NCBI GenBank assembly: GCA_012034595.1
Contig: JAAUPE010000013.1
Span: forward strand, 1-64,000
Reading direction: 5' to 3'
Origin: Calothrix sp. CSU_2_0
GTDB lineage: Bacteria; Cyanobacteriota; Cyanobacteriia; Cyanobacteriales; Nostocaceae
Length of the DNA stretch: 64,000 nt
Below are positions 1 through 64,000 of the stretch, piece by piece (position 1 is the stretch's first letter; each line of letters starts with the position of its first letter). The notes under the pieces are model-generated. The model was not told where the DNA came from and searched no databases. It saw nothing but the letters and a program-made list of their open reading frames with translations. A program made the position numbers and the translations under genes.

Positions 1-152
1 TGTAAATTTCCATCAACTTTTTGTTGTTTTACAAGCTTTTGTACTAAACTTTTTGATACAGAAAATATATTAGCTACTTTCCTGATTGAAATGTTTTTCT
101 GAATATGCGCCGCAACTATTTTTTCTCGAAGATCGATAGAGTATGACTTCAT
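1..152 (-). CDS. IS630 family transposase, N-terminal part (runs off the window)
   Basis: This 50-codon partial reading frame opens with ATG at 152-150 and continues past base 1. It begins MKSYSIDLREKIVAAHIQ and then shows a helix-turn-helix (about residues 20-45, SIRKVANIFSVSKSLVQKL). That is the usual N-terminal DNA-binding region of IS630 transposases, which bind the terminal repeats. The catalytic DDE domain is not in view. The frame is too short for an automatic ORF list but the N-terminal match is specific. The element interrupts hsdS just upstream. Confidence 0.75.
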   Translation of the reverse strand, partial: MKSYSIDLREKIVAAHIQKNISIRKVANIFSVSKSLVQKLVKQQKVDGNL

Positions 153-190
153 TTAAAAGTATTTGTATTTTAATCTAGTGTACCTCATTA
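1..190 (-). mobile_element. IS630-like insertion sequence, one end
   Basis: The left edge of the window holds the transposase-proximal end of an IS630/Tc1-mariner type element. Reading on the minus strand, hsdS is continuous down to the TA at 189-190. It then gives way to about 37 bp of AT-rich terminal sequence followed by a transposase start codon. IS630 elements insert at TA and duplicate it, which fits. The other end and its TA copy lie outside the window, so the terminal inverted repeat cannot be confirmed. Confidence 0.7.
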
Positions 191-584
191 CAGACGGAAG
201 TGCTGTATCGCGAGCAAAATAACGCATACACCAATACAAAAATGCAGAATCAACTGATGAGTTGGGTACAAGGCTTTTAAAACCTTGATTAGTACACATC
301 GGCTTACCAGCAATAGCAACATGACCAATTGGCGCTCTGGAACTAAAAAGAATAGCACCCGCAGGCATTAAAGTTGTAGAACAGCTTTTATATCCTACTT
401 CGGTGATTTTTTCTGGTGAGTCTTCAAGAATAGGACTTTTGAGTTTACTTAAATCTTTTGGAGTTACCCAAGAAATACTACCACCCCAATATTCAGGTTT
501 ATTTCTGCTAGGTGTAGAACCTGAAATAATCTGACAACATTCGCCAAGCTTTTCTAACTTCCAACCTAAAGGTAATGAACCCAT
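153..584 (-). pseudogene. hsdS: Type I restriction specificity subunit HsdS, 5' fragment
   Basis: The fragment encodes the first half of a target-recognition domain: WKLEKLGECCQIISGSTP, then WGGSISWVTPKDLSKL, then GAILFSSRAPIGHVAI and a NQGFKSL motif. These are in the order found in HsdS TRD1, which chooses the DNA sequence recognised by the HsdM/HsdR complex. HsdS proteins are usually about 400 residues. Here homology stops near residue 130 (LPSV, about base 190), where the IS630-like element enters; the last ten or so residues are transposon-encoded. The gene is separated from hsdM by 3.5 kb of toxin-antitoxin and nuclease genes. A type I system relying on this subunit would be inactive unless another HsdS exists elsewhere. 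Confidence 0.8.
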
Positions 585-1238
585 CTCAATAAATCCTCTA
601 TCAACTTATCTAAATAGTTTAAATAACCACATTTAAATAAAATTAGGTGTTTTTGATACGACTGATAACGCAATTAATAAACTCTACATTTCCAAACAAC
701 ACAATTCTCCAAACAACACAATTCGCCTCGCAAAAAATGCACCCACGCACAGCATGAGAACCAAAGAAGTAAATAAACAAATGTTTTGCTGCAATTTACA
801 TCAAAACCAAGCCGAATTTATTCGTGCGATCTATTTGACCGACAAAACAAAAATTGCGATTAATTTCCCTTATTTAACTCGTTACCTGATTACCAAATAA
901 CAACTAAAACAAGAGAAGCAAAAGCCTTTATACCAATTATTCGTGAAGCTGCATAGAATTTTACCCCACCCCTTAATCCCCTCCCCGCTTGCGGAGAGGG
1001 GAAAAATCCAGTCTCCTCCCCGATATCGGGGAGGGTTAGGGTGAGGTTCTTGATTAGAAACCTCCACCTTCCCAAACAATGCGATCGCTCGCAAATTATA
1101 ACCCGGTTCGCGTTTTCTCGTGTCTAGAAGTCGGATTTAAAGCGAAGTTGTGCGAAATGGGAAAAATCTGACGATAGAAATCCGACCTTTCACTAAATCT
1201 CGCAGCACCAAAGCCACCCCAGTCATCAATCCAAACAC
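585..1238. other. Gene-poor 650 bp stretch with a dispersed repeat
   Basis: I see no convincing coding sequence on either strand. The open frames here are short and lie within repeat sequence. The stretch is AT-rich on its left half and holds a GC-rich palindromic repeat at 963-1046. It may be decayed sequence of the type I locus. Confidence 0.5.
963..1046. repeat. Dispersed palindromic repeat, CCCCTCCCC type
   Basis: Two consecutive inverted repeats are present. One is a CCCCTCCCCGC/GCGGAGAGGGG stem (about 979-1001). The other is CCTCCCCGATATCGGGGAGG (1014-1033), flanked by CACCCCTTAATCCC and GGGTTAGGGTGAGG. Related sequence occurs near 36890-36935 and 59670-59690. This class of short dispersed palindrome is common in filamentous cyanobacterial genomes. 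Confidence 0.7.
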
Positions 1239-1568
1239 CTACAACGAAATAATCGTTTCATTAGTTTCATTAGTGCGATCGGCACTGTGACGTAGATGTA
1301 AAATAACTTCTGTATCAAGCCTCTTGAGAAAATTCAAAAGTTTCCCCTCGCTGAAGCGTTGAAATTCTCCCTTCATCAAATGAGACACTTCTGGTTGAGG
1401 AATACCAAGAAGTTCGCTAATTTCTCGCTGTTTGAGATGACGTTGTTTTAAGATACGCAACACCTGAATCCCAATTTTACCACGGGTAAAAAGCTCATCC
1501 GCATCCTCAAGACCGAGGTCAGCGAATACATTACCACAGCTTTGTTCAAAAATAGGTTCTTGTGTCAT
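1239..1568 (-). CDS. XRE/HigA-like helix-turn-helix antitoxin-type protein
   Basis: I take the start at ATG 1568 (MTQEPIFEQ), because the longer open frame upstream has no family similarity and a purine-rich AGGAAAGGG precedes this ATG. The 109-residue protein has an HTH at about residues 40-75 (LKQREISELLGIPQPEVSHLM). It is preceded by a short acidic N-terminus, as in the HigA2-like branch of XRE regulators. Such proteins are usually the antitoxin partner of a HigB/Gp49-type toxin and repress their own operon. I could not find an intact toxin frame upstream, so this may be an orphan. It sits between hsdS and an Rpn-type gene read in the opposite direction. Confidence 0.7.
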   Translation of the reverse strand: MTQEPIFEQSCGNVFADLGLEDADELFTRGKIGIQVLRILKQRHLKQREISELLGIPQPEVSHLMKGEFQRFSEGKLLNFLKRLDTEVILHLRHSADRTNETNETIISL

Positions 1569-1713
1569 GGTTGTTTTTCCCTTTCCTGCGCGTCTTTTTC
1601 CCAGGAAATATATCGATCGAGTCCTGTAAACGCAGCATAACGCATCCATTCTCATATAAAGTGAAAATGTCACAATACCAAATCTCTGGTCAAGGCAAAA
1701 TAAATTTAATTTA

Positions 1714-2697
1714 ATGGCTCAATACAAACACGATCGTTTCTTCAAGTTTTATATTCAATCTTTGTATAAAACCAAGGGGAATACTCTGCAAAATATCCAA
1801 GTCCGTAATGATGAAGACTTAGAAATCGATTTGCTATTTATAGCAGAACAGGAAAAAGTCGGATGGAAACAAGAGAATCTAGGTTTATTCGACTTATTAA
1901 TGCAAGAACACCCCACAACAATTATCGAACATTACAGTTCCTATTTAGAAGAAACGGATATTCATAAATCGATTACTCGCAAGAATCTTTACTGGGATAA
2001 AAAGCAGAAAGAACTCCTAGAAGAAGCTAAAAGCAACCCGAAATCATCAAATTATCAACAAACTAAGAAAGAAGCAAAACAACAAATTGACAATCATAAT
2101 CCATTTACCTGGATTCTCACAGTTAATTGCAGTGAAAAACTCTTGAAATCATGTAATGCTCAACTAGCAGAAGAATTTGGTGCAGGTGTATATCGACTTC
2201 CTCCAGTTTTTCGGATGGGAATTGTGATTATCGAACAATTGCTAGATAGTCCACAAACAGTATGGTTGAAAATGTTAGGAAATCGGGAAACCACGAAAAG
2301 TGCTTTTGAGTCGATTAAACAGTTATCGCCAGAACGCCGGGAGAAAAATGATATAATCAGTGCATGTATAAAATACTGTGTTTATTTACGAGACATACCT
2401 GCTGATAACTTAACGACCGAGGATAGAGATTTTATGAAAACGATGGAACAAATCGATGCTTGGTATGAAGCCGAAATAAACAAGGCTAGGTTAGAAGGTC
2501 AACTAAAAGGCAAGATTGAATCGGTACATACCATCATTAAAGCTAAATTTGGAATTTCGGCTCTTACACCACAGATAACTAGTCAACTCGAACAGCTAGA
2601 TAGCCAGCAACTTGATGAATTTATATTAAAAATCTTTAACCTACAACAAGAAGAAATAGAAAAATGTCTCGATGAGATTGTCGGTAGGAAAAAGTGA
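1714..2697 (+). CDS. Rpn/DUF4351-like family protein, copy 1
   Basis: This 327-residue protein opens MAQYKHDRFFKFYIQSLYKT and carries a conserved acidic stretch DEDLEIDLLFI near residue 35. A second block, FTWILTVNCSEKLL, lies near residues 130-145. The C-terminal 70 residues (KAKFGI, LEQLDSQQLDEFILKIF) resemble the short helical tail that ends many cyanobacterial Rpn-type proteins. Rpn proteins are PD-(D/E)XK-fold nucleases linked to recombination and conflict. I infer membership from overall layout and cannot point to a certain catalytic triad. A near-identical paralogue is encoded at 51234-52238 on the other strand, so the family is mobile or duplicating in this genome. Confidence 0.55.
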   Translation: MAQYKHDRFFKFYIQSLYKTKGNTLQNIQVRNDEDLEIDLLFIAEQEKVGWKQENLGLFDLLMQEHPTTIIEHYSSYLEETDIHKSITRKNLYWDKKQKELLEEAKSNPKSSNYQQTKKEAKQQIDNHNPFTWILTVNCSEKLLKSCNAQLAEEFGAGVYRLPPVFRMGIVIIEQLLDSPQTVWLKMLGNRETTKSAFESIKQLSPERREKNDIISACIKYCVYLRDIPADNLTTEDRDFMKTMEQIDAWYEAEINKARLEGQLKGKIESVHTIIKAKFGISALTPQITSQLEQLDSQQLDEFILKIFNLQQEEIEKCLDEIVGRKK

Positions 2698-2738
2698 CGT
2701 GCGATCGTTGGTATGCAATATCTGAACTATGAGGTTTT

Positions 2739-2981
2739 ATGAAAGCGATCGAAGTGATGGGAACTGTTGATGAGCAAGGACAACTAGCTTTAGATACTCC
2801 CCTAACCCTAGATAAAAAGAGTCGCGTTAAAGTAATTGTTTTAATCCCAGAAGAAGAAAACAACGAACAGGATAAATCTAAAGAGGAAATCATCACAGAT
2901 TTTCGTCAAGCTTGGCATGAAGCAATGACTGGAAAAACCATCCCTGTTTCTCAAATTTGGGACGGAATCGAGGATGAGTGA
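2739..2981 (+). CDS. relN: RelN-type antitoxin of a type II toxin-antitoxin pair
   Basis: This 80-residue protein starts with a strand-rich N-terminus (MKAIEVMGTVDEQGQLALD). That is the pattern of the cyanobacterial RelN antitoxin, an AbrB/MazE-like DNA-binding fold. A charged, mostly helical C-terminus follows (DFRQAWHEAMTGKTIPVSQIWDGI), which would wrap the toxin. The gene overlaps the RelE-type toxin gene by 8 bp, ATG of the toxin lying inside the antitoxin's last codons. That arrangement is typical of translational coupling. It should neutralise the toxin and autoregulate the operon. The pair lies inside the broken type I locus. Confidence 0.8.
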   Translation: MKAIEVMGTVDEQGQLALDTPLTLDKKSRVKVIVLIPEEENNEQDKSKEEIITDFRQAWHEAMTGKTIPVSQIWDGIEDE

Positions 2982-3357
2982 AGAAAAGTTAATAGAAGTT
3001 GTCGCATCACCAACTTTTAACCGAAATATACGTACCCTTGCCAAAAAATATCGCAGTATTCGCAGTGATGTACAACCGATAATCGAGCAACTTGAAAGTG
3101 GAGAATTACCAGGAGAACAAATCCAAGGGACAAATTATACTGTTTTTAAACTACGGGTTCGCAATAGCAATATTCAGAAAGGAAAAAGTGGTGGGTATCG
3201 TTTAATTTACTATCTCAAAACAGCAACAGGGATTATTTTGCTCACTATTTATACAAAATCCGAACAAGCTGATATTGCGGCTGCGGAAATTAAAGATATT
3301 ATTGCCGATTATGAACAATCATCAGTTGAAAATATAGAAACGAAAGAAGATATCTAG
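2974..3357 (+). CDS. relE: RelE-family mRNA interferase toxin
   Basis: This 127-residue protein has a RelE/ParE-like fold signature: an N-terminal F.R....L.KKY region, a central KLRVRNSN segment, and a C-terminal GGYRLIYYL then ILLTIYTKSE block. The basic and aromatic residues that cut ribosome-bound mRNA lie there in RelE relatives. The terminal tail (VENIETKEDI) is longer than usual. It overlaps the antitoxin gene at 2739-2981. The family cleaves mRNA at the ribosomal A site under stress; activity here is inferred. Confidence 0.8.
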   Translation: MSEEKLIEVVASPTFNRNIRTLAKKYRSIRSDVQPIIEQLESGELPGEQIQGTNYTVFKLRVRNSNIQKGKSGGYRLIYYLKTATGIILLTIYTKSEQADIAAAEIKDIIADYEQSSVENIETKEDI

Positions 3358-3408
3358 ATTTAAAAGCAAAATAGAAAGGCGATCGCACATCGATCGATAC
3401 CCCAGCCA

Positions 3409-4050
3409 TTAATTTGATTCTTGTGTAATCACTCCTCCCAAAAACTTCAAAATTTTTAATACTTCATGCAAATTATTACGATATTGCGACCTCGTGGAAA
3501 ATAGATCGGAAACACCATACAAATTACCCAAAGTTTTCACAAACAAATAACTACTACCATTAGTTATCATCCCGTACAAAGGTCGTTCTGTAGGGGAATT
3601 AGCAGCCATATAAGCCAACGTTTGCGGAATTGCCAATTCCACATCAAAAGTCGTTTTCTTCGATTCTATTAAAACAATCCACAATTGCCCTTGTAAAATT
3701 AAAGCATCAATCCTTCCCCGTAAAATCTCCTCATTATCCCCTTGCGCTGCAATTTCCACCGATACCTCAGTCTTAAACTTGTACGGTGCTTGATAAAAAC
3801 CAGCAAGTTCAAGTAATGGCGAAAGCACCACCATTTTAATAGTTTCTTCTAACAGACTACCATCAGAAATTTGGTAAAGGTAATTTTGTCGAACTTGCTC
3901 TAATCTGGAAATTTCGGTCTCATCTAATATAGGTAAATCCGCCATCCACTCAGTAAAAAATTGACCATCATCACTGAGCCGTAACCCCAGCTTTTCCTCA
4001 ACTTGTCGAAGTGTGGTAATACTTTCCGCAATGGCGATACTTGTTGTCAT
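3409..4050 (-). CDS. HsdR_N-like PD-(D/E)XK nuclease protein next to hsdM
   Basis: This 213-residue protein carries a nuclease-like core, RGRIDALILQGQLW followed by VLIESKKT (about residues 115-140). It matches the D...ExK pattern of HSDR_N/PD-(D/E)XK enzymes. A downstream segment, PLYGMITNGSSYLFVK, is seen in cyanobacterial proteins annotated as type I restriction subunit R. It is much shorter than a true HsdR (about 1000 residues) and lacks the helicase motor, so it cannot be the full restriction subunit. It lies 62 bp downstream of hsdM on the same strand, suggesting one operon. It may be an accessory or stand-alone nuclease. Confidence 0.65.
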   Translation of the reverse strand: MTTSIAIAESITTLRQVEEKLGLRLSDDGQFFTEWMADLPILDETEISRLEQVRQNYLYQISDGSLLEETIKMVVLSPLLELAGFYQAPYKFKTEVSVEIAAQGDNEEILRGRIDALILQGQLWIVLIESKKTTFDVELAIPQTLAYMAANSPTERPLYGMITNGSSYLFVKTLGNLYGVSDLFSTRSQYRNNLHEVLKILKFLGGVITQESN

Positions 4051-4112
4051 AACCCACTTTATAAGACCTATTTATATATAAAGATAATTCAAATAAACTA
4101 ATAACGATCTTA

Positions 4113-5741
4113 TCACCCCAGCAATTTCTCCAACTCATCCAAATCGGCTTGAATTTCCCCCTCCAAATCCCGCAATTTCTGTAAAATCACCTTGGGTTTT
4201 TCATACTCCACCTCTGCATATTCCACTTCCTTATACCGATTAATTGATAAATCGTAGCCATTTGCTTGGATTTCATCCTTGGGTACAAAAAAAGCCTTAC
4301 CCGTCCGTCCCAGTTTTTCAATATTTTTCTCAGTATTTTGTTCGGTGTTTTCTGTCTTCTCCTCCCCAAACAAAGGTAAATCCTGATATTTCCCATCCCC
4401 CACAGGAATATCTGGTATAACCCGCGAATGCCACTTCGCTAACAAATCGGGAATATCGTTTTCCTCCACAACCTGACGTTTATCATCCAAAGATAAACCA
4501 TCAGCAGTCATATCGTAAAACCAAACCCAATCTGTACCCCCAACCCCGGTTTTTGTAAATAACAACACCGCCGTTGATACCCCTGCATAGGGCTTAAACA
4601 CCCCCGAAGGCATGGAAATCACTCCATCTAACTTGTGATTATCCACCAGTATTTGCCGCACTTTTTTGTGAGCATTTGAAGAACCAAATAATACCCCATC
4701 CGGCACAATAATCGCCGCTCTTCCGCCAATTTTTAATAACCGCAAAAATAACACCAAAAATAATAATTCCGTCTTCGTTGTTACTACTTCCTTCGTTAAA
4801 TCCTTGGCGATTGTGGACTTCTCCACCGAACCCTTAAACGGAGGATTTGCTAATATCATCGTAAACGCTTCTTTGATTCCCCCATGTTCCTCCGACAGCG
4901 AATCCCGCGCTTCAATTTTTGGGTCTTCAATCCCGTGTTGCATCAAATTCATACTACCAATTCGCAACATCGTGGCATCAAAATCAAACCCATGAAACAT
5001 ATCCCGGTTAAAATGCTCCCAATTTCCCGGTGCATTTAAAACCAAATTCCCCCCACTATCCTGCAATTCGCGCAAATATTCCGACGCAGCCACCAAAAAT
5101 CCACCAGTTCCACAAGCCGGATCGCAAATAATATCCCTGGGATTGGGAGCCATCAAATCCACAATCATCTTAATAATATGACGGGGAGTTCTAAACTGTC
5201 CGTTCGTTCCTGCTGTTGTCAACTTCGACAACATATACTCATACAAATCCCCCTTCGTATCCCGATCCTCCATCGGAATATCATCGATTTGAGCCACCAC
5301 ATTCGCCAACAAACTGGGACTACCAATCAAAAATACGGCATCCTTCATGTGACGCGCATAAGCCGTATTTACCGCTTTATCAGTACTGGTTTTATCATCA
5401 TTAGTTTTCTCACCATTGGTTTTATCGCCATTTTTTGACCCCAAATTCTTAATAAACGGAAAAGCCTTATCCCGAACAATCCGCAGCATTTCCTCCGCAT
5501 CATCAAGATTCTTAAAATAAGACCAGCGACAAATTTGCTCATCAGGAGAAAACAAAGGCTTTTCCACAGGCTTTTTCAACCGTTGCGCTTTCTTCTCCTT
5601 CGCCAATTCCAAATCATCCAGACGTTTGATAAAAAGCAAGTAAGAAATCTGTTCGATCACCGACAACGGATTACTAATCCCATTATTCCAAAAACTCGTC
5701 CACAACCGATCGACCTTCGATTTCAACTCACCTGTAATCAT
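4113..5741 (-). CDS. hsdM: Type I restriction-modification DNA methyltransferase subunit HsdM
   Basis: I chose ATG 5741 (MITGELKSKVDRLW), which starts the HsdM N-terminal helical domain. The longer frame upstream has no family similarity. The 542-residue protein has the N6-adenine methyltransferase domain with SAM motif I (DPACGTGGFLVAA) and catalytic motif IV (NPPF), in that order. A C-terminal region rich in charged residues ends in a coiled-coil-like segment (KLRDLEGEIQADLDELEKL) that would contact HsdS. With HsdS it methylates adenines at the recognition site. It appears intact although hsdS downstream is disrupted, so it may be non-functional or served by another specificity subunit. Confidence 0.9.
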   Translation of the reverse strand: MITGELKSKVDRLWTSFWNNGISNPLSVIEQISYLLFIKRLDDLELAKEKKAQRLKKPVEKPLFSPDEQICRWSYFKNLDDAEEMLRIVRDKAFPFIKNLGSKNGDKTNGEKTNDDKTSTDKAVNTAYARHMKDAVFLIGSPSLLANVVAQIDDIPMEDRDTKGDLYEYMLSKLTTAGTNGQFRTPRHIIKMIVDLMAPNPRDIICDPACGTGGFLVAASEYLRELQDSGGNLVLNAPGNWEHFNRDMFHGFDFDATMLRIGSMNLMQHGIEDPKIEARDSLSEEHGGIKEAFTMILANPPFKGSVEKSTIAKDLTKEVVTTKTELLFLVLFLRLLKIGGRAAIIVPDGVLFGSSNAHKKVRQILVDNHKLDGVISMPSGVFKPYAGVSTAVLLFTKTGVGGTDWVWFYDMTADGLSLDDKRQVVEENDIPDLLAKWHSRVIPDIPVGDGKYQDLPLFGEEKTENTEQNTEKNIEKLGRTGKAFFVPKDEIQANGYDLSINRYKEVEYAEVEYEKPKVILQKLRDLEGEIQADLDELEKLLG

Positions 5742-6102
5742 ACAAATACCAAAATACCCAACAATAAAATATCTAATAACACTGGCAAACACTAGATTAT
5801 ACCAGCAATATTTAACACCCCAGAGCGTTTGTATTGTAAATCTACATGCAGCTTGTTCAATCTCTTGTATTTCTGAGGGCAAACCAGGTTATGCCAAAAT
5901 TTACGCAAAACTTAAAAATAAACCTCAGCATAGTTACGATACCTTGAGGTGACATACCGTACAAACACTGATGGCTATGTGCAATGTAAAGATATTGTAA
6001 AGAAATGTCAAAAAAGTTTCTGGTATCCCCTGTATCACAACATGAAGACCTTTTGCTATTCTATAGATGTAAACCACTTTTGTGATTTGATGGTTGACAC
6101 TT
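5742..6102. other. Intergenic region upstream of hsdM and of a small RHH-like gene
   Basis: About 360 bp between divergently read genes. No open frame has family character, although frames run through it. It probably holds the promoters of hsdM (minus) and of the gene at 6103 (plus), but I see no clear -35/-10 pair. Confidence 0.4.
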
Positions 6103-6330
6103 ATGGCAGGAAGAAAGAAACTCGATCGCACCAATCTCCATGCACGAGTAGCTCAAGGGACAGGAGATAAGTTAAAGGAAATCGCCCAAAATCTCGGCTA
6201 TGTCTATGATGATGAAGGCTCAACTGGACAATTATTGGATGCGTTAGCGAAGCTTATCGAAGATATCGCTAACGGAGAAATTATCTTAATCCTCAGCAAT
6301 AAATCATCTGTAATCTCTAAAAATAGTTAA
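6103..6330 (+). CDS. Small CopG/RHH-like DNA-binding protein (putative)
   Basis: A 75-residue basic protein starting MAGRKKLDRTNLHARVAQGT, taken from ATG 6103 rather than the upstream ATG because the family-like sequence begins there. The N-terminal strand followed by two helices (TGDKLKEIAQNLGY, STGQLLDALAKLIEDI) is the layout of ribbon-helix-helix regulators such as CopG. This is inferred from pattern only. It may regulate the following small genes. A perfect stem-loop lies 45 bp after its stop codon. Confidence 0.5.
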   Translation: MAGRKKLDRTNLHARVAQGTGDKLKEIAQNLGYVYDDEGSTGQLLDALAKLIEDIANGEIILILSNKSSVISKNS

Positions 6331-6374
6331 ATTTATTCATAAAAACTGGTGTAAAAGCAATTTAAAATAAATTT

Positions 6375-6392
6375 GGGGACAATTGTGTCCCC
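6375..6392 (+). terminator. Perfect 7-bp hairpin
   Basis: GGGGACA-ATTG-TGTCCCC is a perfect 7-bp stem with a four-base loop between the genes at 6103 and 6419. There is no T-run after it, so it may be a weak terminator, an mRNA stabiliser or a protein site rather than a canonical rho-independent terminator. Confidence 0.45.
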
Positions 6393-6404
6393 ATTTACTG
6401 AATT

Positions 6405-6414
6405 AAGGAGGTGA
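6405..6414 (+). promoter_or_regulatory. Strong Shine-Dalgarno that fixes a TTG start
   Basis: AAGGAGGTGA is an unusually complete match to the 16S anti-Shine-Dalgarno end. It is placed 4-5 bases before TTG 6419, which supports that non-ATG start over the internal out-of-frame ATG at 6435. Confidence 0.6.
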
Positions 6415-6418
6415 TTTA

Positions 6419-6610
6419 TTGAATCAAAACGGTAATGGTCATCGAGGTTTTTGGAATCCAGTTAAAATCTTTATCCGTCTTTTCCAAGGAGTTTGGAAAA
6501 AGCGAGACGAAGTATCGGGAGAAACCTACCTCGTTGACTCAGAGGTTGTTGAGCAAGACTTGGAAGACATCGCTGATGAACCAGGTGAGCAAAACAACAC
6601 CAACAACTAA
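6419..6610 (+). CDS. Small hypothetical protein, TTG start
   Basis: This 63-residue protein is not recognised. It has a tryptophan- and phenylalanine-rich N-terminal half (FWNPVKIFIRLFQGVWKK) that could form an amphipathic helix. A strongly acidic C-terminal half follows (VVEQDLEDIADEPGEQ). The strong Shine-Dalgarno and the terminator directly after the stop argue that it is a genuinely expressed gene. Its function is unknown. Confidence 0.55.
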   Translation: MNQNGNGHRGFWNPVKIFIRLFQGVWKKRDEVSGETYLVDSEVVEQDLEDIADEPGEQNNTNN

Positions 6611-6622
6611 CATATAGTTAGT

Positions 6623-6649
6623 AGCCCCTAGTAGCCTGCTAGGGGCTTT
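6623..6649 (+). terminator. Rho-independent terminator-like hairpin
   Basis: AGCCCCTAG pairs perfectly with CTAGGGGCT across a seven-base loop and is followed by a short T-run (TTTA). It lies 12 bp after the stop of the small gene at 6419. Confidence 0.7.
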
Positions 6650-6674
6650 ACTCAAAATTAAAACTGATTTAATT

Positions 6675-6995
6675 ATGGCAGATTCTAGCACCCCAGTCGT
6701 TTGTCCTGTGTATTACCAAATTATTCAGCGCAGAGGTAATGGTTGGGCTTTTAAACATGGTGAACCATTTTTGAACCTATTTAATGCTCCAAATTTATCT
6801 CTCGAAGACGAATTTGCAGCATTTGAAACTTCGATGAAAAAAGTTGCGATCGCGCTTTTCCGAATTAACGGAGGAAAGCAGGGTTACTACATTGCAAATA
6901 TATTGGATAAACAATATTACTACTGCGGTACTCAGTGGGAAGATGTGAAAATCAAACTCAAGGAATTGGGGATTGGTAGAGATGACCCAATTTAG
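6675..6995 (+). CDS. Hypothetical protein
   Basis: This 106-residue protein is not recognised. It reads as a compact mixed alpha/beta domain with many aromatics (YYQIIQRRGNGWAFKHG, then GGKQGYYIANILDKQYYYCG) and ends in a helix (WEDVKIKLKELGIG). No signal peptide or membrane segment is visible. The start ATG follows a terminator, so it probably has its own promoter. Confidence 0.5.
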   Translation: MADSSTPVVCPVYYQIIQRRGNGWAFKHGEPFLNLFNAPNLSLEDEFAAFETSMKKVAIALFRINGGKQGYYIANILDKQYYYCGTQWEDVKIKLKELGIGRDDPI

Positions 6996-7071
6996 GATAA
7001 AGGTTAGAGAATGAAGGTAGATTCGGAAATCAGAATATATTCAAGATATTGGGTTTCAATGGAGACTAGCC

Positions 7072-7299
7072 ATGCACCAAATAAATTTACAAGAAGCAGA
7101 AACTCGATTAGCACAGCTAATTGAAGAAGTTGCATCTGGGGAGGAAGTTATCATCACACGCAGTGACGGTTCAGCTTTTAAGATTGTACCAATTACTTCT
7201 AATGTACCGCGTCCGAAATTTGGTAGTGCCAAAGGATTAGTGAAAATTGCCGATGATTTTGACGAACCATTACCAGAATTTGAGGATTATGCACCATGA
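7072..7299 (+). CDS. vapB: Phd/YefM-type antitoxin (VapB partner)
   Basis: This 75-residue protein has the Phd/YefM N-terminal DNA-binding fold (INLQEAETRLAQLIEEVASGEEVIITRSDGSAFKIVP). A C-terminal acidic tail (DDFDEPLPEF) would block the toxin active site. Its stop overlaps the toxin start by 4 bp (ATGA). This is the standard antitoxin-first organisation. Confidence 0.85.
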   Translation: MHQINLQEAETRLAQLIEEVASGEEVIITRSDGSAFKIVPITSNVPRPKFGSAKGLVKIADDFDEPLPEFEDYAP

Positions 7300-7682
7300 G
7301 ATTGTTGCTTGATACCCACGCATTTCTGTGGTTTATCGAAGGTAATCTCAATTTGAGTGATAGCGCAAGACAATTGATTGAGGATGAAAATAATCAGCGT
7401 TTCTTGAGTATTGCCAGTCTGTGGGAAATGTCCATTAAAGTTAGCATAGGGAAACTAGAGCTTGGAATTCCTTTTACCGAGTTTTTCCAACAACAAGTTT
7501 ACGGAAATGCGATCGCATTACTTGAAATTCGAGCAGAACACCTGGATATATTAGCTAAGTTACCTTTTTACCACAAAGACCCATTCGACCGCTTGATTAT
7601 TGCCCAAAGTGTAGTCGAAAATATTCCATTAGTTACAAAAGACGGTGCATTTACAAATTACCCTGTAGTGCTGCTATGGTAA
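7296..7682 (+). CDS. vapC: PIN-domain toxin, VapC family
   Basis: This 128-residue PIN domain has the conserved acidic residues. The first is Asp6 in LLLDTHAFLW, then Glu43 in SLWEMSIK, then the DPFDRLIIAQ block and a C-terminal VTKDGAF. These coordinate metal for RNA cleavage in VapC toxins. The length matches the family. It is coupled to the antitoxin at 7072-7299, which should repress and neutralise it. Confidence 0.88.
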   Translation: MRLLLDTHAFLWFIEGNLNLSDSARQLIEDENNQRFLSIASLWEMSIKVSIGKLELGIPFTEFFQQQVYGNAIALLEIRAEHLDILAKLPFYHKDPFDRLIIAQSVVENIPLVTKDGAFTNYPVVLLW

Positions 7683-7724
7683 AAAATTTAGATATTCTTG
7701 CGAGAGCGATCGCTTTACTATTTA

Positions 7725-8123
7725 CTAGTATTCGGAAATTTTAATCCCCAAATTTTCTATATAGTCAGTCAGCGAAATCCCACGAATATCTGCCAATTCC
7801 ACCAAATACTCTATGCGTTGTGCTTGTAGTTTTTCTACTTGTTCGCTCAAACTCAATAAATTTTGATGCTCATCAATAGTTAAAGTCTCTGCATCACGTT
7901 TAGCAATTAATTCATTGTAACGATGTTGAGTTTCTGCGGGAATACCCTGATTTATCTTCATCAGTAATTCCGCTTCCTGAAGCGGTAAGCTAGTAGCTTT
8001 TCGCTGTGCTTGTAGTACAATCACTTGAGATACAAATTGCTCCAAATCAGCTTGACTCAACTGTTCAACAGCTTTTAGCAAATCTTGCGATCGCATTTGT
8101 ACTTCTACTTTGACTGTTGACAT
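7725..8123 (-). CDS. Conserved cyanobacterial hypothetical protein, helical
   Basis: This 132-residue protein has a Shine-Dalgarno AGGAGA before its ATG. It is almost entirely helical with heptad-like stretches (LLKAVEQLSQADLEQFVSQVIVL; LSLSEQVEKLQAQRIEYLVELADI). I recognise the overall pattern from many cyanobacterial proteins of similar size that lie beside small nuclease or toxin genes, but I know no assigned function. No partner gene is evident here, as the neighbour upstream is an AAA-like ATPase. Confidence 0.6.
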   Translation of the reverse strand: MSTVKVEVQMRSQDLLKAVEQLSQADLEQFVSQVIVLQAQRKATSLPLQEAELLMKINQGIPAETQHRYNELIAKRDAETLTIDEHQNLLSLSEQVEKLQAQRIEYLVELADIRGISLTDYIENLGIKISEY

Positions 8124-8288
8124 TTTTCATCTCCTGGTAGCTAACCTATTGATATTGTAGTTAATTTGTTGAGGCTGATCATTAGCTTACCTCCCCAAAT
8201 CAAAAGCAAACGGTGGTAAAGTCACCTCAATCCCATCCATCAAACTCACACTTACCTATAGTATTTGCTTCTTCTAAAAGTGATTAAA

Positions 8289-9676
8289 TCACATTTCTAC
8301 ACGCGCTTCAAAATACCGTCGATATAGTTCACAACTAGGTATAACTTGATTGCCATGCAGTTTGACCAAACCCATACTATGTAGTTTAAATGCAGTTAAT
8401 TGTTCTAATTCTACAGGTGTTGGTGATTTCATTGCTTCGTCGTATGCTGCTGCTAATTGGGGATGTTCTTGTAGATTTCGTAAGTGTCGATGTAGATGAT
8501 GGCAATAAATACCTGCATCTGTTGCTGCGGTTGTAATTAACTGTTGCAAAGTTAGATTGCCAGATGCTAGATGATATAAAGCTTGTTGGATTAAGTATGG
8601 ATGTCCGGACAGCAGTTGCATCAGTTCTGAGAGTTCATTTTCAGATAAATCCAGTCCATAGCGTTTTTGTAAATCGATTAACTGTAATTGATTAAATACT
8701 TGTAATTCAATAGCTAAACCGACATTAAAGGGCGATTTATTAATATCTAAAGGAATATAAACTTCTGTGGAATGGATAATAATTAGCCGAAGATTTTGCC
8801 AATTAGGATTACCGCTATCCCCATAGGCTGCTTCTTCATACCAAGAACGGAGTAATGTAAAGAAATCATCGGCAATTTCTGGATGTAAAAATACTTCGTC
8901 AATATCATCTAAAGCTAATACTAAAACTCCATTAATATTTGGTAGTAAACAGTCTTCAAAATAAGCAGTACAATTACTTTTACTACCAAAGGTATCACTC
9001 CAGTAATCTTCTACTCGATAGGGTAGTTGTAATTTGCGGGTAATTGAAGTACAAAACCAGCGCAAAAATTTATCTAAGTTATTAAAAATACTGCGTTCTG
9101 CTCGTTGTAAGCTGAGTGCAACTGTATTCACTTGATTCTGTTGTTTGGCATGGGCTAAAATTCTCACCATTAAGGAAGTTTTACCCATCTGACTGGGTGC
9201 TTTAATGCGAATTAGTGCCCCTGGTCTGGTAATCTCTTCATAACAGCGTGATTCTACCCCCGGACGTTCGATGTATAAGGGTGATTCTAAAGATATTAGT
9301 CCTACTGGTGCTTCTAATTCTGTTTGTTTGGATGTGGAGGATGGTAAATAGGATATTGTTGGTTTTTCTTTCACCTCTTCAGATTCTGCAAATGCTCGTT
9401 GTGCTAAAACTGCCATTAAATTAGTTTTACTAACTTTTTCCCCTAAACTTAATGAAAGAATCTGCCACAATTTAGGACCTACATCATGTTTAATATATTC
9501 AGGAGCATAACCACAATCATCTGCAATCTTGTCATACTTTTGACCTAATAATGCCCCTTTGAGAACGGCAATTTCAATATTTTTAAGGTGTCTGTTGGTT
9601 TTGTGGAAGACTGCTGCATCTGCTATTTTGAGAGCTAATTCAAAGCGATCGCGTCTTCTTTCATGATTTCTATCAT
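8289..9676 (-). CDS. vMAP-HTH plus AAA-like ATPase (STAND-related), apparent one-base frameshift near the start
   Basis: From TTG 9470 the frame gives 393 residues with a Walker A PSQMGKTSLM and a Walker B VLALDDIDE, typical of the AAA_35 'AAA-like domain' proteins. The same frame extends upstream to about 9640. It encodes ALKIADAAVFHKT and KYDKIADDCGYAPEYIKHDVG, the helix-turn-helix found at the N-terminus of vWA-MoxR-associated (vMAP) and NB-ARC proteins. No normal start lies in that frame. One extra T in the run at 9642-9644 (plus-strand aaa) would join it to ATG 9676 or 9664, giving about 460 residues. Such proteins are proposed sensors in conflict or signalling systems. A MinD/ParA gene lies 17 bp upstream. 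Confidence 0.7.
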
Positions 9677-9692
9677 AGCTATTCCTTCATTT

Positions 9693-10490
9693 TTAATGAC
9701 AATAATTAACTTCAATTAAAATTTCTTCATGTAATCGAGATTCTTGGATAATATTCTCGGCAAATTTGTATAAGAGGTGAGTAAAAGAATCATCAGGGTG
9801 TTGCAAAGCAAAAATTCCCTTACTACCTAGCTCTGTCATTTCTTGTGAAAGCGGAAAAATACCTGATACAGGAAGGTTATAGTTTTTTTCGACTTGTTGC
9901 TGGAGTTCAACCAAGTCTATATTTATCGGTGTTTTGTTGATAGCCATCATCATATTTTTAATTTGTAACTGACGAGCAATATTCACTGTTACATCAGTTC
10001 CTTGAAAGTCCTGGCGGTCTGGGCGTAAAATAATAATTAATAGGTTAGATATAGCTATAGATAGTAAAGTTTCTCGGCTTAAACCGGGATGGGTATCGAT
10101 AAATAAATAATCTAAATTAAGTTCTTTAATTAATCGTCGAAATCCACTATTAAGCAAACTCACGTTGTATCCATCACTGAGAATTTTGGCGATATCTTCA
10201 GGATTAATACTGGCAGGAATTAAGAAAAGCTGACCTTTTTGCTGGTTGGGAATATAATCACTAATATCATATGCAGCCTCAGTAATAGAAATGCGATTCC
10301 ACAAATAGTCATTTAAGGTTTTTCGATTATCATTAATATTAAATAGGGCATGAATACCGGGGGATTGTAAGTCAGTATCAATTATTGCCACTCGTTTACC
10401 TTGAAGTGCAATTAATACTGCTAAATTAGCTATGAGGTTAGATTTACCAGTTCCACCCCGGAAGGAGTGCATCGAGATAATTTTAGACAT
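9693..10490 (-). CDS. MinD/ParA family ATPase
   Basis: This 265-residue protein has the deviant Walker A motif (FRGGTGKSNLIANLA, residues 10-24), Walker A' (VAIIDTDLQSPG) and Walker B (YLFIDTHPGLS). These are in the order of the MinD/ParA/Mrp superfamily, which form ATP-dependent dimers on membranes or DNA. No C-terminal amphipathic membrane helix is obvious and no ParB or MinE partner is adjacent. A role in chromosome or septum positioning is therefore not supported. It lies just upstream of the AAA-like ATPase on the same strand and could be co-transcribed with it as a signalling pair. Confidence 0.8.
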   Translation of the reverse strand: MSKIISMHSFRGGTGKSNLIANLAVLIALQGKRVAIIDTDLQSPGIHALFNINDNRKTLNDYLWNRISITEAAYDISDYIPNQQKGQLFLIPASINPEDIAKILSDGYNVSLLNSGFRRLIKELNLDYLFIDTHPGLSRETLLSIAISNLLIIILRPDRQDFQGTDVTVNIARQLQIKNMMMAINKTPINIDLVELQQQVEKNYNLPVSGIFPLSQEMTELGSKGIFALQHPDDSFTHLLYKFAENIIQESRLHEEILIEVNYCH

Positions 10491-10713
10491 AATGTTTTTG
10501 ACACCAGAATTGAGATTCCTAGTAGTCCATTACTCTAAAAAAAATAGGAATGATTGGAAAACTGACCAGAAAACGGGAGATGAACCACTAGCTAATTTAC
10601 TAGTGTGATGCGATCGCACTACCGAGTGAAAGATCAGTTTTGCTGTGCAGATGGATTTGTAAAACTGGTCTTGACAAAAATAGATTTTTGTGTTATTCCA
10701 ATTAACTAGGACT

Positions 10714-10962
10714 CTATTGTTTTAGTTTCAGCTTCTGTGCTGACTGATTTTTTGTGAGTATTTCATCCAGTTCTTCTTTAGGAACCCATTCACTGACAGG
10801 AGTCACCCTATACTCATCTGTGCGTCCTGTACGTTTAGTTTGGGTGACAAAATGAGCATTAATCAGAACTTTGATTGCTTGTTGAGCCTTGCGTGTACTG
10901 TTAAGCAGATTTGGCGATGTTTGAGTTGAATATAATATAGTTTGTAGTCTGAACTGTTTCAA
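10714..10962 (-). CDS. Small winged-helix-like fragment, hypothetical
   Basis: An 82-codon frame with a TTG start. The middle (KAQQAIKVLINAHFVTQTKRTGRTDEYRVTP) has the recognition-helix plus beta-wing layout of a winged helix-turn-helix. The N-terminal part looks incomplete, so this may be the remnant of a larger regulator. No clear Shine-Dalgarno is seen. Confidence 0.35.
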   Translation of the reverse strand: MKQFRLQTILYSTQTSPNLLNSTRKAQQAIKVLINAHFVTQTKRTGRTDEYRVTPVSEWVPKEELDEILTKNQSAQKLKLKQ

Positions 10963-10997
10963 TAAGGGTTAAAATCCTAATAAGAACACACAATGGT

Positions 10998-11900
10998 TTA
11001 CTCTGGATTAGCTGGGGAATATTCTCCAAATCTCCAACGTAAAGGACTAGCATTTTTAGTTTCTAATACCTGTTCAATTTCAAACTCAACTAAACGCTCT
11101 GCTCCCGCAAATTCATTTAATCTTTCTGCATCCCAAATTACTTTTGCTTTCCCTATTAATTGCAAGATATTACCTGTTTCAAAGTCTATAAATAATAAAC
11201 CGGCGTGGGGATTTATCAGTAAATTACCGAAGGTTTGAAACATATTATTTCCCGCATAATCAGGGAATAATAATTTGCGCTTATTTATGACTTTAACAAA
11301 TCCCGGAAATCCTCCTCGATGGGAAGCATCAGCACCACTTTCGGGATGAAAACTAGCAATGAAAAATGTGTCTGCTTGGGTTATCCAAAGTTGATTTTGT
11401 TCGCTTAAAGTTTCTCTAGTAAAAGTTTCCGATTGTTCTCTAGATTCAGTTATATTTTTTTCGATATGACGGGTTTGAATGTATTTTGGACAGTTAAAAA
11501 ATGTCTGAGCAACGTGTATTTTTATACTATTTGAGTCTAACTCAGCTTTGCCATTGAAGCGCGATCGCCTACGATTTGACAAGTCAATCACTAATAAACC
11601 AATATTTTGGTTGTGGTGCAGATTTTGGTACAGTGGATCGGTAGGTATAAGACTACCATCTAAACTGATTTGTAAGGTCTGTTGGTTTAAAACCTTGATA
11701 AAACCAGGTTGTCCTGTTAATAAAGATGCCCAAACTTGACCATGTATATCTACTGTAGCGGCGATCGCCAACTCTTGAGTAGATAGAAATTCCTCTGCTG
11801 CTGGTTTGATAAAATCGCTGATGACACTACAGAGTTTTTGCGCTTCTTCACGTTTCCCTGCTTGGGTTTGGACTGCGATTTCTCCGGAATGAAAAGACAT
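10998..11900 (-). CDS. Pyridoxamine 5'-phosphate oxidase (PPOX)-fold protein
   Basis: I place the start at ATG 11900 (MSFHSGEIAVQTQAGKRE), the usual opening of this family, rather than 11 codons upstream. The ~300-residue protein contains two split-barrel halves. The first has ELAIAATVDIHGQVWASLLTG, IGLLVIDLSNRRRSRFNGKA and a YIQTRHIE segment. The second has TFFIASFHPESGADASHRGGFPGFV and NPHAGLLFIDFETGNILQLIG. Both follow the FMN/heme-binding PPOX flavin-reductase fold. The duplicated layout matches uncharacterised bacterial PPOX proteins that are probably FMN-dependent oxidoreductases. The gene stands alone, divergent from the STAND gene at 12097. Confidence 0.8.
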   Translation of the reverse strand: MSFHSGEIAVQTQAGKREEAQKLCSVISDFIKPAAEEFLSTQELAIAATVDIHGQVWASLLTGQPGFIKVLNQQTLQISLDGSLIPTDPLYQNLHHNQNIGLLVIDLSNRRRSRFNGKAELDSNSIKIHVAQTFFNCPKYIQTRHIEKNITESREQSETFTRETLSEQNQLWITQADTFFIASFHPESGADASHRGGFPGFVKVINKRKLLFPDYAGNNMFQTFGNLLINPHAGLLFIDFETGNILQLIGKAKVIWDAERLNEFAGAERLVEFEIEQVLETKNASPLRWRFGEYSPANPE

Positions 11901-12096
11901 GGGGATTTGGGGGGATATGAATATGATTCTCAATTTATCTCATGTTATCTAATTAACTCTAGATCGGTTTGGCGATCGCTCAGACAAATAAAACTGATCT
12001 AGGCAAACATTTATGAATATGTTATTGCAATCGTGATTTAATTTCTGGGATATTGATACTGATAATAATAAATCTGTGTAGGATGCATACATAATA

Positions 12097-15000
12097 ATGG
12101 CAACTCTCAAAGCCTCTCAACCCGGACTAGGGACGATTAAGCAAGCTAGAATTGCGAAGGGTTGGTCTGTGGATGATTTTCGCTGGTTAGAGTCGGCTAG
12201 CGAGGTTTTGGGTGTTTCTTGGCAAGAAAATGGTGTTTTGGCTGTGGGAATTTCCGAGGGTACTTGGAAGCGGTTCCTAGGGGGGAAGTATCCAATTAAT
12301 GCTGAGGCTTTTAAGGCTTATTGTCAGGTATTGGGGTTAAATTGGCAAGAGGTTGCAGAAAAAAAGCCAGAAAAAGTAGTTTCCCCCTCCCCCACTCCTG
12401 TTACAGATTGGGGAGATGCTCCCGATGTCTCAATTTTTTATGGTCGTCAAGTAGAAATACAGTTAGTTAAGCAGTGGGTTATACAAGAAAATTGTCGTTT
12501 AATCACGCTGTTGGGGATGGGTGGAATTGGTAAAACGACTCTTTCTGTCAAGGTAGCACAACAAATTTTGGAGACAGGAAATATTGAGTTTGTAATTTGG
12601 CGAAGTCTGCGTAATGCACCACCGATTGAAGATATTTTAGTTGAATTAATTCAGTTTTTATCGTTACAGGAAGAAACTTTTTTACCTAGTAATGTATCAG
12701 CGAAAATTTCTCTATTATTAAAATATCTGCGTAGCTCGCGCTGTTTGTTAATTTTAGATAATGCTGAGTCGATTTTACAAGTAGGTGAACGTACTGGTCT
12801 TTACCGAGTCGGGTATGAGGGATATGGTGAATTATTGCGATGTTTTGCGGAAACTTCCCATCAAAGTTGTTTGCTTTTAACTTCGCGGGAAAAACCCCAA
12901 GGTTTAGCTAGATATGAGGGAGAAAATTTACCTGTACGTTCTTTACAGTTGACAGGTTTAGCGGATAGGGAAGGACGAGAGTTATTTGCCCTCAAAGGTC
13001 AATTTACAGCTTCCGAGGGAGAATGGCAAGCTTTAATTTCTCGTTATGGTGGAAATCCCCTGGCTTTAAAAATTGTTGCGTCTTCAATTCATGATTTTTT
13101 TGAGGGGGATATTTGTCAATTTTTAGAAATATCCCAACAAAGTACGTTTATTTTTGATGATATTCGAGATTTACTCAACCAACAATTTAATCGTCTGACA
13201 AAGTTGGAACGAGAAATTATGTTTTGGATTGCGATTAATCGTGAACCTGTTTCATTATCTGAATTACAAACAGATTTTGTTACACCGATTCTCTCGCGTG
13301 AGTTGTTAGAATCCATCGCATCCTTACAAAGAAGGGCTTTTATTGAAAAAACTACTGGTGGTTTAACTCAGCAACCTGTGGTGATGGAATATGTGATTAA
13401 TCAAATTATCGAGTTAGTCTCTGAGGAAATTTTTAATCAGGATATATGTCTGTTTGCAAGTCATGCGTTGATGAAAGCACAAGGAAAAGACTATGTGCGT
13501 GAGACTCAAATTAATCTGATTTTACAACCTGTGATTAATCAATTAATCAATCAACTGGGGAGTTTAGAAAATATTTCTCATTATATCAAGCAAATTATTT
13601 CTAACTTACAAGGAAAAACACCTAAAGAAACGGGATATGTCGCTGCTAATTCTCTACATTTATTACATCAAGCTCAAACTGATATTAGTGGCTGGGATTT
13701 TTCTCGTTTAACACTTTGGCAAGCTTATCTACAAGGTGTAAATTTACATGATGTGAATTTTGCTAATTCTGATTTATCTCGTTGTGTATTTACGGAAACT
13801 TTAGGTAATATTTTATCTGCTACCTTTAGCCCAAATGGAGAACTTTTAGCCACCTGTGATACTGACTGTAATGTGCGAATTTGGGAAGTTAAAACAGGTA
13901 AATTACTGTTGATTTGTCAAGGTCATCAGAACTGGGTACGCTTCGTCACTTTTAGTCTAGATGGGAAAATTTTAGCGAGTTGTGGTGCTGACCAGCTGAT
14001 TAAATTATGGAATGTTAGTGATGGTATTTGCATTAAAACTCTCATTGGACACCATCATGAGGTATTTTCTGTTGCTTTTAGCCCAAAGGGTAACATTTTA
14101 GCCAGTGCAAGTGGCGATCGCACGATTAAAGTCTGGGATATTCATGATGGTAACTGTCTCAAAACTCTAACCGGACATACCGATTGGGTGCGTTGCGTTG
14201 CTTTTAGTCCAGATGGTGAAATATTAGCAAGTAGCGGTGCTGAAGCGCAAATTAAATTATGGGATATGGAATCTGGTGAATGTCTGCAAACCTTAATAGA
14301 ACATCAAAGTTGGGTGCGTTCGATTGCATTTAGTTCAGATAATCAAACTTTAGCAAGTGCAAGTGGCGATCGCACGATCAAAATCTGGAATTATCATACA
14401 GGTGAGTGCATCAATACCTATACAGGACATACAAACAGCGTTTATTCGGTAGCATTTAGTCCTGGGGGTGAGATACTAGTGAGTGGAAGTGGCGATCGCA
14501 CGGTGAAAATTTGGGATTGCGACACTCATACTTGCATTAAAACTCTGCACAAACAAACTAATGAGGTTTGTTGCGTTGCTGTCAGTCCCGATAATCAAAC
14601 AATTGCTTGCGTCAGTTTAGACCAAACTATGCGATTGTGGGATTATCATAGTGGACAATGTTTAAAAACTTGGCAAGGAAATACAGATTGGGCACTTCCT
14701 GTAAAATATAGTCCCTCTGGGCAATTTTTAGCCAGTGGAAGTAATGATAAAAGTATTAAATTATGGGATTTGCAAACAAGGAACTGTTTAAGAAGTTTGC
14801 AAGGACATACAGATTTTATTTATGGAATTGCATTTAGTCCTGCGGGTGAAATTTTAGCTAGTGCGAGTACCGATTCTACAGTCAGATTGTGGACTATAAA
14901 TACAGGAAAATGTTTTCAACTTTTACAAGGACATACAGATTGGGTTTATGCTGTAGAATTTCATCCCCAAGGGGAAATTATCGCTACAGCAAGCGCAGAT

Positions 15001-15660
15001 TGTACAATTAAAATCTGGGATTGGCAGACAGGAAAATGTTTAAATAATTTAACGGGTCATCATGATAAGATTCTGGGAATTGCCTTTAGTTATGATGGGC
15101 GAATCTTAGCTAGTAGTTCAGCTGACCAAACTGTTAGAATCTGGGATTGGCAAACAGGTGATTGTGTGAAAATTTTAACTGCTCATGAAGATAGAATTTA
15201 TGCAGTGATTTTCAGTCCAGATAATAAGATTATTGCAACTTGCAGCACTGACCACACAATTAAGTTTTGGGAATTGCCAACAGGTAAGTTTTTAAAAACT
15301 TTAACCGGACATCATAACTGGGTTTTTTCGATTGCTTTTAGTCCTGATGCGAAAATCCTTGTTAGCGCTTCCCATGACCAAACTGTGAGAATTTGGGATG
15401 TAGATACAGGTGAATGTCAACATATTTGTGCTGGACATACCCATTTAGTTTCCTCGGTTGCATTTAGTCCAGATGGTAAATTCATCGCTAGTGGTTCTCA
15501 AGACCAAACTGTGAGAATTTGGGATATAAATACGGGTGAATGTAGGGGAATTTTCATTGCAAAAAGAATGTATGAAGGTATGAAAATTACTGGAGTCAAA
15601 GGGTTAACAGATGCGACAATTTTAACACTCCAAGCTTTGGGTGCAGGTGCAGTAGTGTAA
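12097..15660 (+). CDS. NB-ARC / WD40 STAND protein with 14 beta-propeller repeats
   Basis: This 1187-residue protein has an N-terminal ~90-residue helical domain (GTIKQARIAKGWSVDDFRWL), then an NB-ARC ATPase with Walker A GMGGIGKTTL and Walker B CLLILDNAE. A pentapeptide-like stretch follows (LQGVNLHDVNFANSDLS). Then come fourteen WD40 repeats (from about residue 570), enough for two seven-bladed propellers. A conserved tail (RMYEGMKITGVKGLTDATI) closes the protein. STAND ATPases act as ligand-triggered oligomerising switches; the propellers would be the sensor and the N-terminus the signalling adaptor. Several repeats share near-identical DNA, including GGCGATCGCACG inside repeats 3, 5 and 6, so recombination between blades is likely. 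No effector domain is fused. Confidence 0.88.
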   Translation: MATLKASQPGLGTIKQARIAKGWSVDDFRWLESASEVLGVSWQENGVLAVGISEGTWKRFLGGKYPINAEAFKAYCQVLGLNWQEVAEKKPEKVVSPSPTPVTDWGDAPDVSIFYGRQVEIQLVKQWVIQENCRLITLLGMGGIGKTTLSVKVAQQILETGNIEFVIWRSLRNAPPIEDILVELIQFLSLQEETFLPSNVSAKISLLLKYLRSSRCLLILDNAESILQVGERTGLYRVGYEGYGELLRCFAETSHQSCLLLTSREKPQGLARYEGENLPVRSLQLTGLADREGRELFALKGQFTASEGEWQALISRYGGNPLALKIVASSIHDFFEGDICQFLEISQQSTFIFDDIRDLLNQQFNRLTKLEREIMFWIAINREPVSLSELQTDFVTPILSRELLESIASLQRRAFIEKTTGGLTQQPVVMEYVINQIIELVSEEIFNQDICLFASHALMKAQGKDYVRETQINLILQPVINQLINQLGSLENISHYIKQIISNLQGKTPKETGYVAANSLHLLHQAQTDISGWDFSRLTLWQAYLQGVNLHDVNFANSDLSRCVFTETLGNILSATFSPNGELLATCDTDCNVRIWEVKTGKLLLICQGHQNWVRFVTFSLDGKILASCGADQLIKLWNVSDGICIKTLIGHHHEVFSVAFSPKGNILASASGDRTIKVWDIHDGNCLKTLTGHTDWVRCVAFSPDGEILASSGAEAQIKLWDMESGECLQTLIEHQSWVRSIAFSSDNQTLASASGDRTIKIWNYHTGECINTYTGHTNSVYSVAFSPGGEILVSGSGDRTVKIWDCDTHTCIKTLHKQTNEVCCVAVSPDNQTIACVSLDQTMRLWDYHSGQCLKTWQGNTDWALPVKYSPSGQFLASGSNDKSIKLWDLQTRNCLRSLQGHTDFIYGIAFSPAGEILASASTDSTVRLWTINTGKCFQLLQGHTDWVYAVEFHPQGEIIATASADCTIKIWDWQTGKCLNNLTGHHDKILGIAFSYDGRILASSSADQTVRIWDWQTGDCVKILTAHEDRIYAVIFSPDNKIIATCSTDHTIKFWELPTGKFLKTLTGHHNWVFSIAFSPDAKILVSASHDQTVRIWDVDTGECQHICAGHTHLVSSVAFSPDGKFIASGSQDQTVRIWDINTGECRGIFIAKRMYEGMKITGVKGLTDATILTLQALGAGAVV

Positions 15661-15664
15661 ATAT

Positions 15665-15880
15665 TCATGATGTTTTTTCTGTTGTCGTTAACAACCACAG
15701 TTTTTCTAGCTTCTCAACACGTCGTTTGCAAATAGAAGCTTGACATTTACGATAGCTAATAATTGTCAAAAGAAAAATTAGAGGAAAAGAAATGATGAAA
15801 TATCCAAGTAAAGGATTAATTACAACATCATTTCTTGTTTGAAAATGAGCTTGGGATGGAACTGCTATTTGTAAATACAT
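15665..15880 (-). CDS. Small single-pass membrane protein, hypothetical
   Basis: From ATG 15880 the protein has 71 residues. It contains one hydrophobic segment (PLLGYFIISFPLIFLLTIIS, about residues 23-42) followed by a basic stretch (YRKCQASICKRRVEKLEK), which predicts an N-out/C-in single-pass protein. A TTG start 11 codons upstream is also open. It lies just downstream of a DUF4278 gene on the same strand and may be co-transcribed. Function unknown. Confidence 0.5.
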   Translation of the reverse strand: MYLQIAVPSQAHFQTRNDVVINPLLGYFIISFPLIFLLTIISYRKCQASICKRRVEKLEKLWLLTTTEKTS

Positions 15881-15903
15881 AATTCTGCTCAGTAAATAAT
15901 CTA

Positions 15904-16089
15904 TCAATAACAACCACGTATATAGGTGACACCGCGATACTTAAGTTCAAATCGAGAGAAAGTTGTCAATAATCTTGGTTTGGAGATACGATAACTAATT
16001 CCTCGATATTTAACATTTGTTTCACGGTGTTTGATTGCTAATTCTTGAATATTTGATTCGTAATTGTAACCACGATAAGATAGTTGCAT
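15904..16089 (-). CDS. DUF4278 domain protein
   Basis: This 61-residue protein is essentially three copies of the YRG motif: LSYRGYNY, VKYRGISYR and LKYRGVTYIRG. That is the hallmark of DUF4278, a small family found almost only in cyanobacteria. Family members are often stress- or high-light-responsive, but no function is established. The length is normal for the family. Confidence 0.85.
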   Translation of the reverse strand: MQLSYRGYNYESNIQELAIKHRETNVKYRGISYRISKPRLLTTFSRFELKYRGVTYIRGCY

Positions 16090-16293
16090 AATTTCCTCTG
16101 GGTATTTGAGTGTGACAATTTTGAGAATATGACTTATATTTCTTCTCGTCGATGTGTAAAAGTTATGGATTTAGTACTTAACTTTTCATCAACTATATTT
16201 TGACTAATCTTAAACTCGTTCCCTGAAAAAGGGTGTGCTAGACTTTCCTTCCATCTAACACACCTCTACAAAATCAATCTGAAAACTATTGAT

Positions 16294-16464
16294 TTAATTA
16301 CCACTATACTCAAGCGATTGGTTTACAGGAATTTCTCTATTAGATTGCATAGACAATCTACGAGGAGCGCAAGCTTGTGTAAATAACAAAATGCTAATTG
16401 ATAAACCAAGTGTAAGCATTCTATTCCAGCGTATATTGTTCGTTGAATTGATTAAAGTCTTCAT
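16294..16464 (-). CDS. Small putative lipoprotein or exported peptide
   Basis: I choose ATG 16464 (MKTLINSTNN) because AAGGAG lies 8 bases before it. The 56-residue product has a basic N-region, a hydrophobic core (MLTLGLSISILLFTQ) and a cysteine in QAC-APRR that could be a lipobox. The -2 residue (Gln) is poor for signal peptidase II, so this is tentative. The mature part is short (about 27 residues) and basic. It precedes the flavin monooxygenase and exporter region. Confidence 0.5.
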   Translation of the reverse strand: MKTLINSTNNIRWNRMLTLGLSISILLFTQACAPRRLSMQSNREIPVNQSLEYSGN

Positions 16465-16605
16465 GAGTTCAACTCCTTCAAGGTGTTCTATCATTTTTAT
16501 ATAATTGACCAAGAACAAAGTCGATACAGAAAAGTTAAGGGATTCAAGATATCAGCTAACTTAACTTTTACATCATCATTATTCATTATAGTAGGTTTAA
16601 TATAC

Positions 16606-16720
16606 GTAGGGTGCGTTATAACGAAGTTTAACGCACCAAGAACTTAATCTGTGATTTGGTGCGTGACACCAAGAGTCTTGTTATTGCGTACAAAATTTAT
16701 CGAAGTGTCACACACCCTAC
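16606..16720. repeat. MITE-like dispersed repeat, GTAGGGTG ends
   Basis: A 115-bp non-coding block bounded by GTAGGGTGCGT and its inverted counterpart ending CACACCCTAC. Internal GCGTTA/ACGCACC motifs are present. No transposase is encoded. Related repeats with GTAGGATG ends occur at 23794-23869 and, as a half copy, at 18159-18189. Confidence 0.65.
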
Positions 16721-16748
16721 AATAAAAAATGTACCAGCGACGTAAGTT

Positions 16749-18035
16749 CTAATTAATTTTGCTCCCCATATTCAATTTTTGAGGTGATAATAATTGTCTA
16801 TTCTGCAATTGCAATGCAATTCTTTTACCTGTACACCAACCGTAATATCCATAGGTTTCGGATGCACCTAAAATTTTTTCAAACCCCACAAAATAAAGTG
16901 TAGGGTCAACAACTGATTGACACTTACCATCCGTTTTTGGTAGTAATCTATCGTCGAGATTTAGATATAATTCAGACTGTCTCAATATTTTATTAATACC
17001 AGGACGAAAACCAGTTCCTAAAATAATTGCATTATAATCCTTTGATTCCCCATTGCTGAAAATCACACCAGTTTTTGTTACTTGCTGAATATCACTAGAA
17101 ATAACTTGAATATTTCCTTGTTTAATTTGTTTAACAGTACCTCTATCCACCCAAGCTACACGACCATAATTAACCTCCATATCGATTGCCCCCCTATCTT
17201 CTGAGTAAATAGAGTAAGCACTCAAATCTAAAGCAAAATGGCGAACAAATTTATCATACTCATTAATTTCTACTTGTAATTCTTCCGGAGTAAAATCAAT
17301 AGCTTTCTCCATTGCTGCGATTTTAGTATCTACTGTATATTTATGAAACAAACTTTTAAAATATGAGCGAATTTGCCATAACCAATATTGTAGCGATCGC
17401 AATCTAGGATAGAGAGGAAATACCCAGCGTTTACCACGAATTAACATATCAACACTAGCAGCACCATGTTCGTATAAATCTAGTGCTATTTCTGCTGATG
17501 AATTTCCTGAACCCAGAACTAATATTTTCTTGTTTTTATAAGGTATACCATTTGTATATATACTACTGTGAATAATCTCACCACTAAAATCTTCTTGTCC
17601 TACAAAGCTGGGGATGATAGGTTCATTAGTTAACCCAGTACAGATAACCAATACTTTACATCTCAGGATATCTTTATTTGTTTGTATCTGCCAGTAATTA
17701 TCTGTTTTATGATTAATTTTGTTGATATTTTGCACCTCTTCATGAAAACGAATATGGTCATAAACTTGAAAATGATGTGCATATTCTGTTAGATAATCCA
17801 CAATTTCATCTTTAGTTTTAAACGTGGAATACTTTTGCTTACCCGCAAAAAAAGGCAGAGTGAAATAAGGATTTTGAGTAACTAATCTTTCGTAAGCATT
17901 TTTCCAAATTCTGGCGACAGTTTCACCCTTTTCAATAATTACAAAATTATTAATTCCGAATTTTTTTAAACTAGTAGCTACAGTAATACCGCAAAAACCA
18001 GCCCCAATGATAATAACGTCTAGTTCAGCATTCAT
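16749..18035 (-). CDS. Flavin-containing monooxygenase-like FAD/NAD(P) oxidoreductase
   Basis: This 428-residue protein has an N-terminal FAD-binding Rossmann motif (VIIIGAGFCGITVA). A second dinucleotide motif for NADPH lies mid-protein (ILVLGSGNSSAEIALDL). The C-terminal ATGxxP-like segment reads AIILGTGFRPG. This layout is that of class B flavin monooxygenases, which oxygenate nitrogen, sulfur or carbonyl substrates. The substrate cannot be told. It lies divergent from the cyclic-peptide-type exporter at 18290, so a role in tailoring an exported small molecule is possible but unproven. Confidence 0.85.
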   Translation of the reverse strand: MNAELDVIIIGAGFCGITVATSLKKFGINNFVIIEKGETVARIWKNAYERLVTQNPYFTLPFFAGKQKYSTFKTKDEIVDYLTEYAHHFQVYDHIRFHEEVQNINKINHKTDNYWQIQTNKDILRCKVLVICTGLTNEPIIPSFVGQEDFSGEIIHSSIYTNGIPYKNKKILVLGSGNSSAEIALDLYEHGAASVDMLIRGKRWVFPLYPRLRSLQYWLWQIRSYFKSLFHKYTVDTKIAAMEKAIDFTPEELQVEINEYDKFVRHFALDLSAYSIYSEDRGAIDMEVNYGRVAWVDRGTVKQIKQGNIQVISSDIQQVTKTGVIFSNGESKDYNAIILGTGFRPGINKILRQSELYLNLDDRLLPKTDGKCQSVVDPTLYFVGFEKILGASETYGYYGWCTGKRIALQLQNRQLLSPQKLNMGSKIN

Positions 18036-18158
18036 AATATTGACTTGAATTGCAAATATATATTTTATCTTTATAAAAGCTTAAATTTCAACAGTCAATA
18101 TAGATTAGTTAAGGTATTTAAGTTCAACATTTCTTAGCTAAACACTCAAGTTTTAACT

Positions 18159-18189
18159 GCATGGGTTACGCTGCGCTAATCCATCCTAC
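18159..18189. repeat. Half copy of the GTAGGATG dispersed repeat
   Basis: Contains ATGGGTTACGCTGCGCTAA followed by TCCATCCTAC, nearly identical to the right half of the repeat at 23794-23869. It lies in the promoter region between the monooxygenase and the exporter genes. Confidence 0.6.
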
Positions 18190-18289
18190 ATTTTATTCAA
18201 CCCAACTACTTACTTAACTTTTCTGTATTGACAAGGAAATAAACAATCTCTATATGTACAAATATCCATTTGCAATCCAATAGTTTACT

Positions 18290-19900
18290 ATGAACTTAGT
18301 TAACTTATTACTGCGCTATTCTTGGAAAATCATTGCTTTGTCAGTCACACTTGGTTTATTAAGCGGATTTAGTACCGCTGGATTACTTGTTATTGTAAAT
18401 ACTCAAATTAACAATTATCCATTAATTAATCAACTTGTTTGGAGTTTTATTGGGCTTTGTATTCTAAGATTTATTACTAATATCACTTCTAAATATTTAT
18501 TAATCATTCTCGCAGAAAAAGCAATTCTCGAATTACGCCTCATATTAAGCGAGAATATTCTACATACTCCTCTACATCATTTAGAAAAATTAGGTCAACA
18601 TAGAATTTTAGCCACATTGACAGATGATGTTTTATCAATTTCTCGTACAGTTTATGTGATTCCGACATTATGCATTGATATCTCAATTGTAGTCAGTTGT
18701 CTTGTTTATTTACTTTGGTTGTCACCAATCATATTTTTTATAGTCATAACAACTTTATTAATAGGGATAATCAGTTATCAAAAAATATCAGAAAAGGCAA
18801 CATCATTTTTTACCTTAGCTCGTTTGCAAGAAGATAAATTATTTAACCATTTTCGTAGTATTACAGAGGGGACAAAAGAACTTAAGCTTCATTATCAGCG
18901 ACAACAAACATTTCTCAAACAAGAATTAAAACAAACAGCACAATCATATCAACGTCAAAATATAGCGGGTTTGACAATATTTACTGTTGCTGCTGCTTGG
19001 GGAAATATATTATTTTTTGTAGTGATTGGACTGATAATTTTTGCTGTACCTATTTTTCAAGTGATACCCACACATATTTTATCTGGATATGTGTTAACTA
19101 TTCTCTATCTACTTTCACCTTTAGACTATATTATGAGTGCTATTCCTACTTTTAGTAAAGCAACAGTTGCATTAAATAAAATTGATTCCCTCAAGCTGTC
19201 ATTATCCAATCAATATTATCGGAATAATTTAATATATTCGCTGGCAGTAGAGAATTATTGTCAACATCTAGAACTTATAGGTGTAACTCATACTTATTAT
19301 CAGCAGGATGAAGATACAGCTTTTACTCTTGGTGCTATCGATTTTACTATTTCAGGTGGTGAAATTGTTTTTATCATCGGTGGCAATGGTAGTGGTAAGT
19401 CTACTTTGGTTAAACTCATAACTGGTTTATATATTCCTGAAAGCGGAGAAATATATCTAAATGGTAAACTAGTTAATCAAGAAAATCAAGATTGGTTCCG
19501 TCAACATTTTTCAGTCGTATTTTATGATTTTTATTTATTTGATAACGTTTTGAATTTAGGTAAATCTATTAATGATGAACAAGTGTATGATTATTTAGTT
19601 AAATTGCAGCTAGATAAAAAAGTTCAAATCAAAGATGGTATAATTTCTACGACATTATTATCTCAAGGACAGCGAAAACGCCTAGCATTATTGACAGCTT
19701 ATTTAGAAGATAGACCTATTTATGTATTTGATGAATGGGCTTCTGACCAAGACCCAATCTTTAAGAAAATTTTTTATACAGAATTATTACCTGAATTAAA
19801 GAGTAAAGGTAAAGCTGTAATTGTCGTGACTCATGACGACCAATATTTCCATCTATCAGATAGGATAGTGAAACTAGATTATGGCAAGAGGGAAAATTAA
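18290..19900 (+). CDS. Cyclic-peptide-export-type ABC transporter (fused permease-ATPase)
   Basis: This 536-residue protein has an N-terminal six-helix membrane domain (residues ~1-290). A C-terminal ATPase follows with Walker A GGNGSGKST, signature LSQGQRKRL, and a Walker B region reading YVFDEWASDQDP. The H-loop is VVTHDD. DEWASDQDP and the ending YFHLSDRIVKLDYG are characteristic of the SyrD/PvdE-like 'cyclic peptide export' group. These proteins move lipopeptides, siderophore precursors or small peptides across the inner membrane. No NRPS is nearby. A 43-codon ORF overlaps its 3' end. Confidence 0.85.
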   Translation: MNLVNLLLRYSWKIIALSVTLGLLSGFSTAGLLVIVNTQINNYPLINQLVWSFIGLCILRFITNITSKYLLIILAEKAILELRLILSENILHTPLHHLEKLGQHRILATLTDDVLSISRTVYVIPTLCIDISIVVSCLVYLLWLSPIIFFIVITTLLIGIISYQKISEKATSFFTLARLQEDKLFNHFRSITEGTKELKLHYQRQQTFLKQELKQTAQSYQRQNIAGLTIFTVAAAWGNILFFVVIGLIIFAVPIFQVIPTHILSGYVLTILYLLSPLDYIMSAIPTFSKATVALNKIDSLKLSLSNQYYRNNLIYSLAVENYCQHLELIGVTHTYYQQDEDTAFTLGAIDFTISGGEIVFIIGGNGSGKSTLVKLITGLYIPESGEIYLNGKLVNQENQDWFRQHFSVVFYDFYLFDNVLNLGKSINDEQVYDYLVKLQLDKKVQIKDGIISTTLLSQGQRKRLALLTAYLEDRPIYVFDEWASDQDPIFKKIFYTELLPELKSKGKAVIVVTHDDQYFHLSDRIVKLDYGKREN

Positions 19901-20012
19901 TCTGAATTGGGAATTAGATGGTCAAAATTTGTCTTTACCCTTAGATTTAGGGTCTCATCCCAGCAAAGATGCTCTGAGTTATCACTATAGCAAGTTTATA
20001 GCCAATATTTAA
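19881..20012 (+). CDS. Small overlapping ORF after the exporter, hypothetical
   Basis: ATG 19881 lies inside the last codons of the exporter in another frame and opens a 43-residue peptide (MARGKINLNWELDGQNL...). It ends at TAA 20012, about 50 bp before the converging WD40 gene. The 20-bp overlap suggests translational coupling. The composition (GKINLNWELDG, SKDALSYHYSK) is that of a normal soluble peptide rather than random sequence. It could be a substrate peptide of the exporter or the truncated start of a larger gene. No known RiPP leader motif is visible. Confidence 0.35.
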   Translation: MARGKINLNWELDGQNLSLPLDLGSHPSKDALSYHYSKFIANI

Positions 20013-20061
20013 CCATTAAAAATTTGACAATTCAAATCTTTCAATCACATCACCCATCCAA

Positions 20062-23000
20062 CTAATAAGAGACTTTACCAACCCCATCACACAATCCCCT
20101 CTCATCTTCTTTGACATTTGCACTATTCCTTAAATAATTCCTCACGCGATCGCAACCCTCCTTCAATAATTTATCTGGGTGAGAATTTAAATCAAAATGC
20201 CAGAAAATTACATTTCCCAAGGAGTCGGAAGAGGCTAAAAGCTGATGATTTGGACTAAAGCTGACACTTTTAATTCCAGCGTCATGTCCCCCAAAGGTTT
20301 GCAGGATATTTCCATCTAAAGTCCATAATTTAATGGTTTTATCTTCGCTTGCGGTGACAAAGGTTTTACTGTCTGGATTAAAAATCAGGCTATTGATTGC
20401 ACCTTGATGACAATATATGGTTTGTAATAATTTACCCTGGAAATTCCATAATTTAATCGTATTATCGTGACTGACTGTGGCAATTGTTTCATTATCGGGT
20501 GCGATTGCTACAGCTAAAATACCTGCTTGATGTCCCCGTAGAGTGATTAATTCTTCCCCCTGTCGATTCCAAATTTTCGCGGTTCCATCTTCGCTACCAG
20601 TGATGATAGTTACACCATCATGACTAAAATTGACACTTCTTAATCCTGATTGATGTCCCCGCAATGTCACCAATTCCTTACCAGCTAAATTCCATAATTT
20701 CGCCGTATTATCCCAACTTGCACTCGCAATTGTTTGACCGTCAGGACTAAATACAGCACTCCTCACATCTGCATTATGTCCTGGCAATGTCACCAATTCT
20801 TTACCATCCAAGTTCCATATTTTCACAGTTTTATCCCGACTCGCAGTGACAACGGTTTTCCCATCTGGACTAAACTGCAAACTTCTTAATGTATCGCTAT
20901 GACCCTTTAAAGACGCGATATGTCGAGTTTCTACACCTTCGAGTTTCCAAAGCGTAGCATGATTTAACCTTCCCGTCGTACCCAAAATTTGACCTGTCGG
21001 GTTGAAACTAATACTAGTAGAAGCAGATTCACCCAGATTTTTACTCCAAGCTGGGGGATTGATGTCTGCACCCATATTCGACCCTTGCAGATTCCACAAT
21101 CTCACAGTTCCATCCTCACCACTACTAACTAGGGTTTGATTATCCTTGCTAAAATTTACACCCCAAACAGCATCTTGATGTCCCTGTAAAATTTGTAACT
21201 GTTCCCCCTGACGATTCCATATTCTCACACTTCGATCCCAACCTGCGGTAGCAATTGTTTTACCGTCACGGGTGAAAACTGCACTCGCAACTGTATCCTC
21301 ATGTCCCTGGAGAGTAGCGAGTTCCTCCCCCTGTAAATTCCAGAGTTTCGCGGTTTTATCTCGACTAGCTGTAATTAAACTCTTACCATCCCGACTGAAA
21401 TTAACATACATTACCCAATCGTGATGTCCGCGCAACGTTGCTAATACCTGACCATCAAGACTCCAAATTTTTGCAGTACCGTCCCGACTCGCAGTCGCAA
21501 TCCTATCACCCTGGGGACTAAAATGGATAGCGACCACAGGTTGATTGTGGGTTTTGAAGGATTTTAATTGTTGTCCTTGCAAATTCCACAATCGCATTGT
21601 CCCATTCCATTCCATAGATGCAACCATCTTACCATCGGGACTAAATCCCACACAGGCAACCCAATCTTGGTTAGGTAGGGTGAATAATTCTTTTCCGTCA
21701 GCAACACGCCAAATTTTTGCGGTTTTATCCCGACTCGAACTAACTAAGAGTTTACCATCGGGACTGTAATTAATACTCCAAACTGCATCCGTATGTCCCC
21801 GGAGAGTATGCAATAATTTCCCGTCACGCTGCCAGATTTTCACCGTTTTATCCCAACTAGCACTAGCTAAGGTTTTTCCGTCGGGATTAAATTTTACCCG
21901 TGTGACAACATCACCATGACCAACGAGACGGTTTTCTTCACGCACCCAATACAGCGACTGACGCAAAGTTTTATCTACTTGCACTCTTAAGTCTAAATCC
22001 CCATTTTGCCAGCCAATTTGTTTGAATTTGATACCAGCTTTTAAACTGGAAAGTAAAGCATCAAAAGTTTGTTGAGAATCAAAGGATGCTTCCGAGGAAA
22101 TCGTTAAAGCTTTAATTTCACCTGAAGTCACCTGTTTTTTTTGTTGTGCTGTTTGCCACATCAACCACCCGGAAATTCCCAGCAATCCCAAAGCAACAAC
22201 AGACACCAGCGATAGTCCCAGTAAACCCCGGCGAATTGTATTTTTCGCTTGTTTTTCGGCATCCAGGAGGATTTGATTTGCTTGTTTTGATGCAATCAAC
22301 GCAGTTTGTACTTCTCGTTTCTCTAGTTCCTCACTAGCAGCTAAAAAGCGGTAATCTAAGTTACTTAAACTTTTCCCCTTTGCCCAAATTTGAGCATCAA
22401 CAAGCGCTTTTCCCCGTAAGAGATAGTTTTCGTCTTGATAATCAGATGTAACCCAAGCATTAAGTAAATCTGCGTAGGGTCGCAATCGCTTTAATTGCTT
22501 TTCCACCCACTCTAAATCAAATACTTCTTGATAGATGCGATTGTAAACTTGTAAATTCCCTTGTTTTTTAACAACCAACCCCGACAGCAACAACTCGATT
22601 TTTTCCGGGGAATCGTCAGCAGCAACAGCACCATTTTGTAAGATTTGTAGATATAACCCTAGTAATCTACTTGCACGTTGTTCATGAGTCAGCAATCTAT
22701 CCCGTATTGTTCTTAAATGGGGTGGTTCATCCTGTGCTGTCCAATTATCTATGATATGCGATCGCGCAATTGCAGCTACTTGTTGAGCGATTTCCTCTGG
22801 TTGCGTCAAAATTTCCCGCATTAACTTTTGCAGATATGGGGATGCGATCGCATGAATATTTCCTTCTTTCCCTGTTCTCTTTTCCCCATACAGTGCAACT
22901 AATTGACATAATTTTTGGGTGAGAAACGGTTGTCCTCCTGTCCAAGCAAGTATTTCACCTAACACAGCGTGAGGATTATCAATTTTATCAGTCAAACCAG

Positions 23001-23646
23001 GTTCTAATACTTGGACTTCATCTAAAATAAAACCATTTAAAGCGATCGCCCGTCCAATATTAAAGGGAGTACGGGTTTTATCTGTAATTAAATCAGAAGG
23101 TGTGGCTACTCCCAACAGCGCAAAAGTCAAACATTTATGTTCGTGACAGGAGCGGATCAGGGCAAAAAAGTCATCAGTATTAAATGACAAACTCAAGGTA
23201 CTATCAATTTCATCAAAAAAAATCACTATCGGTTGCTCAATAAACTCTGGTAAAACCGATTGCAGCAATTCACCCAAACGTCCCACAGGGGAAAAATCTT
23301 GTCTTTGAGCTAACCAATGGCGAAGATTAATTTGTCCCGATAATCCCAAACTCCTCACCAACCGCATAATTATATCTGCATACCACTGGTCAACTGTAAT
23401 ATTACTGTTACCAATTCCCGACAAATCCACCGTCGTGCAAATAATCCCATCTGCTTGCAATCGTTTCGCCACCTGTACCCGCAAACTCGATTTTCCCATT
23501 TGCCGACAGTTGAGAACATAGCAAAACTCACCCGCCTTGAGAGCATTGTACAGTTCATCATCAGCATGGCGAAACACATAACTCGGTGCATCAACAGGTA
23601 AACGACCGCCAACATGATATTCATAGGATGAAGTCAGTTTATGCAC
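20062..23646 (-). CDS. AAA-like ATPase / transmembrane / WD40 repeat protein
   Basis: Translation starts at GTG 23646. The 1194-residue protein has an N-terminal AAA_35 domain with Walker [12 protein letters not shown] and Walker [11 protein letters not shown] helical region and one membrane segment ([20 protein letters not shown], about residues 475-495) follow. Then come fourteen WD40 repeats (from about residue 575), enough for two propellers. Repeats 8 and 14 are divergent. The predicted topology puts the ATPase on one side of the membrane and the propellers on the other, suggesting a transmembrane signalling STAND-like protein. It is the second such protein within 10 kb and shares its AAA-like domain type with the protein at 8289-9676. 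Confidence 0.85.
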
Positions 23647-23793
23647 GGGTGTACCTGCCTTTCAATCGCAAATTAATTCCCATCAGTTCTATATATATAG
23701 TTTGCTGGTGGTGCTGTCGATGTAGAAAAGTTAAGGAATTCATAACTTTATGGATAAATCACATTTATCGTAAGTATCCAGGTTTAATCAAAG

Positions 23794-23869
23794 GTAGGAT
23801 GTGTTAGGCGTAGCCATAACGCATCAAAGTCTTCTTCTGCATGGGTTACGCTGCGCTAACCCATCCTAC
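23794..23869. repeat. MITE-like dispersed repeat, GTAGGATG ends
   Basis: A 76-bp block with inverted ends GTAGGATGTGTTA and TAACCCATCCTAC, containing GCGTAGCC and GGTTACGCTGCGC. It is non-coding and lies between the WD40 gene and a truncated acetyltransferase. It may be linked to the truncation. Confidence 0.7.
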
Positions 23870-23900
23870 AGAGGTTTTATATTTAATTGCACCTTCCTAC

Positions 23901-24029
23901 TTAAGAACCAATGTAAGAGGGTGTTTGAAAAGTCTCCTTTTCCCCAATATGCTCTGGTTGGAATAAACCAGTTGCTTCAGCTAAAGCTAGCAATGCGGTA
24001 GTGTCATCGGGTGCGATTGCTCTAATCAT
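23901..24029 (-). pseudogene. GNAT acetyltransferase, N-terminal fragment
   Basis: The 42-codon frame from ATG 24029 begins MIRAIAPDDTTALLALAEA and continues TGLFQPEHIG. This is the opening of a cyanobacterial GNAT-family N-acetyltransferase. After about residue 29 the sequence leaves the family and stops at 23901. The catalytic acetyl-CoA-binding part is missing. It is divergent from the tetR gene and shares its operator region, so the TetR protein may once have controlled it. Confidence 0.6.
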
Positions 24030-24056
24030 ACCAACTCCCCATAAAATCAAACTTAA

Positions 24057-24107
24057 ATAACAACAGTTGTTATACTAATTGACAAGATAACAACTGTTGT
24101 GATAAAG
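24057..24107 (+). promoter_or_regulatory. tetR promoter with two TetR-type operators
   Basis: Two 17-bp palindromes, ATAACAACAGTTGTTAT (24057-24073) and ATAACAACTGTTGTGAT (24087-24103), are centred 30 bp apart, about three helical turns. Between and over them lies a promoter-like pair: TTGACA (24079-24084), a 16-bp gap, and GATAAA (24101-24106). A dimeric repressor bound to both sites would block this promoter. The nearest gene downstream encodes a TetR-type protein. Confidence 0.75.
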
Positions 24108-24151
24108 TGTCAAGGAAATAATAATTTGCCTGTGCTGTAAACCTGAGAAAT

Positions 24152-24727
24152 ATGAGTCATGGCGATCGCCGGATGGAAGTAGTCCAAGCTGCGTGGCGGG
24201 TAATTGCTCGCGAAGGATTAGACCGTACCAGTATGCGGGCGATCGCGCAGGAATTGGGTTCTTCGACTGGAGTTGTCACCCATTACTTTCGCAACAAGGA
24301 AGAATTAACAATGTTTGCGTTGGAAAAGGTGTTTGAAAATACCTTGGAGGTGATGCGTTTGCGTGGTGAAGGACGGCAAGGGATTGATCGATTGGAGCAG
24401 ATGATTTTTGCCGCTTTACCTTTAGAAGCAACCGATCAAACCGATTGGAAAGTTTGGGTAGCATTTTTGGGTTATTCAATCGGACGCGAACATTTAGTTC
24501 GAGAACACCAGAAGCGCTATGAATTATTGCAGCAAATTATTTATCAAGAATTAGCCGACTTACAAGCAGCAAAGTTGATTCGAGATAATTTAGATTTAAC
24601 TTTGGAATCCAATGCCCTAATTAGTCTAGTAGATGGTATCGGTACTGGGGTTGTCATTTGCCCCCAACAGTTTTACCCCGAACAGCAAAAATATCTGGTA
24701 CGGCGGCATATTCAGGGTTTGATTTAG
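24152..24727 (+). CDS. TetR/AcrR family transcriptional regulator
   Basis: This 191-residue protein has an N-terminal TetR HTH: AAWRVIAREGLDRTSMRAIA, then QELGSSTGVVTHYFRNKEEL. A helical ligand-binding/dimerisation domain of BetI-like length follows (VWVAFLGYSIGREHLVREHQ). It almost certainly binds the paired palindromes 50-95 bp upstream and represses itself. The only divergent gene is a truncated acetyltransferase, so its present target may be elsewhere. The ligand is unknown. Confidence 0.88.
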   Translation: MSHGDRRMEVVQAAWRVIAREGLDRTSMRAIAQELGSSTGVVTHYFRNKEELTMFALEKVFENTLEVMRLRGEGRQGIDRLEQMIFAALPLEATDQTDWKVWVAFLGYSIGREHLVREHQKRYELLQQIIYQELADLQAAKLIRDNLDLTLESNALISLVDGIGTGVVICPQQFYPEQQKYLVRRHIQGLI

Positions 24728-24853
24728 TATTAGCACTCAAATATTTAAGAACGTGAGAACTATAGTATTTATAACCCACATTCCGCACCCTAACTGTCAC
24801 ACATCAACAAAACATTGGTAAAGTAGTACAAAAGACCTATAAAGGAAGCGCAC

Positions 24854-26038
24854 TCAAAGAGAATGTCGCCCATTTTTCAAAATTGCAGAATATACACTCA
24901 CAAGAGAATTTGCGATCGCATTCCAAGCAAAACGATTTTGTGCCCAGTCTTTACCATTTTTCCCTAGTTCTTGTCGAAGTTGATGTGAAGCCAGTAATTG
25001 GGAGATTGCCTGTGCCAAGCTGTCAATATCTCCTGTAACTGAGATTCCTGCTTTATTAGCAATAATTTCCTGGGCAATCTGTACTTCTTCTGTAACAATC
25101 ACTGGTAAACCAATAGCCATTGCTTCGGCTACCGCGATACTAAAATTCTCTGAGCGTGATGGCAGTACAAATAAATCTGCACCTTGTAGGAGTATATGTT
25201 TGATGTTACCTGTAGCAAAGCCTATGAAAGAAACGCGAGAGTTTAAATTCAGAGATGTCACTAATTTTTCTAAATAATTAATGTATTCCGCTTCTCCATC
25301 CCCTGCTAGGATAAGATGAAAATCACTTTTTAAGTCAGCGATACGACTGAGCGATCGCACAAGTAAATCGGGACGCTTGTTATGGCGCAGACGGGAAATA
25401 AATAGTATTACCGGAGTTTGCAAAGAAATTCCATATAGAGAGTGTAGTTGAGATTTTGCTTGGGGAATTTCTGGAACTTGTTCTACCCCTAGAGGTAATA
25501 TTACATTCGGAGTGGTAATGCCAAATCTACGCACATCTTCAGCTTCCCCAGTTGACGTACAGTGAATAGCTGCTGCGTTATTAAGATTGTGACGTTCGAT
25601 TAAATTTGAATATAATTGCTTTTTTAGTTTTCCCTGAGTCAGTGCCCAAGCTGTTAGTTGACCTTGAACGCGAACTGTGTAAGGGATATTATGCCATCTG
25701 GCTAGGGCAGCAGCACAGGTGGGAGCGTAGGAAAAGAGATAGTGATTGTCAATGATGTCATAGTTGCGGATATTTTTCCATAACCACTGAGTTAGGGCAG
25801 CAGAAAATATAAATTCTTTCATCGGTGGAGAAAAATGAGGCAGGAACCAAACAGGAACTTGTTGATATTCGACTTTTTTATATAAAGGAACATCAAGGGG
25901 AGTCGAGCCATTATGATTTGTCGTTACTATCTCTGCATCAACTCCAGAGTCTCGCAAAGATTTGACTAAATTGAGAACTACTTGAGTTGGACCACCTAAA
26001 GATGGGCTAATTGAGGGGATAACATGAAGTGCTTTCAT
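24854..26038 (-). CDS. Glycosyltransferase family 4 (GT-B)
   Basis: This 394-residue protein has the GT-B N-terminal glycine-rich acceptor motif (VIPSISPSLGGPTQVV). The C-terminal GT4 donor-site motif (SRSENFSIAVAEAMAIGLPVIV) has the two glutamates of the EX7E pattern. It would transfer a sugar from a nucleotide-sugar to a growing polysaccharide at the cytoplasmic face. It is the 3'-most gene of a minus-strand run with an O-antigen ligase-like protein, an AlkP-like protein, a methyltransferase and a Wzc kinase, so it likely serves exopolysaccharide synthesis. Confidence 0.9.
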   Translation of the reverse strand: MKALHVIPSISPSLGGPTQVVLNLVKSLRDSGVDAEIVTTNHNGSTPLDVPLYKKVEYQQVPVWFLPHFSPPMKEFIFSAALTQWLWKNIRNYDIIDNHYLFSYAPTCAAALARWHNIPYTVRVQGQLTAWALTQGKLKKQLYSNLIERHNLNNAAAIHCTSTGEAEDVRRFGITTPNVILPLGVEQVPEIPQAKSQLHSLYGISLQTPVILFISRLRHNKRPDLLVRSLSRIADLKSDFHLILAGDGEAEYINYLEKLVTSLNLNSRVSFIGFATGNIKHILLQGADLFVLPSRSENFSIAVAEAMAIGLPVIVTEEVQIAQEIIANKAGISVTGDIDSLAQAISQLLASHQLRQELGKNGKDWAQNRFAWNAIANSLVSVYSAILKNGRHSL

Positions 26039-26088
26039 AATAAATATTTATCAATAAGTTATACAGTGCAGAGATAGGTCAAAAATAT

Positions 26089-27504
26089 TTAAATTTCCTG
26101 TTGATCGTTGATTTTTACTGCTATGTAAGCGACAAGCCAAACAGGTAGAGCGTGAGCGGAACCAATGTTGTAGAAACCTGTTTCAAAAAAGCAAACACAT
26201 AATTCAGCTAAAATGGTGCTTGTCAGTGCTAGTCTGAATTCAAATTCTTCTTTATTTAGAGCTAGAGAACTCTGGTTAATATGACTAACTACAAGCGACC
26301 ATAAAGGTATAAAAGTTAGTAAGCTTCCAAGGATACCTATTTGATAAGTTAAACCGACATAAGCACTATGAGCGCTACCAAGTGACCAACGTTCAAAGAA
26401 ATTATTCTCCATCCCTTGGAGTTTTAAAAAAGCTTCTTCGCTTCCCCAACCATGACCAATTAAAGCAGAAACAGGTGAAGCAAAGATTTCTTGTATAAAT
26501 AAAGGCCACAATAGATTAGTCCTAAAACTGGTAATACCTGCACCATTAGGATTAGTCAAACTTTCGTATAATTGGGTGAATAGAGGGGATTCCCAAAAAT
26601 CAATACTGAGTATTAAAATTAAACTAATAATAATAGCAAAAATACCATAAATAACAATTATTTCCCCACCTTTATATTTCCACCAGCAAATGAAATGATA
26701 AATTATTAATATACCTATGGCAAATAAAGGGGTTCTGGCTCCGCTTAATATAATGGCAGTAAAAATAACAAATGTAGGAAAAAATTTAAACATTCCCAGT
26801 CGTTTATTTTGTGATGCAAACCAAATAGATAGGGGGAGAATTACAATCCCTAATGCTGCTGTTGTATTGGGATTAAAGAAGATACCACAATATGCACCTA
26901 GTGATTGGGGTATTATTTTCAATAGGTTTCCGAAGAGTCCAACTGTGTAAATTAAAGTGGCAACTAAAAGTAAGTTATGAATAACAGCTTTTGCGCGTTC
27001 ACGTATGCTTTTAGCATTGCCGGAGGCTAGTGTCTCCGGAGGAGAATCGCGCAACGTTTTCATAGCTCGATCTTTTTGTAGTGTGAGAGAATCACCATTA
27101 TTAAGTATGCTTTGTAAACCCCAGGTTAATGATAGATAAGTTAGAAGAATTGAAAATGCTTTAAAAACACCTGTTTCATAAAATTTGCTAGCATGAAGTG
27201 CGCTATCGGAGTCGGCGAAAACTGTACTTATTGCAATCAGAGTAAGTACCAGAATGGCATATCGGTCAAATCTATTTTGCTGCCATTTGCCAGGGAGAAA
27301 TAATTGCCAAAAACCAAATACTGTTAATATAAATAATCCAATCCATCGTCCCCAATAACCAAAGGATATTATTGGAGGAATAACTATACTATTGATAACT
27401 AAAGCAAATGGAAGCCAAGCAATTGTTGGCAACCAGTTTAAGAACTTATTTTTTTGAGTTATAACTGGGGTTTCATTAGTTTGAATTTGATAGGTTTTAG
27501 TCAT
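26089..27504 (-). CDS. O-antigen ligase/polymerase-like membrane protein
   Basis: This 471-residue protein has about ten hydrophobic segments and a large loop in the C-terminal half (about residues 310-375, LTNPNGAGITSFRTNLLWPL and GHGWGSEEAFLK). That matches the periplasmic loop of the Wzy_C family, with RTNLLW and HGWG near the expected active region. The family polymerises or ligates lipid-linked glycans. Its start overlaps the end of the AlkP-like gene by 4 bp, implying co-translation. Confidence 0.8.
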   Translation of the reverse strand: MTKTYQIQTNETPVITQKNKFLNWLPTIAWLPFALVINSIVIPPIISFGYWGRWIGLFILTVFGFWQLFLPGKWQQNRFDRYAILVLTLIAISTVFADSDSALHASKFYETGVFKAFSILLTYLSLTWGLQSILNNGDSLTLQKDRAMKTLRDSPPETLASGNAKSIRERAKAVIHNLLLVATLIYTVGLFGNLLKIIPQSLGAYCGIFFNPNTTAALGIVILPLSIWFASQNKRLGMFKFFPTFVIFTAIILSGARTPLFAIGILIIYHFICWWKYKGGEIIVIYGIFAIIISLILILSIDFWESPLFTQLYESLTNPNGAGITSFRTNLLWPLFIQEIFASPVSALIGHGWGSEEAFLKLQGMENNFFERWSLGSAHSAYVGLTYQIGILGSLLTFIPLWSLVVSHINQSSLALNKEEFEFRLALTSTILAELCVCFFETGFYNIGSAHALPVWLVAYIAVKINDQQEI

Positions 27505-28932
27505 ATATATTTAATATGTAAATACTGCTTTTGGGGAATATTCATATATTCAGGAACTGGAATAGAGAAATTTTCTAGTAGCATCTGAGTAATTGCTAAA
27601 GTAGATATTTGTTTCCGAGTTTTATTAATGTTTATATCTTGAGGGTCGTAAATTAACAGGGAACCTTCGGCTATATGATAAGCATTGGTATTTGTTTCAT
27701 CTTCGATCGCAATATTTTCTAAACCTAGAGATTCTAAGGAAATTCTTGTTCCTGCTATTTCTACACAGTCAATTTGTTTTTCAGGTAAATTCACATGACC
27801 AAAAAATAAAGCAAAAAATCCATCTGCTTTTTCTGCAAACTTTATTGATTTTCCTTCAATATTGAATTGCATGATTTTTTACGCAATTGTTCAATCCATT
27901 CTCCTTGGATAACAACACCAACTTCAGGAAACATTGTTGGATGTTGAGTCCAAGCATGATTAGGTATTTCCAATGCTGACATAAATTTATCTATATTTGT
28001 TAAATATAACTGGGTTTTTACAACCCATGCAGTGGTGGCATTTTGACCCATACTTGAAGCTATCCAAAGGGTATATTCGGGATTGCGCTCGACAAATTTG
28101 ACTAATCTGGAAAATAAGCGATCGCATTTACTCATGGCAAAATTAATTTCACTATTATATTTAGCAATCCAATCATCACTGTAACCAAATTTTTCGTAGT
28201 CTTCTGGGAAAGCTGCTGCCCAATAACGATGCATTGATGAAGCTACATGATTTGTAAAAAGGTGCAAAAATCTGGTTTGCTAATTTTCAGTTGTTTGAAG
28301 AATAGATCGAATCCCAAAACTGTTTGATAAGTGCGTCGTCTATTTTTTCGCCAAGGTTTGAATTTTTCGATCATTAATTGCTGTAAAATATCAAGTATTG
28401 TGGAAAGTGTTAAACCTAAATTGGGAACATTAATTAATAAGTCGATAGTTTCTTTTTTGGGAATTTTATCAGAGACATTACGTCCAGATAATCTTGCCAT
28501 TGCTAAATTAAATTCCTGAAAAATAGCAAGATTTTCTGGGAAACATTCACTACTACTTGCAAAGCTATCTGGGACATAAAATGTATACCCATCTAAGCAT
28601 TTAGGTAAAGGATAGGAATGGAGTGAACCAAAAACTCCGGTGAGGATACCTTGAGAAGCTAATATCTGCCAAATTGGTGGAAATTCCCGATCGATTGCAG
28701 TTAAGTTTTGACCAAAATGATGAATTGTATGTTGAGTTGCGGGTACTCCACGATGAAGGGTTGCCCAAGTTATCCAAGGACTGAGAATAGTATCTGGAGA
28801 ATAGGTTTTGTACTGCTGACATTGGGGTAATTTCTGAGCCAAGCACGAGTTAGGATATTTTTGACAGTAGTAGTCGATTATCCGTAAGGGAACTTCATTA
28901 AGTTCAAAAAATATTACCTTTCTACCAAGCAT
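27501..28932 (-). pseudogene. Alkaline phosphatase superfamily-like protein, two apparent one-base deletions
   Basis: Three overlapping frames together encode one ~477-residue protein. They are 28932-28243 (MLGRKVIFFELNEVPLRIID), 28267-27842 (FTNHVASSMHRYWAAAFPEDY) and 27872-27501 (QFNIEGKSIKFAEKADGFFA). One extra T in the run of five at 28256-28260, and one extra A in the run of six at 27875-27880 (minus-strand sense), restores a single frame. The N-terminal part (SPDTILSPWITWATLHRGVP, then TIHHFGQ) has the sequence style of AlkP-superfamily hydrolases in polysaccharide clusters. These may add or remove phospho-groups. Either the gene is broken or the sequence has homopolymer errors. Confidence 0.65.
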
Positions 28933-28947
28933 AATCTTATCAAAACC

Positions 28948-29748
28948 CTATAAATATTTGGGATTTCTACATACAGCTATCATCTCGGAAGCACGTTCAA
29001 TTTTTTCTTTACTGATGAGGATGTCATCTAAGGACATTGACTCGAAAGTTGTGGTTTGTAATACTTTATTGGCAGATTGTCGCAATTTATGGAGTTTGCC
29101 CCAATATTTTCTGATTCCGATGAAATCTGCTATCTTAATTAACCAGTAATGTAACTCAGATTGATGACGACGCTGACCATACATTTCGACTTCTCCAAAA
29201 TACTGTTTCAGTAAAGTTTCAAAATCAGGACGGCAAAATTCAACATAATGATAAGGGTTTTCAGGATTACGATCGGTTTTAGCAACTTGGGGAGTAGAAA
29301 CAATATAAACTCCTGTGGGTTTGAGTAAGCGTAACATTTCTTGCAGATATGCAGGAATGTTGGGTAAATGCTCAATGGTTTCAAACGAACAAATGACATC
29401 AAACTGATAATCTGCAAAGGTTGTTTGTGTCACATCTGCTATTTCAAGCTGGAGATTATGACTACGATATTTACTTTTTCCGTAGTCAATCGCAACTGGA
29501 TCGATATCAATTCCGACAACGCGATAAGCGGAGCTTAATGCCTTCGGCATATCGCATACCTGACTTAAATAGTATGCACCATAACCCACCCCTGTTGCAG
29601 CATCAAGTACGTTTTTCCCAGAACAGTAACTTGCAGCAAATTCATAGCGTTTGAGATGAATCGATACAATCCCTTGCGGTTCTTCTTCCGGTAGAATCCT
29701 TTCTACAGCATTCCCAATATTTAAGCGATCGCGTATTAAGTCTGTCAT
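28948..29748 (-). CDS. Class I SAM-dependent methyltransferase
   Basis: This 266-residue protein has SAM motif I (NVLDAATGVGYGAYYLS, about residues 45-61), an acidic strand end (VVGIDIDPVAIDYG) and motif IV (FDVICSFETIEHLPN). The order is that of the Methyltransf_11/23 type. It probably methylates a sugar or lipid-linked glycan, because it lies between the Wzc kinase and AlkP-like genes with spacings of 5 and 15 bp. The substrate cannot be deduced. Confidence 0.85.
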   Translation of the reverse strand: MTDLIRDRLNIGNAVERILPEEEPQGIVSIHLKRYEFAASYCSGKNVLDAATGVGYGAYYLSQVCDMPKALSSAYRVVGIDIDPVAIDYGKSKYRSHNLQLEIADVTQTTFADYQFDVICSFETIEHLPNIPAYLQEMLRLLKPTGVYIVSTPQVAKTDRNPENPYHYVEFCRPDFETLLKQYFGEVEMYGQRRHQSELHYWLIKIADFIGIRKYWGKLHKLRQSANKVLQTTTFESMSLDDILISKEKIERASEMIAVCRNPKYL

Positions 29749-29753
29749 GATAT

Positions 29754-31972
29754 TTATTCATCCTCTCTATTCTTTAATCCCGTCATCAATTGATAGCGAC
29801 TGGTATCTGGTTCTTTTTTCCCCGAATTGTAGTAGTGTTCGTAATAATTGGAGTAGCTAGGTACATAACCTTTAACTCCATTTGCAACGATACCCAATAA
29901 TGTAATCGGTGAAATACGCAAATCATTTAATACATTTTGAACGACAGGTTTCTCTGTCTTATCCAATCCAACTACCATTAATAGACCATCAGTTTGAGCA
30001 GCTAAGTATTTAGCATCAGCGAAACCATGTAATGGAGGTGTATCAAAAATAATTAAATCGTATTTGGTTTGCCACTGTTCTAATAACTCTTTCATCTTTG
30101 CAGAAGCAAGTAATCCGGCAGGATTGGGAGGAATTTGACCTGCGGTGAGAATGTGAAGGTTTTCTTCTTCTGGTACTGACTGAATTAACTGTTTTGATTC
30201 CGCAACCCCAGAAATTACATTTGATAAACCCCAGGTGTTGGTGACAGAATCCAAGTAGCGATGAATGCTAGGACGACGTAAATCTGCATCCACTAGCAAA
30301 ACTCTCTTCCCCATTGCTGCGGCAACTTTTGCCAGATATAAGGAAATAGTTGATTTTCCTTCCCCTGGTAGTGCGGAACTAATTACCAGAGATTTCAAAA
30401 GTTTGTCTGGTTGGAGAAAGTCTAAATTTGCTTGCAATGAAATATATGCTTCCCAGTAGGAAGAGTTAACCATAGTGCCATTACGAGATAAAGCAGTTGG
30501 AGCTGTTTTTAATTGTTTATGGAAAGGAATAGTCCCCAAAAAAGTTTGTCTGGTATCCTCTTGAAGCTCTTCTGGTGAATGATATTTTCGATTGAGTTTT
30601 TCGGCAAGGATGACTGTACCGACTCCAGCTAATAATCCAGCGAAAACACCCAAAAGTAAATCACGGACTGGTACTGGTGATATAGGTTGAGTTGGTGCTT
30701 CAATTTTAGATATTACTTGCCAAGGAGAAACCTTTCTTGCTGTTTCGATTTGCAAGTTTTCTCTGGATACTAAAAAGCGGTTTAAACTTGGCTAGCAATT
30801 TCTAGATTGCGGTTCAAGTCTGTATATCGACGCACCACCATAGCAAATTGCTGGAGACTCTGACGTGCTTGATTTTCTGATGCTGTTAGGGATTGGAGTC
30901 TCGTTTGTATACCCGTGAGTTGACTACCTGTTTCAATCAACTTCTGAGTTAATTCTAAACGGATTGTGTCAGGAGACGATACAGTCGGCAATCTATCTAG
31001 TTTCCCCACTTGAGAACCCGCAACTCCGGCTACTTCCTGCTCAATTAAAGGTAATAAACGCTGTCTTTTCTCCCGCAAAGCAATAATTGCTGGATGTCCT
31101 TCAGTCAACCTCACCGACTCTGAAGAAATCTGACTATCCAGCTTTTGTAACTCTTCCGCTAAAGCAAGATAGCGAGGTGCTTCACTCAAAGCAGAAATTG
31201 CCATTGCTTGTTTAATATCAATACCCAATTGTTGCTGCAAATTTTCTGCTTGCGATCGCGTTTCACCCATTAATGCTTGAGCTTCCTGCTTTTGCTGGAT
31301 AATACTTCCCATGCGATCGCTCAAAATTTTGCTTTGCTGTTCGATATCCACCAGGTTATACTGACGACGAAACTGCTGTAATTGTCCTTGCAGTTGATCT
31401 ACCCGATTTTTTAACTGGGGTAATCGATCGTCAACTAGTTTGATAGCTTGATTGGTACTAGTTTGGAGTTTATTTAAAGAATAAGTTGTATAGCTTTGAG
31501 CAAGCTTTTCCAGAACAAATTTTACCTTTTCTGGATTGTCGTCTTCATAGCTAACTCCAATAAGTGCTGTATTTTCCTGATGCTTTAGTTTTAAGTTCTT
31601 AATTAGCTTGTCATAATCTAAATCAGAATATCGACTCTGAATTGCTGGAAGCAAAGGAGAAATCACCTGATAACTCGTCAGAACTTCCATCTCCGTTTTG
31701 AAATCCCGAAATTGGAGCGGTACGAATGCGGGTGTCCTGGCATTTTCTGATAGTGGACTTAATTCTTCCCCCGTATTGATATCGAGAAATAGCTGAAACT
31801 GTTGCCGATAAATCGGTTTTTGCAACCATATTTTATAAGCGACACCAGAGGTTATAACTGCGGTAACTGCAATTAGTAACAGCCAACGACGACGCAGAAC
31901 AGAACCAAGTTTACGTAATTCCCAATGGTCTTGTGTCGTTTGTCGATGTGTTGTTTCAATTTGCTGAATCAT
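29754..31972 (-). pseudogene. Wzc-type polysaccharide chain-length determinant / tyrosine autokinase, one apparent one-base deletion
   Basis: The first frame (31972-30782, 396 residues) has a membrane helix near residue 30 (RRRWLLLIAVTAVITSG) and a coiled-coil Wzz/GumC region. The second (from about 30780 to 29754) has another membrane segment (LLLGVFAGLLAGVGTVIL) and the BY-kinase. It shows Walker A SALPGEGKST, Walker A' LLVDADLRRPS, Walker B LIIFDTPPLHG and a C-terminal tyrosine cluster (YSNYYEHYYNSG). One extra T near 30784-30786 fuses them into a normal ~739-residue Wzc-like protein that controls polysaccharide chain length by autophosphorylation. As sequenced the kinase half has only a TTG start. 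Confidence 0.8.
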
Positions 31973-32219
31973 AGGGAAGGTAGATACATGGTTAAAATTA
32001 CAACTTACAGAAGCTAGCTACATGAGGTTGAGACTATTACAGTATGGTTAAATTAATCTAGCCGTTGATTAAAATATGTAAACTTTGTATAGTTGTGAGC
32101 ATAAGTGATTTCAACTAGTTTGTAGCTTTACATAAGAAATAGTCTTTGTCAATTATTGGACAAATTATAGATGGTATACTTAGCTGCTTGAAATCGACTG
32201 TAAATTTTTAGATATTTCC

Positions 32220-32930
32220 TCAAATCTCAATAACTGCTTCCTCCAAAGGCAAGATACGAGCATGATTGCTAAACACATTCACCTGATAAACGCGACGGTT
32301 GGTAATATCAAAACCCGTTAACCAGCCACTTCTGGAATCATACGCTCCAGTGTCGATATCTAGCCAACCTTGTCCCTGTACCAATTTTCCAGGAACTACA
32401 CCGGGAAATTTGAAAGTTATGGTATGTCCGACAATAATTAGCTTATCGGGAAAATAGGGCTGACTCATCTGATGGAAAGGTTGACGAATCCAGCAAAATT
32501 CCTGAGAACTCTGCTGTTTTAGGGGAATGTGGGGATGGATACCAGCATGAACTGCAAAAACATCTCCCAAATCAAGATAAGTTGGTAAACTAGCAAACCA
32601 TTCCAAGTGAACTGGAAGCAAGAATATTCCTAGTTTTTGGTAACTATCAGACGTTTCTCCGGAGTCTGGAAATCTGCCAATTTCTAGAGCTTTCTGCAAA
32701 ACTCGTTTATCTTGGAAATAATTCAAGAACATTTGTTCGTGATTTCCCAATAGACAATAGTAAGGACTTTGGCGAACAAATTCCACCACTTGGGCACTTT
32801 GACAACCCCGATTAATCAAATCTCCTAAAAAATAAACTTGGTCATCAGAGCAGGGAGCGATCGCATTCAGCAAAGCCATTAACCCATCATAATGACCGTG
32901 GACATCACCGATAAAAATTCTTCGTTGCAT
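32220..32930 (-). CDS. Metallophosphoesterase (PrpE/ApaH-like serine/threonine phosphatase)
   Basis: This 236-residue protein has the calcineurin-like metal motifs in order: GDVHGHYDG (residues 8-16), GDLINRG (about 37-43), GNHEQMF (about 62-68), and late histidines in VHAGIHPH and VGHTITF. These bind two metal ions that hydrolyse phosphate monoesters. Relatives act on phosphoproteins or diadenosine polyphosphates. Its place beside a tyrosine kinase gene is suggestive, but the family is not a tyrosine phosphatase by rule. Confidence 0.88.
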   Translation of the reverse strand: MQRRIFIGDVHGHYDGLMALLNAIAPCSDDQVYFLGDLINRGCQSAQVVEFVRQSPYYCLLGNHEQMFLNYFQDKRVLQKALEIGRFPDSGETSDSYQKLGIFLLPVHLEWFASLPTYLDLGDVFAVHAGIHPHIPLKQQSSQEFCWIRQPFHQMSQPYFPDKLIIVGHTITFKFPGVVPGKLVQGQGWLDIDTGAYDSRSGWLTGFDITNRRVYQVNVFSNHARILPLEEAVIEI

Positions 32931-33159
32931 ACCTCAAATAATACCTAATAAAACAATATCTTCCCAATATTTACCAGCATGTGCCAGAATACTAAACGTG
33001 ACAAATAGTACATTATATTTACAAGTATAATTTTTGCTTCAATTTTCCAAAAATACGACAAGCAAGCTGCTTTAATATTGTTTAATTAATCCTACTGTTT
33101 AATAACAGCGAATTTTTGTTACAAGAATTGCCTTATTTTACACACTTATCAAGATATAG

Positions 33160-33969
33160 ATGAGAGTATCAATCATCACTGTAGTTCGTAACAATCAGGC
33201 GACTATTGCCCATGCCATAGATTCCGTATTAAGCCAAGACTATTCAGATATCGAGTATATCGTTATCGACGGTAGTTCAACTGATGCTACTGCCGCGATC
33301 GCACAATCCTATGGCAAGAAAATTACTCATTTCGTTTCCGAATCCGATTTGGGTATGTATGATGCGATGAATAAAGGGTTGAAATTGGCAACGGGGGATA
33401 TTGTCGGATTCCTCAACTCCGATGATTTTTACGAAGGTCAATCTGTCATTTCCCAGGTTGTAGAGCAATTTCAATATCAGCAAGTAAACTTAGTTTTTGG
33501 TGATATCGTTTTTGTCCATCCCAAAAACACCCAAAAAATACTCCGCTATTACAGTTCTGCTAATTTTCACCCAGAATTATTTAGTTGGGGTTGGATGCCA
33601 GCTCATCCTAGCTGCTTCCTTAAGCGTCAAGTTTACCAAGAATACGGTAATTTTCGTACCGATTATCAACTTGCTGCTGATTATGAACTCCTCCTGAGAT
33701 TAATGCAAATTCATCGTATATCCTATTCCTACATTCCCAGAGTCTTGGTGAAAATGCGACCTGGTGGAGCAAGTAACAGAAATTTTACTTGTAGGTGGAT
33801 TTCTAACCAAGAAGTTCTCAAAGCTTGTAAAGAACACGGGATTCCGACTAATTTTTTCCAGCTTTTAGCTCGATACCCAGCCAAAATAATCGAGAAAATT
33901 TTCATCCCGTCCATACCCAAAACTCAGCAACAATTACCCTCACGTATATATGAACATTCTCGGTCTTAA
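33160..33969 (+). CDS. Glycosyltransferase family 2
   Basis: This 269-residue protein begins with the GT-A core (MRVSIITVVRNNQATIAHAI) and has the DxD-like SDDFYEG motif near residue 90 and the acidic QLAADYELLLRL motif near 170. It transfers one sugar from a nucleotide sugar, probably to a lipid-linked or soluble acceptor. It overlaps the carbamoyltransferase gene by 20 bp, which implies translational coupling and a joint role in making a carbamoylated glycan. Confidence 0.9.
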   Translation: MRVSIITVVRNNQATIAHAIDSVLSQDYSDIEYIVIDGSSTDATAAIAQSYGKKITHFVSESDLGMYDAMNKGLKLATGDIVGFLNSDDFYEGQSVISQVVEQFQYQQVNLVFGDIVFVHPKNTQKILRYYSSANFHPELFSWGWMPAHPSCFLKRQVYQEYGNFRTDYQLAADYELLLRLMQIHRISYSYIPRVLVKMRPGGASNRNFTCRWISNQEVLKACKEHGIPTNFFQLLARYPAKIIEKIFIPSIPKTQQQLPSRIYEHSRS

Positions 33970-35737
33970 TGCTTATCATGGCGATGCTGCCGCTTGTTTG
34001 GTGCAAAATGGTCAATTAATCGCAGCTGTGGAAGAAGAACGATTTACCAGAGTTAAACATTGGGCTGGTTTTCCCAGTCAATCAATTAGATATTGCTTGC
34101 AAGCGGGGGGAATTACAGCCCAGGAACTCAACCATATAGCCGTTTCCTTTAACCCCAAAGCCAATTTTCACCGCAAATTGCTGTTTACCCTGCAACAGCG
34201 TCCATCTTTATCATCCCTGCGCGATCGCTTTCGCAAACAAAGGAAATCCGTCAGCATCCAGGAAGAATTAGCCCAAGCTTGTAATTGCTCTCCCGAAAAG
34301 ATTACAGCGACTATTCATAACCTAGAGCATCATTCCACCCATTTAGCCCAAAGTTTTTTTGTTTCCCCTTTTTCCCAAGCTGCTATTCTCTCGGTGGATG
34401 GGATGGGTGATTTTGCTAGCACTGTTTTAGCTGCGGGTAGGGACAACGAACTAGAGTATTTTTCCCGTACTTATTTTCCCCATTCCCTCGGCTATCTCTA
34501 CAATGCCATCACCCTTTACTTGGGTTTTCCTAAATACGGGGATGAATACAAAGTTATGGGACTAGCAGCTTACGGAGAACCCGAATATTTAGAAGCTTTC
34601 CGCAGAATAGTTTATTCAAAGGGAGATGGACTCGAATTAAATCTCGATTATTTTACCCATCACAAACAAGGTATTTCCATGAAATGGGATCGGGGAGAAC
34701 CTATTGTTAAACCCTTCCACAGTCAGGAATTGGAGAAAATGCTGGGAAAAATGCGCCATCCCGAAGCCGAATTGACTTCCAAGCATCAAAATATTGCAGC
34801 TTCTTTGCAAGCTGTGACAGAAGAAATTATTTTTTACCTCCTCAACCGCTTGTACAACCGTTTCCCCAGCGAAAACCTATGTTTGGGGGGTGGAGTGGCG
34901 ATGAATTCGGTAGTTAATGGCAAAATTAGCCAAAATACACCATTTAATAATATCTACGTTCCCCCTGGTGCTGCTGATAGCGGAACTGCCATTGGTGCAG
35001 CTTTTTACGTTTCTCAGCAAACTCTCCAACAACCCAGAAATTTTATTTTAGATAGCGCAGCTTGGGGATGTGAATTTTCCGAGCAGGAATGCTGGCAAGC
35101 TTTACAAAAATATAATTTACCCGTGCAGACTTTGGAAAAACAAGAACTATGCGATCGCGTAGTTGATGAATTGTGCCAAGGTAAAGTAGTTGGCTGGTTC
35201 CAAGGGAGAATGGAATTTGGTGCTAGGGCTTTAGGAAATCGCTCAATTTTAGCCGACCCCCGACGCGCCGATATGCGAGATATAATTAACTCCAAAATCA
35301 AGCTGCGGGAACAGTTTCGTCCTTTTGCACCAAGTATTTTAGAGGAATTTGTCGGGGAATATTTTCAAACCTCAGAATCTGCTCCATTTATGGAGAGGGT
35401 TCTCACCATTCGTCCAGAGAAGCGCGAGTTAATCCCCGCAATCACCCATATTGATGGTACTGGACGCTTGCAGACAGTCAACCGGGAAACGAATCCACTT
35501 TATTGGGATTTGATTAATACTTTTGCTCAACGCACGGGTATTCCTATGCTGCTGAACACTTCATTTAATGAAAACGAACCAATTGTTTGTTCTCCAGAAG
35601 AAGCAATTAGCTGTTTTCTGAGAACCGATATGGATATTTTAGTATTGGGTAGCTACTATTTGACGAAAAAAATGTTACCATTAAGCACTAATCCGACTGA
35701 AGTTTTTTTAGAACTTATTGATTCGTCAGCCAAGTAA
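33950..35737 (+). CDS. Carbamoyltransferase, NodU/TobZ family
   Basis: This 595-residue protein opens with MNILGLNAYHGDAAACLV and has the N-terminal Kae1/ASKHA-type domain (LGLNAYHGDAA, HHSTHLAQSF with metal-binding histidines, and SVDGMGDFAS). The C-terminal carbamoyltransferase domain carries GRMEFGARALGNRSIL and FRPFAPSI. The family makes carbamoyl-AMP from carbamoyl phosphate and ATP, then carbamoylates a sugar or antibiotic hydroxyl. The coupled GT2 gene suggests that the acceptor is a glycan. Confidence 0.92.
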   Translation: MNILGLNAYHGDAAACLVQNGQLIAAVEEERFTRVKHWAGFPSQSIRYCLQAGGITAQELNHIAVSFNPKANFHRKLLFTLQQRPSLSSLRDRFRKQRKSVSIQEELAQACNCSPEKITATIHNLEHHSTHLAQSFFVSPFSQAAILSVDGMGDFASTVLAAGRDNELEYFSRTYFPHSLGYLYNAITLYLGFPKYGDEYKVMGLAAYGEPEYLEAFRRIVYSKGDGLELNLDYFTHHKQGISMKWDRGEPIVKPFHSQELEKMLGKMRHPEAELTSKHQNIAASLQAVTEEIIFYLLNRLYNRFPSENLCLGGGVAMNSVVNGKISQNTPFNNIYVPPGAADSGTAIGAAFYVSQQTLQQPRNFILDSAAWGCEFSEQECWQALQKYNLPVQTLEKQELCDRVVDELCQGKVVGWFQGRMEFGARALGNRSILADPRRADMRDIINSKIKLREQFRPFAPSILEEFVGEYFQTSESAPFMERVLTIRPEKRELIPAITHIDGTGRLQTVNRETNPLYWDLINTFAQRTGIPMLLNTSFNENEPIVCSPEEAISCFLRTDMDILVLGSYYLTKKMLPLSTNPTEVFLELIDSSAK

Positions 35738-35915
35738 AAAGTAAAAAGATAAAGGTAAAAAGAAAACCCCAGAGATAAATCTAGGGGCTTGAAACAAGGA
35801 ATCTTTATCTTTCTCCATGAATCAATTCAGGTGCTTGTATCCGTTGAGATAAAGATAAAAAGAAATATTCTTCTTTCTTTTACCTTTTTACTTTTGACTT
35901 TTAATTTAAAAGATG
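35738..35915. repeat. Inverted-repeat element with internal hairpin
   Basis: The ends AAGTAAAAAGATAAAGGTAAAAAG and CTTTTACCTTTTTACTTTTG are inverted copies. Inside, CCCCAGA pairs with TCTAGGGG (35767-35787), which may act as the terminator of the carbamoyltransferase gene although no T-run follows. A similar AAAAGTAAAAAGTAAA motif occurs near 43678. Confidence 0.5.
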
Positions 35916-35951
35916 GTCAAATTAGTTTGCATTACTTGGTATCGTAGATTG

Positions 35952-36551
35952 TTAATCGGTCGTGATTGTTGCTAACAGAATTCCCAAGAGACGCTCGATA
36001 GGCACTATATCATATTCAGTAATATCAACCACAAGTTCAGTTCCTGAGAGCTTGAGGAATTTCCAACTACTGCCGTTGGTTACACAACCATAGACAGAGG
36101 GAATCGTAAGATTGTGAGTCTGATTAAACAGTTGTGCTGCTACCATAGCGGCGGCACATTGCCCTAGCCCATTTTCTAAAATGCCACGTTTGGCTTCAGC
36201 AATCACTACAACTGGTGCTTGAATCACAGATTGAATTGGGCTAAGGCTAATTAAAAAATCACAGTAGCCATTTAACTTACGTTCTGGGTCTACGTTAAAT
36301 TCTTTACCAGCAAATATACTTATCTGCTGATGTTTCATCTCTCTTATTTCCAGCAATACTTGGGCAATAATCCCACTATAACGAGCAATTTCAGACCCCA
36401 CTGCAATTGCCCAAGGCATTTCCCGTTCGAGAATTGCGACTAGTAGTTCCGTCGGTTGTACGGGTTGGCTTTGAATTAGCGATCGCGTTTCCCGAATACT
36501 GAGATTGAACTGTTCGAGAACCATTTCTAGCGTAAAGTCACTATATGCCAT
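35952..36551 (-). CDS. PD-(D/E)XK nuclease-like protein, hypothetical
   Basis: This 199-residue protein has a D...ExK pattern, GYCDFLISLS followed by VVVIAEAKRG (about residues 95-120), typical of PD-(D/E)XK nucleases. A YGCVTNGSSWKFLKL segment is also shared in style with the HsdR_N-like protein at 3409-4050. It would be a stand-alone nuclease or antirestriction/conflict component. Its target is unknown and no methyltransferase lies beside it. Confidence 0.6.
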   Translation of the reverse strand: MAYSDFTLEMVLEQFNLSIRETRSLIQSQPVQPTELLVAILEREMPWAIAVGSEIARYSGIIAQVLLEIREMKHQQISIFAGKEFNVDPERKLNGYCDFLISLSPIQSVIQAPVVVIAEAKRGILENGLGQCAAAMVAAQLFNQTHNLTIPSVYGCVTNGSSWKFLKLSGTELVVDITEYDIVPIERLLGILLATITTD

Positions 36552-36573
36552 CGTAGTATTGCTCCTCCATAAC

Positions 36574-36830
36574 TCACTTTACCGCATTTTGAGCAAGTGG
36601 GCTTGTAGCCATAGGCGTGTATGAGCTTGCCGTTACATTCCTTGGTATAATAATCAATAATCCTTCTTCTACTAATTCTTCAACTAGCGCAGTTACATCA
36701 CGACGCAAATCAACTTCATATAATGTATAAATTTTTACTAACTACTGGATTACCGTCTCTACGTTGTTCTATCCTAGTGTAAATACTGATGTGGAAATCT
36801 AAGCTCAGTACATATACTGTATCGTGAGTT
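36574..36830 (-). pseudogene. Decayed second pqqD-like gene (lasso B1 remnant)
   Basis: On the minus strand the conceptual sequence NVETVIQ, then LVKIY, then RRDVTALVEELVEEGLLII matches, segment by segment, the intact PqqD-type protein at 37046-37366 (NVETAMQQ, LLQIY, LRDVTEFVKEL, EELLIS). Two in-frame TAG stops break it. The preceding strand segment TVYVLSLDFHISIY corresponds to EIVILNMDSETYYSL in another frame. It is therefore a duplicated and decayed copy, divergent from the intact gene. The short region further 3' encodes a zinc-finger-like CSKCGK in another frame that I could not assign. Confidence 0.65.
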
Positions 36831-37045
36831 TTATTTTTAAGTTGTTTATATTGGGATATTATAGCGTTTTCCAAGCAGGTGAAATACGACCGCACCCTCT
36901 CCTTGGTAAGGAAAGGGTTTGGGAGGGGTTCTTCCATACGTACTTCACTAGGATGAAAAATGCTATAGAAAAATTTTTGCCCTTGCAAATCGCGGTTATC
37001 CCCAACAGTCGGAAGTAAATCGAAGAAAATACACCTTGTAATTAA

Positions 37046-37366
37046 ATGAATCAAGTTACTTCTATTCTTAACCAAAAACTATCTATCCCGGAAAACGTCC
37101 TCGCGCAAGAGCTTAATGGTGAGATAGTTATCTTAAATATGGATTCGGAAACTTACTACAGCTTAAATTCTGTGGGAAGTCGGATTTGGCAGTTGTTGGC
37201 AAACTCTGAAAACGTGGAAACAGCAATGCAGCAGTTATTGCAAATTTATCTGGTAGATGAAACTGCATTGCTACGAGATGTAACTGAGTTTGTGAAAGAG
37301 TTATCAAAAGAAGAATTGTTAATTAGTTACGACAGCCAAGAATTAGAGGAGGAAAGTTTGCTTTAG
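37046..37366 (+). CDS. PqqD family RiPP recognition element (lasso peptide B1 protein)
   Basis: This 106-residue protein has the RRE winged-helix fold seen in PqqD and lasso B1 proteins. It carries an N-terminal beta wing (LNGEIVILNMDSETYYSLNSVGSRIWQLL) followed by helices (VETAMQQLLQIYLVDETALL, VTEFVKELSKEELL). It would bind the precursor leader and hand it to the B2 protease and cyclase. It lies 36 bp before the lasso precursor gene on the same strand. Its last codons form the 5' arm of a perfect hairpin. Confidence 0.85.
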   Translation: MNQVTSILNQKLSIPENVLAQELNGEIVILNMDSETYYSLNSVGSRIWQLLANSENVETAMQQLLQIYLVDETALLRDVTEFVKELSKEELLISYDSQELEEESLL

Positions 37367-37381
37367 CAAACTTTCCTCCTC
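37346..37381 (+). promoter_or_regulatory. Perfect 16-bp hairpin between B1 and precursor genes
   Basis: A 16-base arm from 37346 to 37361 (GAGGAGGAAAGTTTGC) pairs without mismatch with 37366-37381 across a TTTA loop. The B1 stop codon lies in the loop/right arm. There is no T-run after it on the plus strand, so it is not a standard terminator. It lies 21 bases before the precursor start and its left arm holds a Shine-Dalgarno-like GGAGG. Possible roles are attenuation, RNase protection of the precursor mRNA, or setting the B1:A ratio. Confidence 0.75.
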
Positions 37382-37402
37382 TCGAAAAAAATAGATTTAG
37401 CT

Positions 37403-37591
37403 ATGACTGAAGAAGTTCATAAATATCATCAACTTGAAGAAGAAAATACTAAAAATATTGATAATCTTTTACCTTACGAAGCACCCTTGTTACGCAAGCA
37501 TGGCAAAGTAAATGATGTGACTGAAACAATTCTTAGTCGCGCTCCTCGGCTTGATCGCACATTCGGATTTGGTTTCCTGGATTTTTCATAG
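37403..37591 (+). CDS. Lasso peptide precursor A1
   Basis: This 62-residue peptide has an acidic leader ending with the lasso-type box PYEAPLLRKHGKVNDVT (YxxPxL-x-x-x-G pattern bound by the RRE). Residues ETI follow, then a core that is probably LSRAPRLDRTFGFGFLDFS. Cut after Thr-Ile this places Thr at -2, the usual rule, and Asp at core position 8 for a Leu1-Asp8 macrolactam. Cutting one residue earlier would give a 9-membered ring. The aromatic Phe/Gly tail would be the threaded part. The C-terminal residue is serine, the site modified by HprK-like lasso kinases. It is not translated from a strong Shine-Dalgarno and sits after the hairpin. Confidence 0.82.
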   Translation: MTEEVHKYHQLEEENTKNIDNLLPYEAPLLRKHGKVNDVTETILSRAPRLDRTFGFGFLDFS

Positions 37592-38020
37592 TAGCTCTTA
37601 GTTTGGGTGGAGGCTTTGCGTAACCCAACACACGATATGATGAAAATAAACATTATTTCAATTTTATCAACCCACCCCAAAACCAGTAGTGCGAGTTCCT
37701 GTTGAATAGTAAAATGGAGAACTGCACCAGCCAACCCCACACCAATCAGCGTGAAAACCGACACAATCTTCTACCGCTTATTCCAAAGTTTTCCTAGTAT
37801 CTTCTTTGAACTCATTAACCAACCCCCCGAAACTGCCAACACCTACGAATTTTCCTCCGTCGAAGTCAAACAACTAGCCTTCCGCATCGACGGTGTATTT
37901 CTTCCCAAAAACAGCCCATCATCTCCTATAGGAAATATGCTGAGAACCCCGTCCTTTCAAGGCGGGGATGAAAGCTAGCCGCAGGCTTTAGCCTGCCAGT
38001 CAACTATTGAGATCTTGCTG

Positions 38021-38049
38021 TTGTCATAATATCTACAAAATGATACAAT
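38021..38049 (+). promoter_or_regulatory. tnpB promoter, putative
   Basis: TTGTCA (38021-38026), a 17-bp spacer and TACAAT (38044-38049) make a sigma-70 style promoter 25 bp before the tnpB start. Confidence 0.6.
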
Positions 38050-38073
38050 AGTTTGTAGAGTTAGTCGATAACC

Positions 38074-39339
38074 ATGCTAAATCTCAGTTACGAGTATAAA
38101 CTAAAGCCAACAGATGAGCAGATTTCGGAAATCGAACGAACGCTGGTGATTTGTCGTAAGGTTTGGAACTACATATTGAGAGAACGTAAGGATTGGATTA
38201 ACTCTCGCAAATGTCCGATTAATGCTTGCTCGATTGTGAGCGAGTACATCATTCCGGCTGATGCTCCCTACCCAAATTATTACGTTCAGGCAAATGGATT
38301 AACTAAAGCTAAGGAATTATATCCCGAACTTAAAACGGTTAATGCTCAAATGCTTCAACAGGTGTTGAGAAAGCTGGAAACAGCATTTGTAGACATGAAG
38401 CGTAAAGGAATGGGGTTTCCTAGATTTAAAAACAAATACAGAATGCGGTCGTTTGTATTTCCCCAGATGTTAAAAAATTGCATCAAAGGAAATAGTATCA
38501 AACTGCCACAATTAGGCGTTGTTGAGTTCATAAAATCTAGAGAGATTCCAGATGAGTTTGTAGTCAAACAGGCTCGAATCGTGCGAAAGGCTAGTGGATA
38601 TTTCGTCATACTTTCATTAGAGTGTGATGTAAATGTGCCTGAGCCTGTAACAAGTGGATTTCCAATTGGTATAGATTTAGGTCTAGACCAGTTTCTAGCA
38701 ACCTCTGAGGGGAAATTAGTTAAACGTCCTAAGTTTCTAAACACCGAACACCGCAAGCTTAAATTGCTGCAACGTCGGCTCAAGAACAAGAAGAAAGGAT
38801 CTAATAACCGTCATAAGTTAAATCGAAAAATTGCTAGGCTGCATCAGCGTGTAACAGATACCAGAAAGGATTGGCAGTTTAAATTAGCTCATGAAGTAGT
38901 CAAAGACGCGGGAATGATATTTGTTGAAGATATTGATTTTCGGGTCTGGGCTAAAGGCATGTTTTGCAAACATACTTTAGATGCTGGCTTTGGGCAATTT
39001 ATCTCAATTCTTTCGTGGGTGTGCTGGAAGCGAGGAGTATATTTTGAAAAGGTAAATAAGGATTTTACTTCTCAGGTTTGTCCTAATTGTGATACACATA
39101 CTGGCAAGAAAGAGCTTAATAATCGAGTTCATGCTTGTCCAGAATGCGGGTATACAACACACCGAGATGTGGCAGCAGCACAAGTTATTCGCAATCGCGG
39201 ATTGTCAGCGGAGGGACGCTTCGTAGACATTAAAGAAATTGCCTGTGGAGATGGTCTGGCGGGGACTGGCAACAGTCTAGTTAAGAATCCGAGAAGCAGG
39301 AAGAAGAGTGGAGAAGCGCGCATTCATGCCGCTTCATAA
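38074..39339 (+). CDS. tnpB: RNA-guided nuclease TnpB
   Basis: This 421-residue protein has the RuvC-like catalytic residues in order: Asp in IGIDLGLDQFLATSEG, Glu in IFVEDIDF, and Asp in YTTHRDVAAA. A C4 zinc ribbon (CPNC...CPEC) is inserted before the last one. The HTH-like N-terminal and basic bridge regions are present. TnpB uses a right-end RNA to cut DNA carrying the matching sequence next to a transposon-adjacent motif, which keeps the element at its site. No frameshift or missing residue is seen, so it may be active. The host gene that it splits is a DUF2887 nuclease-like gene. Confidence 0.92.
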   Translation: MLNLSYEYKLKPTDEQISEIERTLVICRKVWNYILRERKDWINSRKCPINACSIVSEYIIPADAPYPNYYVQANGLTKAKELYPELKTVNAQMLQQVLRKLETAFVDMKRKGMGFPRFKNKYRMRSFVFPQMLKNCIKGNSIKLPQLGVVEFIKSREIPDEFVVKQARIVRKASGYFVILSLECDVNVPEPVTSGFPIGIDLGLDQFLATSEGKLVKRPKFLNTEHRKLKLLQRRLKNKKKGSNNRHKLNRKIARLHQRVTDTRKDWQFKLAHEVVKDAGMIFVEDIDFRVWAKGMFCKHTLDAGFGQFISILSWVCWKRGVYFEKVNKDFTSQVCPNCDTHTGKKELNNRVHACPECGYTTHRDVAAAQVIRNRGLSAEGRFVDIKEIACGDGLAGTGNSLVKNPRSRKKSGEARIHAAS

Positions 39340-39385
39340 CATCCTTTGAGAATCCCCGTCGATTCATCGCGGGGAGTACGTCAAC
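39250..39385 (+). ncRNA. Predicted omega (re)RNA at the transposon right end
   Basis: In TnpB elements the guide RNA scaffold spans the 3' end of tnpB and the right end, and its guide is the flanking host sequence. Here the region ends in a CCCCG/CGGGG stem and GTCAAC, after which the guide would begin TACTTTGTAGAAGTCC. The 5' limit is a guess from the family layout. Confidence 0.45.
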
Positions 39386-40129
39386 TACTTTGTAGAAGTC
39401 CAATTTCAACCCGATGAAAAATTATACTCTCGCCTATTTACGGAAATCTTTCTTTACCTCCATAAAACCCAACTCACCAACAATTGGCGAGGAGTAATTG
39501 TCTACCCAAGTCGTAACATAGACACAGGCGAAACCGACAGGTATATAGAACTACTCACATCAGGACGAGTCACCCGCATTTACTTAGACGAACTCGAATC
39601 CCCAACATCAACCTCGATCGCCATTGAAACTGTTAAATTAGTAGTAGAAGCAGAATCCAAGGCTGTAACCAAAGCCAGGGAGTTAATCAACCTTGCTAAA
39701 CAACAAATAGAATCAGAAAAAACCCAACGAGAATTTCTCGAACTAATAGAAACCATTATCGTCTACAAATTTCCCCAAAAAAGTCGAGAGGAGATAGAGC
39801 AAATGTTTGGATTTAGCGAGTTAAAACAGACCAAAGTTTACCAAGAAGCCAGGGAAGAAGGCAAAACCGAAGGTAAAATCGAAGGTAAATTAGAAGGTAA
39901 ATTAGAAGGTAAAATCGAAGGTAAATTAGAAGCAGTTCCTTTGATGTTGAACCTGGGTGCAACCGTAGAACAAATTGCTGAGTCTTTAAATTTGGATATT
40001 AAGTTAGTACGGTCAATTGCGGCAAAAGTGAATACAGATAAATAATTGAGCTTAATCAAGTGTAGCTAAGGTTGAAGGAGGCGGTTGCCAAAGATTATGT
40101 ACGAAAAGCCCTATTGCCTCTTGCCTTTA

Positions 40130-40465
40130 TCAACCTACTGCAAACCCAGTATATTGCCTTACTAAAGGTTCGTGAAATGCTAAAACAATATCTGACTTTG
40201 GCACTCCCAATTTTACCAACTCATCGGCAATACCAATTTCCGTACCATCATGCTGTATCCAAATTTTCTCACCTTTAATATCCAGATGTAACACACATCC
40301 ATACATTGGCTTGCGATTCTTCCATCCTGTATGCACAACTTGATAATGGTCTCGATCCGTATCAAAAACTAACTCGGTTTCCGCTTCACCATCTGATGGA
40401 CTAAGGCTTGCATAATCAGCTAATAATTGTTTGATATAAGTGCGATAGCGTTCTAGTTTTTCCAT
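40130..40465 (-). CDS. xisI: XisI-like protein (orphan)
   Basis: This 111-residue protein matches the XisI family along its whole length: MEKLERYRTYIKQLLADYA, DRDHYQVVHTGWKN, YGCVLHLDIKGEKIWIQHDG, and ADELVKLGVPKSDIVLAFHEP. XisI was named for the developmentally controlled excision of the fdxN element in heterocysts, where it acts with XisH. No xisH is adjacent here, unlike the pair at 53561-54303. The real role of these widespread paralogues is unclear. Confidence 0.88.
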   Translation of the reverse strand: MEKLERYRTYIKQLLADYASLSPSDGEAETELVFDTDRDHYQVVHTGWKNRKPMYGCVLHLDIKGEKIWIQHDGTEIGIADELVKLGVPKSDIVLAFHEPLVRQYTGFAVG

Positions 40466-40742
40466 TCTAAAAATTGAACTGGTAACATGGCAATCTAAAC
40501 CGAACTATGCTTACTATTTTAGCTGAAACAGCAAGCGTTAAAAATTTTTATGTAAGTTATCAAAAACCTTGCCAAAATCAGTAAAAACAATTATAAAGAA
40601 GCCGTATATATAACAATTTTTACCGTACAGTAAATTAAAGTCCGATAATTTATACCAGTAGCTACAATTTTCGCAACAGATGCTTTCTACAAAAAAATAG
40701 ATATTCCTTTCCTCTCCATTCTCTTCTACACATTAAAATCCT

Positions 40743-42614
40743 ATGAGCGGCATTCTCAGTCTAATTAATCACAACAACGAACCCGTCAATCAGTCCCTCC
40801 TCCGCCAAATGACCGACTACATGGCATTTCGCGGAACCGATGCTCAACAAACATGGTACAAAGATAACATCGGGCTGGGACATACCTTATTGCGGACAAC
40901 CTGGGAACAGGAGCAGGAACAACAACCTTTTACCCTTGATGAACGAGTGTGGATTGTTGCTGATGTCCGATTAGATGGACGTAAAGATTTAGTTGTAGCT
41001 TTACTCGCAAGGGGTCGAGTAATTACTGAGAATGCACCCGATGTGGAGTTACTTTTACATGCTTATCACGTTTGGGATACCGCATGTGTAGAGCATTTAC
41101 AGGGAGATTTTGCATTTATTATCTGGGATGAAAGAGAGCAAAGACTATTTTGCGGACGCGACCAGTTTGGAATCATACCGTTTTACTATGCCCAGGTAAA
41201 CAATACTCTGATTTGTAGCAACACCCTCAACTGCATTCGCTTACATCCCCACATATCGACCCATTTAAACCAGCAAGCGGTAGGGGATTTCCTGACGCAG
41301 GGAATGAATATGGAATGGTCTACAACTATTTTTGATGATATAAAAAGACTTCCTCCCGCTCATACTTTAACTTGGCAAGCGGGGCAATTAGACACACAAA
41401 AATTAAACATCCAAAGGTATTGGCAATTACCCCGCACTCGACCTTTAATCTTCTACAAACATCCCCAAGAGTATGTAGAGCATTTTTCCGAACTCTTCGA
41501 GCAAGCAGTTAGCGATAGGTTACGCACGAATCGGATTGCAACTCATATCAGTGGGGGGATGGATTCTACCAGTATTGCCGCAATGGCGAATAAGATACTC
41601 TTAGAACGACGAGAACCCTTCGATTTTCAAGCATTTACAATGCGCGATCGCTTGATGATGCCAGAAGAAGATTCATACGCCAGCATGGTAGCCCATTTTA
41701 TTGGTATTCCCATAAATGAGATGAACTGCGAAGGGTATATGTGTGCCGTACCGTCAGTAACTCCCCAAACCCCATTACCTGAACCCATTGGCATTAGCGA
41801 TCGCAGTCCTAGTAATGACTTTACTAGACGCTGTGCAGACCATGCGCGGGTAGTTTTAACCGGATTTGGCGGCGACCCCGGTTTGCGATTTGGCGAATTC
41901 GATTTCTTGGTGTGGTGGAAACACGGTTTGCGTCAAGAAATATTCCAGGTGTTGGGACACTATCTAAAAACTCATCGCTCTAAGAAATTATACTTACGGC
42001 AGGGTAGAGCCTATTGGCGGAAAATCACCAAGGAAAAAGTAGAATTTCCCACTTGGTTTAATGCTGATTTCGTCAAGCAACTGGATTTACAGGAACGATA
42101 CGAGCAAATTAACGCCGAATCCATAGATTATATTGCTCGCTACGGCATGGCAAATACCCCATTTTGGTCAAACATCTTTGAACAATTCGACCCCGGTTGT
42201 ACGGGCATTCCTATCAAACATTATTATCCCTTCTTCGATCTGCGCTTGGTTAACTTTATGGTGTCAATTCCTCCCATACCTTGGTTGGTCAATAAAAATA
42301 TCTTGCGGGAGTCGATGAAAGGTAAATTACCAGAAGCCATCCGTACCAGACGAAAAATTGTCTTCCACGCACCTGAAGAGTATATCAATGGTATGCGAGA
42401 AAGCGTAGGGTTATGGGCTGGAGATTTGTTAAGGAATACACCTGGTTTGGAAGAATATATAAATACTGCCGATTTGCTCGGATGTTTGGAGTCTGGGGAA
42501 ATTGATACCGGGAAATTAATGGGGTTAGAGAAAACTTTGGCGGTTGCCTATTGGTTGCGAAGTTCTCAAGTGCTTTCACTGAATAAAGTAAAACTTGAGG
42601 CTGTATCTGTATAA
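40743..42614 (+). CDS. Lasso peptide macrolactam synthetase (asparagine synthetase-like, C protein)
   Basis: This 623-residue protein has an N-terminal Ntn-type domain followed by the ATP-pyrophosphatase domain with SGGMDS at residues 270-275. Residue 2 is serine (MSGI), not the catalytic cysteine of true asparagine synthetases, so it should lack glutaminase activity. This is normal for lasso cyclases. It would adenylate the ring Asp side chain of the precursor core and close the macrolactam with the new N-terminus. It lies 3.2 kb downstream of precursor A1, the gap being filled by the transposon-split DUF2887 gene and xisI. Confidence 0.88.
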   Translation: MSGILSLINHNNEPVNQSLLRQMTDYMAFRGTDAQQTWYKDNIGLGHTLLRTTWEQEQEQQPFTLDERVWIVADVRLDGRKDLVVALLARGRVITENAPDVELLLHAYHVWDTACVEHLQGDFAFIIWDEREQRLFCGRDQFGIIPFYYAQVNNTLICSNTLNCIRLHPHISTHLNQQAVGDFLTQGMNMEWSTTIFDDIKRLPPAHTLTWQAGQLDTQKLNIQRYWQLPRTRPLIFYKHPQEYVEHFSELFEQAVSDRLRTNRIATHISGGMDSTSIAAMANKILLERREPFDFQAFTMRDRLMMPEEDSYASMVAHFIGIPINEMNCEGYMCAVPSVTPQTPLPEPIGISDRSPSNDFTRRCADHARVVLTGFGGDPGLRFGEFDFLVWWKHGLRQEIFQVLGHYLKTHRSKKLYLRQGRAYWRKITKEKVEFPTWFNADFVKQLDLQERYEQINAESIDYIARYGMANTPFWSNIFEQFDPGCTGIPIKHYYPFFDLRLVNFMVSIPPIPWLVNKNILRESMKGKLPEAIRTRRKIVFHAPEEYINGMRESVGLWAGDLLRNTPGLEEYINTADLLGCLESGEIDTGKLMGLEKTLAVAYWLRSSQVLSLNKVKLEAVSV

Positions 42615-42746
42615 ATAACTACTTAATTGATATTGATTCTAGAAATCATTATATCATTTTGTAGATATTATAATAACAGCAAAATCTCATTGGGTAACTG
42701 GCAACTTAAAAGGTCGGGGTTCTTGGCATCTTTTCTATAGTTGTTA

Positions 42747-42890
42747 AGACATCGACCGAATTTAATTATGCGTTGCCTGAAACCCTTGTAGAGACAGCGA
42801 AGTTGCCGGACAGAATATTCTGTCCCGGCACATTTGCGTAGCAATGCTACGTCTCTACATTCATTTTCGGAGATGTCTATTGAATTTTGG
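42747..42890. repeat. MITE-like repeat, AGACATC ends, with GTAGAGAC stems
   Basis: About 140 bp with imperfect inverted ends (AAGACATCGACC and CGGAGATGTCTATTG). Internal TTGTAGAGAC and CGTCTCTAC inverted motifs and a GTAGCAATGCTAC stem are present. The segment GCGTTGCCTGAAACCCTTGTAGAGAC recurs inverted at 55310-55340, upstream of the lasso exporter gene. Confidence 0.6.
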
Positions 42891-42913
42891 ACAAACAAAA
42901 TTTATATTTAACT

Positions 42914-43444
42914 TTACCGACGAGTCATAGCCATCACCGCCTTAACCGTAATTTCCGGTAATTCGCCCAAAGTTGGTAAAATGTCTTCTGCGGACAAAAC
43001 AAGGGGTAGCTCATCTCCAAGCCATACCCAAATTTGCTGACGAGTTATGTCTATTAGCCATGCGAGTTGCGTTCCGTTGCTCAGACAGTGAAGAATTTTA
43101 TTTTGTAAGTCTAAAGTGCTTTGGTCAGGAGAGCGAATTTCAATTAACCAATTTGGCGCTCCTTGTAGTAGACCATCTTCATCTCCAATGCGATCGCTAG
43201 CAACGACGGAAATATCAGGTACGGGGGAGTAGGGAGGTACAATACAGCGCAATTCCTGCACGGCTTCAAACTGCTCAGTATGACGATTTACATAATTTAC
43301 CAAATTGCGTTGTAGCCGCGAGTGAAAAAGCGTTGGCATTGGTTTTTGTCGTACTTCCCCATTAATTAACTCCCATGCTGGGGAAGCCTCAATATTGAAT
43401 TGAGAGAGAAACTCGGATAAAGGTGTTATTGCAACTGACTTCAT
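42914..43444 (-). CDS. Uma2 family (DUF820) nuclease-like protein
   Basis: This 176-residue protein has the DUF820/Uma2 PD-(D/E)XK core: LINGEVRQKPMPT, VPDISVV and WLIEIRSPDQST. Family members are amplified in cyanobacteria and have a restriction-endonuclease-like fold. Biological targets are unknown. It is one of three full Uma2 genes in this window. Confidence 0.85.
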   Translation of the reverse strand: MKSVAITPLSEFLSQFNIEASPAWELINGEVRQKPMPTLFHSRLQRNLVNYVNRHTEQFEAVQELRCIVPPYSPVPDISVVASDRIGDEDGLLQGAPNWLIEIRSPDQSTLDLQNKILHCLSNGTQLAWLIDITRQQIWVWLGDELPLVLSAEDILPTLGELPEITVKAVMAMTRR

Positions 43445-43529
43445 GATGAGCTTTACTCAAATTTTACCACTGATTGAGAGTATGGATTCTAACTAAGTGA
43501 TTAGGCAAAATTAATTACATATTGTCATT

Positions 43530-43585
43530 GCGAGGAACGTTCGCTTTTAGCGTTCCCGCAGGGTAGCAATCGCAAGGATTTCAAG
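43530..43585. repeat. Dispersed palindromic repeat
   Basis: GCGAGGAACGTTCGCTTTTAGCGTTCCCGCAGGGTAGCAATCGC contains GAACGTTCGC...GCGTTC-type arms typical of short dispersed repeats in filamentous cyanobacteria. No coding potential. Confidence 0.55.
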
Positions 43586-43705
43586 TTTCCGGAATGAGAA
43601 ATTAATTTTGCACAACTACTTACACTTTAATATTAGACTATGGGTGCATCAGATACATTTAATTTAGTTAAACTACTTAAAAAGTAAAAAGTAAATCGTC
43701 CTGGG

Positions 43706-43795
43706 GTTGATGTGGAAGTGCGATATCTACCGACGGAATTATCTGGTGAAAGTCTATTGCCCGGATTTAGTTTGAGTTTATCCCACTATTTGTAG
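43706..43795 (+). pseudogene. Uma2 C-terminal remnant
   Basis: A 29-residue frame (VDVEVRYLPTELSGESLLPG, then FSLSLSHYL) resembles the end of Uma2 proteins, where a GE.LLPGFSL motif is common. No upstream body exists, and AT-rich repeat sequence precedes it. It is a decayed copy. Confidence 0.5.
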
Positions 43796-43831
43796 AGAGT
43801 TGGGATTTAGTTTGGTAAAAATCTACTGCAA

Positions 43832-44401
43832 TCAAGCAAATACCACATCTTCATAAAGTGCGTTCATTTCCGCTTCAAAGCTAATACTTTGCAGTTGAAA
43901 AGATTTTTCTTGCGAAGTATAAGACTGTAATAACCAAAGTCCTTCGCTATTACGGCGAAAACACTCGACTCGCTGACGTTTTACATTAATTAAAACATAT
44001 TCTTGCAGGGTTTCTAATATTTGATAATCAGCAAATTTATCACCCCTGTCAAATGCTTCTGTTGAGTCGGATAAAACTTCAATAATTAAGCAAGGAAATT
44101 TTTTCTCCGTAGTATTTTCCCGATCTCGTTCGTCACAAGTAACCATAACATCGGGGTAATAATAGCGATTTAGTTGTTCGATACGTGCTTTCATGTCCGA
44201 GATGAAAACCCGACAACCAGAACCCCGTACATGATTACGAAGTAGTGTAAATAAGTTTCCGGAAACAGTAACGTGAGAATCGTTAGCACCAGCCATTGCA
44301 TAAGCATGACCGTCGATATATTCATGTTTGACATCGCTTTGAAGCTCCAGTTGGAGGTATTCTTCTGGAGTGATGTAGTCTTTTTTTAGGGATGCGACCA
44401 T
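43832..44401 (-). CDS. Uma2 family (DUF820) nuclease-like protein
   Basis: This 189-residue protein has the standard Uma2 pattern: TPEEYLQLELQSDVKHEYIDG at the start, YYPDVMVTCD then PCLIIEVLSDSTEAFDRGDKF in the middle (D...ExL region), and LQEYVLINVKRQRVECFRR at the end. It is full length. Function in the cell is unknown; the fold is nuclease-like. Confidence 0.9.
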   Translation of the reverse strand: MVASLKKDYITPEEYLQLELQSDVKHEYIDGHAYAMAGANDSHVTVSGNLFTLLRNHVRGSGCRVFISDMKARIEQLNRYYYPDVMVTCDERDRENTTEKKFPCLIIEVLSDSTEAFDRGDKFADYQILETLQEYVLINVKRQRVECFRRNSEGLWLLQSYTSQEKSFQLQSISFEAEMNALYEDVVFA

Positions 44402-44658
44402 TATTTGAAGTTTGGAGACAGCATTTTTATTTTAGCCATGTTGTTTGGTTATATTACAATACGCTTCAATGTTTATATCTTGCGTAGTCATGCTTCCTGT
44501 AGGTATCGCACTCCTTGAGAAAACTATGTGGCTATTGAGTGCGAACGACTTACGTCGCGCTTGCTTCGCACTTAACCCCGCGCAAGCTTCGCTCAATCAT
44601 TAAGACAGTAAAAGCTTAAAATTGATGAGGTGCAATCAACCCTCAAGTAAAAACGTCC

Positions 44659-45511
44659 ATGCGTCGAGATTCGATTTTTTATAAACTGTTTCAACAATAT
44701 CCAAATTTATTGTTTGAGTTGTTGACAAATCCACCAGAAAATGCTGATGAATACCGATTTGATTCGGTAGCTGTTAAAGAACCAAAATTTGAGATTGACG
44801 GGGTATTTCTGCCACCCACAACTGAAAATCCTGGGGTTGTTTATTTCTGTGTTGGCGCAGCCTGCCGGAGGCACGGTGCAGTTCCAGAAAGACGAACTAC
44901 TTTATGAACGGGTATTTGCAGAATCTTACTTATATTTCTACCGGAATCGTGCCAGATATAGTAATTTCCAATTAGTGATAATTTACCCGTCCCGTAAGAT
45001 TGAGCAAAATGATACTCATCCTTATGAAAATCTACTCAATAGTTCGCAGGTAAATCGCATATATTTGAATGAGTTGGGTGATATTCGCCAATTACCTGTA
45101 TGGGTAGCACTGATGGTATTGACTACCCTGGAGGATGAGCAAGCAACCCAGGAAGCAAGGTATTTGTTAGGGAGGAATCAACAAGAAGAATCTCAAGCAG
45201 GAAATCGCGCCATAATAGAGTTAATCACAACGATAATGGTGTACAAGTTTGAAAATAAAAGTCAAAGGGAGGTAGAAGAAATGCTGGGAATTACACTTAA
45301 GCAAACGCGAGTTTATCGGGAAATCAAGGAAGAAAGTGAAAAATCGCTCATCCTACGTCAACTAAATCGACGGGTGGGGGAATTACCAGAGGATATTCGT
45401 CAACAGGTTGAAGCTTTGCCTTTGGAACAGTTGGAAAATCTTGGTGAAGCATTGCTTGATTTTACCAGTATGGCTGATTTACAAGCTTGGTTAAATCGGG
45501 AAAATATTTAG
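44659..45511 (+). pseudogene. DUF2887/Rpn family gene split by a 22-bp dispersed repeat
   Basis: This gene is nearly identical to the intact copy at 47346-48224 (start MRRDSIFYKLFQQYPNLLFEL; end LEQLENLGEALLDFTSMADL, a DUF4351 tail). After VVYFC the DNA contains about 22 extra bases (44852-44873) absent from the intact copy. This shifts the frame, and the reading resumes in frame 44789-45511. It also lacks the short EGEERGEQRG stretch of the intact copy. It is thus a recently broken paralogue. Confidence 0.85.
44852..44873. repeat. 22-bp dispersed repeat inserted in a coding sequence
   Basis: TTGGCGCAGCCTGCCGGAGG (plus two bases) is present here but not at the matching place in the paralogue near 47540. 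GCGCAGCC...CCGGAGGC motifs of this style are a known class of short dispersed repeats in Nostoc-like genomes. The comparison of the two paralogues dates the insertion as recent. Confidence 0.75.
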
Positions 45512-45736
45512 TTTATATAAAGCGATCGCGTGGCTTTTAAGACAGTCAAGATGAAGAAATGCGATCGCATAGTAACATTAACGCGAACGACTTACGTCGC
45601 GCAAGCTTCGCATGAATTGATTACCAAGGATATCGCAAGCAATATTACTGCCAACTCTTGCCGCATAGAGCGAAGGCAGATTATGGCAGTAAATGGTAGA
45701 ATTATGGTAACGTTTACTGCCAAAGGAGAGGAACGT

Positions 45737-45994
45737 ATGCCCCGTCTAGATTTGGGTAATCCATATGATTACTATGTTCAAACATTGATTGATACAGGGC
45801 TTTACAGCACTTACACGGAAGTTGTAAAGGATGCCTTGCGTCAACATATGAATTCTCACGCCGAAAGCAAGCGTATCGCCTTATTCCACGCCACCATTGC
45901 CGAGGGCGAAGCGGATATACAGGCAGGACGTGTTGAGCTTTACAATCCAGAATTAATTGACCGCTTGACTTCAGAAGTGTTGGCAGATGAATAA
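45737..45994 (+). CDS. parD: ParD-like ribbon-helix-helix antitoxin
   Basis: I place the start at ATG 45737 (MPRLDLGNPYDYYVQTLIDT), preceded by AAAGGAGAGG. The longer frame upstream runs through dispersed repeat sequence. The 85-residue protein has an RHH-type N-terminus (YVQTLIDTGLYSTYTEVVKDALRQH) and a flexible C-terminus that would bind the toxin. It overlaps the ParE gene by 8 bp. Confidence 0.85.
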   Translation: MPRLDLGNPYDYYVQTLIDTGLYSTYTEVVKDALRQHMNSHAESKRIALFHATIAEGEADIQAGRVELYNPELIDRLTSEVLADE

Positions 45995-46298
45995 GGGAAA
46001 TTTCTACACCCTCTATATATCTGAGCGAGCAAAGAACGATTATCAGAAAATTCAGCGTTACACACGGGATTTTTACGGTAAAGAGCAAGTGTTGAAATAT
46101 TCTGCCCTAATCAAGCATTGTTTTGCAAAAATAACTGAAAATCCGATGCTTGGGCATACTAGACCCGATATACCACAACGGTATAAAGCATATAATGCAG
46201 GCAAACATATAATTGTCTACCGTATAGAAGAACAGATGGTTTACGTGGTGGCAATCCTGCACGGCAGTATGGATTTTTCAGACCAATTTGACGAATAA
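45987..46298 (+). CDS. parE: ParE/RelE superfamily toxin
   Basis: This 103-residue protein has the ParE pattern: YISERAKNDYQKIQRYTRDF, then FAKITENPMLGHTRPDI, then KHIIVYRIEEQMVYVVAILH. ParE toxins inhibit DNA gyrase. It is coupled to the ParD-like antitoxin directly upstream. Start and length are normal. Confidence 0.86.
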   Translation: MNKGNFYTLYISERAKNDYQKIQRYTRDFYGKEQVLKYSALIKHCFAKITENPMLGHTRPDIPQRYKAYNAGKHIIVYRIEEQMVYVVAILHGSMDFSDQFDE

Positions 46299-46446
46299 CA
46301 ATAAATAAAAGTCGTATAATAGAGCGATCGCACTTAACCCCGCGCAAGCTTCGCACTTCATATCCAAGCCAGTAGCTACAGGAAATTGCGATCGCTTAAC
46401 TTCTGAAACAGCCGCGATTGAAGAAATGCGATCGGCAGAGCTTAGT

Positions 46447-46877
46447 TCAAACTTCAGGTTGAATTATAAACCAGTTTTCTATTTTGATATCTTGGAAATC
46501 AGTATAATCAGTAACATTGTTTGTGACTAAAACCAAATTATTTGCTTGAGCGATCGCCGCAATTTGTCCATCTGCATAAGCTGGTGTTTTACCGATAGCT
46601 GTCAGTCTTGCCCTTTCGACTGCAAACCACTCAGCAGCAGCAATATCATATAGAAGTAGGGGAATTTTTGTTTAATTTCTGATTGTAGATATGTTTCAAT
46701 AATTAGGCGCTTATTTGACCCGATTGGTAAACGATAACAGCCAAATAGCAGTTCGTGGAATACAACGGTGGCAGTGGCAATCTCACCTTCATTTTGTTGT
46801 AGCATCCTGACAATAGCTTGATTTGGACGGGGACGCAGAGGTTCTGAGAGGATATTAGTATCTAGGAGGAAGCGCAT
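46447..46877 (-). pseudogene. vapC: PIN-domain toxin VapC, apparent one-base deletion
   Basis: The first frame (MRFLLDTNILSEPLRPRPNQ) has the PIN-domain Asp5 and reads to about residue 70. The rest (YDIAAAEWFAVERARL, PAYADGQIAAIAQANN, LVLVTNNVTDY) continues in another frame to a TGA at 46447. One extra A in the five-A run at 46665-46669 (minus sense) gives a normal 143-residue VapC. Its antitoxin gene is intact and 4 bp upstream. If the deletion is real, the module is an antitoxin without toxin. Confidence 0.8.
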
Positions 46878-46881
46878 AGAA

Positions 46882-47163
46882 TCAAAAAATTACCTCACGT
46901 CCGACTGATTTGTCCCGCACAACAGCAAAAATTTGATCGGGGTCTATTTCTGCTGCTTCTATATTGTATTCTTTGCGAAATCTTTCTACAGATTCCCAAA
47001 AGCTTGGTTTTTTATTCAATAAATTTTCATATTCTGTAGTAGAAATAATTACAGCAATTTGTTTACCTTGCTGAATAATTTCGATTTGTTCACCTTGTTC
47101 AACTCCTTGAATAATTTTGTCTAAGTTAATAGGAATTTCTTCAATTGAGTATTGCTGAGACAT
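46882..47163 (-). CDS. vapB: Phd/YefM-type antitoxin (VapB)
   Basis: This 93-residue protein has the Phd/YefM fold: EEIPINLDKIIQGVEQGEQI and EIIQQGKQIAVIISTTEYENL. An acidic and aromatic C-terminus follows. It lies immediately upstream of the VapC gene on the same strand, in the usual antitoxin-first order. Confidence 0.85.
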   Translation of the reverse strand: MSQQYSIEEIPINLDKIIQGVEQGEQIEIIQQGKQIAVIISTTEYENLLNKKPSFWESVERFRKEYNIEAAEIDPDQIFAVVRDKSVGREVIF

Positions 47164-47345
47164 AACTATTCACCTGCCAAAATTCTTGCTTATGTAGATT
47201 ATAGCCTTTTGTTGAAATTAGACGAAGATTGATCGCATAGTAATATTAACGCGAACGACTTACGTCGCCCAAGCTTCGCTCGAACACCAAGGCAGTAAAA
47301 GCTTAAAATTGATGAGGTGCAATCAACCCTCAAGTAAAAAGTTCC

Positions 47346-48224
47346 ATGCGTCGAGATTCGATTTTTTATAAACTATTCCAACAATACCCAAATTTATTGT
47401 TTGAATTATTGACAAATCCACCAGAAAATGCAGATGCATATCGATTTGATTCGGTAGCTGTTAAAGAACCAAAATTTGAAATTGATGGAGTATTTTTACC
47501 ACCCGTAACTGAAAATCCTGGGGTTGTCTATTTCTGTGAGGTGCAGTTTCAGAAAGACGAGCTACTTTATGAACGGGTATTTGCAGAATCTTACTTATAT
47601 TTTTACCGCAATCGTGCCAGATTTAGTAATTTGCAATTAGTGATAATTTACCCATCCCGTAAGATTGAGCAAAGTGATATTCGTCCTTATTTGAGTCAAC
47701 TTAACAGCCCACAAGTAAATCGCATATATTTGGATGAGTTGGGTGATATTCGCCAATTACCTGTATGGGTAGGATTGATGGTGTTAACTACCCTTGATGA
47801 TGAACAAGCAACCCAGGAAGCAAGGTATTTGTTAGCGAGGAATCAACAAGAAGAACCTCAAGCAGGAAATCGCGCCATAATAGAGTTAATCACGACGATA
47901 ATGGTGTACAAGTTTGAAAATAAAAGTCGTATAGAGGTAGAAGAGATGTTAGGAATTACACTTCAAGAAACGCGGGTTTATCGGGAAATTAAGGAAGAGG
48001 GAATACAGGAAGGAGAAGAACGAGGAGAACAACGGGGATTACAAAGAGAAAAATCGCTCATCCTCCGTCAACTAAATCGACGGGTAGGAGAATTACCAGA
48101 GAATATTCGTCAACAGGTTGAAGCTTTGCCTTTAGAACAGTTGGAAAATCTTGGTGAAGCATTGCTTGATTTTTCTAGTATGGCTGATTTACAAGCTTGG
48201 CTTGAGGAGAATGTAAGTCGTTAG
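47346..48224 (+). CDS. DUF2887/Rpn family protein with DUF4351 tail, intact
   Basis: This 292-residue protein has the DUF2887 nuclease-like domain: SIFYKLFQQYPNLLFELLTN, KFEIDGVFLPP and VVYFCEVQFQKDELLYERVF (a D...ExQ type core). A linker with charged repeats (EGEERGEQRG) follows, then a C-terminal DUF4351 helical domain (KSLILRQLNRRVGELPE...LEQLENLGEALLDF). Rpn proteins promote RecA-independent recombination in E. coli. The intact copy has two broken relatives in the window, at 37751-40045 and 44659-45511. Confidence 0.85.
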   Translation: MRRDSIFYKLFQQYPNLLFELLTNPPENADAYRFDSVAVKEPKFEIDGVFLPPVTENPGVVYFCEVQFQKDELLYERVFAESYLYFYRNRARFSNLQLVIIYPSRKIEQSDIRPYLSQLNSPQVNRIYLDELGDIRQLPVWVGLMVLTTLDDEQATQEARYLLARNQQEEPQAGNRAIIELITTIMVYKFENKSRIEVEEMLGITLQETRVYREIKEEGIQEGEERGEQRGLQREKSLILRQLNRRVGELPENIRQQVEALPLEQLENLGEALLDFSSMADLQAWLEENVSR

Positions 48225-48281
48225 GTCATTGTTAGTATATTAAATTTAATAGCTATCTCCCATAGCAACAACTATTAACAG

Positions 48282-48323
48282 GTCAAAGAGACCCTGCCGT
48301 GGAACGACAGGGCTTCCTTTGAC
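48282..48323. repeat. Nested palindrome
   Basis: GTCAAAG...CTTTGAC encloses CCCTG...CAGGG and CGT...ACG, giving a 42-base imperfect hairpin between the DUF2887 gene and a toxin-antitoxin pair. It could terminate the upstream gene or be a dispersed repeat. Confidence 0.5.
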
Positions 48324-48372
48324 TTCGTGAAAAACGAGTTCAACTAAATTAAAAAAAACTATAACTAAATCC

Positions 48373-48600
48373 ATGCAAACAAACCCAAACGTTACATTAC
48401 TAAAAGTGAAAAATTTAGCGATGCAGCTACCGACAGTCGAGCGGTGGGAATTGCTTAAAATCCTCATCGATTCGGTACAACCAGAAACCGCCACTTCAAC
48501 CCCAGAATATCCCCAGCCTCAATTCTATGGATGTATCCAAGACGAAACATTTTTTCGCCATCCCCAAGGAGAACAACAAAGAAGAGAAGAAATTTTATGA
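48373..48600 (+). CDS. Antitoxin of a VapC-type pair, cyanobacterial type
   Basis: This 75-residue protein has a helix-rich N-terminus (LLKVKNLAMQLPTVERWELLKILIDSV), the same style as the small protein at 49238-49456. These proteins sit immediately ahead of PIN toxins in cyanobacteria. It overlaps the toxin gene by 4 bp (ATGA). Its antitoxin role is inferred from position and pattern. Confidence 0.7.
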   Translation: MQTNPNVTLLKVKNLAMQLPTVERWELLKILIDSVQPETATSTPEYPQPQFYGCIQDETFFRHPQGEQQRREEIL

Positions 48601-49005
48601 AATTTCTGCTAGATACTAACACTTGCATTATTTATATGCGTGGTAAAAACACAACCTTAAAGCGAAAACTAGAATAAAGCTGCAACTAAAGATATTGCCG
48701 TTTGCTCAATTGTCAAAGCTGAACTATTTTATGGCGCAATGAAAAGTGCTAACCCAGAACGGAATCTTACTTTACAACAACAATTTTTAGCTCAATTTAT
48801 ATCACTACCCTTTGACGATTTAGCCGCAATGATATTTGGAACTATTCGCTCTGGGCTAGAAGTATTAGGCACACCCATTGGAGCGTATGATTTGCAAATT
48901 GCTGCCATTGCACTGACAAATAATTTAACCCTTGTCACCCATAATACTAGAGAATTTCAGCGTGTTAATAACTTACTGATTGAAGATTGGGAGATAGATA
49001 ATTAG
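48597..49005 (+). pseudogene. vapC: PIN-domain toxin VapC, frameshifted
   Basis: The gene opens MKFLLDTNTCIIYMRGKN (PIN-domain Asp6) and reads to KLE, then meets TAA. The remaining body (AATKDIAVCSIVKAELFYG, GAYDLQIAAIALTNNLTLVT) continues in the next frame to 49005. One inserted T near 48687 explains the shift. The second half contains the later PIN acidic residues. The toxin is probably inactive while its antitoxin is kept. Confidence 0.78.
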
Positions 49006-49129
49006 TTAGGAAATATCCAAAATTTTATCAGTGAGGAGTTGGGATTTACAACTCAAATTCTTGAGCGATCGCTCGATCATTAAGACAGTACGAAATCAAA
49101 CGAGACGAAGGGTATTGCATAGCTTTGTG

Positions 49130-49190
49130 TATAACCAGAAAATGCGATCGCACTCAATAGTCGTCAATGGTATCCCGTGGCTTTATAATT
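49130..49190. repeat. HIP1-associated dispersed repeat, copy 1
   Basis: A gcgatcgca core followed by TAGTCGTCAATGGTATCCCG and TGGCTTT. Two further copies (49877-49920 and 49936-49980) flank the PIN gene at 49459 on its right side, with the variants ATGGTCGCCAAAGGCATCGC and TAGTCGTCAATGGTATACCG. Confidence 0.6.
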
Positions 49191-49237
49191 AAATTAAAAT
49201 CTGAGGTAAACCTTTAGATAAAAGCAGGAAAAAGTTA

Positions 49238-49456
49238 ATGACATTGCAAGAGCTACAAAAACAAGCGTTACAGTTACCAATTGATAAGCGTTGGCAGTTG
49301 GTGCAAACTTTACTTGAATCATTAAAGCAAGAAGGTTATTCGGTGCAGAAGCAAGGGAATTTATCTCGATTGCGAGGGATTGCTAAAAATGAAGCAGTCT
49401 CAAGTGATGAAGATATTGCAACAGATTATGTTACTTATCTCACCGAAAAATATTAG
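49238..49456 (+). CDS. Antitoxin-like protein, partner of PIN toxin
   Basis: This 72-residue protein begins MTLQELQKQALQLPIDKRWQ, nearly the same N-terminal pattern as the antitoxin-like protein at 48373. It ends with an acidic segment (EAVSSDEDIATDYVTYL). It lies 2 bp ahead of the PIN toxin gene. The role is inferred from this pairing. Confidence 0.72.
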   Translation: MTLQELQKQALQLPIDKRWQLVQTLLESLKQEGYSVQKQGNLSRLRGIAKNEAVSSDEDIATDYVTYLTEKY

Positions 49457-49458
49457 CG

Positions 49459-49869
49459 ATGAAAGTCCTAATTGATACAAATATAGTTCTTGATTTCCTG
49501 CAAGACAGACAACCTTTCGTAGAAGATGCGGTGAGACTTTTTGAGAAGGTTGATGCTGGTGAGGTTGAAGGGTTTATTGCGGCAACAACAATCACTAATA
49601 TTTACTATATTGTTCGCAGAGCCGCAGGTGTGCAAGCTGCTAAAGATGCGATCGCTCAAGTATTAACTGATTTACATATTTGTGCAGTTGACAGAAGTGC
49701 ATTAGAACAAGCACTTTCGCTAAATTTTAAAGATTTTGAAGATGCGGTACAGTATGCTTGTGGAATGGCGTATGGAGTGGACGCAATTGTAACTCGTGAT
49801 GCTTCTGGTTTTACAGATGCAGAAATTCCAGTCATGTCACCTGGGGAATTTAACAGAAGATTAGAATGA
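49459..49869 (+). CDS. PIN-domain toxin, VapC-like
   Basis: This 136-residue intact PIN domain has KVLIDTNIVLDFLQDRQPF with Asp6 and a second Asp13. FKDFEDAVQYACGMAYGVDAIVTRD follows with the remaining acidic residues. It is likely an RNase toxin held by the antitoxin upstream. It is the third VapBC-like pair within 3 kb and the only one of the three with an unbroken toxin. Confidence 0.86.
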   Translation: MKVLIDTNIVLDFLQDRQPFVEDAVRLFEKVDAGEVEGFIAATTITNIYYIVRRAAGVQAAKDAIAQVLTDLHICAVDRSALEQALSLNFKDFEDAVQYACGMAYGVDAIVTRDASGFTDAEIPVMSPGEFNRRLE

Positions 49870-49876
49870 ACGGAAA

Positions 49877-49980
49877 TTGCGATCGCACAAAATGGTCGCC
49901 AAAGGCATCGCGTGACTTTTAAAATAGCCAATATGAAGCGATCGCACGAAATAGTCGTCAATGGTATACCGTGGCTTTGT
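49877..49980. repeat. Two HIP1-associated dispersed repeats in tandem
   Basis: Two copies, each starting with gcgatcgcac and followed by a GTCG(T/C)CAA(T/A)GG motif and a short GTGRCTTT end, lie side by side. They match the copy near 49130-49190. Non-coding. Confidence 0.6.
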
Positions 49981-50057
49981 GTTTAACCAGAAATTTCCTT
50001 TTTCTTACAGTGTTCATTTTGTTAATTGCTAAAATTTTCGAGCTAGAGAAGAATTTT

Positions 50058-50237
50058 CTAACTCCTGTCTGTGAAACCTAAAAATCCATCGAAATCTGGA
50101 GCAAAATTAATTGTTGCAGTAGTATCATTTACCTTGCCATGCTTACGTAGTTTTGGTGGTTCATAGGGGAGACGGTTATCCTCCTTTTCATATTTAATCT
50201 CTTGAAATTCATTCGTGTTTTTAGCTGATTCTGTCAC
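50058..50237 (-). CDS. Lasso peptide precursor A2 (second precursor)
   Basis: A 59-residue ORF starting at GTG 50237 with a Shine-Dalgarno GGAG nine bases before it. The leader ends PYEPPKLRKHGKVNDTTATI, matching the A1 leader (PYEAPLLRKHGKVNDVTETI) at 15 of 20 positions. The predicted core is NFAPDFDGFLGFTDRS: with Thr at -2 the ring would be Asn1-Asp7; cutting one residue earlier gives an Ile1-Asp8 ring. Like A1 the core has Pro early, an Asp for ring closure, a Phe/Gly/Leu tail and a C-terminal serine. It is read opposite to the other lasso genes and lies between cyclase and kinase genes. Confidence 0.85.
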   Translation of the reverse strand: MTESAKNTNEFQEIKYEKEDNRLPYEPPKLRKHGKVNDTTATINFAPDFDGFLGFTDRS

Positions 50238-50288
50238 AGTTAATTTCTCCGTTTGATAAAATTAATTACGTTGTAAATGATTTCGTAA

Positions 50289-50327
50289 AAAGTGAAGTAT
50301 GACGATTTAGTCGTCGCACTCCACTTT
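50289..50327 (-). promoter_or_regulatory. Stem-loop in the upstream region of precursor A2
   Basis: A 17-bp arm (AAAGTGAAGTATGACGA) pairs with TCGTCGCACTCCACTTT with three mismatches around a five-base loop, about 50 bases before the A2 start. It may be an mRNA structure or an operator. The precursor A1 gene also has a hairpin upstream. Confidence 0.55.
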
Positions 50328-50471
50328 CTCAAATTTCATCAATTCAACGAAAAGCAGAAAATAGGGAAAACAAACACGACATTTGAGTAATGATAGTCAC
50401 ACAAATTCTATCTCTCTAGGGTGTGTGAACCAGTTTTTATGCAATCAGTACTCAGTTTGATATCAACACCT

Positions 50472-51122
50472 CTACTGCTTAGTTCCACTTGACCAGTAAG
50501 AAGTGCCGTTTCGGTCATAAGCTACCAGATTTCCATCATCCTGCATAATTAGTTTGCCTTCTTTATATTCAGTCCCGTACTTATTAATTGACCAAATGGG
50601 ATAGTCATTTCGGTCATAAATTACCAAGTTACCATCATTTTGAAAGCGAGTCTGTCCTATGGGTTTACCATTAGTACCTGATGCCCATAAAAGACTATCA
50701 TATTTATAAACAACCAAGTTCCCATCTTTCTGATATTCAAGCCTAAATATTCCGTTGCTTGATATTAGTTTATCGCCAGGATTTAAGAACTCATCTGCGA
50801 ATAACCTATCTTTAGCCAGATTATCTTTTTTAATAAGTACAGCATCCCTTCTAAAGCAATAAACCTCTGGATCGTGAGGGCGATTATTGCTCTTAGCGCG
50901 TTCACTATAAAAAGTTCCAGCGTTAATACCTGAATTGACATCTTTAGGTCTGATAGACCAGAGCGTGCAATCTTGTGAAGCTCCAGTACCTGTGTCATCC
51001 CAGATTGAGAATTCGCCAATATTCCCGCGAGAAACTAATTGTTTAGAGACCATGTTTAGAGGACTGTATCCAGAAGTACCGAGGTTTCTACCAGAGGTAC
51101 AAAAGAGGTACAAAAGCTGCAT
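50472..51122 (-). CDS. Bulb-type (mannose-binding) lectin-domain protein
   Basis: From ATG 51122 the protein has about 216 residues; a TTG start 12 codons upstream is also open. The C-terminal half holds three copies of the lectin motif QxDGNLVxY (QKDGNLVVYKYDSLLWASG, QNDGNLVIYD, QDDGNLVAYD). This matches one B-lectin beta-prism domain with three sugar-binding sites. The N-terminal half is unassigned and has conserved-looking cysteines (FCTSG, DCTLW, YCFRR). No signal peptide is clear. It sits between lasso precursor A2 and the kinase gene. Confidence 0.78.
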   Translation of the reverse strand: MQLLYLFCTSGRNLGTSGYSPLNMVSKQLVSRGNIGEFSIWDDTGTGASQDCTLWSIRPKDVNSGINAGTFYSERAKSNNRPHDPEVYCFRRDAVLIKKDNLAKDRLFADEFLNPGDKLISSNGIFRLEYQKDGNLVVYKYDSLLWASGTNGKPIGQTRFQNDGNLVIYDRNDYPIWSINKYGTEYKEGKLIMQDDGNLVAYDRNGTSYWSSGTKQ

Positions 51123-51233
51123 CGACGGCAAGGGATTGATTGGAAGTTTTGGTGTCAAAAAGCGTAGAAGGTATTTACTATTATTGAGAAATTTTAGTGA
51201 ATAGATTTGACAGCCGTTGCTTTAATTTAGCGC

Positions 51234-52238
51234 TCAAACTTTTTCGATCCCAGAGAGCCATTCCTGCATCTCAAGAGGTTGTTGCCAATTAAACATAAGC
51301 ACTATAAAATCATCAAGTTGGCGATCGCTTAATTGTTCGAGTTGACTAACTACCTGTGGCGTGAGAACCTCAGCCCCAAACTTAGCTCGAATTATAGTAC
51401 CTGCGGACTTTAGCTTACCTAGAAATTCACCTTCTAGTTTGCCTTCTAGTTTGCCTTCTAACCTAGCTTTGTTAAGTTGTTCTTCATACCAAGCATCGAT
51501 TTGTTCCATCGTTTTCATAAAATCTTCGTCCTCCGGAGTTAAACTATCACTAGGTATATCTTTCAAATAAACACAATATTTTATACATGCACTTATTATA
51601 TCATTTTTTTCCCTGCGCTCCGGTGATAGCTGCTTGATTGACTCAAAAGCCCTAGTCGCAGAGTGTTTATCTCCCAACATTTTTAGCCACATCGTTTCTG
51701 GACTATCAACCAATTCCGTGATAATCACAATTCCCAACCGAAAAATTGGAGGGATTCGATATACACCTACACCGAATTCAGTTGCTCTTTGAGCACCACA
51801 CAAATTCAATAGTTTTTCACTGCAATTCACCGTGAGAATCCACGTAAATGGATTTTGATTTTCAATTTGTTGTTTTGCTTTTTTCTTACTTGGTTGAGAA
51901 CTTGTTAATTCCGGTTTGGCTTTGGCACTCTCCACCAGTTCTTTCAGCTTTCTATCCCAATACAGATTTTTGCGAGTAATCGATTTATTAATATCCATTT
52001 CTTCTAGATACGAACTGTAATGTTCGATAATCACCGTTGGATGTTCTTGCATTAACAGGTCGAATAAACCTAAATTCTCAGAAAGCCACTCTGCGTTTTT
52101 TCGCTCTCCTATGAACATCAAATCAATTTCGAGGTCTTCATCATTGCGGACTTGGATATTTTGCAGAGTATTCCCTTTAGTTTTATATAAGGATTGGATA
52201 TAAAACTTGAAGAAGCGATCGTGTTTGTACTGAGCCAT
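51234..52238 (-). CDS. Rpn/DUF4351-like family protein, copy 2
   Basis: I place the start at ATG 52238 (MAQYKHDRFFKFYIQSLYKT), identical to the start of the paralogue at 1714-2697. The longer frame is not supported. The 334-residue protein is highly similar to copy 1 through NPFTWILTVNCSEKLL and QLSPERREKNDIISACIKYC. It differs by a LEGKLEGKLEG tandem stretch near residue 260 and a diverged C-terminus. The role is unknown. The repeat stretch is a short DNA tandem repeat that could vary in length. Confidence 0.6.
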   Translation of the reverse strand: MAQYKHDRFFKFYIQSLYKTKGNTLQNIQVRNDEDLEIDLMFIGERKNAEWLSENLGLFDLLMQEHPTVIIEHYSSYLEEMDINKSITRKNLYWDRKLKELVESAKAKPELTSSQPSKKKAKQQIENQNPFTWILTVNCSEKLLNLCGAQRATEFGVGVYRIPPIFRLGIVIITELVDSPETMWLKMLGDKHSATRAFESIKQLSPERREKNDIISACIKYCVYLKDIPSDSLTPEDEDFMKTMEQIDAWYEEQLNKARLEGKLEGKLEGEFLGKLKSAGTIIRAKFGAEVLTPQVVSQLEQLSDRQLDDFIVLMFNWQQPLEMQEWLSGIEKV

Positions 52239-52389
52239 TTCAATTCGTGCGCGCCTTTGGTAGAAGCTCTCATGTTGTAACAGTAATTTTAACTTGACAT
52301 TTTGGTAGTTAATTTTTATGTAAAAAATTATAACCAAAATTAAACTTTTCTCAGAACAGTAACCGATGTAGTTTTGAGTTTCGGCAACT

Positions 52390-53445
52390 ATGACGGTAAA
52401 CTATTATATACCGAATACACCTTCATCTAAAAAATCTCCCATCGCGTCTATAATTCATACCAAAACAGCAATATTATCAATGCAGCAACTAACTAAAACC
52501 TGCCATTATCAAATTTACGGTATTACCCTAAGCAGTAACCAACCCCTACCAATTTTAATTGCCGCTTCTAAAACATCCACAACAACGGTAGACGTGGAGG
52601 TTAACATCACAGAATGCGAATTATTGGATCAAGATATTAAAGCAGAAAATAAACACTATCGTTCTGGTTGGTATACAAAACAAAAAGTTGATGGGATTTA
52701 TTATTGCCTGTCTCTTCGTGGTGGCAACGAAATATTAGATGTGGAAATTGCTCCCGATGGCAAAAAAATCTGGATAACTTGGGCAAACTTACCCCTCGCT
52801 GAAGTCACTGCGATTTTAATCGGTTGCATATTAGGAACTGCTTTACGGTTGCAAGGAAAAATCTGCTTGCATAGCAGCGTGATTAAAGTAGATAATTGTG
52901 CGATCGCCATTATTGGCGCAAAGGGTGCAGGTAAGTCAACTACCGCAGCAGCATTTGCAAAACGCGGCTACCCAATTTTAGCTGATGACATTGCTGTTCT
53001 GGCTGACTATGGCGACTCCTTCTTAGTTCAACCTGGTTATCCTCGTCTGCGGTTATGGAAATCTGCTGTAAATGCGGTTTACGGTTCGGAAGCAGAATTA
53101 TCGCGGGTATTTAGGCAAACTGATAAGCATTTTGTGGAGTTACATCAAAATAATACATCGGCTTGGTGTTTTCACAGTCAACCTTTACCTCTGGCTGCAA
53201 TTTATATTCTAGGGGAGCGTCAACAGTCATTAGTAACACCCAGTGTAGAAACAGTTACCCCCCAAGTGGGTTTAATGCACTTAATTACTCACAGATACCC
53301 CCAATCTTTGAAGTTACAGCAAGATATGCAAAGGCGCGAATTTGCAGTATTGGGACGTTTAGCAGCAGCTGTACCAATGGGACATTTGCACCGAGAGGAT
53401 AATTTGGCTGAGTTGGGAAAAGTATGCGAAGCTTGCGTAAGGTAA
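52390..53445 (+). CDS. HPr kinase-like protein (lasso peptide kinase K)
   Basis: This 351-residue protein has an HprK C-terminal kinase core: Walker A IIGAKGAGKSTTAAAFA (about residues 174-190) and PILADDIAVL (residues 195-204). An alternative ATG at 52480 fits the family start (YGITLSSNQPLPIL) and may be the real one. HprK-like kinases in lasso clusters phosphorylate the C-terminal serine of the precursor. Both precursors here end in serine, which fits. It lies in the same orientation as the cyclase, exporter and B2-N genes, suggesting that it is the tailoring kinase of this locus. Confidence 0.8.
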   Translation: MTVNYYIPNTPSSKKSPIASIIHTKTAILSMQQLTKTCHYQIYGITLSSNQPLPILIAASKTSTTTVDVEVNITECELLDQDIKAENKHYRSGWYTKQKVDGIYYCLSLRGGNEILDVEIAPDGKKIWITWANLPLAEVTAILIGCILGTALRLQGKICLHSSVIKVDNCAIAIIGAKGAGKSTTAAAFAKRGYPILADDIAVLADYGDSFLVQPGYPRLRLWKSAVNAVYGSEAELSRVFRQTDKHFVELHQNNTSAWCFHSQPLPLAAIYILGERQQSLVTPSVETVTPQVGLMHLITHRYPQSLKLQQDMQRREFAVLGRLAAAVPMGHLHREDNLAELGKVCEACVR

Positions 53446-53560
53446 GTCGTTCGCATTTTAGAAGATATCGCGGGGTTCCAGGGTATGCATTTGGGGGCTG
53501 GTTGACAAAAATCCGATAAAATAAAAATCATCAAGGGAAAACTTTAATTGCCGCTTTACT

Positions 53561-53980
53561 ATGCCAGCCAAGGATTTTTACCATGATACTGTTGTTCAAG
53601 CCCTAATTAATGACGGCTGGGAAATTACTGACGACCCTTTGATTTTATCTTATGGTGGTAGAGAACTTTATGTTGATTTGGGTGCAGAAAAAACCACAAT
53701 AGCCGCTCAAAAAGATAATCTTAAAATAGCAGTTGAAATTAAAAGTTTTTTAAAACCTTCCCCAGTTAGGGACTTAGAAGATGCTGTTGGACAATATGGT
53801 GTTTATCAAAGCATTCTCACTGATATCGCATCGGAGCGAATACTTTACCTCGCAGTTCCTCAACGTTCTTACGAAAGTATTTTTACAGAAAAATTAGGGC
53901 AGTTAATCCTCAAAAGCTTAAAAATTAAACTCTTAGTATTTGATGATGAACAAAGGAGAATTATCCAATGGATACCTTAG
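53561..53980 (+). CDS. xisH: XisH family protein
   Basis: This 139-residue protein follows the XisH pattern: MPAKDFYHDTVVQALINDGW, VDLGAEKTTIAAQKDNLKIAVEIKSF, then EDAVGQYGVYQSIL. The D-x-(G)AE...VEIKSF segment has the layout of a PD-(D/E)XK nuclease. It overlaps xisI by 13 bp and is certainly co-translated with it. The family is named for fdxN-element excision, but most copies are not beside such elements. Confidence 0.9.
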   Translation: MPAKDFYHDTVVQALINDGWEITDDPLILSYGGRELYVDLGAEKTTIAAQKDNLKIAVEIKSFLKPSPVRDLEDAVGQYGVYQSILTDIASERILYLAVPQRSYESIFTEKLGQLILKSLKIKLLVFDDEQRRIIQWIP

Positions 53981-54303
53981 AACGCTATCGCCAAATAGTC
54001 AGCGAGTTAATCTACGAGTATGCCAAGTATAAACCTTCTCACGGTCAAATTGAAACCGAAGCAATTGTTGACTCAAAAACAGACCATTATGAAGTGATGC
54101 ATGTAGGTTGGGATGGGCAACGTCGGGTACATGGTTGTGTTGTACATATTGATATTATCCAAGGGAAAATTTGGATTCAACATGATGGTACAAATCGTCC
54201 GGTTGCTGAGGAGTTGTTAGAAGCTGGGGTTCCCAAAGAGGATATTATTTTGGGTTTTCATCCACCTCAAGTACGTCAATATACGGATTTTGGTGTAGCT
54301 TAA
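53968..54303 (+). CDS. xisI: XisI family protein
   Basis: This 111-residue protein begins MDTLERYRQIVSELIYEYAK and has the XisI blocks DHYEVMHVGWDGQRR, GCVVHIDIIQGKIWIQHDGT and ELLEAGVPKEDIILGFHPP. It overlaps xisH and should act with it. A second, orphan copy is at 40130-40465. Confidence 0.9.
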   Translation: MDTLERYRQIVSELIYEYAKYKPSHGQIETEAIVDSKTDHYEVMHVGWDGQRRVHGCVVHIDIIQGKIWIQHDGTNRPVAEELLEAGVPKEDIILGFHPPQVRQYTDFGVA

Positions 54304-54401
54304 TATCACGTAGTTTTGGCTGCGGAAAGCGATCGCTCGAACACCAAGACAGTTACAACGAATTGCTAAGGATTGTGAATAAAATAAGAAAGCAATTTCT
54401 C

Positions 54402-54463
54402 TTGTGGGGCAGGCATCCTGCCTGCATACTAAATAAAGAACGGGCAAGATGCCCATTCCACAA
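54402..54463. repeat. MITE-like dispersed repeat, TTGTGGGGCAGGC type
   Basis: The block begins TTGTGGGGCAGGCATCCTGCC and ends GGCAAGATGCCCATTCCACAA, giving inverted ends (TTGTGG/CCACAA) and internal GGC/GCC arms. No coding potential. It lies between xisI and a Uma2 gene. Confidence 0.65.
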
Positions 54464-54580
54464 TATGTGTAAATTATTTAAATTTCATTCCTAACCACAC
54501 AAATGCGATCGCAACAATTTTACAAGCGTTTGTTGTTGGATGCGATCGCGCTATCTCGCTGACAAATATAACTAAAATCA

Positions 54581-55219
54581 CTAAATCTTTGTCTTCACCC
54601 AAGTCCGAAACGCTTTCATTGTTTTATTTCTCCCCTCAATTTTACTGCGCTCTAAATACTGTGGAATTACCTCACTTAGAGGAAAACCAACAAAATGAGG
54701 GCTTTCATTCATCTGGACATATTGACTTGATTGTAATACATTAATTTCTAGTTGCGTTCCGTTAAATCGCCATAGTTCTTTTACTCCTAACACTTCGTAG
54801 TTATCGAATCGGGTTCGAGAAGAGATATCAATTTCCAAGGCTAAATCTGGTGGGGGGTCTACGGTTAAGTCGATGCGCTTTTTCCCCCGAATAGCTGCTT
54901 CATTTTCGATATAGAAACAGTCATCAGCTTCTATAGCTTGTTTCATGGTTTCGCTTTTAAAAGTTGTTGACCCTAAACTTCTAAATTCAATATCAAGTTC
55001 TTCAAGAAGCACTTTCACCAAGTCGGCAATTATAACTTTATCATCTTCATGTTCGGGTAAGGGCACCATGATTTCTAAGATTCCCCCACTGTAATTAATC
55101 CGCGAACCCCTTTTTTCCCCAAATTCTTCTAACAGTTGTTCGTACATTAGCCAACTGACATCAGTCATTAGGAGTTGCTGACCGGGAGGGACGACAATCT
55201 GCTTGAGATGAACTTGCAT
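54581..55219 (-). CDS. Uma2 family (DUF820) nuclease-like protein
   Basis: I choose ATG 55219 (MQVHLKQIVVPPGQQLLMTD) because GAGGAAAC lies just before it. The ~212-residue protein has the Uma2 pattern: SWLMYEQLLEEFGEKRG, RIDLTVDPPPDLALEIDIS (a D...ExD core), and EVLGVKELWRFNGT. It is the third full Uma2 gene here. Function unknown. Confidence 0.88.
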   Translation of the reverse strand: MQVHLKQIVVPPGQQLLMTDVSWLMYEQLLEEFGEKRGSRINYSGGILEIMVPLPEHEDDKVIIADLVKVLLEELDIEFRSLGSTTFKSETMKQAIEADDCFYIENEAAIRGKKRIDLTVDPPPDLALEIDISSRTRFDNYEVLGVKELWRFNGTQLEINVLQSSQYVQMNESPHFVGFPLSEVIPQYLERSKIEGRNKTMKAFRTWVKTKI

Positions 55220-55299
55220 AGTTTCCTCGCTACGAGAGTTATGGAACGAAGGTTTGGGTTTATCCTTCTCTTGCGAAGTTGATTTTAATGATAGCACTT

Positions 55300-55370
55300 T
55301 TGATAGTCAACATCTCTACAAGACTTTCAGGCAACGCATAATTTATTTCTGGAGATGTCTATTAGGTTAA
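55300..55370. repeat. Dispersed repeat related to 42747-42890
   Basis: ATCTCTACAAGACTTTCAGG then CAACGCATAATTTATT is the inverted counterpart of sequence near 42765-42800. The block ends GGAGATGTCTATTA, as does the other copy. It lies just upstream of the lasso exporter gene. Confidence 0.6.
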
Positions 55371-55489
55371 AGGTTGATTGACAGTCTTGACTGAACCGTA
55401 TTGGTTTATAGGTTATCATTTTCTGAAACTGCTCGAATCAACCCGAATGCAGCATATAATGACACATTTGTTACCTCCTTCGGCTTTGA

Positions 55490-57328
55490 ATGACTAAGCT
55501 TTTTACTAAACTGCGCTCCATATTACCCCAATTACCTTACCTGCCCAAAGCCATCAAGTTAGTTTGGCAAGCTGCGGGTTACTGGATTGTTATTTGGGTA
55601 GTTTTGCTAATTTTTCAGGGAATTTTACCAGCAATCCAAATTTATCTTGTTAAAACTGCTATCAATAGCTTTGTCGCAGTTGTCAAAACAGATATTTACT
55701 CTCCTAACCTAACTTCTGCTCTCACCTACATTGCAATTTTGGTCGGACTTTTGCTGTTTGGAGGAGCGATCGCTAACTTCAATATTTGGGTGCGATCGCT
55801 CATTGCAGAATTAACCCAAGATTATGTTAGTTCCTCAATCCATAGGCAAGCAATTTCCCTCGATTTGGATTTTTTTGAGAGTCCTGACTACTACAATCGT
55901 CTGCATCGTGCTTGTACGCAGGGGAAAAATCAACCTGTTATGCTACTGGAAAATTTGGGAGAGTTAAGTGTAAATACGTTAACGCTGCTATCGGTAGCTG
56001 TTGTTTTGCTTCCTTTGGGCATTTGGCTACCCTTGGGATTGCTTTTGAGCAGTTTCCCACCTTTTTATGTCATGTATAAAAGCAATCACATCGAAAACCA
56101 GTGGCGATTGCAGAATACAGTCACGCAACGGTATATAGATTACTACGAAAATATACTTACAGAACGTGAATTTGCTGCCGAAGTACGCTTATTTGCTTTA
56201 GGCGATCGCTTCCAAACCAGCTACCAAAAACTACGTCAAAAGTTGCGAAAAGAAAAAATGGGGTTAATGCGATCGCGCAGTTTGGCTCAATTTTCTGCTA
56301 GTTTCCTATCTTTAGTTATACTTGGCATCGCGTTGAGTTGGATGGTGTCACAAATGGCACGAGGTAAGCTCAGTTTGGGCGATTTAGCGCTACTTTTGCA
56401 ATCCCTCTGGCTGGCTCAAGGATTACTACATAGCTTACTAAGAACTTTCAGCAAAACCTACCAAAATCTATTTTTACTCCAAGACTTGTTTGAATTTCTT
56501 TCCCTGCAACCGCTATTGATTCGTGAAAGTGTGGAGTGCAGACAACAAAATCTGGGTTTAACAAAAGGAATTTGTTTTGAGCAAGTTAGTTTTTATTATC
56601 CTGGCAGTCAGCGTTTAGCATTGGATGGGTTTACCCTAACTATTCCATCTGGACAAATAGTGGCAATTGTCGGTGAAAATGGAGCCGGAAAAAGCACCCT
56701 TGTTAAGTTACTTTGTCGTTTTTATGACCCCGAAGCGGGTAGAATTACTATCGATGGTGTAGATATTCGAGATATTGCGACAGCAGAATTGCGCCAGCTA
56801 TTCAGCGTTATGTTTCAGTTTCCTGCCCGTTACCAGGATACAGTAGCGAATAACATTGCTATTGGTGCTTTAGCTGCAAGCCCGACAGGGGGGCAAATAG
56901 AAGCAGTAGCAAAAATGACAGGCGCAGATATCGCCATACAGCAGCTACCAGGAGGATATGATTCTTTGTTGGGGACGCGGTTTGGTGGTTCTGAATTAAG
57001 CGGGGGACAATGGCAGCGTTTAGCCCTTGCTAGAGCTTGGTTGCGTTCAGCACCGATTGTTGTATTAGATGAGCCAACAAGTGCAATGGACGCTTGGGCA
57101 GAAGCTAACTGGTTAGGATGTCTGCGGAAACTAGCTGAGGGGAGAACGGTAATAATAATAACCCATCGTTTTACCACCGCCCAACAAGCAGATATGATTC
57201 ATCTGATGGCAGAGGGAATGGTAGTAGAATCGGGTACGCATCAGGAGTTATTAGTTAAAGGTGGTAGTTATGCTGAATCTTGGAAAATGCAGGTTGAGAC
57301 TCAGGTACAGACGAAAAGAAGTACATAA
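55490..57328 (+). CDS. ABC transporter, lasso peptide exporter (D protein)
   Basis: This 612-residue fused permease-ATPase has about six membrane segments (WIVIWVVLLIFQGILPAIQI to ILGIALSWMVSQMA). A C-terminal ATPase follows with Walker A VGENGAGKST, signature LSGGQWQRLALA and Walker B IVVLDEPTSAMD. Lasso exporters (McjD-like) have this layout. No N-terminal C39 peptidase is present, as leader removal is done by B2. It precedes the B2-N gene by 39 bp, so the two are likely one operon. Confidence 0.85.
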   Translation: MTKLFTKLRSILPQLPYLPKAIKLVWQAAGYWIVIWVVLLIFQGILPAIQIYLVKTAINSFVAVVKTDIYSPNLTSALTYIAILVGLLLFGGAIANFNIWVRSLIAELTQDYVSSSIHRQAISLDLDFFESPDYYNRLHRACTQGKNQPVMLLENLGELSVNTLTLLSVAVVLLPLGIWLPLGLLLSSFPPFYVMYKSNHIENQWRLQNTVTQRYIDYYENILTEREFAAEVRLFALGDRFQTSYQKLRQKLRKEKMGLMRSRSLAQFSASFLSLVILGIALSWMVSQMARGKLSLGDLALLLQSLWLAQGLLHSLLRTFSKTYQNLFLLQDLFEFLSLQPLLIRESVECRQQNLGLTKGICFEQVSFYYPGSQRLALDGFTLTIPSGQIVAIVGENGAGKSTLVKLLCRFYDPEAGRITIDGVDIRDIATAELRQLFSVMFQFPARYQDTVANNIAIGALAASPTGGQIEAVAKMTGADIAIQQLPGGYDSLLGTRFGGSELSGGQWQRLALARAWLRSAPIVVLDEPTSAMDAWAEANWLGCLRKLAEGRTVIIITHRFTTAQQADMIHLMAEGMVVESGTHQELLVKGGSYAESWKMQVETQVQTKRST

Positions 57329-57366
57329 TTAATACTTAATTAATACTTACAATCTAAAATAAAAAA

Positions 57367-59106
57367 ATGAACGTATCAGCATTATTAATTCAAAAAGCGC
57401 GTACTTGGAAGAAGTTTTCTAGCACTGAACGCTGGTTTCTTCTCCAAGCACTAATATTACTTCCTGCGATCGCATTATCCTTAAAAATCTGGGGATTCAA
57501 ACGCACACATTCGCTTTTAACCTACTTCCTACCACCACAACCTTCTCCCCCGTTGTCCAACTCCCCAGATCGACTCTTCACCACTGCAAATATGGTGAAA
57601 ATTGCCGCAAAATATTATAAATGGGCAACCTGTCTGAGAAAATCCCTGGCTTTATGGTATTTGTTGCGTCGTCAAGGAATAGCTGCCGAATTACAAATTG
57701 GTACTAGATTTGAGGTTGGAGAGTTTCAGGCTCATGCATGGGTCGAATATCAAGGATATATTGTAGGCGATCGCCAAGGAGTAAAGCAGCATTATGTCGC
57801 ATTTGATAAACTTGAAACTAAGCTAAGTCAAAATTTGTCCAAAGTTGAATCAAATAGATTAACTTTTCCAATCTTAAAGTGGCGTATAGAAGTTGAACTT
57901 TTGTTGTGTTATGCACGTACTCACATCGATACTACCACTGCTTTGCGTATAGAGAAATTACTACAAACAGAGAAAAATATAGATTGGAAATATTTACTGC
58001 AACAAGCATCTCAACAAGGAGTTTTTCTTCTCCTCTACCAAAACCTGATTACAAGTCATCTGGAATCCATTCCCAAAGATATCCAGCCTCAGTTACAAGC
58101 ATACAGCCAGATCAAAACCGCACGTAATCTCTTTCTCAGTAAAAAACTTTGTCAAATACTCGAATTGTTTAAAAATCACGATATTCAAGTCATTCCGTTC
58201 AAAGGTTCTGTGCTTGCAGCTTCTGCTTATAATAATTTGGTAATTAGAGAATTCTGCGATATTGATTTACTGATTAAGCAAGAAGATTTCGTTCAAGTCA
58301 AAGAATTACTACTTGCTCAAAACTATAAACCCCGTAGTGAACTACAACCTTGGGGAGAGGATTTTGCCAGTGAAGATGATAAAGTTCATATCGATATTCA
58401 CTGGCAGTTAGCACCATCTTGTTTCCCCTATCGATTAGATTTTTCAGAGCTTTGGCAACGCTGTCAAACGATATCTATTTTTAACCAAAAAGTTATAACT
58501 GTTTCTCCAGAAGATTTATTATTAATTCTCTGTTTACAAATAGTGAAAGATGCCCACTACAGACAGGAAAAGCTAAAGCAAGTCTGTGATATTGCTGAAC
58601 TTGTTCGTACTTCGTCTCTTAACTGGGAATTAGTTATTCAACAATCTCAAAATCTAAGTAGCGAAAGATTACTGCTGTTTGGTTTAGCCGTAGCATGGGA
58701 ACTTTTACAAATAGAAATTCCTCTAGAAATAAAGCAAAAAATAGCAAGTGATAGGATAGTTAATCGGTATTTTTGTCATGTGAAAGAACAATTATTTATC
58801 GTAGATAATCGGCAAAATAAAATATTTGGACTTTTCGATCGGGGATTAATAGCAGGTTTATATGGATTTACCCTTAGAGGTTTGATGCTTCTCGATCGCT
58901 CTCATTTTCTCGGCAAGCATAATCGATATTTAGTAGGGCATTTATTCAGTTATATGTTTGCTCCTAACTCTAGGGACTTAAAATATATATCTCTCCCCAT
59001 ATATCTCTATTTTATATACTATTTAATTAGACCAATACGTCTAATTTCAAAATTCGTGAAGTCATCTTCAAAAACAAATTTAATTTTGCCGAAGAAAGCA
59101 TTTTAA
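57367..59106 (+). CDS. Fused lasso B2 leader peptidase and nucleotidyltransferase
   Basis: This 579-residue protein has two parts. Residues ~1-150 match lasso B2 transglutaminase-like proteases: Cys89 in KWATCLRKSLALWYLLRRQG, His123 in FQAHAWVEYQG and Asp135 in YIVGD. Residues ~200-560 match the NTP_transf_5 nucleotidyltransferase family: KGS at 279-281 in VIPFKGSVLAA, then DID at 298-300 in EFCDIDLLI, which would bind metal and nucleotide. B2 and this enzyme are separate genes in the lasso systems that I know, so the fusion is unusual. The second part may tailor the phosphorylated core. Confidence 0.85.
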   Translation: MNVSALLIQKARTWKKFSSTERWFLLQALILLPAIALSLKIWGFKRTHSLLTYFLPPQPSPPLSNSPDRLFTTANMVKIAAKYYKWATCLRKSLALWYLLRRQGIAAELQIGTRFEVGEFQAHAWVEYQGYIVGDRQGVKQHYVAFDKLETKLSQNLSKVESNRLTFPILKWRIEVELLLCYARTHIDTTTALRIEKLLQTEKNIDWKYLLQQASQQGVFLLLYQNLITSHLESIPKDIQPQLQAYSQIKTARNLFLSKKLCQILELFKNHDIQVIPFKGSVLAASAYNNLVIREFCDIDLLIKQEDFVQVKELLLAQNYKPRSELQPWGEDFASEDDKVHIDIHWQLAPSCFPYRLDFSELWQRCQTISIFNQKVITVSPEDLLLILCLQIVKDAHYRQEKLKQVCDIAELVRTSSLNWELVIQQSQNLSSERLLLFGLAVAWELLQIEIPLEIKQKIASDRIVNRYFCHVKEQLFIVDNRQNKIFGLFDRGLIAGLYGFTLRGLMLLDRSHFLGKHNRYLVGHLFSYMFAPNSRDLKYISLPIYLYFIYYLIRPIRLISKFVKSSSKTNLILPKKAF

Positions 59107-59134
59107 TAACTAAATATCTAGGTGGATTAAAAGT

Positions 59135-59173
59135 AAAGAAGGCAAAATACATTTTATTGATTCTGCCTTTCTT
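59135..59173. terminator. Possible shared terminator between convergent genes
   Basis: AAAGAAGGCA pairs with TGCCTTTCTT with a small bulge, across a long loop. It lies between the plus-strand B2-N gene and the minus-strand gene at 59212. No T-run, so weak evidence. Confidence 0.35.
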
Positions 59174-59211
59174 AGGTAATACCCACTTAAATCTGTACAA
59201 ATTTGCGACTG

Positions 59212-59613
59212 TTACCAAGCACGATTAACTGTATTTGCTCGAACTGTATCTAGGGTTTGATTCACATTACCTAAAAATGTTTTTGATTCTTCTAGCAACT
59301 GGTTAAATTCCCCGCATTCTTGTTTCTCTCGGCAACTGCGATCGGCATCTGCGAGTTTTTTAGCCAATTGTTCGGATTTAGCGATCGCGTCTTCACTCAA
59401 CCGAATTCTACCAGGTACATTATCATTAAAAATATTACCTCCTCTTGGATCGCCAGGAATGCTCACTGGATTATTGGGAGGTATGGGATTATTAAAAACA
59501 GTAGTTCCTGTCACATCCGACTGATTGGTCTGTTGGGCATTGACAGGGAGAGTTGCTAATGCACAGATAGCGAAAGATGTAAATGCAGTTATAAACCATT
59601 GACCTTTTTGCAT
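59212..59613 (-). CDS. Exported protein, hypothetical
   Basis: This 133-residue protein has a clear signal peptide (MQKGQWFITAFTSFAICALA, then TLPVNAQQ, cleavage after NA-Q likely at about residue 26). A proline/asparagine-rich mature start (NNPIPPNNPVSIPGDP) and a charged helical C-terminus (EDAIAKSEQLAKKLADADRS, then CREKQECGEF with two cysteines) follow. The two cysteines could form a disulfide in the periplasm. No family recognised. Confidence 0.7.
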   Translation of the reverse strand: MQKGQWFITAFTSFAICALATLPVNAQQTNQSDVTGTTVFNNPIPPNNPVSIPGDPRGGNIFNDNVPGRIRLSEDAIAKSEQLAKKLADADRSCREKQECGEFNQLLEESKTFLGNVNQTLDTVRANTVNRAW

Positions 59614-59769
59614 AATTATGATTCCACAAAATATAACTAAACGTGAATTCGGTGAATAAAATATGACTCCTCTTCAACCTCTCTCCCAGAGGGAGAAAGG
59701 CTTAAAATGTCTTGTTTTCGATCGTATTCTACCTCTAAGGGAAATGTACTTAAACCAAGGAGGAGAAAA

Positions 59770-61095
59770 CTAAAGCTGAAAAGAGAAACCAGCACCAAAT
59801 ACAAAACGGGAACCGTCTCCTGCACCAGTTATATCGCGGATAGCAGGGGTAATGACTATGGGTAAATCGGGGAATGGATTAATCGAAAGTCCCACACCTA
59901 AATCTTGTCCGCTCCATTCGACAATTAAACTGGCTGGTTTTGCGATGCGAACTGCGACATTACCAAAAACATTGACGTTATAGTCTCCAGCAAAAACCGC
60001 ATCTTCGGTACGAAATTGCCCTGTACCAATACCCGCAGTCAATGCAACCCGACTAAAAGGTGAGTCAATATTCTCTCGTGTCTTGAAAATCTTAGTTGCA
60101 ACCCCGTAGAGAGACTGTTCAAAATTGTTGGATTCACCAATATTCAAAAAGCCATTCCAACCGACTGCGACAGCCAAATCCCCCGGTAGTTGACGATGTA
60201 CTTTCAGATTAAAACCACCACTACCAAAGTCTCGGTTACGTCCCAGACTGGCTAAAGTGTAGGAAACTTCGACACCTACTGATTTGTAGGCATCACCTAA
60301 ACCCACACCAAAACCCAATCCTAAATCATCATCATCGGAAAACCGACCTCTTTCTTGATAGCTAGTACCAATAAAACCTCGGTTGCGATCGCTTCCATAT
60401 CCTGTGGGGATATAAATGCTCAAACTGGGTGAAAAGAATGGTTGAATCTCTTTTCTTTTCAAAGCACGTAAGTCGTTCAGGACTTTTTCTACTTCCTGTG
60501 CAGATATGTCTTGCTCTTTCGTTTTGGTATTGGTGGGAGGATTATCTGCTAGTTTGATCGGAGTCAGATCGGCTTTATTTCTGTTTTGCTTGGAAAGTAT
60601 ATTGATATTTGCAAGATTGCTCCCAGATAAAGATAAGTTAGGAAGGTGAGAATTAGAGCTATGCTTTTCCTGAATTTCTCCCAACCCAAATTTACTTTCA
60701 TGCAAATCTCTACTGTCTCGAATCGTTCGCAGACGGTTTATTAGGGTGGTTTTTGGCTTCAATCCCGATTGCTGGGGATTCCGGATAATACTTGCAATCG
60801 CATTCAAATTCTCGGAGTTCAATTTATCTTGTTTCAATCGTCTGACAAGATTCTTTTGCTCTGGAGATAAAGGGATTAAAACCAATCGATCTTTTTTCAG
60901 ATTGGTTTGCATCTCCATGTCAACAGGTGTATCGGAAGTCGTAAGATTAACTTCCCGGATATAGCGATCGCTTTTAGTTTCTGCTGCTTTTGCTGGTGCT
61001 GCTGCAAGTACAAAGATGGCAATTAGAGTTAGTTTCCAGTCGCAGTGTAAAAATAAAGGCATACCCTGCTTCAGTTTGTAAGTTAATTCTTCCAT
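59770..61095 (-). CDS. Exported beta-barrel-like outer membrane protein, hypothetical
   Basis: This 441-residue protein has an N-terminal signal peptide (LTLIAIFVLAAAPAKA then AE). A later ATG (61062) could be the true start. A ~150-residue low-complexity linker follows. A C-terminal region of about 240 residues has alternating strands rich in Gly and aromatic residues: GFIGTSYQERGRF, GLGFGVGLGDAYKSVGVEVS, LAVAVGWNGFLNIG, and a last strand ending FVFGAGFSFQL. The terminal pattern ending in a hydrophobic residue is typical of outer-membrane barrels. The exact family is not recognised. Confidence 0.65.
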   Translation of the reverse strand: MEELTYKLKQGMPLFLHCDWKLTLIAIFVLAAAPAKAAETKSDRYIREVNLTTSDTPVDMEMQTNLKKDRLVLIPLSPEQKNLVRRLKQDKLNSENLNAIASIIRNPQQSGLKPKTTLINRLRTIRDSRDLHESKFGLGEIQEKHSSNSHLPNLSLSGSNLANINILSKQNRNKADLTPIKLADNPPTNTKTKEQDISAQEVEKVLNDLRALKRKEIQPFFSPSLSIYIPTGYGSDRNRGFIGTSYQERGRFSDDDDLGLGFGVGLGDAYKSVGVEVSYTLASLGRNRDFGSGGFNLKVHRQLPGDLAVAVGWNGFLNIGESNNFEQSLYGVATKIFKTRENIDSPFSRVALTAGIGTGQFRTEDAVFAGDYNVNVFGNVAVRIAKPASLIVEWSGQDLGVGLSINPFPDLPIVITPAIRDITGAGDGSRFVFGAGFSFQL

Positions 61096-61409
61096 GTAAT
61101 TTTGGTACAGTTTATACCATGACTAAAACAGTATACGTGTGTTGAATATGAATATAACTCTTGTGGTTATATGTTATTTACTGGACATTGCTAAAAATAT
61201 CACAATTCACCAGACATAATTATACATAATGATTAATAATTTGTTTGAAGATAACCAGTTATATTTATAACGCAGAGATACTATGAACCTCAGTAAAATT
61301 ATATCCAGGTATAGATACCCGATTTGCAACAGTTGAGAAGAAAGATAATTATCTAAAAGCGATCGGGATTGAGGGGATGAAGTAGAAGATGGTGATAAAT
61401 TGGAGGTTA
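61096..61409. other. AT-rich intergenic region
   Basis: About 310 bp between two minus-strand genes. I see no gene, repeat or hairpin worth naming; the short open frame on the minus strand has no family character. Confidence 0.5.
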
Positions 61410-62587
61410 TCAATGCAGAGATATAAATTTACTTTTATTTATATTACTTAATTTATCGTCAACAATAGCCTCCTGTAATCCTTGCGCCATTATTTGCGGT
61501 GTATAGTTGAGGATAATTTCATGCGATCGCATTCCCATTCTCTTCCGCAAATCCTCGTCATCAACTAATCGCTGTAAAGCTTCCGCTAATAAGGTTACAT
61601 TCCCTACAGAAAAAATAAATCCATTTCCACCATCTTCTATTAAATCATCAACAGCACCCGCAGATGACGAACAAACAATAGGTAAACTAGCAGACATAGC
61701 TTCGTTTAGCACCAATCCCCAAGGATCGGTTCGGGTTGGGAAAACAAAAATGTCTGCGATCGCATAATATTGGACTAAGGTGTTTTGATTTTGGAATCCG
61801 CTAAAAACAACATTATTAAGTTGTTTCTGTTGACAATAATGTTGATACTCTTCTGATTGCGAACCATCACCAACAATCACTAAGGTTACTAGCTGATTTG
61901 TTTTTAGCTGTGCAAATGCTGCGAGTAATTCCGGAATACCCTTTTCATCAATTAATCTACCAACAGAAAGAATCACAATACCGTTAAGATTAAGCTTTTG
62001 TTTTAATGTTTCCCTATCCTGACGGTAAAGTTCTGTTTTTGATGTAAAGAAGTCGGTATCTACTGCATTTGGAGCTACCCAAATTCTCTCATTTTTAGCT
62101 CCTAGATAAAGTAAGTAATCTTTCTGTGCTTTTCCCGGTACTATATAACCATCTGCTTTACTAACAATCCAACGTTTAAGTTTATCTTTTAATTTGCTTG
62201 CAGAACGTTCATCTTTGAGCGTACTTTCAGACCAAATCAGTAAACGAACACCCATAACTTCGGTATAAACTAAAGCTAACCAATAGGTAAAATGCTGCCA
62301 TCCTCCAAAAATAATTACATCTGTTTGCTGTTTCCAGAGTTGATAAATTATTCCTGGATTAAAGAAAATTGGTGCATCTTGATAAGCTTTTCCTATCTGT
62401 AAACCTGAAAGCACTTGATAGGAAAAATTAATTTTTTCTTTGGGTATATCCCAACTTCTACGACTTTCGCTTTCTGCGAGAAAGAATATTTTTAATTCAA
62501 TATTTTCGGCTTTAGCTAGACAATTAAAAGGGGGAATACGGTAAGGAGAAATAATCTCAGTCAGAATAACAGATTTGATTTTTTCAT
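61410..62587 (-). pseudogene. Glycosyltransferase family 4, apparent one-base deletion at the start
   Basis: The main frame codes a GT4 enzyme with a C-terminal donor-site motif TRTDPWGLVLNEAMSASLPI (EX7E-like). The core reads WVAPNAVDTDFFTSK and ILSVGRLIDEKGIPELLAAF. The same frame extends upstream through VILTEIISPYRIPPFNCLAK to about 62570, where no start is in frame. One extra A in the six-A run 62579-62584 (minus sense) joins it to ATG 62587, giving ~392 residues and the N-terminal acceptor motif. It would add a hexose to a polysaccharide or lipid carrier. Confidence 0.75.
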
Positions 62588-62633
62588 CTATATAGATGGA
62601 TTACAAGTATATATAAATTTCTTTTTAAGATAT

Positions 62634-63768
62634 CTAAGATAGTACGCGATCGTAAATATCAAAGATTTCCTGTCGCATCTTCTCCACAGAGAAATTTTCT
62701 TTAGCAATTTCTAAACCTTTACGTCCCATTCACAAGCAGAGTCAGGATTTTGCACCATCTCAAAAATAGCCTCTGCTAAACTAGAAACATCTTCCGTAGG
62801 TATTAATAAACCTGTTTCTTGATGTCTGACAATTTCCGAAACTCCTCCTACATCAGTCGCAACAACTGGTTTTCCTGCTGCCATTGCTTCTAGAATTACT
62901 AAAGGAAAACCCTCAGCAGAAGAAGGCAAAACTAGTAAATCAGCAACCGCTAAAATTTGCGGAACATCAGAACGCTGACCTAAAAACCAAACACAATCAT
63001 CAACTTTAAACTTCTTAGTCATATCTTTTAAATACTGACGATATGTACCATTTTGAGCCAAATCTTCACCAATAATCAGATAAATTATTTCTGAACCTTG
63101 TTTGCGTAAATGAGAAGCAGCATGAATTAAAACATGCTGTCCTTTCGTTTCACAAAGTCTACCGACATGAACAACAACTGACACCTTATCGGGAATATTT
63201 AATTCCTTACGAACACTATCTACTGGAATATTCTCCAGAGTATTTAGAGGTGTACCATTATAAACAACATGAAATTTATTGCGATCGCAGAATTCTGCGA
63301 TCGCTTCTTTTTTACCTCTTCCGAAACAGAAATAATTACATTGCAACATGTTCTACTTGTCCACCAATTCATTAATCTTTGATAAGTTCTGACAAAAGAA
63401 TTATTACTCAGAGAATCGCGTACATGGGCATGATTAATTACAGGAATACCAGCCATTTTTCCTGCTATGCAAGTTATAATTGAGCCAGCAAAAGGTGTAT
63501 GGCTGTGAATGAGAGAAATTTTCTGACTTTTAATCAGTTCAGCCATTTTTACAGCTATGTTCCAATAAAAAGAACGACTTGTATCGAGATGATAAATTCT
63601 AACCCCTTTGGCTCGAATAATATCACAAAAAGGTCCGTCGGTAGGTGAGTTAACTATCACCTCCCAACCTCGATTTAATGCTTCTTCAATAAGGTAAAGA
63701 CAGACAATATTACCACCAGTTACTTGACCATCAATAATAGGGTAAAGAATTTTATAATTATTACTCAT
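62634..63768 (-). pseudogene. Glycosyltransferase family 4, two apparent one-base deletions
   Basis: Frame 1 (from ATG 63768, MSNNYKILYPIIDGQVTGGN) has the GT-B N-terminal acceptor motif and reads to ISVSEEVKKK. Frame 2 continues at AIAEFCDRNKFHVVYNGTPL and has the donor-site motif SAEGFPLVILEAMAAGKPVV. A third frame (MGRKGLEIAKENFSVEKMRQ) restores the C-terminus to a stop at 62634. The shifts lie at the T-run 63308-63313 and near 62729. The reconstructed protein is ~378 residues, the usual GT4 size. Confidence 0.75.
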
Positions 63769-63806
63769 TTGTTTCACGATAGTAATATTATTCTGAAGTC
63801 AGATAA

Positions 63807-64000
63807 TTATCTATTATTAAAATCATGCTTGATATTTTTTGATAAAAGTGCCGTGACTTTTTCAACCTTTCCTTGAGGAATAAGATAAACATCAACCCAA
63901 CCGGATGAAGGTAAAGAGGGAGTCAGAAAACCATCATGTGTTTCTCTGAAAATATCATAATCCCAGGTTTTCATTAAATCAAATACTTTCGTCCGATTTT
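63807..64000 (-). CDS. C-terminal part of an unrecognised gene (runs off the window)
   Basis: A minus-strand frame enters at 64000 and ends at TAA 63807, giving 64 residues: KVFDLMKTWDYDIFRETHDG, FLTPSLPSSGWVDVYLIPQG and so on. The style suggests the end of a SAM-dependent methyltransferase of the kind found in glycan clusters, but I cannot be certain. It is upstream of the GT4 gene on the same strand. Confidence 0.5.
   Translation of the reverse strand, partial: NRTKVFDLMKTWDYDIFRETHDGFLTPSLPSSGWVDVYLIPQGKVEKVTALLSKNIKHDFNNR

Follow-up and report, generated by a model that had tools for sequence, protein, structure and literature searches.

The short gene A2 most probably encodes a working second precursor of a single lasso peptide maturation system, a reading to which we assign a probability of about 85%. 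It lies on the reverse strand of the window, the 64,000-nucleotide stretch of Calothrix sp. CSU_2_0 analysed here, within 22 kb that also hold a PqqD-type RiPP recognition element (RRE), a cyclase, a kinase, an ABC exporter and a fused B2 peptidase. The best reading of the sequence is that A2 would be a precursor of the paeninodin or pseudomycoidin type, sharing its enzyme set with the other precursor of the locus, A1. A2 is genuine as a second precursor and its system is of a known type, but the family to which it belongs has the unusual features of RRE fusions, a first acidic residue at core position 10, and dispersed copies.

A second precursor and one set of enzymes

The A2 gene (50058-50237, reverse strand) is a GTG-started open reading frame of 59 residues (MTESAKNTNEFQEIKYEKEDNRLPYEPPKLRKHGKVNDTTATINFAPDFDGFLGFTDRS) opposite in strand to A1, and the frame listing bears out the original prediction on this point. 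On that strand, codons 1-41 (50115-50237) form the leader and codons 42-59 (50061-50114) the predicted core TINFAPDFDGFLGFTDRS, followed by the stop codon (50058-50060); the boundary was placed by the spacing of Tyr at -17 and Thr at -2. Lasso leaders carry YxxPxL at -17 to -12 and Thr at -2 according to the available text of PMC10368454, and A2 fits this spacing, with Tyr-17, Pro-14, Leu-12 and Thr-2 being Y25, P28, L30 and T40. The core first proposed, NFAPDFDG..., thus begins two residues too far in. The good Shine-Dalgarno sequence that had been foreseen is present as GGAG, 9 nt before the GTG (50247-50250, reverse strand), and a GGAG/GAGG-type site before the start is common to most relatives.

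The two precursors of the window have the block LPYE.P.LRKHGKVND.T.TI in common, and are identical at 28 of 56 positions (BLASTP, single comparison, E 6e-16). With A1 as the sole query, phmmer picked out A2 at E 2.2e-11 when the window was searched as 1850 six-frame segments. A hidden Markov model built from eight relatives, with all window sequence left out, gave A2 77.4 bits (E 5e-23); no unrelated segment of the window exceeded 7.2 bits, and 20 mononucleotide shuffles reached 7.8 bits at most. These searches confirm the claim of a second lasso-type precursor with the leader box of A1. The NCBIfam models NF033521 (lasso_leader_L3) and NF033528 (lasso_cyano) describe leaders with the same YxxPxL box. 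As a protein, A2 narrowly missed the cut-off of the former (18.4 bits against 19), while in the genome scan it was flagged above cut-off at 19 bits; against lasso_cyano it reached 13 bits only, the cut-off being 33.

The remaining genes are on the forward strand. Firstly, the PqqD-type RRE (lasso B1; 37046-37366) scores 60.3 bits with PF05402, for which the cut-off is 23.4, and is followed by A1 (37403-37591), a 62-residue precursor with the predicted core TILSRAPRLDRTFGFGFLDFS and its first acid at position 10. Secondly, a lasso cyclase (C) homologue of the asparagine-synthase family (40743-42614; 623 residues) matches NF033535 at E 1.6e-97 with 327.6 bits, below the model cut-off of 525. Thirdly, an HPrK-like precursor kinase (K; 52390-53445; 351 residues) has His161, GKS and a DD motif, as in the kinases covered in the accessible parts of PMC10368454 and PMC9266682, with homology scores under the curated NCBIfam and Pfam cut-offs. 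Fourthly, an ABC transporter (D; 55490-57328; 612 residues) precedes a B2 leader peptidase fused to an NTP_transf_5 nucleotidyltransferase (57367-59106; 579 residues). The B2 part is a Transglut_core3 domain, with its Cys in TCLRKSLAL and its His in AHAWVE, and the fusion scores 78.9 bits with NF033537 (cut-off 33) and 197.6 bits with PF14907.

The RRE, the Cys-protease B2 and the asparagine-synthase-like cyclase are therefore all in the genome and locus of A2. Across the genome, A1 and A2 are the only precursors above cut-off, and the window contains both the single B2 that was found and the single close cyclase, the next best being 27% identical. Hence, if the lasso pathway of this genome matures A2, the enzymes are shared with A1. 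The lasso genes are scattered across their 22 kb, with a TnpB gene interposed and A1 and A2 12.5 kb apart on opposite strands; other frames lying between them appear, by eye, to be toxin-antitoxin and Rpn-type genes.

The chemistry of A2 and the nature of its product are predicted throughout from homology. The ribosome would make the 59-residue precursor, whose leader would be bound, at DNRLPYEPPKL..., by the discrete PqqD/RRE protein. Phosphorylation of Ser59, at the C-terminus, would probably fall to the HPrK-like kinase, and this phosphate may in turn be modified by the nucleotidyltransferase domain of the B2 fusion. B2 would remove the 41-residue leader one residue past Thr40, which leaves Thr at -2, and the cyclase would join the amino group of Thr42 (core 1) to Asp50 (core 9) or Asp48 (core 7), with the tail threaded. 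The ABC transporter would export the product, and A1 would pass through the same set of enzymes. The cut and ring given here for A2 are favoured only somewhat above even odds. The role of the product is probably antagonism or signalling, with competition likeliest judging from the lasso class. The combination of Ser-ended cores, a kinase with H/GKS/DD motifs and a nucleotidyltransferase domain supports the paeninodin or pseudomycoidin type; counted against the reading of A2 as a working precursor are the scattered cluster, its absence from both listed congeners, incomplete relatives, the sub-cut-off cyclase and kinase, and two cores that do not end in Ser.

A putative outer-membrane protein, recognised by eye, recurs beside lasso genes in Rivularia and Plectonema, as does a small exported protein in Rivularia (window 59770-61095 and 59212-59613, reverse strand; L037:2543-4430; L076:1-994; L039:15733-16623). 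Roles in export or immunity are possible for both.

Ring position, cleavage and constraint on the core

Measured from Thr at -2, an acid falls at core positions 7-9 in 6 of the 14 complete cores of the leader family, A2 having Asp at both 7 and 9, and the first acid is at 10 in the other eight, A1 included. A1 consequently has no Asp or Glu at 7-9 by this ruler, and fits only if cleavage occurs at least one residue later. By contrast, of 28 further cyanobacterial lasso-leader precursors drawn from the same searches, 24 have an acid at 7-9, one only at 10, and three only at 11 or 12 (Fisher p 2e-4, ignoring relatedness). These 28 are deduplicated hits fitting Y..P.[LI]...G.....T, chosen by this pattern alone, and a distant precursor from genome G130 (L005/L033) was placed among them, outside the family. 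Since three have an acid only at 11 or 12, the Thr-2 ruler is imperfect in cyanobacteria. Five precursors that by eye are of lasso_cyano type (L006, L008, L016, L022 and L060) have D at core 11, or 12 in L060, before GG; two of them also carry a D at 8, and three offer no other candidate.

These positions bear on the alternative that survives best, in which the same enzymes act on A2 with another cut or ring. The core would then be INFAPD... or NFAPD..., or the product an unthreaded macrolactam or one of different size. It overlaps with the preferred reading in everything except cut and ring. The first acid at 10 in eight cores, and the D at 11 or 12 in 5 of the 28 others (the sole candidate in three), suggest that some cyanobacterial precursors may depart from the Thr-2 rule; against this, 24 of the 28 fit Thr at -2 with an acid at 7-9, and the residue 1 that the rule defines is T, S, A or G in 11 of the 14 family cores. 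On balance this alternative is rather unlikely. Thr is not among the examples of residue 1 in the available text of PMC12670498, where a non-exhaustive list runs "such as" Gly, Cys, Ser, Ala, then Asn.

Wherever cleavage falls, the spacing of the Thr and the aligned acid is one residue different between A1 and A2. Either one cyclase would make two ring sizes, or B2 would use two cut sites, or A2 would cyclise through Asp7. For A1 and the seven other cores with the first acid at 10, either the natural ring would be of ten residues or the cleavage would be shifted. Natural lasso rings comprise 7-9 residues in the accessible portions of PMC8498205, PMC9266682 and PMC10368454, and a ten-residue ring is described in PMC8498205 as an in vitro analogue in the fuscanodin/fusilassin context. 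No natural ten-residue ring was found in the open-access literature, as covered by a search whose narrow wording also missed that analogue. It is a tentative possibility that one enzyme set forms a nine-residue ring on A2 and a ten-residue ring on A1, each with Thr as residue 1, from precursors that may be free or fused to an RRE. If this were true, nature would make a macrolactam of ten residues, beyond the 7-9 given for natural lasso peptides, and precursors tethered in cis to an RRE would be a new architecture. The A1/A2 system is a direct test case for whether natural lasso cyclases make ten-residue rings.

The leader and core have evolved differently. Over 22 leader codons, from DN to residue -1 in 15 rows including the contig-truncated L040, mean pS was 0.60 and pN 0.17, with pS above pN in 105 of 105 pairs, which are not independent. 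Core positions 1-9 gave pS 0.71 and pN 0.62 over 14 rows, with pS exceeding pN in 58 of 91 ungapped and likewise non-independent pairs, near saturation. The sequences thus indicate that the leader is under purifying selection, and hence that the frame is translated, whereas core positions 1-9 appear fast-evolving, through weak constraint or saturation; positive selection is unsupported, though not strongly excluded. The conserved leader and variable core of the family are as predicted, but the diversifying selection that had been read into them is not shown, the mean pN of the core lying below its pS. The claim that A2 has a "different core" is no more than half right, since two features come back across the family, a C-terminal Ser and an acid at position 9 or 10. 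The core is constrained in these respects, with the Ser in 12 of 14 complete cores, A1 and A2 included, and missing from those of G324a and G385.

A patchy family of leaders and its surroundings

The leader family comprises 17 cyanobacterial loci, 14 with a complete core: A1 and A2 in the window; two precursors (a, b) and a pseudogene in genome G324; one in G385; a remnant in G800; four in Rivularia sp. MS3; five in Plectonema cf. radiosum LEGE 06105; and one, truncated by the contig end (L040), in Leptolyngbyaceae SM1_4_3. The counts of acid position and C-terminal Ser leave out L040, the G324 pseudogene and the G800 remnant (15 rows, 14 complete). Searches covered 388 genomes at the level of the order, 386 of the phylum, 217 of the family and 388 of the class, in overlapping samples and with profiles that grew, plus one further scan of genome contigs. 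Within the GTDB family, 6 of 217 genomes were positive at E < 1e-6, that of A2 included, and 13 of 217 at E 0.001, the extra seven having weaker leader-box relatives. The same 217-genome search found no family precursor in either of the two other genomes listed under the same genus. Hence the distribution is patchy. The leader homologues anticipated in relatives thus occur in five other genomes of the GTDB family and in the Leptolyngbyaceae MAG; the refuting outcome named beforehand, which joined the lack of a transcript with the lack of any such homologue, therefore fails in its second half. A tblastn search of PLSDB (E 1) matched no plasmid-borne relative of A2.

Pathways vary in completeness among the relatives. 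B2 was not found in G385 (99% complete) or G800 (84% complete), the sole B2 of G324 lies 1.4 Mb from its precursors, and G306 has a PqqD gene and a B2 fusion of this kind with no family precursor at E 0.001. The G324 pseudogene (L030:8260-8325 and 8389-8523) retains part of a leader, with a stop, and after it the remains of a core similar to the intact one of G324a.

Such decay raises the alternative that A2 is itself a decaying or silent duplicate, a relict of cluster expansion that is no longer expressed or matured. The interrupted cluster, the GTG start, the clear pseudogene in G324, the truncated remnant in G800 and the incomplete pathways of some relatives are in keeping with this view. 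However, the A2 frame is open up to its C-terminal Ser, the Shine-Dalgarno sequence is intact, and the core acid and Ser are kept. Furthermore, leader pS far above pN places the reading frame of the A2 family under selection, which leaves this alternative improbable. That A2 is a chance open reading frame, being short, without an ATG and downstream of a lectin gene, is refuted without circularity by the 77 bits from a model free of window sequence, as opposed to at most 7.8 in 20 shuffles, by the match to A1 alone, and by homologues in other genomes.

The upstream stem-loop that was predicted for A2 is present (50282-50333, reverse strand; -24 kcal/mol, z -7.0, equalled by none of 200 shuffles), but as a family-wide element it was rejected. 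In hand-chosen upstream stretches, z was -4.8 or lower for four of the ten stand-alone precursors (A2, G324b, Riv1 and Ple4), and from -1.6 to +0.4 in the other six (G385, Lep, G324a, Ple1, Ple2 and Ple3). No second copy of the hairpin was found in the genome at E 0.01, and a MAFFT alignment of six upstream regions left the stems out of register. A promoter and terminator scan of 49900-51250 gave values near those of shuffles, with the A2 hairpin not among the terminator-like sites, and no Rfam family reached threshold in 36500-60000.

The gene upstream of A2, across a gap of 234 nt (50472-51158, reverse strand), has a C-terminal mannose-type (bulb) lectin domain, for which PF01453 gives 32.0 bits, just below the cut-off of 32.4; its N-terminal part shows a weak resemblance to a portion of an insecticidal protein (6fbm, E 6.7e-5). 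All nine complete stand-alone precursors have a larger same-strand frame within 500 nt (window 50472-51158; L032:16197-16595; L030:9636-18422; L075:11324-16761; L076:4041-8880; L077:3360-5135; L037:7969-11992). Three of these nine neighbours have lectin domains, from three families (B_lectin, ricin-B, and jacalin with GH18), and the others are an amine oxidase, a GH31/aldos-2-ulose dehydratase, or proteins with no known family. Pfam assigned no family at E 0.01 to 9 of 20 precursor neighbours in relatives. Two such groups of partners align as families, and two partner proteins without an assigned family matched nothing significant among PDB sequences. Dispersed precursors may move as cassettes together with partners that are lectins or enzymes.

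By eye, five of the ten stand-alone precursors (L030 (9252), L037, L076 (9260), L032 and L040) share GRAATCGTCTTWAA, some 45-140 nt ahead of the start, which is possibly an ECF promoter. Genes of the sigma-70 family lie near precursors in L030 (7239-7970) and L076 (9391-10401). In two relatives, ATC takes the place of ATG or GTG behind a Shine-Dalgarno sequence (L076:9054-9260, reverse strand; L037 near 9965, forward strand); that frame of L076 contains no ATG-, GTG- or TTG-started frame of 30 residues or more, and L037 has a TTG about 35 codons ahead of the ATC. Short genes starting with GTG, as in A2, or with ATC may escape annotation.

Related systems and precursors fused to recognition elements

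Among kinase-tailored lasso peptides, the system of A2 resembles that of paeninodin from Paenibacillus dendritiformis, which, in the available text of PMC9266682 and PMC5067487, has a discrete B1/RRE, B2, C, an ABC transporter, an HPrK-like kinase and a Ser-ended precursor. It differs in being cyanobacterial, in its two precursors on opposite strands, in its B2-nucleotidyltransferase fusion, and in that phosphorylation is here a prediction only. For pseudomycoidin, from Bacillus pseudomycoides, the kinase PsmK and nucleotidyltransferase PsmN act on the C-terminal Ser, with PsmN linked to hexose, in the accessible part of PMC9266682; there psmK and psmN are separate genes, whereas the nucleotidyltransferase domain of the A2 system is fused to B2. 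Caulosegnins I-III of Caulobacter segnis similarly derive from several precursors and one enzyme set, with rings of 8 and 9, as described in PMC13352647, seen in part. Unlike these, the predicted rings are 9 for A2 and 10 for A1, and the precursors are dispersed, with some fused to an RRE in relatives. With A2, one lasso cluster becomes a small multi-precursor system, presenting natural core variants at a constant leader, which show what the enzymes demand (a C-terminal Ser, and an acid at 9 or 10) and which positions are tolerated. The prochlorosins of picocyanobacteria also combine many precursors with a conserved leader and a variable core. One promiscuous enzyme serves the class, according to the text available of PMC10783134. 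As lanthipeptides with leaders of the Nif11 family, prochlorosins differ in chemistry from lasso peptides.

Four of the 14 complete precursors join PqqD/RRE, leader and core in one frame, the precursor forming the C-terminal part of the PqqD protein. Three are from Rivularia (L038:9647-10135, forward; L038:6343-6822, reverse; L079:5576-6049, reverse) and one from Plectonema (L042:1258-1800, forward). An AlphaFold2 model of a Rivularia fusion from a 25-row alignment had a mean pLDDT of 69.8, with about 82-88 for the RRE, 82 for leader residues 121-130 and under 50 for linker and core. It contains a strand at 130-135 in the leader, counted as L..HGK. The RRE of this model, compared over its residues 2-100 only, aligns with TbiB1 solved with leader (5v1v) at Z 12.8 and rmsd 1.9 over 88 residues, and Foldseek placed a 5v1v chain at 1.4e-5 and, best, 5v1u_B at 2.1e-6. 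The model is consistent with docking of the leader on the RRE within the fusion. An earlier model, of a different fusion with a 6-row alignment, was set aside (mean pLDDT 43.6).

The open-access literature, so far as its text was accessible, yielded no natural RRE-precursor fusion; the fusions named in the available parts of PMC7470986 and PMC12710340 are to enzymes, not precursors. The latter also gives 21% of PF05402 proteins as exceeding the size of a discrete RRE with no other Pfam domain, and it is among these oversized proteins that RRE-precursor fusions could hide. Natural fusions of this kind could serve as single-chain tools.

In the window, PqqD and A1 share a reading frame at a distance of 357 nt, with a homologous linker (ELEEESLL*QTFLLSKKIDLAMTEEV against ELEDESLLKQTFILSKKKRDLATTEEV). 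A perfect 17-bp palindrome with a 4-nt loop (37345-37382, forward strand; z -7.3) lies across the PqqD stop, between PqqD and A1. In its Plectonema counterpart (L042:1540-1610), one stem pair is altered on both sides, and the loop, TAAA, is the reverse complement of the TTTA of the window. TTTA gives rise to the stop, whereas TAAA encodes Lys and a fused protein. Judged from these two genomes only, which differ as if the palindrome had inverted, such an inversion would switch a split arrangement to a fused one.
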